43,004 nucleotides of DNA from Acidithrix ferrooxidans. GTDB lineage: Bacteria; Actinomycetota; Acidimicrobiia; Acidimicrobiales; Acidimicrobiaceae. The DNA lies in NCBI RefSeq assembly GCF_000949295.1, contig NZ_JXYS01000079.1:679-43682 (forward strand), read 5' to 3'. The notes under the pieces were generated by a model, which searched no databases, was not told the DNA's origin, and saw nothing but the letters and a program-made list of their open reading frames with translations. Within the stretch, counting starts at the first letter, position 1. Each line of letters begins with the position of its first letter. Made by a program: the position numbers and the translations under genes. Shown in pieces: positions 1 through 43,004 of this stretch.

Positions 1-134
1 TGGTCAGAGTCACACTTTGGGCATCTAAATCCCTCTTTCCACCGCAATTTGATCAAATGATCTTCACATGCTTCCTCTGAAGCGAAGCGTACCATAAAGC
101 CTGAGATATCCACCATGCCTCCTTTATCGAACAT
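1..134 (-). CDS. IS1595-family transposase, N-terminal fragment (runs off window)
   Basis: The reading frame from ATG 132-134 gives 44 residues plus two bases. It includes the first half of the N-terminal zinc ribbon (WKEGFRCPKCDSD) found in IS1595-family transposases. An in-frame ATG at 114-116 lies right behind an AAAGGAGG sequence and could be the real start. The gene is truncated by the window edge, not visibly broken. Joined to the fragment at the right end of the window it continues in frame: the last two bases here plus the first base there make a Gln codon. The second CxxC pair of the zinc ribbon then follows at a spacing of 15 residues, as I recall for the family. Confidence 0.85.
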   Translation of the reverse strand, partial: MFDKGGMVDISGFMVRFASEEACEDHLIKLRWKEGFRCPKCDSD

Positions 135-181
135 CTGTTCTACTAAAGATTAGCTCCAATCTGGTCTCGGTGGAGGCGAAA

Positions 182-203
182 CTTACGAAACTTGATAAGT
201 ATG
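182..203. repeat. IS terminal inverted repeat (left window end)
   Basis: A 22 bp sequence starting cttacgaaacttgataag that is perfectly repeated in inverted orientation at 42194-42215. The match stops on both sides, so it is a discrete terminal repeat of the IS1595-family element. Confidence 0.9.
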
Positions 204-210
204 AAACGGA

Positions 211-882
211 ATGCCAATGTCTAACACACTATCAAATACACAGATCAAAGATGAGATTGTAAAAGCTACAGAGCACCTATTTAGAAGTGGAGTGATGTCT
301 CACAGCGGTCACGCAAATATCTCTGCGAGAAGCGAAGATAACGAAATGCTTCTAAGCATCGAGGGACAGGTCCGCAATCTCACCGCTAGCGGAATCGCTC
401 GCGTAACCTTAGAGGGAGTGGATGTCGACCATCTATTGGACCCAACAAATACCGAGATCGTAAGGATGCACTCTGAAATCTATAAGCTCCGACCCAAGGT
501 TGGTGCGATCATTCATACCCACTCCCCATCCCTACTTGCATTCGCACTTGCGGCGAAGGAATTACCAATCAGATACGAAGCCCTTTTGCGATTTGGCCAA
601 GCATCGAACGTACCAGTTGCGCCATGGGCTCCTCGTGGTTCAGATGAGTCAATCACATCAATTATAAATTGTGTCATCGAAAACGAACAAACCAATGCGG
701 TACTTTTGGCTAACCATGGAGTTTTAGTGTTTTCAACCACGCCATGGGCAACGGCAGCTTTGCTGGTCGCCCTTGAAGAGGCAGCTCAAGGCGAACTAGC
801 CGCGATTGCATTAGGTGGAGCAATACCGTTTCCTCAAGGTGCACTCAAAAAAGTACTTGAATCGATAGCCCGCGTCCACTAA
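211..882 (+). CDS. Class II aldolase/adducin family protein
   Basis: 223 residues, the usual size for the class II aldolase/adducin fold (fuculose-phosphate aldolase and ribulose-phosphate epimerase relatives). These are zinc-dependent cytoplasmic enzymes that cleave or epimerise phosphosugars or related substrates. Visible motifs are SHSGHANIS near residue 30, the zinc-binding IIHTHSP (about residues 100-106) and the third His in LANHGVL (about 168). The substrate cannot be assigned. The gene is the first of three closely spaced plus-strand genes with a CMD-family protein and a MarR regulator. The IS edge lies only 7 bp upstream, so the native promoter and part of the leader have been displaced. 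An in-frame ATG at 217 is an alternative start, and a few original N-terminal residues could have been lost. Confidence 0.85.
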   Translation: MPMSNTLSNTQIKDEIVKATEHLFRSGVMSHSGHANISARSEDNEMLLSIEGQVRNLTASGIARVTLEGVDVDHLLDPTNTEIVRMHSEIYKLRPKVGAIIHTHSPSLLAFALAAKELPIRYEALLRFGQASNVPVAPWAPRGSDESITSIINCVIENEQTNAVLLANHGVLVFSTTPWATAALLVALEEAAQGELAAIALGGAIPFPQGALKKVLESIARVH

Positions 883-925
883 CTCCATCCAAAATCACTC
901 CTGGAGACTAACAAGAAGAAAAACA

Positions 926-1306
926 ATGGAAGAAGAAAAACTAAAAGAGATTCAAGATCGCTATATCGATCTTACGGGAGCACTCCCAAGTTCAATCGAA
1001 CTTCGAATCGCACTTTGTAAAGCAACCAACCGAATCAATACCGTCCTAGCGATCGAAGACCTTCGTCAAGTGGTTATCAACGAAAATCCACTCGGCCACA
1101 AAATTAGCCAATTGGTTCAATTTGGTCAGCTCGTCGCGCTAGGAGAGCGAGATTCCGCCAAAATTCACGCGCGTGCCGCAATCAAAGCCGGAGCCTCGAC
1201 GACAGAACTTCTTGGAGTGGTTGAATTAGCTTTAATAACCTCCGGCATGCCCGCCTATAGCCTAGGCGTAGAGATCATCTCGGAGGAAACCCAACCAAGG
1301 CAATAG
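926..1306 (+). CDS. Carboxymuconolactone decarboxylase (CMD)-family protein
   Basis: 126 residues, all-helical, resembling the gamma-carboxymuconolactone decarboxylase family. The conserved central stretch QLVALGERDSAKIHARAA and the later ELALITSGMPAYSLG match the family core. The CxxC pair that AhpD-type peroxidases use is absent, so a peroxidase role is unlikely. A lyase or isomerase-like role on a small carboxylic acid is more likely, but the substrate is unknown. It starts 43 bp after the class II aldolase gene and ends 45 bp before the MarR gene, so the three probably form one transcript. Confidence 0.75.
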   Translation: MEEEKLKEIQDRYIDLTGALPSSIELRIALCKATNRINTVLAIEDLRQVVINENPLGHKISQLVQFGQLVALGERDSAKIHARAAIKAGASTTELLGVVELALITSGMPAYSLGVEIISEETQPRQ

Positions 1307-1351
1307 AATATCCTACAAAAGAGGGATACGACCTCTCGGAGGTTAAATACA

Positions 1352-1807
1352 TTGGTAGAGGCAGAGCCGAAAACTAAAATTGAATCTGGCATCGGCTTTC
1401 GTATTAGTCGACTAGCTCGCAATATGCGCTCGCAATGGGCTCAAAACTTATCCGAACTCGATATTTCACCTCCCCAAGCAGCGATTCTACGAACCGTTGT
1501 CGAGGAAGATGAAGTCGGGATCGGAATCAGGGAAATTGCAAGACGTCTTGGCGCAGATCCAATGAATGTGAAACGCACGACCGACACCCTTGAGGATCGC
1601 GGGCTAATATCAGCCGCCACTGCTTCAAAGGGCCAGAGAAAGCGGATCTTGCTCACACAATCGGGAATTGCACTAGCACGTCAAGTTGAAGAAAAGGTGC
1701 AAGCTCAAGAGGAGGAGTTCAGAAGAGTCCTGACTCTAGAGCAAAGGAAAATTCTGATCGATTCAATAATCGCACTGGAAGAACACTTCGGAATAAGCAA
1801 CGAATAG
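1352..1807 (+). CDS. MarR-family transcriptional regulator
   Basis: 151 residues with a winged helix-turn-helix: ISPPQAAILRTV, IREIARRLGADPMNVKRTTD (recognition region) and LEDRGLISAATASKGQRKR (wing). A helical C-terminus follows, used for dimerisation in this family. It starts with TTG, chosen because CGGAGGT at 1337-1343 lies 8 bp upstream and the reading frame has no better start. Members of this family usually repress their own operon and respond to small phenolic or acidic ligands. The neighbouring aldolase and CMD genes are the likely targets. No operator is visible because the IS sits directly upstream of the first gene. Confidence 0.9.
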   Translation: MVEAEPKTKIESGIGFRISRLARNMRSQWAQNLSELDISPPQAAILRTVVEEDEVGIGIREIARRLGADPMNVKRTTDTLEDRGLISAATASKGQRKRILLTQSGIALARQVEEKVQAQEEEFRRVLTLEQRKILIDSIIALEEHFGISNE

Positions 1808-1828
1808 AAGTATCCAATTACAAACTCA

Positions 1829-1874
1829 GTGTTCGATCCCACCTTAGAAATCAGCGCGGGATCGAACACCTTTT
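1829..1874. terminator. Bidirectional terminator between convergent genes
   Basis: A perfect 12 bp inverted repeat, gtgttcgatccc at 1829-1840 and its complement at 1858-1869, followed by cttttgg. It sits between the convergent ends of the MarR gene (1807) and the glycosylase gene (1877). Confidence 0.75.
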
Positions 1875-1876
1875 GG

Positions 1877-2485
1877 TTAGCGCCCCTTAGAGAGGTAGGA
1901 CGAATCACTATCCACAAAACGCCACTCTAATTCTGTCCCTTTAGTGATGCCAATTCGGGGTGTGGCTTTAATAACTTTCGACGCAGCTTCTAAGACCGCA
2001 AATAACGATATTCCTTGGTCATTTCGGCAAATATCGATTCCGTCATCACTGAGTTTGACGTTCAGGTAGCGTCCGAGTCGCCCAGGTCCAACGCTAGACA
2101 AAGGCTCGCGCTCTTTGGAGGGGCCAATGACGCGAACTTTAGATCCTGCCTTGTGATATTCCAAGGGCTCACCAGCACGGACCAAGATTCCAGAGGGCGA
2201 CCCAGCCATCTCAGCGACGATATTTAGACAATGATGAATGCCGTAACTGAGATAGACGTAGATGTGACCTGGCGGTCCAAACATAGTTTTATTGCGAGGT
2301 GAAATACCGCCAAAGCCATGCGAAGCAGGGTCATCTTTACCGCGATATGCCTCAACCTCGCTCACGCGAATAGCCCGACCTCGATAGAGTATCACCATCC
2401 CAATCAGGCTTTTAGCGACTTCCAATGTGTCTCTTTGAAAAAACTCTTCGTCGCAAATTTGCCTCAACGAATAGATCTCATTCAT
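1877..2485 (-). CDS. mpg: 3-methyladenine DNA glycosylase (Mpg/AAG family)
   Basis: 202 residues from ATG 2485. It excises alkylated purines such as 3-methyladenine in base excision repair. The family hallmark VSEVEAYRGKDDPASHG contains the catalytic Glu, and GPPGHIYVYLSYGIHHCLNIV plus SVGPGRLGRYL (cut here for length) belong to the fold. The frame is open further upstream to a start at 2563, but the extra residues are not family-like and ATG 2485 has GGAGA upstream. In other actinobacteria, as I recall, mpg also lies downstream of argH, which supports the assignment. Confidence 0.9.
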   Translation of the reverse strand: MNEIYSLRQICDEEFFQRDTLEVAKSLIGMVILYRGRAIRVSEVEAYRGKDDPASHGFGGISPRNKTMFGPPGHIYVYLSYGIHHCLNIVAEMAGSPSGILVRAGEPLEYHKAGSKVRVIGPSKEREPLSSVGPGRLGRYLNVKLSDDGIDICRNDQGISLFAVLEAASKVIKATPRIGITKGTELEWRFVDSDSSYLSKGR

Positions 2486-2885
2486 GACTATCGTGGGTCT
2501 CCATCTGCCAGCTAGAAACAAAGAAAGCCAATAAAGGCACATCAATCTCGATTTTATAGTCAATCAGAGATACTTGATTTGAACGATCTACAACCCAATC
2601 AAATCGCTGGATCTGATCTCACCGCAAAGGCCAGCCCCTGCGACAAAAATCATCGAGATCCTTATCCAAGATATCTAGCAAAGAAAGGCACAAGGGCGCC
2701 TCGACAAAGCAAATTACAAACCATTTAGATCAATCATCTGAGTTTGCTGATGTGACAAGAATTAAAATAAAGACTACCAATGTCAAGGCCTAAAAAAATC
2801 GAGGCCCTCATTTGTTAGCATTCACCATTATTTGCCGTCACACAGACGATCCCATCATTGGGCAAATCACATCTGGTCCCTGACG
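2486..2885. other. Gene-free gap between mpg and argH
   Basis: About 400 bp downstream of argH and upstream of mpg, both on the minus strand. I see no gene. The only structure is a short ggcct/aggcc repeat around 2790-2815 flanking an A7 run, too weak to call a terminator. It should hold the mpg promoter and the end of the arg transcript. Confidence 0.5.
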
Positions 2886-4292
2886 CTATAACTCGCGCAT
2901 GTTTAGATGCGACAATTCATCCAAGCGCTTCGCATCGATAGTCAAACGCTCGGAAAAGATGGACCGCTGAAGTGCAACAGCCTCGGTACCAGATCCTCCT
3001 CGAGTGATCCTTCGCTTAACGCTTTCACCTGGCAGAAGCAGTACCGCAGCTTCATCACCAAGAGAAGGATGCGCCGAAACCAACTCCTCCAAAGGGACGT
3101 GGCGCTCAAGGGAATCCCGCACCAATCCGCCAACTATTGAGTGAGCCTTGCGAAATGGAATACCCTTTTTTACCAGAAACTCTGCTAAATCAATAGCACA
3201 TAGATAAGGTGAATCGGCAGCCTTTTTCATCCGAGCAAAGTCAAACAAAGCGGTCGATAGCATCCCATTTACCGCCAACAGAGCTCGCCCAACTTGGATC
3301 AAAGAGTCAAAGAGAGGCTCTTTATCTTCTTGAAGATCACGATTATACGAGAGTGGCAGCCCCTTGAGAGTTGCGAGAAAACCACTTAGATGACCAATCA
3401 GTCGGCCAGCTTTACCTCGTGCCAACTCAGCAATGTCTGGGTTCTTCTTCTGGGGCAACATGGAGGAGCCTGTCGAATAAGAGTCATCTAGTCGCACAAA
3501 TCCAAACTCTTCAGTTGACCAAAGTACTATCTCTTCACCAATCCTGGAAAGGTGTACGCCAATCAGAGAGAGGTCGAACAGTGCTTCGGCGACGAAATCT
3601 CTATCTGATACTGCATCTAGGGAGTTTTCAAACGGTCCTGCGAAGTTCAAGACCGCCGCGGTGTAGGAGGGGTCGATTGGCAAAGTAGAGCCACCAAGGG
3701 CTCCGGCACCCAACGGGCTCACATCCATTCGTCCCAGTGTGGCAATAATGCGATCGAAGTCTCTCGATAGTGCCCACCCATGGGCCAAAAGGTGGTGCCC
3801 AAAGAGAACTGGTTGCGCCTTTTGTAGATGGGTATAACCCGGAAGATAGGCATCCTTTGCGTCATCAGCTAGTTCCGCCAAGACGATTTGGAGATCTAAG
3901 ATGCGCTCGGCAACTATCGTCAACTCTCGACGAGTAAAAAGGCGAAGATCGGTAGCCACTTGATCATTGCGAGAACGCCCAGTGTGCAACTTGGCACCAA
4001 CGTCACCGGCAATCTCTGTAATTCGCCTCTCGATTGCGGTATGGATATCTTCATCTCGGTCTGAAAATGAAAATGAACCGCCGACGAACTCAGACTCTAT
4101 TACGATCAATGCATCATATAGAGTTGCGGCCTCTGTGGCAGTTAGAATTCCAACCTTCTCTAGTCCTGCTAGATGCGCCTTTGAACCCACTATGTCATCT
4201 AGCGCAAGGGTGCGATCAAACGACAACGATTCGGTATAATCCCAAAGCAGCGCCGACGGTTCGGAGCTAAATCTCCCGTGCCATAAGGTCAT
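2886..4292 (-). CDS. argH: Argininosuccinate lyase
   Basis: 468 residues, full length. It splits argininosuccinate into arginine and fumarate, the last step of arginine synthesis. It belongs to the aspartase/fumarase superfamily. TGRSRND (104-110), GYTHLQKAQP (152-161) and the signature loop GSSMLPQKKNPD (275-286) are all intact. It starts with ATG and is the last gene of the argCJBDFRGH series, 119 bp after argG. It is cytoplasmic and acts as a tetramer in the family. Confidence 0.98.
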   Translation of the reverse strand: MTLWHGRFSSEPSALLWDYTESLSFDRTLALDDIVGSKAHLAGLEKVGILTATEAATLYDALIVIESEFVGGSFSFSDRDEDIHTAIERRITEIAGDVGAKLHTGRSRNDQVATDLRLFTRRELTIVAERILDLQIVLAELADDAKDAYLPGYTHLQKAQPVLFGHHLLAHGWALSRDFDRIIATLGRMDVSPLGAGALGGSTLPIDPSYTAAVLNFAGPFENSLDAVSDRDFVAEALFDLSLIGVHLSRIGEEIVLWSTEEFGFVRLDDSYSTGSSMLPQKKNPDIAELARGKAGRLIGHLSGFLATLKGLPLSYNRDLQEDKEPLFDSLIQVGRALLAVNGMLSTALFDFARMKKAADSPYLCAIDLAEFLVKKGIPFRKAHSIVGGLVRDSLERHVPLEELVSAHPSLGDEAAVLLLPGESVKRRITRGGSGTEAVALQRSIFSERLTIDAKRLDELSHLNMREL

Positions 4293-4411
4293 ACGTCTTC
4301 CACTTCTCCTTGCATGTCACAGCTCATTTGAGATATTCCATGACTAAAACCTTTGCTCCCCAATGGCGCACCATCGGGGGCACAATCCAACAAACGATTG
4401 CGGACTCAAAC

Positions 4412-5602
4412 CTAATCGTGATTTACTTGCTTTCTAGACCAAGTTTCGACACCTAAGCCCCAAATCCTTACAAATCCTTCCGCATCACTATGTCTAAATG
4501 CATCTTCTTTTTCATAAGTAGCTAATTCGTAGTCGTAAAGCGAATACTCCGAGCGACGTCCACTGACAAAGACTCGATTCGGTTCGAGTCCTAGTCTTAC
4601 CTCACCGCTTACATATTGCTGTGTATATTCCATGAAGTTGCTTAGACCTTCGCGCAATGGGGAGTACCAGAGTCCGTCGTAGAGAAGCTCAGAAAAGCGA
4701 TGTGACAATTTAGCCTTTTCATGGGCTAGGTCTCTCTCAAGAGTTATGTCCTCTAGAGCATCATGTGCCATTATCAACCCAAGGGCCGCTGGGGCCTCAT
4801 AGACCTCTCGACTTTTAATGCCCACGCGACGGTTTTCGACCATATCGATCCGGCCAAAGCCATAGGAGCCAAAGGTGACATTCAACTCATCGATGATATC
4901 CACCAAATCCATTGGCTTATGATCGATCGCAGTCGGCTTTCCCTTGTCAAAGGTGATGACAACTTCGCTTGGCTCACTCTTTGTACGAACGGTCATCTCA
5001 TAGACATCACTTGGAGGTGGGGCCCATGGGTCCTCCATCTCTCCACATTCGATCGCTCGCCCCCAAAGGTTTTGATCGATCGAATAGGGCTTATCCTTCG
5101 TAGCAACGATGGGTATCGAATTCGCCTCTGCATAATCGATCGAATCAGCACGTGAAAATCCCCAGACTCGAACGGGAGCCACGATCTCTAGCTTTGGATT
5201 TAGCGCGCGTATTCCAACTTCGAATCTGACCTGATCGTTTCCTTTGCCAGTACAACCATGGGCTACCGCTACCGCATCGTACTTCTTTGCTGTTTCCACG
5301 AGATGGTGCGCAATCACAGGTCGCGACAACGAAGAGACGAGTGGGTATTTATTCTCATACATTCCATTTGCAAATAGAGTAGGCAGAACAAAATCATTTG
5401 CAAATTGGCTTCGAGCATCTATAACCTCGACGGCGATTGCACCAGCAGCAATTGCTCGATGGCGGATAACTTCAAAGTCACCGCCTTGGCCGACGTCCAC
5501 CGCCATAGCTACTACTTCATAGTCGTGTTCCTTGGCTAACCATTTAACTGCGACAGAGGTATCGAGACCTCCAGAATAGGCAAGAACAATACGCTTTTTC
5601 AT
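4412..5602 (-). CDS. argG: Argininosuccinate synthase
   Basis: 396 residues, full length. It joins citrulline and aspartate using ATP to give argininosuccinate. The N-type ATP pyrophosphatase loop AYSGGLDTS (8-16) and HGCTGKGNDQVRFE (115-128) are intact. The ATG start has AAGGAG upstream. A 524 bp gap separates it from argR, so argG and argH may have their own promoter in addition to readthrough from the operon. Confidence 0.98.
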   Translation of the reverse strand: MKKRIVLAYSGGLDTSVAVKWLAKEHDYEVVAMAVDVGQGGDFEVIRHRAIAAGAIAVEVIDARSQFANDFVLPTLFANGMYENKYPLVSSLSRPVIAHHLVETAKKYDAVAVAHGCTGKGNDQVRFEVGIRALNPKLEIVAPVRVWGFSRADSIDYAEANSIPIVATKDKPYSIDQNLWGRAIECGEMEDPWAPPPSDVYEMTVRTKSEPSEVVITFDKGKPTAIDHKPMDLVDIIDELNVTFGSYGFGRIDMVENRRVGIKSREVYEAPAALGLIMAHDALEDITLERDLAHEKAKLSHRFSELLYDGLWYSPLREGLSNFMEYTQQYVSGEVRLGLEPNRVFVSGRRSEYSLYDYELATYEKEDAFRHSDAEGFVRIWGLGVETWSRKQVNHD

Positions 5603-5872
5603 ATCTAGTTACCATCTCCTTATATTTACTTATCAACTATCACCGATGTGAAAGTTAGATTACTGACTAAAAAACAATTGAACAAATGAAAGCTAGAGAG
5701 ATCACCTTTTGGTTCTCGAGGTCACTCCGTTGCCTCAGGCGATCATACAACTTATTTGGGGCTGGCCCAATTGACAAATCTGACATCTCCTAGCTAAAGC
5801 CTACCTAGCTCATGCCAACCCCATAAAAAAGACCACTAACCAAAGGCCTAGAAAAGCCACCTTTTTGATAGC

Positions 5873-5949
5873 CCTTCCTAGCTGCAACCTTCCTAGCTGC
5901 AACCTTCCTAGCTGAAATCAAGGAGCTGAAATCAAGGAGCTGAAATAAA
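5873..5949. repeat. Double tandem repeat array (15 bp and 14 bp units)
   Basis: Two different units abut. ccttcctagctgcaa occurs at 5873-5887 and 5888-5902, with a partial third copy. gctgaaatcaagga occurs at 5911-5924 and 5925-5938, with a partial third copy to 5949. The units overlap in the word gctg, suggesting one array grew out of the other. Non-coding. Confidence 0.9.
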
Positions 5950-6041
5950 CAAGCAAGTACAACCGGTAAGAGCTTTTATCGCCGATTTTCATCTTTGTGT
6001 GCTCCTATTCGAGTCACGGTCAACCCATCTATATGTAGCAT

Positions 6042-6089
6042 GATCGGACCGTTTAGTGCGATCGGACCATATAGCGTGATCGCACTCGC
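6042..6089. repeat. Imperfect 18 bp direct repeat
   Basis: gatcggaccgtttagtgc (6042-6059) and gatcggaccatatagcgt (6060-6077), followed by a shorter gatcgcactcgc copy. It lies 40-85 bp downstream of the argR stop codon. Confidence 0.7.
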
Positions 6090-6126
6090 AAAATCTACGA
6101 GCAAATATCTGGTCAAATCATCTCTC

Positions 6127-6585
6127 TCAGAGGCCAGCCAGTCCGCTAAGGCGTCGATGAAGCTCACTGGCGCCACCCTCGGCAGTAACCAGCAAAATAG
6201 TATCATCACCAGCAACCGTTCCCAGTAGCCCCTCCACTGTCGTTCGATCCAATGCAGATGCGACAACGTGCGCAGAACCCGGGGGCGTCTTGATGAGGAC
6301 CAAGTTACCCGAGACAATCATATCCACAACCCACTCTGAAAGGACCCTGCGAAGATGGTCAGTGTCTAAGCCATTGTCACGCAACCCCGACGGAATCGCA
6401 TAGACAAGTTCTCCGCCAGGAACCTTCACTTTGATCGCCCCGAGCTCTTCCAGATCTCGCGAGACCGTCGCTTGAGTGGCATCTAAACCAGAGCGAGCCA
6501 AGATTGCAACCAATTGCGCTTGCGATGAGACGTACTCATTCTCTAGGATCTTTGCAATCTGATATTGTCGTCTATTCTTAGTCAC
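6127..6585 (-). CDS. argR: Arginine repressor
   Basis: 152 residues, typical for ArgR, the arginine-dependent hexameric DNA-binding repressor of arginine synthesis. The N-terminal winged HTH includes TQATVSRDLEELG (37-49). The C-terminal arginine-binding and oligomerisation domain has GSAHVVASALD (103-113) and GTVAGDDTIL (122-131). The GTG start has GGAG 6 bp upstream. Its place between argF and argG is the usual actinobacterial one and implies self-regulation of the operon. Confidence 0.97.
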   Translation of the reverse strand: MTKNRRQYQIAKILENEYVSSQAQLVAILARSGLDATQATVSRDLEELGAIKVKVPGGELVYAIPSGLRDNGLDTDHLRRVLSEWVVDMIVSGNLVLIKTPPGSAHVVASALDRTTVEGLLGTVAGDDTILLVTAEGGASELHRRLSGLAGL

Positions 6586-6713
6586 CTAAAACTCCATCTC
6601 AAAAAAGCACTCACTGCGATCGCGATAGGTCTCTTCGAAATGGTAAGTCGCTGCAAAAAAGCCATCGACGACAAAAACCCAGTTACCATTACCGTGGTCG
6701 TTCAATTTCACGA

Positions 6714-7619
6714 CTACCTACTCAGGGTCATGCTAAGGACCCCTTTGAAGGCAGCCATCCGATTGGCTGCTTGTTTAAAGATTACCTTCGCGTAGCGCTC
6801 CATTACTTCGTTGGTGACCTCTTCACCTCTATGTGCAGGCAGACAGTGCATATAAACCGCATCGGAATCCGCTTTGGCCATCATTGCACCATCAACCTTA
6901 AAACGCGGCTCAAAGGCTGCCCTGATCTCTTGGGCCCTTGCTTCATCTCCCATCGAAACCCAGGTGTCACCATAGACCACATGGGAACCAGTCACCGCAT
7001 CAATTGGGTCGTCGTAAAAGGTTATCGGACCCAGTTCGATTAGGGAACGCTTGGTTTGCCCGTCAAAGTCGTACCCATCTGGAGATGCGATTGAGATCGA
7101 GGCGCCGATTTTGAGGGCAGCCTGGGCCAAAGAAAGTGCAACATTATTTGAATCACCCACATAAGCGATGCGAAGTAGCTCACGGCTGAACTTGGAATCA
7201 AATAAATCAGTGATGGTCAATAGATCTGCTACTGCTTGGCATGGATGAGCCTTATCAGATAGAAGATTTATTACGGGAACCGAAGAACCCAGATCAGAGA
7301 TCGATCGAGCCATCCGTTGGAGCACCCGATGATCAAAGACGCGTGCCGCTATAACACTATGATATCCAATCAATGTCCTAGCGATATCTTCGGCCGACTC
7401 ACGAACATCTATCCCTACCTCGGCGGCTTGGATGTAGACCGGATGGCCCCCTAGGGCAACGGTGGCCATCTCGGCGGAGTTTCGAGTACGTAGAGATGGC
7501 TTTTCAAAGATCAAAGCTACTCCTTTGCCTCGCAGGAGATTTGCATCTTCCTTCTTCGCCATCTCTAAGATCTCTTTTATTTGGTCTCCATCAAAAGAGT
7601 CAAAGTCTAAAAAATTCAC
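6714..7619 (-). CDS. argF: Ornithine carbamoyltransferase
   Basis: 301 residues. It makes citrulline from ornithine and carbamoyl phosphate. The carbamoyl-phosphate loop reads SLRTR (42-46) in place of the textbook STRTR. HPCQAVADL (125-133), the ornithine-side DTWVSMG (218-224) and HCLPAHRGEEV (258-268) are intact and identify ornithine rather than aspartate as substrate. The start is GTG. It lies between argD and argR on the minus strand. Confidence 0.97.
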   Translation of the reverse strand: MNFLDFDSFDGDQIKEILEMAKKEDANLLRGKGVALIFEKPSLRTRNSAEMATVALGGHPVYIQAAEVGIDVRESAEDIARTLIGYHSVIAARVFDHRVLQRMARSISDLGSSVPVINLLSDKAHPCQAVADLLTITDLFDSKFSRELLRIAYVGDSNNVALSLAQAALKIGASISIASPDGYDFDGQTKRSLIELGPITFYDDPIDAVTGSHVVYGDTWVSMGDEARAQEIRAAFEPRFKVDGAMMAKADSDAVYMHCLPAHRGEEVTNEVMERYAKVIFKQAANRMAAFKGVLSMTLSR

Positions 7620-7752
7620 TTTTCATCGCCTTTATAAAAAATCCACAAAACTCATCTAAATCCACTACGCCGACCCAATGCAAAAGCTTCAAAGACGGCC
7701 CAAATACAACCAAATCATCCACAGACTCACTAACGCCACAGCTAAAGCCCTA

Positions 7753-7782
7753 AGCACTAAAACCCAGAGCACTAAAACCCAA
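7753..7782. repeat. 15 bp tandem direct repeat
   Basis: agcactaaaacccag (7753-7767) and agcactaaaacccaa (7768-7782), followed by agcatcaaa. It lies in the 267 bp argD-argF gap, which otherwise shows nothing recognisable. Confidence 0.75.
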
Positions 7783-7886
7783 AGCATCAAAGTCTCCAAC
7801 CACGCCATCTGGAGCCTTGAAAGATAAGCGTCTTAGCGCCAGTAATTCACAGCAGCCATTAAGAGCGATGAGGGCCCTTTGATACC

Positions 7887-9104
7887 TTAGAGAAAGTCGA
7901 TCGCGCTAGCAATTATCCCTAGTGCAATATCTATCTCTTGAGCTGTGACCAAAAGAGAAGGAGCAAGTCGAATGATGCTATCTCCAATTGGATTCACAAT
8001 CAACCCAAGTTCCAAGCACCTCTTGGCCATCTTGGAGGCGTTTTGATCTCTAAGGCCAAACCCAATCAAAAGACCTTCACCTCGTACTAAAGAGATTCCT
8101 TCGATACGACTCAAACCCTTCTTTAGGTAGCTTCCCATCTCAATTGCACGCCTCACAACATCTTCTTCGATCATGGTGGTAATAGTCGCTAGGGCGCCAG
8201 CCATTGCTAATGGCGACCCACCAAATGTTGTCCCATGATCTCCAGGGGCGAAAGACTCCCAAATACCGTTCCTCGCCCAAAGGGCACCTACTGCAACGCC
8301 CGAGGCCATCGCCTTTGCCATAGTTACCATGTCAGGGGAAATTCCGCCTCGATGGTGATCAAACCAGTTTCCGCAACGCCCAAAGCCGCTTTGAACCTCA
8401 TCGATAATCAATAGAACTCCATATTGAATAGTAAGTTCACGACAGAGCGCCAAATAGTCACGATGGAGTGGGATCACCCCTGCTTCGCCTTGAATCGTCT
8501 CGATAATCAGCGCCGCCACGGTAGGCCTGGAAAGAGCCTCCCTGAGTTGTTCGACGTCACCGGGTTCGATATGGGAAAAACCAGGGACTAGGGGCATAAA
8601 GGGAATCTGTTTGGAGACTTGACCCGTTGCGCTAAGTGCCCCATATGTCCGACCATGAAAGCTACCATTTAGGGCCACAATATCAGTTCTTTGTGGGCCA
8701 CCATATCGCCGAGCCAACTTTAGTGCTGCCTCGTTGGCCTCAGCCCCTGAATTAGAAAAGATTACACGACCACCTTGGGCGTCATCTCCGGTAATTAGAC
8801 GATCGATAAGATAGGCAACCTTAGGACCGTTTTCATTTGCGAAGAAGTTCGAGGTGTGAATCAACTTGTGTGCTTGCGTTGCAATTGCATCGCTAACGCT
8901 CCTAGGACAGTGACCTAGCGAACAGACTGCAATTCCACCTAGAAAGTCCAGAACTGCGCTCTCGTCACTACGATAGAGCCAAGAACCCTCACCTCGAACA
9001 AAGGCATCGCGCGGTTCGCCGTAGTTTGCCATCAAATAGCTCTTAGTCCCCTCCATCGCATCGATGGTCTGAGAAAAGGCCAAAAGCTCTTCATAATCAC
9101 TCAA
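7887..9104 (-). CDS. argD: Acetylornithine aminotransferase
   Basis: 405 residues, a class III PLP-dependent aminotransferase. It makes N-acetylornithine from N-acetylglutamate semialdehyde and glutamate. NSGAEANEAA (118-127), SFHGRTYG (148-155), IDEVQSGFGR (234-243) and the PLP lysine K264 in MAKAM are visible. The start is TTG at 9104; the nearby ATG is out of frame. The product may also serve lysine synthesis, as in some relatives, which cannot be told from sequence. Confidence 0.96.
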   Translation of the reverse strand: MSDYEELLAFSQTIDAMEGTKSYLMANYGEPRDAFVRGEGSWLYRSDESAVLDFLGGIAVCSLGHCPRSVSDAIATQAHKLIHTSNFFANENGPKVAYLIDRLITGDDAQGGRVIFSNSGAEANEAALKLARRYGGPQRTDIVALNGSFHGRTYGALSATGQVSKQIPFMPLVPGFSHIEPGDVEQLREALSRPTVAALIIETIQGEAGVIPLHRDYLALCRELTIQYGVLLIIDEVQSGFGRCGNWFDHHRGGISPDMVTMAKAMASGVAVGALWARNGIWESFAPGDHGTTFGGSPLAMAGALATITTMIEEDVVRRAIEMGSYLKKGLSRIEGISLVRGEGLLIGFGLRDQNASKMAKRCLELGLIVNPIGDSIIRLAPSLLVTAQEIDIALGIIASAIDFL

Positions 9105-9195
9105 TTAAATCTCTTTTCTGTCCATGTCTAACCAATCGCTAATTTGGTCTCGACAATCTCTAAATGACGGCTTCACCTGCGACTTTCCCGCAGGA

Positions 9196-10065
9196 TTATT
9201 TCACCACCATTGTTCCAATTCCATAGTCGGTGAAGATCTCAAGCAGCAGTGAATGTTCAAGGCGACCATCTAAGATATGGGCTGATCCAACTCCTACCTC
9301 AAGCGCCCCTAAACAGCTCTTTAGCTTTGGGATCATTCCATCGGCAATCGATGGACTTCCCAGAAGCTTGGCCAACTCAACTGAGTCGGTACGCCTGATC
9401 AGCGAAGATAGATCGGGGTAGTTGGAATATATCCCCTCAACGTTGGTCAGATAGATCAGCTTTTCTGCTCTAAGAGCTCCAGCAATGGCACCAGCTACAG
9501 TATCTGCATTGATGTTGTAGGCTTGGCCACTGTCATCTAGCGCAACTGTTGCTACCACCGGTATCAGCCCCTCATTCAGGAGCTTCAATAGGAGCTGTGG
9601 ATCGACACTTTCAACTTGTCCCACAAAACCCAAGTCACCTCCAGCCGCGCTCACATTGATCAGACCGGCATCTCCACCGCTTAGGCCCACCGCAACCGGG
9701 GCCAGTTGATTGATTGCACCCACGATCTCTGGATTGATCTTTCCCAAAAGCACCATTCTGGCAACTTCGAGGGTCGCTGAATCTGTAACCCGAAGTCCCC
9801 CTACGAATTGGCTCGCAATTCCCAATCGACCTAACATCTCACCGATCTGTGGTCCTCCGCCATGGACGACAACAACTCTGATGCCAACTGACGATAGGGT
9901 GACGACGTCCTTGGCGAAGGAGACCAGGGCATCCTTTTCATCTGAGTCTGAGATCGCATTTCCGCCGTATTTGATTACAAAAGTAGCACCATGAAACCTT
10001 CTTATATAGGTCAGAGCCTCAATCAAAACACCAGATTTTAAAAGTGCATCATTAAATTCAACCAA
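9196..10065 (-). CDS. argB: Acetylglutamate kinase
   Basis: 289 residues of the amino-acid kinase fold. It phosphorylates N-acetylglutamate and is commonly the arginine feedback point. KYGGNA (32-37), HGGGPQI (68-74) and YNINADTVAGAIA (183-195) are intact. The start is TTG at 10065. An ATG a few bases upstream is out of frame and hits a stop at once. 91 bp separate it from argD. Confidence 0.97.
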   Translation of the reverse strand: MVEFNDALLKSGVLIEALTYIRRFHGATFVIKYGGNAISDSDEKDALVSFAKDVVTLSSVGIRVVVVHGGGPQIGEMLGRLGIASQFVGGLRVTDSATLEVARMVLLGKINPEIVGAINQLAPVAVGLSGGDAGLINVSAAGGDLGFVGQVESVDPQLLLKLLNEGLIPVVATVALDDSGQAYNINADTVAGAIAGALRAEKLIYLTNVEGIYSNYPDLSSLIRRTDSVELAKLLGSPSIADGMIPKLKSCLGALEVGVGSAHILDGRLEHSLLLEIFTDYGIGTMVVK

Positions 10066-10297
10066 GAGAACTCATTTCAAAACCACCCAACAATAAAAGA
10101 ACTAGTAGGAAAGACGCTTCCTTCACCACCGAGACCAACTACCTCAAATAATCATCTTTGAACCAAAGTCGACCTGGCCATCCGCCTTGTTTTATGTACC
10201 AAGCATCGCAACTAACTAAATAAAAGAGCACTGGCCAAATTGCATCTAGTCAAGCCAGTCAAAATTGAAGTTAGGCGTTCACGTCCACCGGTGGGCG

Positions 10298-11470
10298 TTA
10301 GGAGGTCCTCATGTTTTCAGCTATGTATGCTGGCGATAGGTCAGCTGTGATGATTGAAGCTGACTCGATGCCACATGAGAGGTCCACTTCAAGATGAATC
10401 TCGCGCAAGGCCATCACCGCTGCCGTAGTAGAAGGATCAACCAGAATCTCTTCACCGTCGCTATAGAGCATTATCCCGCCGTATCTTATTGTGACTCGAT
10501 CGATATCAAGGTCCACGCCAGCAGTGCCAACCTCGCTAATAATACGTCCCCAATAAGGATCCTCGCCAAAAAACGAACACTTGACCAAAGACGATTCCGC
10601 TATCTTGCGAGCAACAGCTAAGGCATCGTCGACGCTAGCTGCCTTAGTTACAGCCACCTCAATAAGTTTGGTTGCACCTTCGGCATCAAAGACGATTTGG
10701 CGAGCTAGGTCATAGCAGATCGAATATAACCCTTGGTAAAGCTCTCCTGCGCTTAGTGATCTTCCGCTTTTTCCTGAGGCCATTACAAAGACGGAATCAT
10801 TCGTAGAGGTACAACCATCTATGGTGATTCGGTTGAAAGTAGCATCAACAGCCCGAAAGAGACCTTCGGCAAGGTCATCGCGATTTACTTGCGCATCAGT
10901 CGTAACCATGGCAAGCATCGTCGCCATATTAGGGGCGATCATCGCCGCACCTTTAGCGATCCCTCCGAATTTAACTCCATTTATCTCATAAGTCGAGGTC
11001 TTAGCGAAGGTGTCTGTGGTCATCATTGCCTCAGCCGCTAGGGTTCCGTCTTGAAGGGTAGCACCAAGGCTGTCTACCGCTCCTTCGAGACCGCCAATTA
11101 GCTTTTCCACCGGCATTTGAATTCCGATCAATCCGGTAGAAGCCACCATCAAAGAAGTCGGATCAACCCCCAAGAGTTCACCCAGGCGCTCGAGCGACCG
11201 CTTAGCCGCTTCATCTCCCCGCTTGCCGGTTGCAGCATTGGCATTTCCGCTGGTTAGCAAGACGCCAACCATCTCGCCTTTGCTCAGAGCTAAATTTGCC
11301 TTCGACAATTTGACCGGTGCCGCAGCAGATAAGTTTGTCGTGAAGGTGCCAGCGGAAACATATGGACGGCAGTCTTCGCTTACGACAAGAGCCATGTCAG
11401 CCTTATTGGACTCTTTTATGCCAGCAGAGACCCCTGATGCCCTAAAGCCACCTGGAAATGTAACACTCAT
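10298..11470 (-). CDS. argJ: Bifunctional ornithine acetyltransferase / N-acetylglutamate synthase
   Basis: 390 residues. ArgJ moves the acetyl group from acetylornithine to glutamate, which makes the pathway cyclic. The self-cleavage site of the precursor is visible in APNMATMLAMVTTDA, where Thr184 becomes the nucleophile of the beta chain. SGNANAATG (74-82) and TIDGCTSTNDSV are also conserved. Its ATG overlaps the argC stop codon by 4 bp (ATGA), so translation is coupled. No argA or argE gene is present here, which fits the cyclic route. Confidence 0.97.
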   Translation of the reverse strand: MSVTFPGGFRASGVSAGIKESNKADMALVVSEDCRPYVSAGTFTTNLSAAAPVKLSKANLALSKGEMVGVLLTSGNANAATGKRGDEAAKRSLERLGELLGVDPTSLMVASTGLIGIQMPVEKLIGGLEGAVDSLGATLQDGTLAAEAMMTTDTFAKTSTYEINGVKFGGIAKGAAMIAPNMATMLAMVTTDAQVNRDDLAEGLFRAVDATFNRITIDGCTSTNDSVFVMASGKSGRSLSAGELYQGLYSICYDLARQIVFDAEGATKLIEVAVTKAASVDDALAVARKIAESSLVKCSFFGEDPYWGRIISEVGTAGVDLDIDRVTIRYGGIMLYSDGEEILVDPSTTAAVMALREIHLEVDLSCGIESASIITADLSPAYIAENMRTS

Positions 11471-12555
11471 GGATAAAAACTCACTTTCGATAAACCGGCA
11501 TCCTCGGCTAGACCAAAGGCGATATTTGCCGCCTGTATAGCCTGACCAGCGGCGCCCTTAACCATATTGTCGATCGCAGCTAGAACTATGACCTTATTTG
11601 TCTGAGCGTCGTAACTGACCGAGACTAAGGCATTGTTAGTACCTAATGTGGATTTAGTTCGTGGGGAGACTCCTGGTGCCAATACCTCGACAAATTGATC
11701 TCCACTATAGAAGTCACTAAGGAGACCATTGAGATATCGACTTAGAAGAGATGACTTAGCAGTAATGTCGCTGACGTGGGAAAGGCCAAGCTCGCCCGCA
11801 ACTTCGCCCGATAAATCGCCAAAACAAGTCGCCAATATTCCCCTTGTCATTGGGACCAGATGGGGTATGAACAAAACACTAGATCCTAAGTTTTGCTCAA
11901 TCTCAGGGCGATGGCGATGGCCAAAAAGACCATAGGCCATCACATTTGAGTCAATCTCACTAAATAGATTCGCAACCGATGAGCCTCGCCCCGCCCCCGA
12001 GACGCCACTCACCGCTGAGATCACGACGTTGTTCGAATCGATGATCGACTGATCCAAAAATGGAAAGAGGGCTAAAGTCGAGGCAGTTACATAACATCCC
12101 GGCGCCGCTATCAACTTAGCCCCTATCAGCTGGGATCTATTTAATTCACAAAGGCCATAGACAGCTTCTTCAAGTAGCTTAGGCTCCGGGTGGACATAGC
12201 CATAGTAACTCTCATAAAGCGAGGGATCTTTGAGGCGAAAGTCAGCTGATAGGTCGATGACGCAGGAGACCTTATCGATAATTCGAGGCACGATCTTGGT
12301 TGCAGTATTATTTGGTAGTGCCAAAAAGGCGAGGTCGACTTGGTTGTGTTCGATAAAGTCACACAAACCATCGGTATCGAAGAGCACCATCTCACCAAAG
12401 CTTGAGGTCTCAAGGTGAGGATAGATCTCGCCTAGGGTAGCACCGGCATTTGCGCCACCCGATAGACCAACCACTTCAAAGCTGGGGTGCACCCCCAAGG
12501 ATCTAATGAGTTCTGCACCACCATATCCTGATGCTCCAAAAATAACTGCTTTCAC
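11467..12555 (-). CDS. argC: N-acetyl-gamma-glutamyl-phosphate reductase
   Basis: 362 residues. It reduces N-acetylglutamyl phosphate with NADPH. The Rossmann motif GASGYGGAEL (7-16), DLSADFR (101-107), the catalytic Cys154 in APGCYVTA and GVSGAGR (184-190) are present. It starts with GTG at 12555 and has no evident Shine-Dalgarno sequence; a hairpin lies 12 bp upstream. It is the first arg gene, 49 bp after pheT. Confidence 0.96.
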   Translation of the reverse strand: MKAVIFGASGYGGAELIRSLGVHPSFEVVGLSGGANAGATLGEIYPHLETSSFGEMVLFDTDGLCDFIEHNQVDLAFLALPNNTATKIVPRIIDKVSCVIDLSADFRLKDPSLYESYYGYVHPEPKLLEEAVYGLCELNRSQLIGAKLIAAPGCYVTASTLALFPFLDQSIIDSNNVVISAVSGVSGAGRGSSVANLFSEIDSNVMAYGLFGHRHRPEIEQNLGSSVLFIPHLVPMTRGILATCFGDLSGEVAGELGLSHVSDITAKSSLLSRYLNGLLSDFYSGDQFVEVLAPGVSPRTKSTLGTNNALVSVSYDAQTNKVIVLAAIDNMVKGAAGQAIQAANIAFGLAEDAGLSKVSFYP

Positions 12556-12566
12556 AAGAGTTAAAT

Positions 12567-12599
12567 ATACATCGCTATGAATTATTCACTGCGATGTAT
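12567..12599. promoter_or_regulatory. Palindrome in pheT-argC gap, possible ArgR or processing site
   Basis: A perfect 9 bp inverted repeat (atacatcgc, 12567-12575; gcgatgtat, 12591-12599) encloses tgaattattca-like A/T-rich sequence. The centre contains TGAAT and ATTCA half sites, the halves of the classical ARG box, but they are closer together than the usual 4 bp spacing. It could be an ArgR operator for argC, an attenuator, or a processing hairpin between pheT and argC. The function is inferred only. Confidence 0.4.
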
Positions 12600-12604
12600 C
12601 ATAA

Positions 12605-15040
12605 CTAATCTCGCAATTTACCAAGTCCTGCACGCTCTACCTGGTCAATAAGGCCATTTCGCACAGCTCTGATCTCAGCATCGGTCAAAGTATGGTCAAA
12701 AGAAGCAACATTTATGCGATAGGTAAGAGATCGCGCATAGTCACGAAGAGCAGGGCCTTCATAAGCGTCAATCAGCTCGATGGTACTCGCGTAGCTCTTT
12801 AGCCCCTTTTGAATCTCTTTAGCCAGCATGTCTGCCAAGACCGCTCGCTCCACTCCAAAGGAGAGGTCAAACTCGGCCGAAGGAAATTGTGAAGGAGCTG
12901 GAACTACTTGGGTTGCAACCTCACCAAAGATCGTCTTATCTAAGTCCATCTCCATGTAGACAACCGGACTAGGCAAAGCCTCGCCAAGGATATCTTCAAC
13001 CACAAAGGGGTTTATCTCGCCACAGACCCCAACCATCTCACCATCTCGCAAGATCGCTAGGGTATTGTTTGGGTGCATCCCGAAGTAACCAGCCTCCAAC
13101 TGGCGAGCCACCTCTATCTCGCTGAGACGAACAACGCTCAGATTTTCTTCCACTCCGAAATGACTGATCAAATCAAGGTATAGATCATATCCCCAAATGC
13201 CCAAACCACTCTGTCGATAAAAGAGCCACGCTCCATGTTCACTTTCATCGGGCAGAGCTTGGTCATATTTGGGGTAAGAAAAGACCTTGCCTACTTCAAA
13301 GAGAGCTACAGTCTCCTCGCGACGTCGAACATTGGCTATTAGACCACGGAGCAAGCCTGCAAGCATAGAGCGTCTAAGAATTGACTCTTCTGCGACCATC
13401 GGGTTGGAGACAGAGAGTTCACGGCCGTAGTCGCCCAGGCGGCGCTGTTCGTCCGGGCCAAGAAGGGTTGAACTCCATGCTTCATAAAATCCCTTTGCCA
13501 CGCAAAATCCAACCAGCTCCCGCCTCTTTCTTTGCACCAGACTGAGTCGCCCAACATTTGGGACCAACAACTGGTGGCGTTGAATATTTGAATATCCAAA
13601 GTGGCGAGCAAACTCCTCAATCACATCTGCTTCAATGCGGATATCTGGTCGATTCGACGGCGGGGTTACCATAAGGGTCGCCTCGTTAGCCTCATCGATC
13701 TCAAAGCCCATTATCCCGAGCTTCTTGGCAACGACCGAGATCGGAATATCACTTCCAAGGAGAGCCACGATCCTCGATGGTCGCACCTCAATAACAGGAG
13801 CCACAAACTCGCCCCTAGCAATTGCAATTGAGGTAGGACTAGTACCTAATAGGAAGGAGAATCTCCCAAGTGCCAATTGACCAATCAGTGGATCCACGCC
13901 TCTTTCAAAGCGCGCCGAAGCCTCACTTCTAAGACCCAGGCGCTTGGATGTCTTAGCAATCAAGTCGCTCCTAAAGTGAGCAATCTCTAAGATCACCTCA
14001 TTTGTAGTGCTGGCAATCTCACTTGAGTGACCACCCATGATTCCAGCGATTCCAACGACGCTGTCATTTGAGTCGGCAATCACTAGGTCAAGCGGCTCCT
14101 CTGAGCCTCGTCTTGGTTCAGCTAAAGTCCGCACCACTCCGTCAAGGGTCACAATCTCTTCTTTTGGCTTGGCTGAACGAACCACTAAAGACGACGATGG
14201 CAAAAGAGTCAAATCATATGGGTGCGTGGGTTGTCCAACTTCCAACATCACATAGTTGGAGACGTCGACTACGGGCGAGATCGAACGCATCCCAGCAAGC
14301 TCAAGGCGACGAGCTACATATGGTGGTGCCTCCAAAAGTGAAGTCCCCTCGAAGTTCGCAATAATCAACGAGGTAGCACCTTCTCCAAGTACCCCATCAT
14401 CAAGGGGTTTGACCTCAACCGAGCTAAGGTCGGCCACCTCAGGCCCACTAAAGTCAAGGTCAAAATAACAAGCTAGCTCTCGGGCTACCCCAATGTGAGA
14501 ATTAGCGTCTGGCCTATTGGCTTCGATCGCCAAATCAAAGACCACCTCTGGGGTGATTCCCAAGGCTTGAGTGACTTCTAATCCAGGTGCCAATGAAGGA
14601 TCTAAGATCATCAACCCATCTAGATCGAGACCAAGGCCAAGCTCCTTGGCCGAGCAAAGCATCCCGTTAGAGGCTACGCCCTTCATCTTACGTGGCGAAA
14701 TTGCAAAGTCACCAGGAAGCACAACGCCCGGACGAGCTAGAGGAACTTGATCACCAACGCCAAAGTTAAAAGCTCCACAGACGATCTGTTCGGTTTCGCT
14801 TCGACCGGCGTCCACTACAATTCGCCGGATCCTATCAGCACCCTCTATCGAATGAACCTCAAGAACTCTGGCAACGACAACGCCATCTAAATTAAATCCG
14901 CTACGCTCTACGCCCTCTACCACCAGGCCAAGGGAGTTCATCGCCTCCACCATGATCGAAACGACGTCACCTTGCTCGCTAGAATTCGAAAGCGAGTTGA
15001 AGTCTGCGAATTCATTCAACCACGAAAGTACTACACGCAT
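12605..15040 (-). CDS. pheT: Phenylalanine-tRNA ligase beta subunit
   Basis: 811 residues, full length. With PheS it forms the (alpha-beta)2 enzyme that charges tRNA-Phe. An N-terminal tRNA-binding OB domain is seen at about residues 40-155 (SPRKMKGVASNGMLCSAKEL). It is followed by the B3/B4 editing region, the B5 domain, a catalytic-like core and the C-terminal anticodon-binding FDX-ACB domain (about 715-811). The start is ATG. It follows pheS after a 188 bp gap, which is unusually long for this pair. Confidence 0.97.
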   Translation of the reverse strand: MRVVLSWLNEFADFNSLSNSSEQGDVVSIMVEAMNSLGLVVEGVERSGFNLDGVVVARVLEVHSIEGADRIRRIVVDAGRSETEQIVCGAFNFGVGDQVPLARPGVVLPGDFAISPRKMKGVASNGMLCSAKELGLGLDLDGLMILDPSLAPGLEVTQALGITPEVVFDLAIEANRPDANSHIGVARELACYFDLDFSGPEVADLSSVEVKPLDDGVLGEGATSLIIANFEGTSLLEAPPYVARRLELAGMRSISPVVDVSNYVMLEVGQPTHPYDLTLLPSSSLVVRSAKPKEEIVTLDGVVRTLAEPRRGSEEPLDLVIADSNDSVVGIAGIMGGHSSEIASTTNEVILEIAHFRSDLIAKTSKRLGLRSEASARFERGVDPLIGQLALGRFSFLLGTSPTSIAIARGEFVAPVIEVRPSRIVALLGSDIPISVVAKKLGIMGFEIDEANEATLMVTPPSNRPDIRIEADVIEEFARHFGYSNIQRHQLLVPNVGRLSLVQRKRRELVGFCVAKGFYEAWSSTLLGPDEQRRLGDYGRELSVSNPMVAEESILRRSMLAGLLRGLIANVRRREETVALFEVGKVFSYPKYDQALPDESEHGAWLFYRQSGLGIWGYDLYLDLISHFGVEENLSVVRLSEIEVARQLEAGYFGMHPNNTLAILRDGEMVGVCGEINPFVVEDILGEALPSPVVYMEMDLDKTIFGEVATQVVPAPSQFPSAEFDLSFGVERAVLADMLAKEIQKGLKSYASTIELIDAYEGPALRDYARSLTYRINVASFDHTLTDAEIRAVRNGLIDQVERAGLGKLRD

Positions 15041-15076
15041 CTAAGTTGATCTTTCACTAATTATTGAAGAGATATG

Positions 15077-15166
15077 GCCAACGTCGATTCGAATGAGAAA
15101 TTCTAAATCTCAGTTGGCATCAAAAGGGCTAGAAAAATATGGAATGGGGTAAATTTACGCCCTTTT
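15077..15166. promoter_or_regulatory. Structured pheS-pheT spacer with two inverted repeats
   Basis: Two separate inverted repeats lie in the 188 bp between pheS and pheT. One is gccaac (15077-15082) with gttggc (15113-15118), with a tgaga/tctca pair nested inside. The other is aaaagggc (15122-15129) with gccctttt (15159-15166). They could act in attenuation, RNA processing or balancing of subunit synthesis. No Phe-rich leader peptide or T-box motif was seen. Confidence 0.35.
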
Positions 15167-15228
15167 AGGGGCAGTGGCTTATAAAAATTTCGCGATAGCG
15201 TCCTTTATGGCGGCCATGCAAACGCCAA

Positions 15229-16281
15229 TCAAGCACGCGAGAGGTAGCGAAGGTCATTCTCAGTAAGGATTCTCATATCTGGAATCTCATATCGCATCTG
15301 GGTTAAGCGATCAATCCCAAAGCCAAAGGCAAAACCTGAATAGACCTCCGAATCGATCCCTACTGCTGAAAACACATTCGGATGAACCATTCCACAGCCC
15401 CCGAGCTCAATCCAGCCAGTTGACGAGCATGTGCGACAGCCACTTCCGCGACAGATCGTACAAGTAACCTCAAATTCAGCAGATGGTTCTGTAAAGGGAA
15501 AGTAAGCCGGACGAAGGCGAGATTTTATGTCAGGTCCAAAATACGATTGTGTAAAGGCTTCAATCGTCCCAGCGAGATGGCCAAAGTTTATACCCCTGTC
15601 AACAACCAGTCCCTCGATCTGGTGGAAACCAACAGTATGTCGCGCATCAGCGGTGTCACGTCGAAAGACCCTGCCTGGCATAATCGCATAGATCGGAAGT
15701 GATTGGTTCTGCATCACCCGTATCTGAACTGGCGAAGTGTGGGTTCGTAGCAGTACCGAATTATCTGCTCCATAATTTAGGTAAAAGCTATCTTGACCAT
15801 CACGAGCTGGATGGAACTTAGGTATATTGAGTGCCTCAAAGTTATACCACTCTGATTCAACCTCTGGTCCTTCTTCAACGCTAAAGCCCATGCCAATAAA
15901 GGTATCTTCAAGCTGCATCCGAGTACGAGTCACCAAGTGACTACGGGCTGAGGAGATACGGTCTCGTCCTGGCCGCGCCGTTGGGTCACTAAAAGATGAC
16001 GCTAAGACCATTGAGCGCTCTCGATTGACGAGATCGGGTCGCGCCTCTGCCACGACACGGTCGATTCGATCTCGAAGTTCGTTTATTATCTCGCCAGCCT
16101 TTGGCCGAAGAGAGGCCTCAAGACCCCCGAGTTGTCGGTATATGCCCGCAACCTTACCCTTTTTACCGGTAAAGTCCGAGGCGAGAAGGTCTAGGTCACC
16201 GACAGATTCAACCTTAATAAAACGTGAATCAAATTCTGTGGAAAGCTGCTTTACCAAATCTTGAAGTTGATCAATATCCAT
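15229..16281 (-). CDS. pheS: Phenylalanine-tRNA ligase alpha subunit
   Basis: 350 residues, full length. This is the catalytic subunit of PheRS. It has an N-terminal coiled coil (about 1-100) followed by a class II synthetase core with motif 2, GRVFRRDTADARHTVGFHQ, and a motif 3 region FGFGIDRLTQMRYEIPD. A four-cysteine knuckle CTICRGSGCRTC sits before the WIELGGCGMVHP motif; a similar element is known from many bacterial PheS proteins. The start is ATG. Confidence 0.98.
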   Translation of the reverse strand: MDIDQLQDLVKQLSTEFDSRFIKVESVGDLDLLASDFTGKKGKVAGIYRQLGGLEASLRPKAGEIINELRDRIDRVVAEARPDLVNRERSMVLASSFSDPTARPGRDRISSARSHLVTRTRMQLEDTFIGMGFSVEEGPEVESEWYNFEALNIPKFHPARDGQDSFYLNYGADNSVLLRTHTSPVQIRVMQNQSLPIYAIMPGRVFRRDTADARHTVGFHQIEGLVVDRGINFGHLAGTIEAFTQSYFGPDIKSRLRPAYFPFTEPSAEFEVTCTICRGSGCRTCSSTGWIELGGCGMVHPNVFSAVGIDSEVYSGFAFGFGIDRLTQMRYEIPDMRILTENDLRYLSRA

Positions 16282-16315
16282 ATAATCCTAATTCCACGAC
16301 GCCTAAAACTCTAGA

Positions 16316-16343
16316 AAGATAGCCTAACCGGGCACGGATCCAA
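16316..16343 (-). promoter_or_regulatory. Candidate promoter of pheST
   Basis: On the minus strand TTGGAT (16338-16343) and TATCTT (16316-16321) are separated by 16 bp. They lie about 35 bp upstream of the pheS ATG. Pattern match only. Confidence 0.3.
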
Positions 16344-16545
16344 AATTTGACATTCAAATCGGTAGATACAACATTGCTAAAAGATTGCCAAAATTGACCA
16401 CCACGAGAGATCCAGTCACCGCCTAATGGGTTAGTCATCTGACGGGTTGATCATCGCCAGGATAATTGCCAAAGTAAAAGTGAGCCACCTAAAGCAAATC
16501 GATACTCTTTTTTCAACAGAGCGTTTTTGGGTCGTATCATTTTTC

Positions 16546-16600
16546 GACGTGGCATCTTTTGAGGTGGCATCTTTTGAGGTGGCATCTTTTGAGGTGGCAC
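16546..16600. repeat. 15 bp tandem repeat, 3.7 copies
   Basis: The unit gaggtggcatctttt occurs at 16561-16575 and 16576-16590. It is preceded by a one-mismatch copy at 16546-16560 and followed by a partial copy to 16600. Non-coding, between divergent genes. Confidence 0.95.
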
Positions 16601-16901
16601 AACATAGCCAAGCAACAAGTTAGCACTCAGGTCCAGTTGACTTGCCTTCGATCAGCTAACCTTATGGTAAGGGCCACATTTTGAATTAAGGACGGCGTCG
16701 CAATTCGTGATCACCCCGCTAAATCGATGAAAACTTCAACGCTATAGAACCTACCTGTTTAAAAACGAGATATTCACCTTCGTGTACAACCACAAAGCTT
16801 CATGGGTCATATAAATGAGATCCCTAGGATTGCTTGGCACCTTTGATAATCAGCTAATAGCAGCAATCATCTACTTCAAAATCCACATCGACTAGGGTGG
16901 T

Positions 16902-17894
16902 TTGAAACTGACTCCAAGCAAAGAAACTTTCGTGAAAATCTCCTCTTTAATCCCATCGCTTGTCAAGCTAATCGATTCCATCCAACGAAAAAACAAAGTC
17001 GCTTCATTTATGGTTGCGGTGTATATAAAATCCTCGAGAGATCGAGTCTCTTCGATGGCTGCGCTCTTTGCCTATTATGCCCTCTTTGCGATTATCCCAC
17101 TATTAATCCTTCTTGTGGGCCTCTTGGGGATCTTTACGACCCACAACAGTTCCCTCAAAGAAACGGTCCTAAATTCAGCTTTAGCGAACTTCCCAATCAT
17201 TGGCGCCCAGATTAAATCCAACATTCACGTACTGGTGATTGGAACTATCAGCTCGATCGTCTCGGTCGTAACATTAGCCTCAGCTACGAAAGGGCTATCC
17301 TCCATCGCCATGCGATCAATGCAGGACATCTGGTACGTGGTACCAGCCGAGCGCGGAGGCTTTGCACCCCAACTTGGCAGAAAGATCCTATGGAGCTTAG
17401 TGATTGGAATTGGATCAATAGCATCGACAACCCTAGCTGCTTATTCATCAAGATTCTTGATAATTTCAATCCTCATCGCCGCCCTAATCAACATAGCAAT
17501 GTTCATCTTGGCTACAAATATCTGCTTACCTAAGTCGATTGGCATTCGTAAGATCTGGCGCGGTGCTGTTGCAGGAGCAATCGTCTGGCAGATCCTTCAG
17601 TTCTTTGGCTCTTCGATCGTCTCTCATCAACTCTCAAAGGCAAGCGCTCTATATGGCTTCTTTGGGATCGTAATCGGGCTTTTAACATGGGTTTATCTGA
17701 TCAGCTACGTCACGTTAATCACTGCACAGATCGACGTCGTATTTGAGCTCAAACTTTGGCCAAGATCGTTGGATCGATCTAACCCAACCACAGCCGACCT
17801 AGCTGCTCAAAAGCTACAAAACAAGGCAAATGTCATCTACACAAACCAAACCTTAGAGTCGACACCCGCACCAAAATCTATAAATGGGAGATGA
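16902..17894 (+). CDS. YihY/UPF0761-family integral membrane protein
   Basis: 330 residues with a six-helix pattern. Hydrophobic spans lie at roughly 52-80, 106-130, 162-185, 186-208, 222-242 and 250-280, as expected for the YihY (formerly BrkB or RNase BN) family. The region ALFAYYALFAIIPLLILLVG is family-typical. The function is unknown; it was once misassigned as RNase BN. The TTG start at 16902 has AGGGTGG too close upstream, so GTG 16932 or ATG 17010 remain possible. It interrupts the conserved neighbourhood of pheS and the rRNA methyltransferase gene, on the opposite strand. Confidence 0.85.
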   Translation: MKLTPSKETFVKISSLIPSLVKLIDSIQRKNKVASFMVAVYIKSSRDRVSSMAALFAYYALFAIIPLLILLVGLLGIFTTHNSSLKETVLNSALANFPIIGAQIKSNIHVLVIGTISSIVSVVTLASATKGLSSIAMRSMQDIWYVVPAERGGFAPQLGRKILWSLVIGIGSIASTTLAAYSSRFLIISILIAALINIAMFILATNICLPKSIGIRKIWRGAVAGAIVWQILQFFGSSIVSHQLSKASALYGFFGIVIGLLTWVYLISYVTLITAQIDVVFELKLWPRSLDRSNPTTADLAAQKLQNKANVIYTNQTLESTPAPKSINGR

Positions 17895-18079
17895 AAAACC
17901 AACGGCCCTACCATGCGCCCGTTACAAACTTTCAATTCACCCAACCGTTCAGAGTCGAACCCGGAACTACTACAAATCCACATACGACAACAGAGCTATC
18001 TCCTGCCACCCAGATCAAAGAAGGTTACCACTTCGATAACCACGACAACCTCGACAGTTCGCCGCTCACCAAAGTTTAA
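17891..18079 (+). CDS. Small hypothetical protein overlapping the YihY gene
   Basis: 62 residues from an ATG that overlaps the YihY stop codon by 4 bp (ATGA), an arrangement typical of translational coupling. The product is polar, rich in Thr, Pro and Asn, without a hydrophobic segment, and probably disordered. I recognise no family. It may be a real small partner or chance extension. The coupling is the only support. Confidence 0.4.
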   Translation: MKNQRPYHAPVTNFQFTQPFRVEPGTTTNPHTTTELSPATQIKEGYHFDNHDNLDSSPLTKV

Positions 18080-19432
18080 ACCCAATTAGTCAAAATCCAA
18101 TTAATCGTGCCCTCGGTTGGCACTTCGTCACCCAGGGCATCGCCTTGAATGAAACGGCGCTCACGAGCGTACCGTGGGCCTCGCCACGACACCATCACAG
18201 ACAGGCAACACCTCTGCTAAAGCAACACTTGGGTCTATAAAAGAATCCAATAAGGTACTGACGTAGAGAGGTACCTGCCTAGATTTTCGAAAATCAAATG
18301 ACATCGACCGACGTGTTAGTCCCACACGGCAATAAAAGCACACTTATGGTCGAACTAGGACTGGAGGTTCTTGAGGGAATACGAGCGCTACAGATGGCTT
18401 TCGCTGCGCTTCTTCTGGATTACTAGCAACCTGAATCGCCACGCGGGTTGCGAAGTCAACTTTCAAATCATAAACTTAAGGATACGTTTCTTGGTACTGT
18501 TCTAAGAGAAAGTCGCGAGTCCCAGAGGGCCAGCCCGAGGATGCCAAGTGGTATCGTCTAGGACGGGAGCCGGGACCCGCGCATTTATTGAATCAAATTC
18601 GCGCCAAAGTAAATAGCTTTCCCTGCCACTCCTCCTTATTGGAGTCGGTCGAAATAGCCCTTAAGTACTCAGAAAAAACTCGTACAATCCCACAAACTGC
18701 TCCAACCAACCGAAATAATGGATCCTTCTTTGCGTGTCAGCCATAGGTAAGCTATCCAGAATCGTAAAGATTGTTTAGCCCATCAAGAATCGTTACCCCG
18801 TCGCGTCCATCCTCTCCTTGGCCTCGACTCTCCTTCCACAGCTTCGCAATCCTTCATGGAAGATTGCCGGAGCAATCGTGGTAAATCCGCTGGATCGCGC
18901 CACAATAAGAGGACGCCGTCCATTAGCGATTCCAGGAGTTCAAAACCGGGTCAGGTGATCTATATCAACGATGCACCAAGGCAACTGAATCTAACCAAAA
19001 TTGAGAGTTGCATTTGGCATCTCTCAATTTCCACCAAATCTACCTTAGTACTTCGTTACAATTAAAAGCTGAGTGGAGCCACTGGCTCAGACGTGTTAGG
19101 GCCATTGTGGTCAAGCGTATCCAAATAAGCCTCGAAAGAAATTGCAAGTGATCAAGTCCATCTGCGCCTGGTAGTGGTAGCGGTAATAGCATCGCCCACA
19201 AGAAACCTCACGACTTCAAGAAAACTTGCCGAACAGTACCTGCTAGCTGGCTAAACGGCAGATTCTCATTTGTTATCACAAATTGACGCTGTCGTTTGGA
19301 CCGGCCATCGCATCGCAGAAAAGGGAGTTAATCACACTATTACCAGGAATAAAAAGTAGTTAGAATCAGCAGGCAGAAGTCCGCTATCAGGGTATGTCAA
19401 TTCAGAAAAGATCAATCATCATATATAGTTCG
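18080..19432. other. 1.35 kb gene-poor segment, probably decayed DNA
   Basis: No intact gene is visible between the YihY unit and the rRNA methyltransferase. A minus-strand frame from about 18598 to 18161 is open apart from two TAA codons (18344-18346 and about 18473-18475). It reads RRYHLASSGWPSGTRDFLLE and later DFATRVAIQVASNPEEAQRK, which looks protein-like but unidentified. A plus-strand frame around 18790-18955 (PSWKIAGAIVVNPLDRATIR) is similar. A perfect 10 bp inverted repeat with a 13 nt loop lies at 18998-19030. Fragments of old transferred genes are the likeliest explanation. Confidence 0.45.
18998..19030. terminator. Hairpin, possible terminator
   Basis: aaattgagag (18998-19007) and ctctcaattt (19021-19030) pair perfectly over 10 bp. 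On the minus strand it is followed by CAATTTTGG-like sequence. It could end readthrough from the methyltransferase/rplT side, though it is 400 bp downstream. Confidence 0.4.
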
Positions 19433-20230
19433 CTATATCAAACCGACAAAACCACGTTGTCTGGCTGACTCAAAGAGTAATAGTGTTGCTGCCATCGAAG
19501 CATTCAGAGACTCGAGACTAGGGGCGGTTGGAATTCGAACCATCTTATCGCAGCGGTCCTCAACCTCTTTGGTAATTCCAAAGGCCTCGTTGCCAATTAC
19601 AATCGCTACATTTGCAGAGAGTTGTGCATCAACATATGAAAGTTGCGAGCCAAGGCTAGTCCCGTAGATCTCATATCCTCGATTGGAAATCTCCGCCAAA
19701 GTGTCGTCTTTATCAACGGCAACGGTGACGTCCACAAAAAATATGGAACCAACAGAAGAACGAACAACCTTGGGGTTATAAGGGTCGACACAACCTGGGA
19801 GAAAGACGATCTCACGGATACCCGAGGCATGCGCTGATCTAATTATGGTACCTGCGTTGCCAGGGTCTCGAATCTCATCTAACACAAGTATTGGCAATGT
19901 GGTACTAGATGATGGAGTTCGCCTGGTCTCCATTGGAGCCACCGCAACGACAGGTTGGGCATTCGAGAGATCCAATATCGCCTCTAGGAGACCGCTCTCA
20001 ACTTCAAAGACGGAGATCCCTCGCTCAAAAGAGTCGGTAATCAAAGGAAAATGGCTCTGATTTAGATCGCAGGAGTAATAGACACCCTCTAGATCGATTC
20101 CCGATCGAAGTGCTGCCTCAAGGCAATTAGGGCCCTCAAGGACAAATGCTCTCTCAGAAAGACGGAAGCTGGCCTTGGAGACCAGCTTCCTCAATCTCTT
20201 TATACGTTCGCTTCGCCCGCTCAAACGCAT
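19433..20230 (-). CDS. SpoU/TrmH-family RNA 2'-O-methyltransferase (TsnR-like)
   Basis: 265 residues. The N-terminal substrate-binding domain (about 1-100, KLVSKASFRLSERAFVLEGP) is followed by the knotted SpoU domain. Its three motifs are RDPGNAGTIIRSA (121-133), VIGNEAFGI (211-219) and SLNASMAATLLLFE (241-254). It methylates a ribose in rRNA or tRNA using SAM; the exact site is not known. Its position between rplT and pheS is the same as that of the mycobacterial tsnR gene, which supports a 23S rRNA role. It starts 75 bp after rplT. Confidence 0.93.
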   Translation of the reverse strand: MRLSGRSERIKRLRKLVSKASFRLSERAFVLEGPNCLEAALRSGIDLEGVYYSCDLNQSHFPLITDSFERGISVFEVESGLLEAILDLSNAQPVVAVAPMETRRTPSSSTTLPILVLDEIRDPGNAGTIIRSAHASGIREIVFLPGCVDPYNPKVVRSSVGSIFFVDVTVAVDKDDTLAEISNRGYEIYGTSLGSQLSYVDAQLSANVAIVIGNEAFGITKEVEDRCDKMVRIPTAPSLESLNASMAATLLLFESARQRGFVGLI

Positions 20231-20305
20231 GGCTTACCCAAACGACCTAGTCGTCAGAGAAACCAAAACGAAATAAGACGAAAGGCAATAGTAAAGCAAC
20301 TGTCT

Positions 20306-20674
20306 CTAAGCTTCTTTAGCGGCTAAGGCTTCTTTGGCTACACTAGCGATCTGGGCAAAGGTGTCGCCATCGGTGACAGCTAGCTCTGCGAGCACTCGCC
20401 TATCCAAATCAATCTCCGCTAACTTTAGCCCTGCGATCAACTGAGAGTAGCTGATGCCATTCAAACGCGCTGCTGCATTGATCCTTTGAATCCACAAGCG
20501 ACGAAAATCACCCTTTCGCGCGCGACGGTCGCGATATGAGTACTGCAAAGCGTGCATGACTGCTTCGTTTGCTGACCTAAAACTCTTTGACCGATTACCG
20601 TAGTAACCTTTAGCGGACTCTAATACTGCTTTATGGTTTTTCTTGGCGTGAACGCCACGTTTTACTCGAGCCAC
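20306..20674 (-). CDS. rplT: Ribosomal protein bL20
   Basis: 122 residues. A basic large-subunit protein that binds 23S rRNA early in assembly. The highly conserved [24 protein letters not shown] start and [18 protein letters not shown] (quoted in parts) identify it. The GTG start has AGGTAGGA upstream. It is third in the infC-rpmI-rplT order and may repress the operon as in other bacteria, though no leader structure could be confirmed. Confidence 0.98.
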
Positions 20675-20810
20675 TTGTCCTACCTTTCCTCAAAACTAAT
20701 CGCACCTAACCATCAATGAAAGATGCACAAACCAAAATACGATCTATCGCATTCTCCTGTAAGACCTATAAAACCAAGATCTATAAATCCGCGACCGATA
20801 ACCGGCTCTG

Positions 20811-21005
20811 TTAGAGACCTAGCATTCGACGGATTTGTCGAGCCTGGCCGCCAGTAACTTCAGCATCTTGTGCCAAGCGCCTTGTCCTTGTTGAGGACTT
20901 CTTCTCGAGCAAATGCGCTCGATAAGACTTGCGCCTTGTAATCTTTCCGGTAGAAGTCACTTTAAAGCGCTTCTTCGCACCGGTATCAGTCTTCATCTTT
21001 GGCAT
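20811..21005 (-). CDS. rpmI: Ribosomal protein bL35
   Basis: 64 residues, full length, starting [20 protein letters not shown] as in the family. It is a very basic large-subunit protein. ATG has GGGAG 8 bp upstream. It lies between infC and rplT, 322 bp after infC and 136 bp before rplT. Confidence 0.98.
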
Positions 21006-21327
21006 AACTATGCTCCCATCTCATTTATCTAAAAACTTCTCGTACCCTAGGCATTCGTCCACGGCAATCAAGTATCCAAAACTAAAAGTACCCCAACTGG
21101 TGCCAAGGCGAAACAGCGGCCGGTCAAAAAGAAAACACGACCTCTAGCAAAACACCAAAAGTAACTGCATCAACTTTAGCGCACCAAACAATAAACTTTT
21201 TTGGGCTTTAGGGACACAAATAACCATCGACCCGAGTCAAAGAATCAGGCAAGTATCAGCTTTTCAACATAGTCTTACCAGTAACCTTGGGACTGTCAGA
21301 ATAGACAGTGCCTCTCGGCAATCCTAA
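21006..21327. other. Long infC-rpmI spacer
   Basis: 322 bp between two genes that are usually almost adjacent. A small hairpin (actgtc 21292-21297, gacagt 21304-21309) follows the infC stop. The rest shows no gene. It could hold a second promoter or an r-protein binding leader for rpmI-rplT. Confidence 0.4.
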
Positions 21328-21927
21328 CTAAATATCACCATCGGCGATAATGTTAGGATGATCATCCCCGCTGTCGCTACGAGTAGCTACAGGTTTTACT
21401 GGTGACTTACGCTCGGGTGCTAAAACCAAAATCATGTTCTTCCCGTCAAGCTTCGCCGCAGCCTCAACCTTGGCGATTCCGGCGGTCTTCACTTCGATCT
21501 TATCGAGAATCGACTTACCGAGCTCTGGATGAAATACTTCTCGTCCTCTAAACATCACAGTAATTTTGACTTTATGGCCCTCACCTAGAAACTTGATAAC
21601 CTGTCGGGTCTTAGTGTCAAAATCTCCGATGCCAATCTTTGGACGGTACTTCATCTCTTTTAGCTGCGAGCTTACCGACTTGCGCCTTGAATCTCTAGCC
21701 TTTTGAGCGCTATCAAACTTGAATTTGCCATAGTCCATTATTCGACAAACTGGAGGCATTGCATTAGGTGCCACCTCCACCAAGTCAAGGTCCATGGTCT
21801 TGGCAAGATCTATAGCCTCGGCCACAGATTTAATGCCTAGCTGATTTCCTTCTTGATCGACGAGTCGAACTTCTCGCGCGCGAATCCTCTCGTTTGTACG
21901 AGGTTCACCTGGTGTTGCAGTTGCTAT
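21328..21927 (-). CDS. infC: Translation initiation factor IF-3, AUA start
   Basis: 199 residues. IF3 binds the 30S subunit and proofreads the start codon. The family core LDLVEVAPNAMPPVCRIMDY, KEMKYRPKIGIGDFDTK and VTVMFRGRE-like KITVMFRGREVFHPELG are intact. The conserved N-terminal segment PRTNERIRAREVRLVD lies upstream of the first GTG (21825). The frame is closed by TAG at 21928-21930, so translation must begin at or after 21927. The only candidate with a proper Shine-Dalgarno (GGGAG, 9 bp upstream) is ATA at 21925-21927. Non-AUG starts in infC are known (AUU in E. coli) and allow IF3 to repress itself. It heads infC-rpmI-rplT. Confidence 0.93.
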   Translation of the reverse strand: MATATPGEPRTNERIRAREVRLVDQEGNQLGIKSVAEAIDLAKTMDLDLVEVAPNAMPPVCRIMDYGKFKFDSAQKARDSRRKSVSSQLKEMKYRPKIGIGDFDTKTRQVIKFLGEGHKVKITVMFRGREVFHPELGKSILDKIEVKTAGIAKVEAAAKLDGKNMILVLAPERKSPVKPVATRSDSGDDHPNIIADGDI

Positions 21928-22002
21928 CTAACATCACTCCCTAAGTATGAAAAATTCAAACCAAAATCGACATCACTAAAAAAGAGACACTCGATCGGTA
22001 CT

Positions 22003-22031
22003 AAATTAAAAATTACAACAAATTGGCTCAA
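22003..22031 (-). promoter_or_regulatory. Candidate promoter of infC-rpmI-rplT
   Basis: On the minus strand TTGAGC (22026-22031) and TAATTT (22003-22008) are separated by exactly 17 bp. This would give a leader of about 70 nt before the ATA start of infC. Confidence 0.4.
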
Positions 22032-22142
22032 TAAATCAAGCGAACTCTATGCCGAACTGAGTCGAGCCCGATGAAATAAGATTCATCAAGGCGGCAGCCG
22101 AAGCTAGCACTTGCAAAGAATAGTGCTATTAGTCTATCGGTA

Positions 22143-22514
22143 ATGAGTACGCTTTGGACACCTGATGGTGAATACACCCCGAAAACAGAACAAAATGAAA
22201 CCCCGGCGCCACAGCAGATGGGAGATTTGAAGAATGCCGAGGAAAAAAAGGACGAAACACAGGAGCTGGCAGATCAAATTAGAAAAGCCGATCCAGCGGT
22301 AATCGTGGCAAATCACTGCTATGGCCTCTTCGAACTTGCCGCAATACACCTTTCAGATCAGCCACCAAATCTAATTGGCGCATCTCTTGCCATTGACGCA
22401 CTAGCTGGTATTGTAACCTCACTTGAAGGTAGACTTGGCGAATACGAGCCAGAACTAACTGATGCCCTAGCACAGCTTCGCCTAGCATTTATCCAGATGT
22501 CTTCGCTCCAGTAG
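22143..22514 (+). CDS. DUF1844-family protein
   Basis: 123 residues. The N-terminal part (SLWTPDGE-like STLWTPDGEYTP, then acidic and Gln-rich) is variable. The C-terminal 60 residues (NHCYGLFELAAIHLSDQPPN, LAIDALAGIVTSLEGRLGE) are the DUF1844 helical domain. Function is unknown. A gene of this family sits beside infC in many actinobacteria, as here, divergent from it by 215 bp. There is no clear Shine-Dalgarno, so a leaderless transcript is possible. Confidence 0.85.
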   Translation: MSTLWTPDGEYTPKTEQNETPAPQQMGDLKNAEEKKDETQELADQIRKADPAVIVANHCYGLFELAAIHLSDQPPNLIGASLAIDALAGIVTSLEGRLGEYEPELTDALAQLRLAFIQMSSLQ

Positions 22515-22543
22515 CGATTCCACGGAGCTGCTAATACCTAATA

Positions 22544-22588
22544 GATCTGAGTTTCAGCAAAGCAATATGCTCACCTGAGACTCAGATC
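22544..22588. terminator. Hairpin after DUF1844, probable terminator
   Basis: gatctgagtttcag (22544-22557) pairs with ctgagactcagatc (22575-22588) over 14 bp with one G-T position and a 17 nt loop. It begins 30 bp after the DUF1844 stop. It lacks a T-run on either side. Its right arm also contains the stop codon of the small minus-strand ORF. Confidence 0.5.
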
Positions 22589-22768
22589 AAGACCATAGCC
22601 AAAATGACAAATTCGCCGATCCATAACAAATCCTGCCCTACAAACATTGGCCGAACCATAGATAGCACACTTGCATCCATTCACATAACATATAGAGAAA
22701 AAACAATCGGAATCCGCGCCTAAAAACTCTCGATAAATGGACATCAAAATTGGTATCAAGATAACCAT
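22571..22768 (-). CDS. Candidate small cysteine-rich peptide
   Basis: 65 residues from ATG 22768, which has AGGGG 6 bp upstream. The first 16 residues are hydrophobic (MVILIPILMSIYREF) and could be a membrane or weak signal segment. The rest carries six cysteines at 22, 27, 32, 34, 43 and 54. I recognise no family. It may be chance, since the region is otherwise non-coding and the stop lies inside a hairpin. Confidence 0.28.
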   Translation of the reverse strand: MVILIPILMSIYREFLGADSDCFFSICYVNGCKCAIYGSANVCRAGFVMDRRICHFGYGLDLSLR

Positions 22769-23127
22769 GGCCGACCCCTGATTTCGCACAAGTACTCCAC
22801 CACTAGAGATGGCCGCAAGAAATCGATGGCGTAGCCTAAGTTATAGCCAAAGTTACAGCCAAAAGACGAGCTGAAGCTTAAATCAAGTCGGCTTCGCCAC
22901 TATGTCTACACGTCCAAGGATTGCACGCCACAGAACAATGGATGCCGTTGCAAATCTCCCATCCCCACAGGGGAACTTATCGTGAATTTAACGCCACACG
23001 GCTACAAGACGAGAGTTGTACCCCGCCCAAAATCAAAAAGCACCCATATAGGTAAATTCAGCCCAACAATGGAGCTAGGGATGAGGCGGCGACCGAAACC
23101 TTACCTTATCGTCAATCAAAAGAAGCA

Positions 23128-24003
23128 CTACGGGATAATTTTAGAGAGCGGAAGCTCCAAGATGCCGGTAGCACCTGCGTCTACCAACATTGGAATCAAG
23201 GTGTTAATCCCCTTGCGCGGCACGACCGTCTCGACCGCAAAACCAGCGTGACCAAAGAGTTCTGCCACCGTAGGCGCCTTCATGGATGGAATTAGAGAAA
23301 TTACCTTCTCGAGATCCGATCCACCCACATTCAGCTTGAGTAAGACTTGACCCCTTGCAGCAAGCGTTCCCGACAAGAGGGTATAGAGCTGATTCATCGC
23401 GTGCCTTTTAGCCGGATCAGCAGCAGCAATTGGATTAGCCAAAAGTTCAGTGTACGAGACCAAAACTGTATCGATAATACGCAGTCCTGCCGCGCGGATA
23501 GCCCTTCCGGTCTCAGTGATTTCTACCACAGCATCGGCTATATCTGGAATTTTAGCTTCAGTCGCTCCATAAGAAAGAAATACGTCTGCATCAATCCCTT
23601 TGTCCTCGAAATATCGTCGAGTCAAATTCGGGTACTCGGTAGTCACCCTGACGCCGTCTTTGAGATCTGAGACCGACTTGACTCCTGAAGATTCCGAAAC
23701 TGCCAGCACAACTCGAATTGGATTAGTAGTGACCTTTGAGTATCTCAGCTCTCCAATACTCACCAACGTGCTCGAGGTCTCTTCAACCCAATCTCGACCG
23801 GTAATTCCTATGTCAAAGAGGCCATCGGCAACATAGGTTGGAATCTCCTGTGGTCGCAAGATTCGAACCTCATCGATCCTTGGGTCGTCGACGCTAGCTC
23901 GATAGTCCACCTCCGATGAACGCTCAACAACTAGATCAGCATCTCCAAATAGCTCCAGAGTCGCCTTCTCCAACGATCCCTTTGGAAGCACAACCTTTAG
24001 CAT
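23128..24003 (-). CDS. hisG: ATP phosphoribosyltransferase (long form)
   Basis: 291 residues. It catalyses the first step of histidine synthesis, joining ATP and PRPP. The catalytic part includes FDIGITGRDWVEE (about 62-74) and VRVTTEYPNLTRRYFEDKGI. The last 75 residues form the HisG_C regulatory domain typical of the long, histidine-inhibited form that needs no HisZ. The start is ATG. The usual actinobacterial partner hisE is not next to it in this window. Confidence 0.97.
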   Translation of the reverse strand: MLKVVLPKGSLEKATLELFGDADLVVERSSEVDYRASVDDPRIDEVRILRPQEIPTYVADGLFDIGITGRDWVEETSSTLVSIGELRYSKVTTNPIRVVLAVSESSGVKSVSDLKDGVRVTTEYPNLTRRYFEDKGIDADVFLSYGATEAKIPDIADAVVEITETGRAIRAAGLRIIDTVLVSYTELLANPIAAADPAKRHAMNQLYTLLSGTLAARGQVLLKLNVGGSDLEKVISLIPSMKAPTVAELFGHAGFAVETVVPRKGINTLIPMLVDAGATGILELPLSKIIP

Positions 24004-24201
24004 TCAAACCTCTACTTTATTCAAACTCATCGATAATAACCCTAGCCGTCAAGGATCTGACCAAGAGTAACCTTGAGCAATTGATTTGTGGATGTTTCGC
24101 CAATATCCAAAGAACTCAACCAAACCAACGATTCACCCTCTTTGAATGCAAACAAATACAAAGGTGATGGTCCATCAGGTAAGCCTCAAATGACTTTCAC
24201 T

Positions 24202-24609
24202 TTATGACTTTGAACCAATGCCAGCCACAAAAGCAAGTCCCATGGCGATTCCTCTTCTCACCTCAGCACTTCGCATCGTTCTAAACAATTCCATAAATGT
24301 TGGAGAACGCTTAGATCCAAGGATCTCCGAAGTAGCCGAAAGACCACTTTGGAGGCCCCGGAGCAACTTCGGATCGAGTTGTCCTGCCAATCCTAAAAAA
24401 CGAGCCAAATTTTCAATTCCTTGTCGAGTCGATGGATTATTCATCTTCTCCACAATCACACTTGTCGACTGCGGTCCATTCTCTAAAAGGGCATTCAACA
24501 ACTCAGTGACCTTTGAGGTTGAGAGGTTCTCCACAAGACGTGCCAGCTCATCTTGAATCAATAGCTTTTCATCAAATTCTGGTTTGTAATTTTCAATCGC
24601 CTTGGCCAT
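24202..24609 (-). CDS. DUF1641-family protein, formate dehydrogenase partner
   Basis: 135 residues from ATG 24609. DUF1641 proteins (such as B. subtilis YrhD/YjgD) are found beside formate dehydrogenase-like molybdoenzymes; their role is not established. The helical region TSKVTELLNALLENGPQ, IENLARFLGLAGQLDP and LRTMRSAEVRRGIAMGL-like FRTMRSAEVRRGIAMGLAF are visible. The start is placed at the second Met, since GGAGG lies 11 bp upstream; ATG 24627 would overlap fdhA by 14 bp. The short spacing to fdhA implies one operon. Confidence 0.85.
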   Translation of the reverse strand: MAKAIENYKPEFDEKLLIQDELARLVENLSTSKVTELLNALLENGPQSTSVIVEKMNNPSTRQGIENLARFLGLAGQLDPKLLRGLQSGLSATSEILGSKRSPTFMELFRTMRSAEVRRGIAMGLAFVAGIGSKS

Positions 24610-24613
24610 TGGA

Positions 24614-27577
24614 TTATAACCCTCCATCTTTTCTGGGTTGCGAAGGCTCTACGTAGTCGCTTCGCTCCCATTTGCTTTCTACCAAAACTCCCATTTGGGG
24701 GTTCCTCACACCATTGCGAAAGTTATTTTTAGGAAGTGGAGACTTACCTTTAGCCGACAAAACCTCCATCTTGACCGCTAGCTCTTTGTATGCAGGGGTA
24801 TGAGTAGCTCGATCTGTATGAGACGAGGTAAGTGCATTGATAGCGCTCTCATTACTTTGAGAATTCATGGGCAGGTAAACTTCACGCCCCTGAACCCGGT
24901 CACTAATCAAAACCGACACCTTTACCGCTCCACGGCGAGAGGTAAGTCGAACAACACTCCCATCGCTAAGATTTCGTTCTTTAGCCAGCTCGGGAGATAC
25001 TTCCAAGAAAGTACCTGGAGTTCTAGATGAAATTCCCTGAGACTTATATGTCATATTCCCCTCATGAAAATGCTCCAGGAGGCGGCCATTGTTGACGTGT
25101 AAGTCGAATTCATCGTCAGTCACTTCGCTTGGTTCAATGAACTCGAGTGGATAGAGTTGAGCTTTTCCAGATGGAAAGGCAAAACCATCCAAAAACAAGA
25201 CGGGGGTATCGCTTCCATCTGGTTTTACCGGCCACTGAAGCGATGAAAATCCTTCCAGCGCCCCATAGGTAACACCGACAAAGATTTCGGCACACCTAGA
25301 TGCCTCGTCCATGATCTCCTCGGGCGAGCCATAGCTCCAATTGGCACCAAGCGCATTCCCAATTGAAGTTATAATCTTCCAGTCAGGGCGTGACTCACCC
25401 AATGGCTCTAACGCTTGATAAAGTCGCTGAATGCGACGCTCGGTATTTGTGAACGTTCCCTCTTTCTCTAGACTCGGACTCGCTGGCAGAATTACATCTG
25501 CAAATTGCGCAGTCTTGGAAAAGAAGATATCTTGCACAACAAAGAGCTCCAACTTCTCAAAGGCGCTCTGGACGTGGTTAATGTTAGCATCGACAAGACC
25601 CATATCTTCGCCGATCAAATATAGGGCCTTTAGGGAACCGCTATGGATGGCGTCCACCATCTCATGGTTATCGAGACCAGCCGTCTTTGGTAGATCGACG
25701 CCCCACTGTCGCTCCCACTTGGCCACTACAACAGGATCAGATAGTTTTTCATAGCCTGGCATCATCGCTGGCATCGATCCAAAATCAGAGGCACCTTGAA
25801 CGTTGTTATGTCCACGCAATGGATAGGAACCACACCCTGGTTTTCCATAGTTTCCAGTGATCAAAAGTAAGTTAGAGATCGCCGTAGAGGTATCTGAGCC
25901 CCCATTATGTTGGGTAACGCCCATTGCCCAACAGATTACGACGCCCTTGGCGCTGACGATCTCATTAGCCACTTCTATGAGTGTCTCTTTTGAGATTCCA
26001 GTAATATTTGAGGTTGTCTCTAGATCAAAAGGCTCAAGGCTAGCGATATAGTTCTCTAGGTTTTCAACCTTTGACGTAAGGAACTCCTGATCAGCTAAGT
26101 TATTTTCATAAATATACCTAGTGACCCCACTGAGCCAAACCAAATCGGTTCCTGGTTTTGGATGAAGGAAGATATCTGCACGCTCGGCCATCTCATGACG
26201 ACGAAGATCCGCGACTATCAACCGCTGACCCTTGAGCTTATGTGAACGTTTTATTCGCGTCGCGATCACCGGGTGGCTCTCTGCTGTATTTGAACCAATG
26301 ATTATCACCAGCCCCGCGGCCTCTATATCGGTCACCGAACCAGAGTCGCCTCCGATTCCAACCGTTCTCCAGAGTCCCATCGTCGCTGGACTCTGGCAGT
26401 ATCTAGAGCAATTGTCAATGTTATTGGTCCCAACAACCGCACGAGCCAACTTTTGCATGAGGTAACTCTCTTCGTTGGTGCACTTTGAAGAAGAGATGAA
26501 GCCCAATGCGTCGGCTCCGGCTTCACCTTTTATCTCTCTCATGCGTCGGGCTATATAGGATATAGCCTCATCCCAACTCGTTTCACGAAAACCCTCGCCA
26601 TCTCGAATCAACGGAGTAGTAAGTCGTTCCTTGGAATTTATGTAGTCCCATCCAAATTTACCTTTTACGCAGGTAGATACGGCATTTGTCGGACCATCGC
26701 TCGGTTCCACTTTTAGGATCTTGCGACCTTTGGTCCATACCTCAAAGCTACAGCCGACTCCACAATAGGTACATACGGTCTTGGTCTTTTTGATCTGCGA
26801 CCCTCGAAGCCGAGATTCCATCTCCGAGATAGCCATAACCGACTGAATTCCAGTAGCTGGTTCGGCTGCTTTTGTAAGTGCGATCATTGGGGTAGTCAAC
26901 GAAGAAGGTAGGCCAGAAAGAAACCCGGCTTCACCAAGCATCGACTTTTCTATCAATGCATTACATGGACAAACCGTAACGCAGTGACCACATCCTACGC
27001 AGCTAGATTCACCGGCCAATACACCATCGTCCCATATGACACGTGGCCGTTCCAAACTCCAATCGATCGAGAGGGTCTCGTTGACCTGGAGATCCTGACA
27101 AGCCTCTACGCAGCGACCACAGAGGATACACTGGCTTGGATCATATCGATAAAAGGGATGAGAAGCGTCGATCTCATATGGCTTAGCTTCAAATTCATAC
27201 TTTGGGTGCTTAATCCCAGAAGCCGATATCGTGTTATGGATTACGCAATTGCCGTTATTGTTCTCACATAAGGTGCAGTAGAGGTCGTGATTATGCAAAA
27301 CACGAGAGATTGCTTCTATTTGAGCCGCCTTAGCACTTGGAGAATCACTCAACACGGCCATGGCGTGGCTAACTCGGGAATCGCATGCTCGTACAAGCTT
27401 TGAATCAACCTCAACAAAACATGTATCACATGTCCGAATTGGACCCAACACTTCGTTGTAACAGATCTGAGGCAACGTCTGCTTGTAACGATTGACTACA
27501 TCAATTAGCAACTCACCAACTCGACAGGTCGCCTCAATACCATTTATCGTAATCGAAATCTCTTGACCATATTCCAT
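24614..27577 (-). CDS. fdhA: Molybdenum formate dehydrogenase-like alpha subunit (FdhA/YrhE type)
   Basis: 987 residues from ATG 27577 (a TTG three codons earlier is less likely). Domains in order: 2Fe-2S ferredoxin (Cys 39, 50, 53, 65); a NuoG-type HNHDLYCTLC region (Cys 101, 104, 111); two 4Fe-4S clusters (CILCGRC and CVGCGHC with following Cys); then the molybdopterin oxidoreductase with its own 4Fe-4S (VCTYCGVGC) and a C-terminal molydopterin-binding barrel. The Mo ligand is Cys394 in DNCSRYCQSPAT. It is followed by Gln where classical formate dehydrogenases have His; the same motif is, as I recall, typical of the YrhE/YjgC clade. It likely oxidises formate or a related substrate in the cytoplasm, passing electrons to an unidentified acceptor. 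No beta or gamma subunit and no fdhD is nearby. Confidence 0.92.
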   Translation of the reverse strand: MEYGQEISITINGIEATCRVGELLIDVVNRYKQTLPQICYNEVLGPIRTCDTCFVEVDSKLVRACDSRVSHAMAVLSDSPSAKAAQIEAISRVLHNHDLYCTLCENNNGNCVIHNTISASGIKHPKYEFEAKPYEIDASHPFYRYDPSQCILCGRCVEACQDLQVNETLSIDWSLERPRVIWDDGVLAGESSCVGCGHCVTVCPCNALIEKSMLGEAGFLSGLPSSLTTPMIALTKAAEPATGIQSVMAISEMESRLRGSQIKKTKTVCTYCGVGCSFEVWTKGRKILKVEPSDGPTNAVSTCVKGKFGWDYINSKERLTTPLIRDGEGFRETSWDEAISYIARRMREIKGEAGADALGFISSSKCTNEESYLMQKLARAVVGTNNIDNCSRYCQSPATMGLWRTVGIGGDSGSVTDIEAAGLVIIIGSNTAESHPVIATRIKRSHKLKGQRLIVADLRRHEMAERADIFLHPKPGTDLVWLSGVTRYIYENNLADQEFLTSKVENLENYIASLEPFDLETTSNITGISKETLIEVANEIVSAKGVVICWAMGVTQHNGGSDTSTAISNLLLITGNYGKPGCGSYPLRGHNNVQGASDFGSMPAMMPGYEKLSDPVVVAKWERQWGVDLPKTAGLDNHEMVDAIHSGSLKALYLIGEDMGLVDANINHVQSAFEKLELFVVQDIFFSKTAQFADVILPASPSLEKEGTFTNTERRIQRLYQALEPLGESRPDWKIITSIGNALGANWSYGSPEEIMDEASRCAEIFVGVTYGALEGFSSLQWPVKPDGSDTPVLFLDGFAFPSGKAQLYPLEFIEPSEVTDDEFDLHVNNGRLLEHFHEGNMTYKSQGISSRTPGTFLEVSPELAKERNLSDGSVVRLTSRRGAVKVSVLISDRVQGREVYLPMNSQSNESAINALTSSHTDRATHTPAYKELAVKMEVLSAKGKSPLPKNNFRNGVRNPQMGVLVESKWERSDYVEPSQPRKDGGL

Positions 27578-28207
27578 AGTAGCCAAGCCTACATCTATAA
27601 ATTTACGATTACTGAGTCAATAGGGAGCCAAAATTCCAGATGGGCACCAAAAATCATTTCGGCTAATGGCGATAACTGGCCGGCTATCTGACAATCCATA
27701 CAGTCCAGTGACCCAAAGGTCGCCAAAGCCAAATCTCACGACCTCTACAGAGTCCAAATTACCGTCTAGAGCTACCGAAGGTTGCTTAGAAATAAGTAGC
27801 TTTGACCCGAAATGACGTATCACCTAATTGCGAAGCGTTGCTCGGCACCACAATACTAAATCTATATCTATCTCAGGTAAACGACACCCTGGTCACATCT
27901 TGTACAAGGGGTGCGACAGAAATTGCCATACAACTGGGCAATCTAATCGCAGGGCAACGAGATGTTTCGACACCCACCTCTTTGCGCCTACAAGCGACAA
28001 CAACGGCGGACCGAAACCCACCTGATACAAGTTGTCGAGTCAAGTGAGCTGCGATCGTCCTATATTCAACTAACAACTAAGTCAAGAAATCTGACCAAAC
28101 AGTGGCGTCTTTGGTATCTATAGTTAGAAGGTTATTTCGTCGATCCATCCGTCTGGCCACACCGAACACCTCCATTTACTAGGGTGTAGCCAAGGAGGTT
28201 TTAATAA
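27578..28207. other. Divergent control region between fdhA and mogA
   Basis: 630 bp. The half next to mogA holds the candidate leader switch (28155-28199). Open frames exist on both strands at 27617-28076 but none resembles a known protein or has a convincing Shine-Dalgarno. I see no known molybdenum-cofactor riboswitch or tRNA. Confidence 0.45.
28155..28199 (+). promoter_or_regulatory. mogA leader hairpin with anti-Shine-Dalgarno
   Basis: ggccacacc (28155-28163) pairs with ggtgtagcc (28183-28191) over 9 positions with one mismatch. Its loop contains ACCTCC (28168-28173), the exact complement of the mogA Shine-Dalgarno GGAGGT (28194-28199), which begins 2 bp after the stem. The two pairings are alternatives in space, so the leader could switch ribosome access. 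The function is inferred. Confidence 0.4.
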
Positions 28208-28687
28208 ATGCAAGAAGCGAAGATTCTCACTGTATCAGATGGAGTAGCGAGCGGAGCCAGACAAGATCTATCGGGGCTAGCAATTGAAGAACTCCTAATC
28301 AATAACGACTTCGTAGTTATCGAGCGACGCGTCTGTGAAGATGGAAGAGACGTTGTAGCTTCGAACCTGTTGGAGCTAGCAAAAGACTTTCATGGCCTCA
28401 TTGTAACCACCGGTGGCACTGGATTTAGCAAACGAGACCAGACTCCCGAGGGTACGGCTCTCGTAATCGAACGGGAAGCACCAGGCTTTAGCGAATATAT
28501 GCGCGCAGCTAACCCCTTGGGGATGCTCTCACGAGGAAAATCAGGGATTTATCGATCGAGCCTCATTTTAAATACACCGGGCTCCCCAAAGGGTGCGACC
28601 GAAAACCTTCAAGCCGTGATCGATCATCTAGGACATGCTCTAGCACTTTTGGAGGACCCTGCGAATCCTCACCCAACTAAACCATGA
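28208..28687 (+). CDS. MogA/MoaB-type molybdopterin adenylyltransferase
   Basis: 159 residues. It activates molybdopterin by adenylation before Mo insertion. The MoCF-binding motif TTGGTGFSKRDQTPEGT (67-83) and the C-terminal SRGKSGIYRSSLILNTPGSP (108-127) are intact. AAGGAGG stands 9 bp before ATG. It is transcribed away from fdhA, whose product needs the same cofactor. It overlaps the ribD start by 4 bp (ATGA), an unusual partnership between molybdenum cofactor and riboflavin synthesis. Confidence 0.92.
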   Translation: MQEAKILTVSDGVASGARQDLSGLAIEELLINNDFVVIERRVCEDGRDVVASNLLELAKDFHGLIVTTGGTGFSKRDQTPEGTALVIEREAPGFSEYMRAANPLGMLSRGKSGIYRSSLILNTPGSPKGATENLQAVIDHLGHALALLEDPANPHPTKP

Positions 28688-29739
28688 GCCAAGACGACAC
28701 TAACAGCTGGAGCGACAAAGACGACCAAATGATGCGTCTTGCCATCGCAGCCTCTTGCGATTCTCGAATCATTGCCCGACCAAATCCATGGGTGGGAGCG
28801 ATAATACAAACTTACGACAATGAAATTGTAAGCGGGTCGACTCAAGCACCTGGCGATCGCCATGGCGAGATTGTGGCGCTGGACAAACTGGGTGATAGAG
28901 CCCGATCTGGAACCCTTTGGGTAACACTAGAGCCATGCTCACACCATGGTAAGACTCCCCCGTGCGTCGAGCGAATCATCTCATCAGGAATAGAACGAGT
29001 CGTGGTCGGAATAATCGACCCTGATCCAAGAGTTGCTGGAAGTGGAATAAAGATCCTTCGTGAAGCCGGGATTGAAGTTTGCGTCGGTGTCCGCGCTAAA
29101 GAGGTCGCAATGGATCTAGTTGGATATCTAATCTCTAGGAAGTTGGGACGCCCAATGACATTGGTCAAGTTGGCATCTACCTTAGATGGATACATCGCCG
29201 CAAGTGACGGAACCTCCAAATGGATCACCAACGAGGAATCCCGTCTGGCAGTGCAAGAACTTCGGGCCGACAGCGACGTGATAATCGCTGGATCTGGAAC
29301 CCTTAAAATCGACGACCCATCTCTCACAGTTCGATTAGAAAATCGACGCTCGCCCCTACGAGTAGTACTCGGAGCGATCCCACCAAATGCGAAAGTCCAT
29401 CCCGCTAGGTCATTTAGTGGTGATATCAAAGATCTACTTAGCGAACTAGGCAAAGAAGGCAACCTCATGGCAATGATAGAGGGAGGCGCACACGTAGCAA
29501 ATCAATTTCTCAATCAGCACCTGATCGACAGATTACACATCTTCTATGCCCCTAAAGTTTTAGGAGGTGGGCAAGGTCTGCGACTCTTCGAGGGCCAAGG
29601 TGCGCTAACGATGGCCATGGCCTATGAGTTTGATCACCTCGATACTAGAACTCATAGGGGTGACATAGAGGTAATTGTCCAATCAAAAGAGACCACGAAG
29701 CTCATCCAAGAAGTCGTAACAGCTTCAACGAACCACTAA
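28684..29739 (+). CDS. ribD: Bifunctional riboflavin deaminase/reductase RibD
   Basis: 351 residues. The N-terminal domain deaminates and the C-terminal domain reduces the pyrimidine intermediate in riboflavin synthesis. The zinc site is HGE (60-62) plus PCSHHGKTPPC (84-94); the first motif is usually HAE. RPNPWVGA, STLDGYIAASDGTSKWIT and AGSGTLKIDDPSLTVR belong to the substrate and NADPH sites. ATG overlaps the mogA stop. It is not with the other rib genes but converges on them from the opposite strand. Confidence 0.95.
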   Translation: MSQDDTNSWSDKDDQMMRLAIAASCDSRIIARPNPWVGAIIQTYDNEIVSGSTQAPGDRHGEIVALDKLGDRARSGTLWVTLEPCSHHGKTPPCVERIISSGIERVVVGIIDPDPRVAGSGIKILREAGIEVCVGVRAKEVAMDLVGYLISRKLGRPMTLVKLASTLDGYIAASDGTSKWITNEESRLAVQELRADSDVIIAGSGTLKIDDPSLTVRLENRRSPLRVVLGAIPPNAKVHPARSFSGDIKDLLSELGKEGNLMAMIEGGAHVANQFLNQHLIDRLHIFYAPKVLGGGQGLRLFEGQGALTMAMAYEFDHLDTRTHRGDIEVIVQSKETTKLIQEVVTASTNH

Positions 29740-30144
29740 GACAGTAATCCGCTTTGATTCGTCAATCACTATGGGAAAATCCAGAAATTAAATTTCGCCG
29801 ATCAGAAAGTCTTAAAGCCCACTAAATGATAACCAAGCCAGTGCAACTTATATCTGTCCAAGTCTCTCACCACAACAATCAAGCCTTAGATTTCTTGGTT
29901 GACTCCTAAAGTTGCCTTGGTGAGACTATTGCCAAAGAATGCAACGACACCTTGATTTGTCGTTGAGCCAAAAAGCGCTTTCCTCAGTCCCTGGCAACTA
30001 GTCTCTTGCAGCTGTTCTCGATCTCTTGCAGCTGTTCTCGATCTCTTGCAGCCTTTCTCGATCTCTTGCAGCTGTTCTCGATCTCTTGCAGCTGTTCTCA
30101 ATCTCTTGCTAAAGACTCTTACAAAAAATAGAAGTCCATCAGCG
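29740..30144. other. Convergent ribD-ribH gap
   Basis: 405 bp between the ends of ribD and ribH. It holds the largest tandem array of the window (30001-30110). Around 29890-29990 there is no clear gene. A terminator would be expected, but I see no strong GC stem outside the array. Confidence 0.5.
30001..30110. repeat. 20 bp tandem repeat, 5.5 copies
   Basis: The unit atctcttgcagctgttctcg repeats with period 20 from 30001 to 30110, with substitutions in copies 1, 3 and 5. Each unit contains the palindrome CAGCTG except copy 3. It lies between convergent ribD and ribH. A minus-strand reading frame through it is simply repeat-encoded. Confidence 0.97.
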
Positions 30145-30615
30145 TCAGCTTTGGATCTGGTCCATCACCGAGCGCATCTCAAGAGCCGCCATCGCTGCAT
30201 CAAATCCCTTATTTCCGGCCTTAGTTCCCGCCCGCTCAAGAGCTTGTTCAATACTATCCGTTGTAAGAACACCCATAATCACTGGGACTTCACTCTCAAG
30301 CGAGGCGTTCAATATACCTGAGGCCATGGAGGAGACGACAACGTCGTAGTGGCTCGTAGCTCCACGAATCACTGCACCAAGGCAGATAATTGCTCCGTAG
30401 CGACCGCTCTTAGCCCCCACCTTTGCCAGCAAAGGCAACTCCGCTGCTCCGGGTGCATAGGCCAGGTCAATATTGGCTTCATCCATTCCATGACGAACCA
30501 AGCAACGCTTGGCGCCCTCAACCAATGGATCCACAACCAGCTCGTTGAAGCGAGACGCCACAATCAACACTCGCCACTTCGGAGGTTCATATGTACCTAA
30601 ATAAACAGCTCCCAT
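30145..30615 (-). CDS. ribH: 6,7-dimethyl-8-ribityllumazine synthase
   Basis: 156 residues. It condenses the pyrimidine from RibD with dihydroxybutanone phosphate from RibBA. The family motifs VASRFNE (19-25), the Pro/Gly loop APGAAELP (54-61), GAVIRGATSHYD with catalytic His89, and the phosphate-binding GTKAGNKG are present. ATG has AAAGGAAG upstream. It is the last gene of def-fmt-ribE-ribBA-ribH. Confidence 0.97.
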   Translation of the reverse strand: MGAVYLGTYEPPKWRVLIVASRFNELVVDPLVEGAKRCLVRHGMDEANIDLAYAPGAAELPLLAKVGAKSGRYGAIICLGAVIRGATSHYDVVVSSMASGILNASLESEVPVIMGVLTTDSIEQALERAGTKAGNKGFDAAMAALEMRSVMDQIQS

Positions 30616-30858
30616 TCGAGCTTCCTTTCACCTTGTGGACTATTCATCCAAATTATGACAGATGACCGCAGTTATGGAGTCATCGAAATTCATTGTGCTG
30701 TCAATTTTGCTCGATTAATTTTGCTCCATCAAGGGTCAAAGTCAACTGTCAAAGCGCTCAAAAAACCATTTTGCACAGGCTAGCTTTGACCCAAAACGCT
30801 TTGGCCTAAAACGTCACGACCCAAAAATGCTGCGACCACTCTCGCAGAATTGAGTCGA

Positions 30859-32073
30859 TCATATACCTTCGATCAGGTGACCCATGCGACTCTTCTTAGT
30901 CCGAAGATATTCAATATTTGACGGATTAGGAGAGGTCGTTAGTGCAACTCTATCGACGATGTCAAGGCCAAAACCGGCCAAACCTCCGTATTTGGCGGGA
31001 TTATTAGTGAGCAGCCGCATCTTTCCGACGCCAAGATCCACCAATATCTGAGCTCCAATGCCATATTCTCGCGAATCAACTGGAAGTCCAAGCTCCAGAT
31101 TGGCATCAACGGTATCGAAGCCCTCATCTTGTAGAGAATAAGCACGAATCTTATGCGCGATTCCAATTCCGCGCCCCTCGTGGCCCCTCAAGTAAACAAT
31201 TACCCCTGATCCCGCCTTTGCGACCATCTCAAGAGCACTATCGAGCTGCGGACCACAGTCGCATCTCATCGAGCCAAAGACATCCCCTGTGAGACATTCC
31301 GAATGAACACGCACGAGAGTTGCTACATCTGGATCGATCTCACCCATCGTAAGGGCAAAGTGGCTTTCGCCATCGAGCAGTGATTCAAAGACATATCCGA
31401 CAAAATCACCGTATTTTGTCGGGATCTTAGCCGACGCACCATCGACCCGACGAACTAATTTTTCGTTTTTTCGCCTATACCGAACAAGATCTGCAATAGA
31501 GATCATTACAAGGCCGTGCTTTGTCGAAAAGGACTCCAGCTCATCAAAACGTGCCATTGCCGATTTATCACTGGTGACAATTTCACAGAGAATACCAGAA
31601 GGAGCAAGTCCTGCCAAAATCGCCAAATCGACAGCCGCCTCAGTGTGACCTTGACGCTTGAGAACCCCACCTTGGCGATATCGTAGCGGCAGCACATGGC
31701 CAGGTCGAGCCAGGTCCCTCGGCTTTGTTAGAGGATTTACCAACGCCTGAATAGTTGCTGCTCGATCAGAAGAAGATATGCCAGTTGTGGTTCCGTGCAC
31801 CGCATCCACGGTAACGGTAAAGGCAGTTCTTTGAGATTCCGTGTTCTCATGAACCATCAGAGGAAGGTCTAGCTCGTCGAGGCGCTTACCGATCATCGAG
31901 GCACAGATTAGACCTGAGGTATGTTCTAGGTAAAAGCTTATCGCTTCGCTGGTAACGAATTGGGAGGCCATAATGAGGTCGCCCTCATTCTCACGATCCT
32001 CATCGTCGACCACCACCACCATCTCTCCACGTGCGATGGCTTTAATAGCCTCTTCAATTGCAGCTAACGGCAC
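30859..32073 (-). CDS. ribBA: RibBA: DHBP synthase / GTP cyclohydrolase II
   Basis: 404 residues, both domains complete. The N-terminal half (about 1-200) makes dihydroxybutanone phosphate; DDEDRENEGDLI (23-34) and GHTEAAVDLA are its acidic and His motifs. The C-terminal half opens GTP; its zinc site is CLTGDVFGSMRCDC (Cys-x10-Cys-x-Cys) and RGHEGRGIGI binds substrate. The GTG start has GAGG 7 bp upstream. It lies 58 bp after ribE. Confidence 0.97.
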   Translation of the reverse strand: MPLAAIEEAIKAIARGEMVVVVDDEDRENEGDLIMASQFVTSEAISFYLEHTSGLICASMIGKRLDELDLPLMVHENTESQRTAFTVTVDAVHGTTTGISSSDRAATIQALVNPLTKPRDLARPGHVLPLRYRQGGVLKRQGHTEAAVDLAILAGLAPSGILCEIVTSDKSAMARFDELESFSTKHGLVMISIADLVRYRRKNEKLVRRVDGASAKIPTKYGDFVGYVFESLLDGESHFALTMGEIDPDVATLVRVHSECLTGDVFGSMRCDCGPQLDSALEMVAKAGSGVIVYLRGHEGRGIGIAHKIRAYSLQDEGFDTVDANLELGLPVDSREYGIGAQILVDLGVGKMRLLTNNPAKYGGLAGFGLDIVDRVALTTSPNPSNIEYLRTKKSRMGHLIEGI

Positions 32074-32131
32074 AACAAAACCTCAATTACGAAAAAATAA
32101 ACTTGGCACAAGCCAAATACAATCGGCAAAG

Positions 32132-32710
32132 CTATCTAACTGCCGAAAACTGCGCGCTGGCAATTCGAGATACGTGCTTAGCCAAAACATCAAATTCTAT
32201 GTTGACAAGATCGCCCGGCGCTCGATCTCCAAGAGTTGTGACTAAAAGAGTGTGAGGGATCAAAGCTACCTCAACCCAATCCTCGCCATTTCCAGCAACG
32301 GTCAAAGATACCCCGTCGATAGCGATAGACCCCTTTTCGACGACGTAGAGGGCGTCGCTTGGTGAGATTTCAATGCGAAATCTCTCGCCAGCGCTTAGCA
32401 CCTTGGCGGTTGAATCAATGTGACCTAAAACAAAGTGGCCACCAATTGAATCGCTGGCGAGCATGGCAGCTTCTAGGTTTACCCTTGTCTCCAAGGTGTA
32501 GGTCAGTACCTTTGTCCTAGATTGAGTCTCGCAAACAACATCGGTGCTAAAGGTCTCATCACTGAAATCCACCACAGTCAAACAACAACCATCCACCGAA
32601 ATCGATTCACCAATTTCAAAGCCTTTGCCTCGGTTGAGCCATTGAAAGATATATCTTGAAGAATCTATTCCAACCACAGAGCCAATACTTTGGACTAAAC
32701 CGGTAAACAT
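32132..32710 (-). CDS. ribE: Riboflavin synthase alpha chain
   Basis: 192 residues made of two similar lumazine-binding barrels (about 1-87 and 96-187). It dismutates two lumazines to riboflavin. The N-terminus MFTGLVQSIG and the motif SISVDGCCLTV, repeated as SIAIDGVSLTV in the second half, are characteristic. ATG start, 30 bp after fmt. Confidence 0.97.
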   Translation of the reverse strand: MFTGLVQSIGSVVGIDSSRYIFQWLNRGKGFEIGESISVDGCCLTVVDFSDETFSTDVVCETQSRTKVLTYTLETRVNLEAAMLASDSIGGHFVLGHIDSTAKVLSAGERFRIEISPSDALYVVEKGSIAIDGVSLTVAGNGEDWVEVALIPHTLLVTTLGDRAPGDLVNIEFDVLAKHVSRIASAQFSAVR

Positions 32711-32740
32711 TAAATCATCAACTCCAATGATTGATAGCTG

Positions 32741-33658
32741 CTACTGAAATGATAACTTCTTAGAGCCGACTCTAACTCCACGCAACCAATCAGACGCAGT
32801 CATCACCCTTCGCCCCTCAGGCTGCACCTCTAACAAAAGTAGGCCACCTGGATTACAGATTACGATATCATCAACTATCGTTCCCGGATCATCATCATCG
32901 AGCGCATCGATCTCTATAGGCCGCGCTGAAATGATCTTGACGCGCTTATCCTTTAGCGTCGTCCAGGCCTCACCCAATCTAACGATCTTGAAATTAGCCT
33001 CAGAATCCAAGTTGAAGTCGCAATGGAGGTCGTCAGAGGTAATCTTCTTAGCGTAAGTCACTTCACCATTCTGCGTAACTCTTTGTGAGAAACCCTCGCT
33101 ACCCTTAGAAAGATGATCGACCAATAGCTCGGCGCCTATCTCGGTAAGTGTCTCTCTTAGCTCTTGAGAGGTCTCATCACCCGATAGAATCAACTCCGAC
33201 TGGGCAAAGATATCACCTTCATCAAGGCCAGGGCCGATCTCCATTAGGCACACCCCTACCTTTTCATCTCCGGCAAGAATTGCCCGCTCGATCGGAGCGG
33301 CACCTCTCCACCTTGGTAGCAGCGAAAAATGTATGTTGACAAAAGGAGCAAGCTCCAGAATCTCATCACTAAGGATCTTTCCAAAGGCAACCACCACTCC
33401 AAGGTCGAAGTCAAAATCAACCAACTCCACCGGATCATAAAGAACTTTGATGCCATGGACAAGTGCAACTTCTTCAACGAGCGTGGGCGAGATCGCCTTT
33501 CCTCTGCCGCGTCGAGCTGGTGGATTAGTGACTACACAAACCGGCGTCATATCCGATTCGATAAGGTGCTCTAAGACGCTTGCGGCCTCTTGGGGTGAAC
33601 CCATAAAGACAATCTTTGGATTACTAGAAAGGCTACTGAACTCATTTTTATTTGCCAC
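32741..33658 (-). CDS. fmt: Methionyl-tRNA formyltransferase
   Basis: 305 residues. It formylates initiator Met-tRNA. The formyltetrahydrofolate domain carries SLLPRWRGAAPIERAI and GPGLDEGDI; the C-terminal barrel starts around residue 205. The GTG start shares one base with the def stop codon (TAGTG), showing tight coupling with def. The N-terminus is about ten residues longer than usual before FMGSP. Confidence 0.96.
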   Translation of the reverse strand: MANKNEFSSLSSNPKIVFMGSPQEAASVLEHLIESDMTPVCVVTNPPARRGRGKAISPTLVEEVALVHGIKVLYDPVELVDFDFDLGVVVAFGKILSDEILELAPFVNIHFSLLPRWRGAAPIERAILAGDEKVGVCLMEIGPGLDEGDIFAQSELILSGDETSQELRETLTEIGAELLVDHLSKGSEGFSQRVTQNGEVTYAKKITSDDLHCDFNLDSEANFKIVRLGEAWTTLKDKRVKIISARPIEIDALDDDDPGTIVDDIVICNPGGLLLLEVQPEGRRVMTASDWLRGVRVGSKKLSFQ

Positions 33659-34155
33659 TATTTCATACTTTCGAGTGCGAGCTTACGAAGTTCCTTCTTC
33701 GAAGCCTTTAATTGATCAGGATCTAACCGTTCAACAAGCAATACACCGTTTAGGTGATCAAGTTCGTGTTGAAATACGCGACCTAATAAGTTGTCCCCTT
33801 CTATAGATACGGGATCTCCGTTTAGGTCGATCCCTTCCAAATGAACCACTTTGGGACGAGTAATCGGCCAGAACAACCCGGGCACACTAAGGCACCCTTC
33901 CTCGTAGGTCCATTCGCCGGAGGTCTCGGTGATTACGGGATTTAGAACAACCCTAGAACCATCGCCAATGTCATAGACAAAGATGCTTTTGGATATACCT
34001 ATTTGGTTCGCAGCCAACCCTACACCGGGTGCGATGCGCATTACCTCGATCATCTCTTCGCAAAGGCGTGCAATCGAACCGTCGATAGTGTCGACCGCCT
34101 TAGTTCGTTGACGTAAAACTGGATCACCATAGGTACGAATCGGAAGTTTAGACAC
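33658..34155 (-). CDS. def: Peptide deformylase
   Basis: 165 residues. It removes the formyl group from new proteins. All three motifs are present: GVGLAANQ (44-51), EGCLSVP (86-92, metal Cys) and QHELDH (129-134, metal His pair and catalytic Glu). GTG start with AGGA 8 bp upstream. It is first in def-fmt-ribE-ribBA-ribH. Confidence 0.97.
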   Translation of the reverse strand: MSKLPIRTYGDPVLRQRTKAVDTIDGSIARLCEEMIEVMRIAPGVGLAANQIGISKSIFVYDIGDGSRVVLNPVITETSGEWTYEEGCLSVPGLFWPITRPKVVHLEGIDLNGDPVSIEGDNLLGRVFQHELDHLNGVLLVERLDPDQLKASKKELRKLALESMK

Positions 34156-34643
34156 AACTTACATCCTAGTCCGCTTCGTGTCGCTATTGAAACCAACCGA
34201 CCTTCGCGTTCTTCAAAGTTCAACGATTATAACCGAGCTGATGCTTTCAAAAGGTTACAAACATCTCCTTTGAAGCTCACGGCCAATGCTATTGTACAAA
34301 ACACCCCACAAAGTGAGGTTTGAGAAACGCTCGATAAAACACTGCCTCTTGGACTTACCGACTAGTCAAACCAAAGTAAGGCAGCTGCCCCATTTCGCTA
34401 AATTAGGGCCACTTTAACTTCAGCCAATATAGACCATCGGCAAAGAGTAAGATCATGGAGGAAGTTGAGTTCTCGTTTTGTATATAACCGAGAAAACTAA
34501 TGACACGCACCTAAACACAAACCTAAACAAGACAAACCCCAAGAACGATAATCCACTGACCATCCAAACCAAAGATAGGAATCTTCTATTTGAGGCGAAC
34601 TATTCAAAAAGGATGAAAAAAATGATGAAAGGAGCCAACGGAA
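34156..34643. other. Divergent gap between def and the SCO6745-like gene
   Basis: 488 bp. It contains the candidate def -10 element. The plus-strand frame at 34478-34678 is Asn/Lys/Thr-rich and overlaps the next gene's start, so it is not called. I saw no FMN riboswitch motif even though rib genes follow on the minus strand. Confidence 0.5.
34226..34231 (-). promoter_or_regulatory. Candidate -10 element of the def operon
   Basis: A perfect TATAAT on the minus strand, preceded by GGT, about 70 bp upstream of the def start. The matching -35 position reads CCTTTT, so only the -10 is convincing. Confidence 0.4.
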
Positions 34644-35471
34644 TTGGAAAACTTGGCAAATGCACGTCGCTTTTATAAGGCATATGAGTTAGCGCATGCT
34701 GGCATATACTTCTATGACCCGGCCCACCAATACTACAAACAAGCTGGCGTCTCGTCCCGCTTTATGGGCTATTTCGCCTCACGGGTGGCAGGTATGGGAG
34801 CGGTAACAGCCCCTGTGGTCACTTCTAGCTTCTACTCATTTTCGCCTTCAGCGATAGAAAATTTCATACCCCTAGCTTGGTCTCTAACAACCCCAGGGGC
34901 CATGATCGAGGCGAGACTCAAAGCAGCAGGCGAGATGCTCGCCGTTCCATGTCAAAGCCTTGGAGACGAAGTTGATTATTTGATTGAGAAACTTGAACCA
35001 ATTTCCAAGACGTTGCCCCTCTACGGTCGACCACTATTTGCCGGTCACCTATCCATAGAATTAAGCTCCGATCGACCAACGCGGCTATGGCAGCTGATCA
35101 CTCTATTTCGTGAACACCGAGGCGACAACCATATTAACTGCCTCGTGCGTGCACAGATAAGTGGAATTGAAGCAAATTATCTCCACTTCCTAGATGGGAG
35201 AATCCCTAGAGAATTTCTCACCAGATCGCGAGGATTTAGCGATCAAGAGTGGGATGACGCTCTCCAAGTGCTAATCACTAGAGGTCTTGTCGCTAAAGAC
35301 GGTCAATCACTCACCACCGAGGGGAAATCTCTGAAGGCATCTATTGAAGACGAGACCGACGCACTCTCAAACCAAGGGCCTGCCCAACTCGCAGACGATA
35401 CCGAAAGGGTCATCGAAACTCTTCAAAAGCTATCGAAGTTAGTCAAAGAGACCCACTCACTTCCGATTTAG
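34644..35471 (+). CDS. SCO6745-family protein (HTH_67-like)
   Basis: 275 residues. It resembles the actinobacterial SCO6745 family: an N-terminal helical part (ELAHAGIYFYDPAHQYYKQ, FMGYFASRVAGMGAV, VVTSSFYSFSPSAIENF) and a C-terminal winged-helix-like part (SRGFSDQEWDDALQVLITRG, LVAKDGQSLTTEGKSLK). Function is unknown; DNA binding is possible but unproven. The TTG start is supported by AAAGGAG 9 bp upstream. It stands alone between def and priA and is followed by a strong hairpin. Confidence 0.8.
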   Translation: MENLANARRFYKAYELAHAGIYFYDPAHQYYKQAGVSSRFMGYFASRVAGMGAVTAPVVTSSFYSFSPSAIENFIPLAWSLTTPGAMIEARLKAAGEMLAVPCQSLGDEVDYLIEKLEPISKTLPLYGRPLFAGHLSIELSSDRPTRLWQLITLFREHRGDNHINCLVRAQISGIEANYLHFLDGRIPREFLTRSRGFSDQEWDDALQVLITRGLVAKDGQSLTTEGKSLKASIEDETDALSNQGPAQLADDTERVIETLQKLSKLVKETHSLPI

Positions 35472-35488
35472 AAGATACATCTTCCCGA

Positions 35489-35527
35489 GGCGACCTTCCC
35501 AAGTGTCAAAGCTTTAGGAAGGTCGCC
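35489..35527. terminator. Strong hairpin after the SCO6745-like gene
   Basis: ggcgaccttcc (35489-35499) pairs perfectly with ggaaggtcgcc (35517-35527), 17 nt loop, starting 18 bp after the stop codon. There is no T-run, but the position fits a transcript end. Confidence 0.65.
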
Positions 35528-35650
35528 CGCATCCATAAAACCAAACAGATTCGAATTCAGACAAACAAGAGCGCGCTAACATACCATTCGAAAGCCAATA
35601 TGGCATTATCTCACCATTTCAAAAGCACTAGTTCATGCATTTCTGCGTAA

Positions 35651-35713
35651 TTTAGCTCTGTCTTATTGAGATTTAACTCTGTCTTATTGAGATTTAGCTC
35701 TGTCTTATTGAGA
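35651..35713. repeat. 21 bp tandem repeat, 3 copies
   Basis: Units at 35651-35671, 35672-35692 and 35693-35713, each containing ctctgtcttattgaga, differ at a single base in copy 2. Non-coding. Confidence 0.95.
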
Positions 35714-35911
35714 TAGGTCTATGCCTCATATGTCAAAGCGCGCATCGCCACCTACGGTCCTGTCGTGTTTCGACTTGAGAACCAAAAATCAGGTGACACG
35801 CAGCCTTATCTAAGTCAGGGTCGCTCGCATCCCTATCTCCCAAAAATTCTAAGTCGGCATTTGTCTAAGGTTATACCAGACTAGACCTATCGCCGAAAGA
35901 TTAATGAAAAG

Positions 35912-36187
35912 TCACAAGGAGTCGTTCCTACAATCAAAGGCCACTAATTGAACCTCAAAGTTTTCGACACCTAAAATCAAATTTGCCGCAACCGTCAATT
36001 CGACCCCGCAGCAAGGCAAGCCAACTTTAAATCCTTCCAAAAACTCACGCACCTCTCGAAGATTCGCGACTGCTACCCAATTTCCTTTGATCGCCATAAC
36101 GAGACACGTCACGGATTTAGACCTGTTGAAATTCGAGTTCGCCAAAATACCAATGAGAGCAACTATCCAGACTGCCACTGTCGCCAT
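35912..36187 (-). CDS. Candidate small membrane-anchored hypothetical protein
   Basis: 91 residues from ATG 36187, with GGA 8 bp upstream and an in-frame stop shortly before. Residues 1-17 (MATVAVWIVALIGILAN) form one strong hydrophobic segment, and the rest is soluble with a CC pair (GLPCCGVEL). No family recognised. The plus-strand frame opposite is less protein-like. Weakly supported. Confidence 0.35.
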   Translation of the reverse strand: MATVAVWIVALIGILANSNFNRSKSVTCLVMAIKGNWVAVANLREVREFLEGFKVGLPCCGVELTVAANLILGVENFEVQLVAFDCRNDSL

Positions 36188-36822
36188 TATCAAAATCCGA
36201 AATCGAATCTACCTCGGGACGAATACGCTCCCAATGGCCTCACCCAGTCAAAATAAAGCCATTCCAACAAGAACAACCCACCACAAACGCTATTATAAAA
36301 AGTAACGATCACATAAAAAATGATCCGTAATCGATGCTTCGAATGCGTCTACATGGCTCATTCCAAAAATATTCAACCGAGCCCATCTAAATGAACAATC
36401 TCAATGAATCACGGATGCACCACTGGGTAAAAAGCACATAAAAGATCGGAGATCCTTTGACGGAGACCAAGAAAGGATCCTTTAGAGATTGCTCAACAAC
36501 ACCCAGCTAGAGAGTTGGAGCAAAAGAGTTGGAGCAAAAATCATGGGCATCGCCTTGCCTAAAAAGCCTCATCTGGGACGACTCACATGGGACGAATCGC
36601 CGAGGATCGCTTTTGTAGTCACCTGTTTAAAGTCGTCGCTTCTAAAAATCCTGTTCATCTCAATGATTCAATTTCACCATCCATATCAACCAGCGACACA
36701 GAGCACAACTTTACGACCTATCAAGACGATCAAAAAAGTAATTTCACCAAGAGGAATCTTTCAGATCTTTATTGCCTTGGGGCTATTGCCCCATACAGAT
36801 ACACCGCTCGCCATAGCGGTCT

Positions 36823-36860
36823 CGACAATTCGACAATTCGACAATTCGACAATTCGACAA
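36823..36860. repeat. 8 bp tandem repeat, 4.75 copies
   Basis: The unit cgacaatt is repeated from 36823 to 36860 without error. It lies 100 bp downstream of the priA stop codon. Confidence 0.95.
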
Positions 36861-36958
36861 TGCCCTACAATGCAACAAAGCTCAATAATTCAATAACGCC
36901 TCGGAATAAGTAGTCAGTAAAGATAAATCTCGCAAGAGCCTCTCGTGCTTCAAAGCGG

Positions 36959-39049
36959 CTAAATCTCTCTTGGGTCCACGTGCAGGTGAACTTCATTGCG
37001 GTAAGGGCTAAGAGTCTCAATCAGGCCACTAAGGAGGTCATGGTCTAGTGCTTTTATGACGTAGCGATCCTCACCTAGGGAAATCATCTCGACATTTGAA
37101 AAACGGGGATCAGTATTTATCAAATCAAAGGTTGAAAGACTAAAGAGCGAAGCTCCATCACCATAAAAGGTAGCCAGTGCACAATATGGAGGTAAGTCTA
37201 ACTCCTTGCGTTGATTTCGATCTAACTCCAAAAGAGACTTTGGTGACCTTGTTATTATCGAATTTAGAAGATCTGAGCCCAAATCTCTGCTTTGGATCAA
37301 GATCCGACTTTGAGATTCACCATTGGGCTCGAAGCCACTTTGAAAAAGAAGGCGAGCTGCCCTATACCAGTGGCCAAAGATTCGATTAGTCGAATGAAAG
37401 CTAGGCGTAGCAAAGAATTGGTCAAAGTCCACGAAGCCAACTCCCGACACTCGCTCGAGCCTCGTCAAAGCTCCCACGGTACCAACGACCACCTCTGCCG
37501 ATTCAACTTCGATTGATGAGAAGTTCTTCTCATCTAAGAGCGGTACCTTTATAGAAAGTATCGATTCAAGTTCGTCTGCGATTCGGGTCGTACCAAATGA
37601 GACCGCTACAATTCTGGTCGATTTACAAAGGCCACAGGCTACTGGGGTAGGAAGACGGCACTTTGGACAAATCAGACCCCTGGGGAAAAGCTTCTCAAAA
37701 TCGCTCTTTGCCTTCTCGGTTCGAAATTCATAGTGATGTAAAAAATTCGGCGTGTTCTTTCCCTCTTCGCTGTATGGTTCTCCCATGATCAACGGGGTGG
37801 AACACGCCTCACACAAAACGGTCTTCTTGCACTTTGTACACTTAAATCGATTGATCTTTCCCTTTCTATTATGAATCAAAAGAACTGGAGCCTTATCTCT
37901 TCCTACAACGCTCTCCCTAATCCGATTGATCCAATGTACAAGATCGCTATTGACAAGAACTCCTCCGTTCTCATTCAAATCCACCTCAGCGACCTTTGGC
38001 CAGCACTTGGAGTCGTTTCCCTTGGTTACGATCCGAGTTTGATGGGAATATTCCGGACTTGGATAGCCAGATATTGAAATCAGGTCACAACGCTCCAACT
38101 CGCCTCGCCGCTGAGCGATGACGGCACTCTCCCAGGTAGGCTCCGAGGAATTCTTGTGGCCGCTATCGGCAGGATCCACGACAACAATTGCTCCGAGATT
38201 ACCAATTGGCGCGAAGACGCCAATACGACTCGATATTATACAGCTAGCGTCAACTCGCTGTGACCTGGCCTTTTTGGTATCGCCTCGCTCTAGAACGTAA
38301 GTAGATAGACCCATTTGACCAAGGCGCAAGTTACTTCTTTGCATCTCAAACTCATTACCAAAGAGAACGAGTACTCGTTTTTGCATAGAGATAGCCCGAA
38401 TGCAGAGTTCAAAGATGGTATCCTCAACGCTTTCACATGGGCTAATTCGGATGTAGGTGGAACCCGGGGCGGCCTTTTTTTGAAGATCAGAGCCTTGTCT
38501 AGCTTCTAATGAGCCAGCTTCAAATGCGTCACCTTCTGACGCCTCAATTCCTGCATCTAGGCCCTGCCTGGAGGATCTCTTGGTGGTAGGATTAGTCAAA
38601 TTCGCCCGCCCCATACCTTCGCCATCCCCTTGAAGTGAATACGGAGTTGAAGCGGCCGCACTTCGTGCATGTTTTAGAAAATGTACTAGATTCGACCCAT
38701 AGCGCCACGCACCAAATCGACAGAGCTCATAGAGCTCTGTCGAGAGAGCATAATTATCTAGAAAATAGAGCTCTAAAACCTTATCGATTGCTACGGTGGG
38801 TCGATGAGGATATTCAACAACCCATCCTCTAGCACTTCTGTTGTTCAGCGGGGCTCGTACTGGAGTTCCCAGTCCGATCTTTCCTATCAACTCTTTGGGA
38901 ACCGAATATGAAAATACTCGCTCCAAAGAGACAACGTCAAAACGAACCCCTACGAAATGACCAACATGGTCCAAACCCTCATCGAGTTCATGAGAATCAC
39001 TGGGGAACTCTGAGATGGTATCAGTTGCCGAGGGCTCGCTTGAATTCAT
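36959..39049 (-). CDS. priA: Probable replication restart protein PriA (helicase-less form)
   Basis: 696 residues from ATG 39049. PriA recognises stalled forks and reloads the replisome. The N-terminal DNA-binding domain ([19 protein letters not shown], about 30-110) and the paired zinc motifs ([13 protein letters not shown], then CPKC and CGLC) are clear. There is no Walker A GKT, and the DEAD/H box position reads VDPADSGH, so ATPase activity is unlikely. This is known for actinobacterial PriA. A low-complexity linker fills about 130-200. Its start overlaps the metK end by 29 bp. Confidence 0.92.
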
Positions 39050-40214
39050 CAAGGTTACTTAGGATCTCCCATGTGAAGCCCTTGTCGTTACGGCCGAAAT
39101 GGCCATAGGCTGCAGTCTTACGGTAGATAGGACGTCGTAGATCGAGATCACGAATGATCGCGGCCGGACGTAGATCAAAGGTCTCGCCAATTGCCTTGGT
39201 TATCGCATCTGGTGAGACCACTTCAGTACCGAAAGTTTCGACCATCAACGAGACCGGTCTTGCTACACCAATTGCATAGGCCACCTGGACCTCGCAGCGA
39301 CTCGCAGCGCCACTGGCTACCACATGCTTTGCAACCCAACGAGCTGCATATGCGGCAGATCGATCGACTTTAGATGGATCCTTGCCTGAAAACGCACCGC
39401 CACCGTGACGGGCCGAGCCTCCATAGGTGTCAACTATAATCTTGCGCCCCGTTAAACCCGTGTCGGCATGTGGTCCGCCGATCTCAAAGCGACCGGTTGG
39501 ATTTGCTAGAATCCTAAATCCCTTATGGTCAAGTCCTTCAGGAATCATAGGATTAATAACCGACTCTCGTAGGTCTGGTAGTAGAAGAGTCTCTAAATCG
39601 ATTCCAGGCTGATGCTGAGTAGAGATCAAAACTGTATCGAGGCGAACAGGAACATTTCCTTCATATTCGATCGTTACTTGAGTCTTACCGTCAGGGCGTA
39701 GATATGGTAAAACACCCGCCCGACGTACCTCAGAGAGCCTTTGGGCCAATCTGTGCGCGAGCCAAATCGGAAGCGGCATCAAATCTGGCGTCTCATCACA
39801 GGCGTAACCAAACATCATCCCCTGATCTCCGGCCCCCAAAAGATCCAGTTCATCCGAGGTTGAACGAGAGCGAGTCTCAAGAGCGGTGGTAACACCCTGG
39901 GAGATATCAGCGCTTTGCTCGTCAATCGAGACTATTACACCACAGGTATTTCCATCAAAGCCATAGCTCTCAGAGGTGTACCCAATGTCACAGATCGTAT
40001 TTCGGACTAGGTGGGGAATATCCACATAGCTAGAGGTCGAGATCTCGCCAGCCACGACGACCAAGCCAGTTGTCAGGAGGGTCTCACAAGCCACACGACC
40101 ATTTGGATCCTGGGTCAAAATGGCATCCAGAACCGAATCGGAGATCTGATCGGCCATCTTGTCTGGGTGACCTTCGGTTACAGACTCCGATGTAAATGTA
40201 TACCGCTTTGACAT
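39021..40214 (-). CDS. metK: S-adenosylmethionine synthetase
   Basis: 397 residues. It makes SAM from methionine and ATP. TEGHPDK near the N-terminus, [12 protein letters not shown] and [19 protein letters not shown] are intact. ATG 40214 is chosen over 40229 because GGGAG lies 8 bp upstream. It lies between coaBC and priA, the usual actinobacterial order. Confidence 0.97.
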
Positions 40215-40324
40215 TTTATAAACTCCCATGTCCTTGATTAATAGTCTTCCCTAAGGAATCCGTGGGGCGAATCTGAAAACTCTTCCAACACAAATTACTA
40301 ACGGTGTTGAACTATCCCCAAAGC

Positions 40325-41578
40325 TTAGTTTTTCAACGGGAACTTCAAATCAAGTATTTTCACCAATGATAAAAGAAGAGACTTTGCTATCTTGGACTTC
40401 TTGGCTAGATCGATACGCTCAGACGAGCCCTCCGAGCCTAAAATCCACACAGCGTTGGAGTCCGATCCAAAGCCACTTCCATCTTCAGTGACGTCGTTTA
40501 CGACTATCAAATCGATCCCCTTCTTGGATAGCTTCTTCTTCCCATTTAAAAGAGCATCATTGGTCTCAGCTGCAAAGCCAACGGTTACACATTTAAGGTC
40601 GTTCGATTTTATGTAGCTAGAGGAGTCAGCCAAGATATCGGGATTCTCGATCAGTTCAATTTGAGGCGCACTAGCACCCTTTTTAATCTTAATTGAGGCA
40701 GGATTTTTCACCCGATAGTCCGCTACAGCAGCACACATGATGAGTCCGTCGCTCTCTGGCAAATGGGAAAGTATCTCTTGGTGCATCTCAAGCGCGCTCT
40801 CAACCCGAATCGTCTCAAAACCATCAACGCGAGCAAAGTCCACGGTAGATACAACCACACCTACAGCGCCAAGTAAAGCGGCTTCTGTGACGATTGCAAT
40901 TCCCTGTTTGCCACTGGATCGATTGCCAATAAAGCGAACTGGATCGATCGCCTCTCTGGTGCCACCGAGACTTATCAAAAGGCGCCGGCCTTTCAGCGGC
41001 TGAGAATCTCCTGCCTCTTCCTCATCTCTCCGCTCCAACTCAGTTTGAATCGCTTCCATAATCTTATGCGTCGGGGCTAGCCGCCCAAAGCCAACGTCGC
41101 CACCCGCTAGTCGACCCGCCTCAGGATCCACTACGCAAAATCCCCGATCCCTGATCTTTTGAACATTCTCTATGACCCCTGGGTGGAACCACATCTCTGT
41201 GTGCATTGCCCCGCAAAGAACTATCGGCGCAGCGCTCGCAATCAATGTAGTAGTTAGCGCATCATCGGCGATAGCACCTGCAAACTTTCCAATGAGATTG
41301 GCAGTCGCAGGAGCAACAACTATTAGATCTGAATTCTGCCCTACCTTGGTGTGAGGAATTGGATCTCCTGAAGTCCACAGATCGGTCAACGGCTCGTGGG
41401 TACCCAAGGCGCGAAAGGTTGCAAGGCCGACAAATTGAAGCGCCGACTCGGTCAATATCGGAGTCACATAGGCGCCGGCATCAACGAGTGCTCTGCAAAG
41501 CTCAACTGCCTTATATGCAGCAATGCCACCCGAAACCCCCAGCGCTATATTCCTGCCTTTAATTAAATTCTTTTCCAT
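40325..41578 (-). CDS. coaBC: Phosphopantothenoylcysteine decarboxylase / synthetase
   Basis: 417 residues from ATG 41578; TTG 41608 is a possible longer start. It makes 4'-phosphopantetheine in CoA synthesis. The CoaC flavodoxin-like half has GVSGGIAAYKAVEL, the active-site region HTEMWFHP (where many relatives have HxxMW) and PATANLIGKFAGAIADD. The CoaB half has SLGGTREAIDPVRFIGNRSS, then KIKKG and VGFAAET. It is the first gene of coaBC-metK-priA. The rpoZ and gmk genes expected upstream are absent. Confidence 0.96.
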   Translation of the reverse strand: MEKNLIKGRNIALGVSGGIAAYKAVELCRALVDAGAYVTPILTESALQFVGLATFRALGTHEPLTDLWTSGDPIPHTKVGQNSDLIVVAPATANLIGKFAGAIADDALTTTLIASAAPIVLCGAMHTEMWFHPGVIENVQKIRDRGFCVVDPEAGRLAGGDVGFGRLAPTHKIMEAIQTELERRDEEEAGDSQPLKGRRLLISLGGTREAIDPVRFIGNRSSGKQGIAIVTEAALLGAVGVVVSTVDFARVDGFETIRVESALEMHQEILSHLPESDGLIMCAAVADYRVKNPASIKIKKGASAPQIELIENPDILADSSSYIKSNDLKCVTVGFAAETNDALLNGKKKLSKKGIDLIVVNDVTEDGSGFGSDSNAVWILGSEGSSERIDLAKKSKIAKSLLLSLVKILDLKFPLKN

Positions 41579-41673
41579 TACCTTCGATGTTATCCAACTT
41601 GATCCCAACTACCTCGATGAGACGTAGGTTATGGTCCTACTTTGACGAGAGAACCCGAACCTTCAATAAGCAG

Positions 41674-41702
41674 ATTATGAGTCAGACAGCCAGAAAAGGC
41701 AA
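41674..41702 (-). promoter_or_regulatory. Candidate promoter of coaBC
   Basis: On the minus strand TTGCCT (41697-41702) and CATAAT (41674-41679) are separated by 17 bp, about 95 bp upstream of the coaBC ATG. A small hairpin gtagg/cctac lies between promoter and gene. Confidence 0.35.
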
Positions 41703-41750
41703 CGTCACCGGAAGAGAAAAAGAAGATGGAAAGCCGTTGCCGTCAATGAC

Positions 41751-41852
41751 TTCGCATTTTCCTTGTTCGCATTTACCTCGTTCGCATTTACCTTGGTGGC
41801 TGTCACTTGCGAACAACCAACAAAGTAATCAGGGAACAAAGCAATCAGGGAA
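41751..41852. repeat. Two adjacent short tandem arrays (15 bp x3, 16 bp x2)
   Basis: ttcgcattttccttg and two near copies lie at 41751-41765, 41766-41780 and 41781-41795. caaagtaatcagggaa and caaagcaatcagggaa lie at 41821-41836 and 41837-41852. Both are non-coding. Confidence 0.9.
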
Positions 41853-42077
41853 CTAATTACGAAAAGAATAGATAACACCGATCAATATCTTAAGCCCCAT
41901 CTTTAGCCGCGCCCAAGGATAAATAGAGCTCAACAAGTTGACCTCTCAAAAGACCTAGAAATATCTTGAGGGAGAAGGGAGAAGGGAGAAAGCACAAATA
42001 GGTACTGGGGAAGAATACAGAATCCCAGCTGTTCTGCCCATTCGAATGAAGCGAAAAAGCTACCGCATTGGGAATTC

Positions 42078-42133
42078 TTGGGCTGAAAGCTATTGGGCTG
42101 AAAGCTATTTGGCTAAAACTTTTGGGCTAAAAC
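42078..42133. repeat. 15 bp tandem repeat with degenerate copies
   Basis: ttgggctgaaagcta occurs at 42078-42092 and 42093-42107, followed by two degenerate copies (tttggctaaaa, tttgggctaaaac) to 42133. It lies 60 bp from the IS edge. Confidence 0.85.
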
Positions 42134-42193
42134 ACCAAACAAGTCATGTAACTCAAAGTGGCTTTTGCAGAGCCGAAGTCAATAAATTCCAAA

Positions 42194-42215
42194 CATACTT
42201 ATCAAGTTTCGTAAG
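42194..42215. repeat. IS terminal inverted repeat (right window end)
   Basis: 22 bp starting catacttatcaagtttcg, the exact reverse complement of 182-203. Confidence 0.9.
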
Positions 42216-43004
42216 CAAGAGCCATTTTGGAATCAGATTCGCGGAGTAGCGGATGTGGAGACGCAAACACACATGTATTGAGAAGTCGCTCTACCAAGGA
42301 CATTTCAAAGTGCCTTCGGTTGAATCGGTATGCGAATTCCTCGAGGTAAAGTTGCTTATGTTCCTCACGTCCGTGGTATGTTCCGTCGATAAATTTCTTG
42401 CAGTTCCCTATCAGGATGTTGAGCCATTTGAATGTTACATGTGCTTGTTCGTCTTTGGATAGAGTGATCGAATGCGCTAGTCCAAGGTCTTTCAGCACAT
42501 ACCCCGTAACTTGGGTTACCATCACTTATCAGCTTGGTATCGGAATCTAAACGTCTCACAAAAACATCTTTGAATGATTTAGCAGTGGTATCTTTGATTA
42601 CTTCCATGAAGCAATGAGTAGGAGCACCATTGCTAATCGACACTCCAATTAGGACATTGGTTTGTTTTGTTCCCTTTCCTCTTTAGCCTTCGCCATGGCT
42701 CTCACCACCTAAAAAGAACTCATCTACCTGGACGTTTCCTCCAAGTTTATATAAACCATTTCGGTCAGCCATTGCTTTTCGTAGCTTATTTAGCATCAAC
42801 CAGCCAGTCGAATAAGATACTTGAACGAATTTAGCAATGGTAGTAGCCGAAAGACCACGCTTGTCGTTGGACAATAGATAGATAGCGGAGAACCACTTGG
42901 ATAAAGAGATATGGCTTCGATGGAAGATGGTTCCGGAGGTAACGCTAGTTTGACGGTGACAAGATTTACATTGAAAAAGTGGAGCTCGAGATGCTGCATT
43001 TCTT
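42202..43004 (-). pseudogene. IS1595-family transposase, middle and C-terminal part, damaged
   Basis: From the window end leftward the frame reads the second CxxC of the zinc ribbon (FQCKSCHRQTSVTSGTIFH). It continues through the HTH-like GLSATTIAKFVQVSYSTGWL to the catalytic VQVDEFFLGG. An in-frame TAA (42683-42685) interrupts it after GESHGEG. The same frame resumes with RGKGTKQTNVLIGVSIS and reaches ISDGNPSYG. There one extra base in a GGGG run (42502-42505) shifts the frame to YVLKDLGLAHSI and on to YLEEFAYRFNRRHF. Two independent lesions make this copy unlikely to produce an active enzyme, unless they are sequence errors. Confidence 0.85.

Follow-up and report, generated by a model that had tools for sequence, protein, structure and literature searches.

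Where does translation of infC, the gene for IF3, begin in Acidithrix ferrooxidans? In the window (the whole stretch of 43,004 nucleotides that was analysed) mechanical ORF calling puts the start of infC at the GTG at 21825, which is codon 35 counted from an upstream ATA. A start at this GTG would strip residues 1-34 from the protein and, with them, the first 24 residues of its match to the Pfam domain IF3_N. A sequence-only reading of the locus had proposed that infC begins at AUA. The features that bear on this question are as follows.

21328-21927, minus strand: infC (IF3), 199 codons from ATA plus stop (TIGR00168, PF05198, PF00707, reading frame)
21925-21927, minus strand: ATA start codon of infC, ATA in 11/11 genus loci
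21928-21930, minus strand: in-frame TAG immediately 5' of ATA, closing the infC frame
21937-21941, minus strand: Shine-Dalgarno (SD) GGGAG, extended as GGGAGTGAT, 9 nt before ATA; GGAG in 11/11 genus loci
21823-21825, minus strand: first in-frame GTG (codon 35), the choice of a standard ORF caller, rejected here
20811-21005, minus strand: rpmI (L35), next gene downstream of infC (TIGR00001)
20306-20674, minus strand: rplT (L20) (TIGR01032)

The product was identified as IF3 by the NCBIfam profile TIGR00168 (201.2 bits against a cutoff of 60) and its N and C domains by PF05198 (109 bits) and PF00707 (102.3 bits), both above their cutoffs; the gene order on the minus strand is infC, then rpmI, then rplT. 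The IF3_N match starts at residue 11 counted from ATA, so that the conserved N-terminus does lie upstream of the first GTG, as had been claimed. The 5' region of the gene on the minus strand reads GGGAG-TGATGTTAG-ATA-GCA, and the placing of TAG directly before ATA (21930-21928) and of GGGAG 9 nt upstream (21941-21937) in the sequence-only reading was correct. A stop closes the frame 9 codons ahead of the RTN motif (locus L001), and no ATG, GTG or TTG occurs from that stop to the conserved N-terminus, leaving infC with no usable start of the standard kind. Among the surroundings of the gene, a divergent 123-aa ORF upstream of infC (22143-22514, plus strand) had no NCBIfam match. No Rfam family reached its gathering score in the window, and no sigma-70-type promoter or terminator pattern was found in 21900-22160. 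On these scans, and on the variability of the sequence 5' of the SD within the genus (see below), a structured or annotated leader was rejected.

Pairing with the ribosome was assessed by calculating duplex energies between the 19 bases upstream of each candidate start and an anti-SD sequence matching the tail of the genome's own 16S gene. This gene ends in GGATCACCTCCTTTCT (L272), presumably the exact mature 3' end. The ATA at codon 1 gave the best duplex of the candidates (-10.6 kcal/mol). The next rare-start candidate is, as had been noted, the ATT at codon 15, which gave a duplex of -1.8 kcal/mol. The remaining candidates gave -6.6 (ATT codon 32), -2.6 (GTG codon 35), -2.6 (ATA codon 39) and -1.5 kcal/mol (ATG codon 45). 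Inside the extended SD the sequence TGATG (21932-21936, minus strand) contains an out-of-frame ATG 2 nt past GGGAG. As a start this ATG (21934-21932, in the context GTGATG) was rejected, the SD being too close and GTG being found in five genus loci; we assign it to the extended SD.

A search of the genus took in 12 genomes, that of A. ferrooxidans included, and all 12 were matched. The 11 loci with an N-terminus were used, one genome (G007, locus L012) being left out as it holds a C-terminal infC fragment only. The start is ATA in all 11 loci, and GGAG stands 9 nt before it in every one. Although the genome is a draft assembly in 183 contigs, the idea that the locus is mis-sequenced, with an ATG or some upstream codon of a different frame as the true start, is vanishingly improbable: ATG or GTG in relatives, with an error here, had been named as the evidence that would count against AUA, and the ATA and its SD are identical in 10/10 other genus loci with the N-terminus, which rules sequencing error out.

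The same loci bear on whether a truncated IF3 is made from an internal start (GTG codon 35, ATT codon 15 or ATT codon 32). In codons 2-14 the variable sites at codon positions 1, 2 and 3 number 5, 2 and 10 of 13 respectively; across nine units of codon size that lie 5' of the SD every site is variable (9, 9 and 9 of 9). The weight of variation on third positions in codons 2-14 is the pattern of a coding sequence between the ATA and the ATT at codon 15. Furthermore, codon 4 changes only synonymously (GCA in four loci, GCG in seven), which argues that translation starts before codon 4. The isoleucine codons 15 and 32 read ATT in six and ATC in five genus loci, alternating as ordinary isoleucine codons do, and codon 35 is GTG in one of the 11 and TTG in another one. 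An internal start can call on the GTG at 21825 being the first standard start codon and on the moderate SD pairing of ATT codon 32, but it is a most improbable reading in view of these patterns and of an IF3_N domain that begins at residue 11, and the three internal codons were rejected as infC starts on conservation and SD. The AUA at 21927-21925, with its conservation, SD and closed frame, is thus strongly supported as the start codon of infC, as the sequence-only reading had proposed.

The survey was extended to the family and order. In the family 42 genomes were searched, 41 matched and 40 loci were read (11 from the genus and 29 from other genera, with L012 dropped). For the order, a subset of 148 genomes out of a larger group was searched and 144 matched, four of those in the focal family; 90 of the 140 order loci outside this family form a first set and, with the 40 family loci, make up the 130 loci read. 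Starts were taken by a script as the ATA or ATC 6-10 codons before the RIN motif, with L095 set by hand to GTG. The start is ATA in 97 loci, ATC in 32 and GTG in one: ATA in 11 genus loci; ATA in 20 and ATC in nine loci of the family's other genera; and ATA in 66, ATC in 23 and GTG in one locus of other families. An ATA or ATC is therefore kept at the homologous place in 129/130 loci and GGAG with ATA in 11/11 genus loci, so the comparison of relatives that had been suggested as a check bears out the call. The description of AUA as a rarer version of the AUU start has to be amended, since AUA is the commonest infC start among the order loci read and has already been published for Staphylococcus aureus. 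The infC of A. ferrooxidans is a further case of the already known non-canonical infC starts, ordinary for this gene and the norm in its order. The frame is closed, with no ATG, GTG or TTG before the RIN motif, in 97/130 loci (11 in the genus, 26 in the other genera and 60 in other families). An ATG, GTG or TTG lies 18 codons or fewer before the motif in 12/130 (L031, L032, L064, L067, L071, L082, L095, L102, L103, L112, L121 and L131), and in 11 of these, all but L095, the ATA/ATC call is weaker and rests on SD and position. In the stretches from other families, isoleucine codons past the start are mostly ATC (332, with 58 ATT and 45 ATA), which indicates that ATA marks the start position and does not reflect isoleucine usage generally.

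In a wider comparison, automatic and uncurated calls by SD energy gave ATC as the best start in 13, ATA in six and CTG in one of 20 loci chosen in the class's other orders, and ATC in 46, ATA in 19, ATT in 11, ATG in two, TTG in one and GTG in one of 80 named loci; the sets are not summed because the named loci partly duplicate others (L193 is L085 and L206 is L066). In L176, from a different order of the same class, a CTG that follows CGAGGTGAT is a possible start of infC. Second, diverged IF3-like matches were seen besides infC in G098 (C24:102346-102846, 45% identity) and G169 (C347:8406-8903, 44%).

In many loci of the order a short ORF in the +1 frame of infC ends in a UAG that overlaps the infC AUA, as in L146, which reads ATG AGG AGT GAT CGG CCA TAG. 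An ORF counted as such a minicistron if it lay in the +1 frame relative to infC, began with an NTG placed 4-9 codons upstream of the overlap, had no stop in between, and was preceded by GGAG, GAGG or AGGA within the 4-19 nt ahead of its NTG. In the first set 35/66 ATA loci outside the focal family passed (35/61 of those with ATAG), while 500 dinucleotide shuffles of positions -60 to -14 gave a mean of 2.6 and a maximum of 9; in the other two frames 0/66 and 1/66 passed. No ATC locus passed in the +1 frame (0/23 outside the family and 0/9 within it, 0/32 in total), and the focal family's ATA loci likewise gave 0/31. Background passes were seen in 3/23 ATC loci in frame -1, in the named ATC loci L222 and L223 and, in the +1 frame, in L189, an ATA locus of another order. 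A second set of 40 order loci, 21 of them from the order search and 19 from a further one, was picked before the sequences were seen, mostly from families known to carry the feature (16/40 from family f7), so that its families were not sampled independently. ATA stands at the homologous place in 40/40 of these (39/40 by SD energy alone) and 38/40 passed, all but L135 and L165; the shuffles gave a mean of 1.3 and a maximum of 5, and the other frames none.

Taking both sets together, the minicistron is present in 73/130 loci outside the focal family (here the 90 and 40 loci of the two sets, not the 130 of the start survey) and in 25/56 families, these loci lying among L032-L111 and L122-L171. 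It is 5 codons long in four loci, 6 in 31, 7 in 31 and 8 in seven, and starts with TTG in 37, ATG in 22 and GTG in 14. The overlapping triplet, which the test did not require to be a stop, is TAG in 72 and TAA in one. The TAA, in L157, arises because infC codon 2 is ACA there, so that the overlap is kept through a different stop. In L095, the sole locus with a GTG start, an in-frame ATG CGG AAC GAG CGT CGA TAA lies directly before the GTG. L123 (family f18) has an ATC start, although the three other sampled loci of its family carry the minicistron; by eye, its leader ATG is in a different frame and runs past the infC start.

The SD of infC itself is weaker than -6 kcal/mol in 21/73 minicistron loci as against 3/33 order ATA loci without a minicistron (Mann-Whitney p = 6e-7, which overstates the case as related loci are not independent), and in 0/32 ATC loci and 0/31 ATA loci of the focal family. 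For the SDs of the minicistrons themselves the median is -10.3 kcal/mol and none is weaker than -6, although an SD is demanded by the test. As support, the p-values carry less weight than the frame specificity and the count of families. The encoded peptides vary, which favours a role in delivering ribosomes over a function of the peptide; the Arg-Ser-Asp that recurs in them comes from translation of the infC SD.

These sequence patterns suggest that termination-reinitiation feeds the AUA in the minicistron loci. Termination at the UAG or UAA would leave the ribosome over the infC AUA, and post-termination ribosomes could reinitiate there, in many loci with little aid from the SD of infC. Only an AUA followed by G or A makes an overlapping stop, which would explain the use of AUA over AUC or AUU. 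Short upstream ORFs with an internal ribosome binding site are reported to boost translation of the next gene (PMC13255528), and the minicistron resembles such synthetic ORFs in holding the SD of the next gene, and the ATGA/TGATG gene pairs (PMC6728339) in that its stop overlaps the next start. It differs from the systems described in these sources in being natural, in overlapping a non-canonical AUA (AUAG/AUAA) and in preceding the IF3 gene. Among the matches listed from the open-licence literature, by titles and the beginnings of abstracts, no infC leader ORF or minicistron overlapping AUA was found; a paper matched for infC with leader peptides and translational coupling deals with Bacillus subtilis rplJL. 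The AUA-overlapping minicistron may be the more novel observation, but it belongs outside the window. That it also feeds the AUA of A. ferrooxidans is very unlikely. The locus has ATAG and a +1-frame TTG ORF of 11 codons, but this TTG has no preceding SD, three members of the genus have ATAT and hence no overlapping stop, and the focal locus is itself among the 31 ATA loci of the family that failed the test; a minicistron was accordingly rejected here.

In A. ferrooxidans, then, the preferred reading is that infC starts at AUA by way of the GGGAG SD and that IF3 represses its own synthesis through this AUA, the feedback being drawn from the known biology of IF3; we consider this very probable as a whole. 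The GGGAG(TGAT) SD would set AUA 21927-21925 in the ribosomal P site, where IF3 would destabilise the initiation complexes formed on it. High IF3 would thus lower its own synthesis and low IF3 would relieve the block, giving a translational loop like that at the AUU of Escherichia coli. The E. coli gene is reported to have an ATT start with autoregulation (PMC5472188); it is like the infC described here in being the IF3 gene and in its non-canonical ATN start and feedback logic, and differs in using ATT where A. ferrooxidans has ATA with a predicted feedback. Another is S. aureus infC, in which an AUA start was found by Ribo-Ret and autoregulation is called likely (PMC13009471). The codon, the gene and an extended SD are the same, but S. 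aureus belongs to a different phylum and its start was measured, while ours is read from sequence. Streptomyces infC (PMC5472188) and other Actinomycetota of the named set share phylum, gene and rare start but have ATC rather than ATA, and Listeria monocytogenes infC has a fixed non-canonical start too, but ATT (PMC13068326).

It is possible, although unlikely, that the AUA of A. ferrooxidans merely holds IF3 low, with no IF3-dependent feedback. In S. aureus, rare starts at three sites, of which two are AUA, are reported to give about 10% of the AUG reporter yield in poor medium (PMC13009471), which is in keeping with this view. IF3 is, however, reported to counteract non-canonical starts in E. 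coli and Streptomyces (PMC5472188), and the rare start is kept in all but one of the 130 loci read. Self-repression by IF3 is likely at the focal infC, and the AUU-like regulatory logic put forward in the sequence-only reading is probably right.

For a large part of the order, the focal family not included, we think it somewhat more probable than otherwise that an AUAG or AUAA minicistron with a strong SD drives IF3 synthesis by reinitiation. Excess IF3 is reported to inhibit rare-codon initiation and also reinitiation at sites poor in SD, so with such a leader infC would respond to IF3 at two steps. The sign of the effect on reinitiation differs between sources. Overexpressed IF3 is reported to have cut reinitiation almost threefold on a reporter in E. 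coli, an effect that the authors link to an absent SD (PMC2268962), whereas a review describes in vitro work in which coupling depends on IF3 (PMC12548453).

Gene callers limited to ATG, GTG and TTG misplace the start of IF3 throughout the order, and the alternation of ATA and ATC among its members forms a natural series for the study of start-codon discrimination by IF3. If the minicistron reading is true, reinitiation and rare-codon initiation, both reported to be sensitive to IF3, would sit together on IF3's own mRNA, and these families would offer a natural system for the role of IF3 in termination-reinitiation, on which published results, as that review describes them, conflict (PMC12548453).
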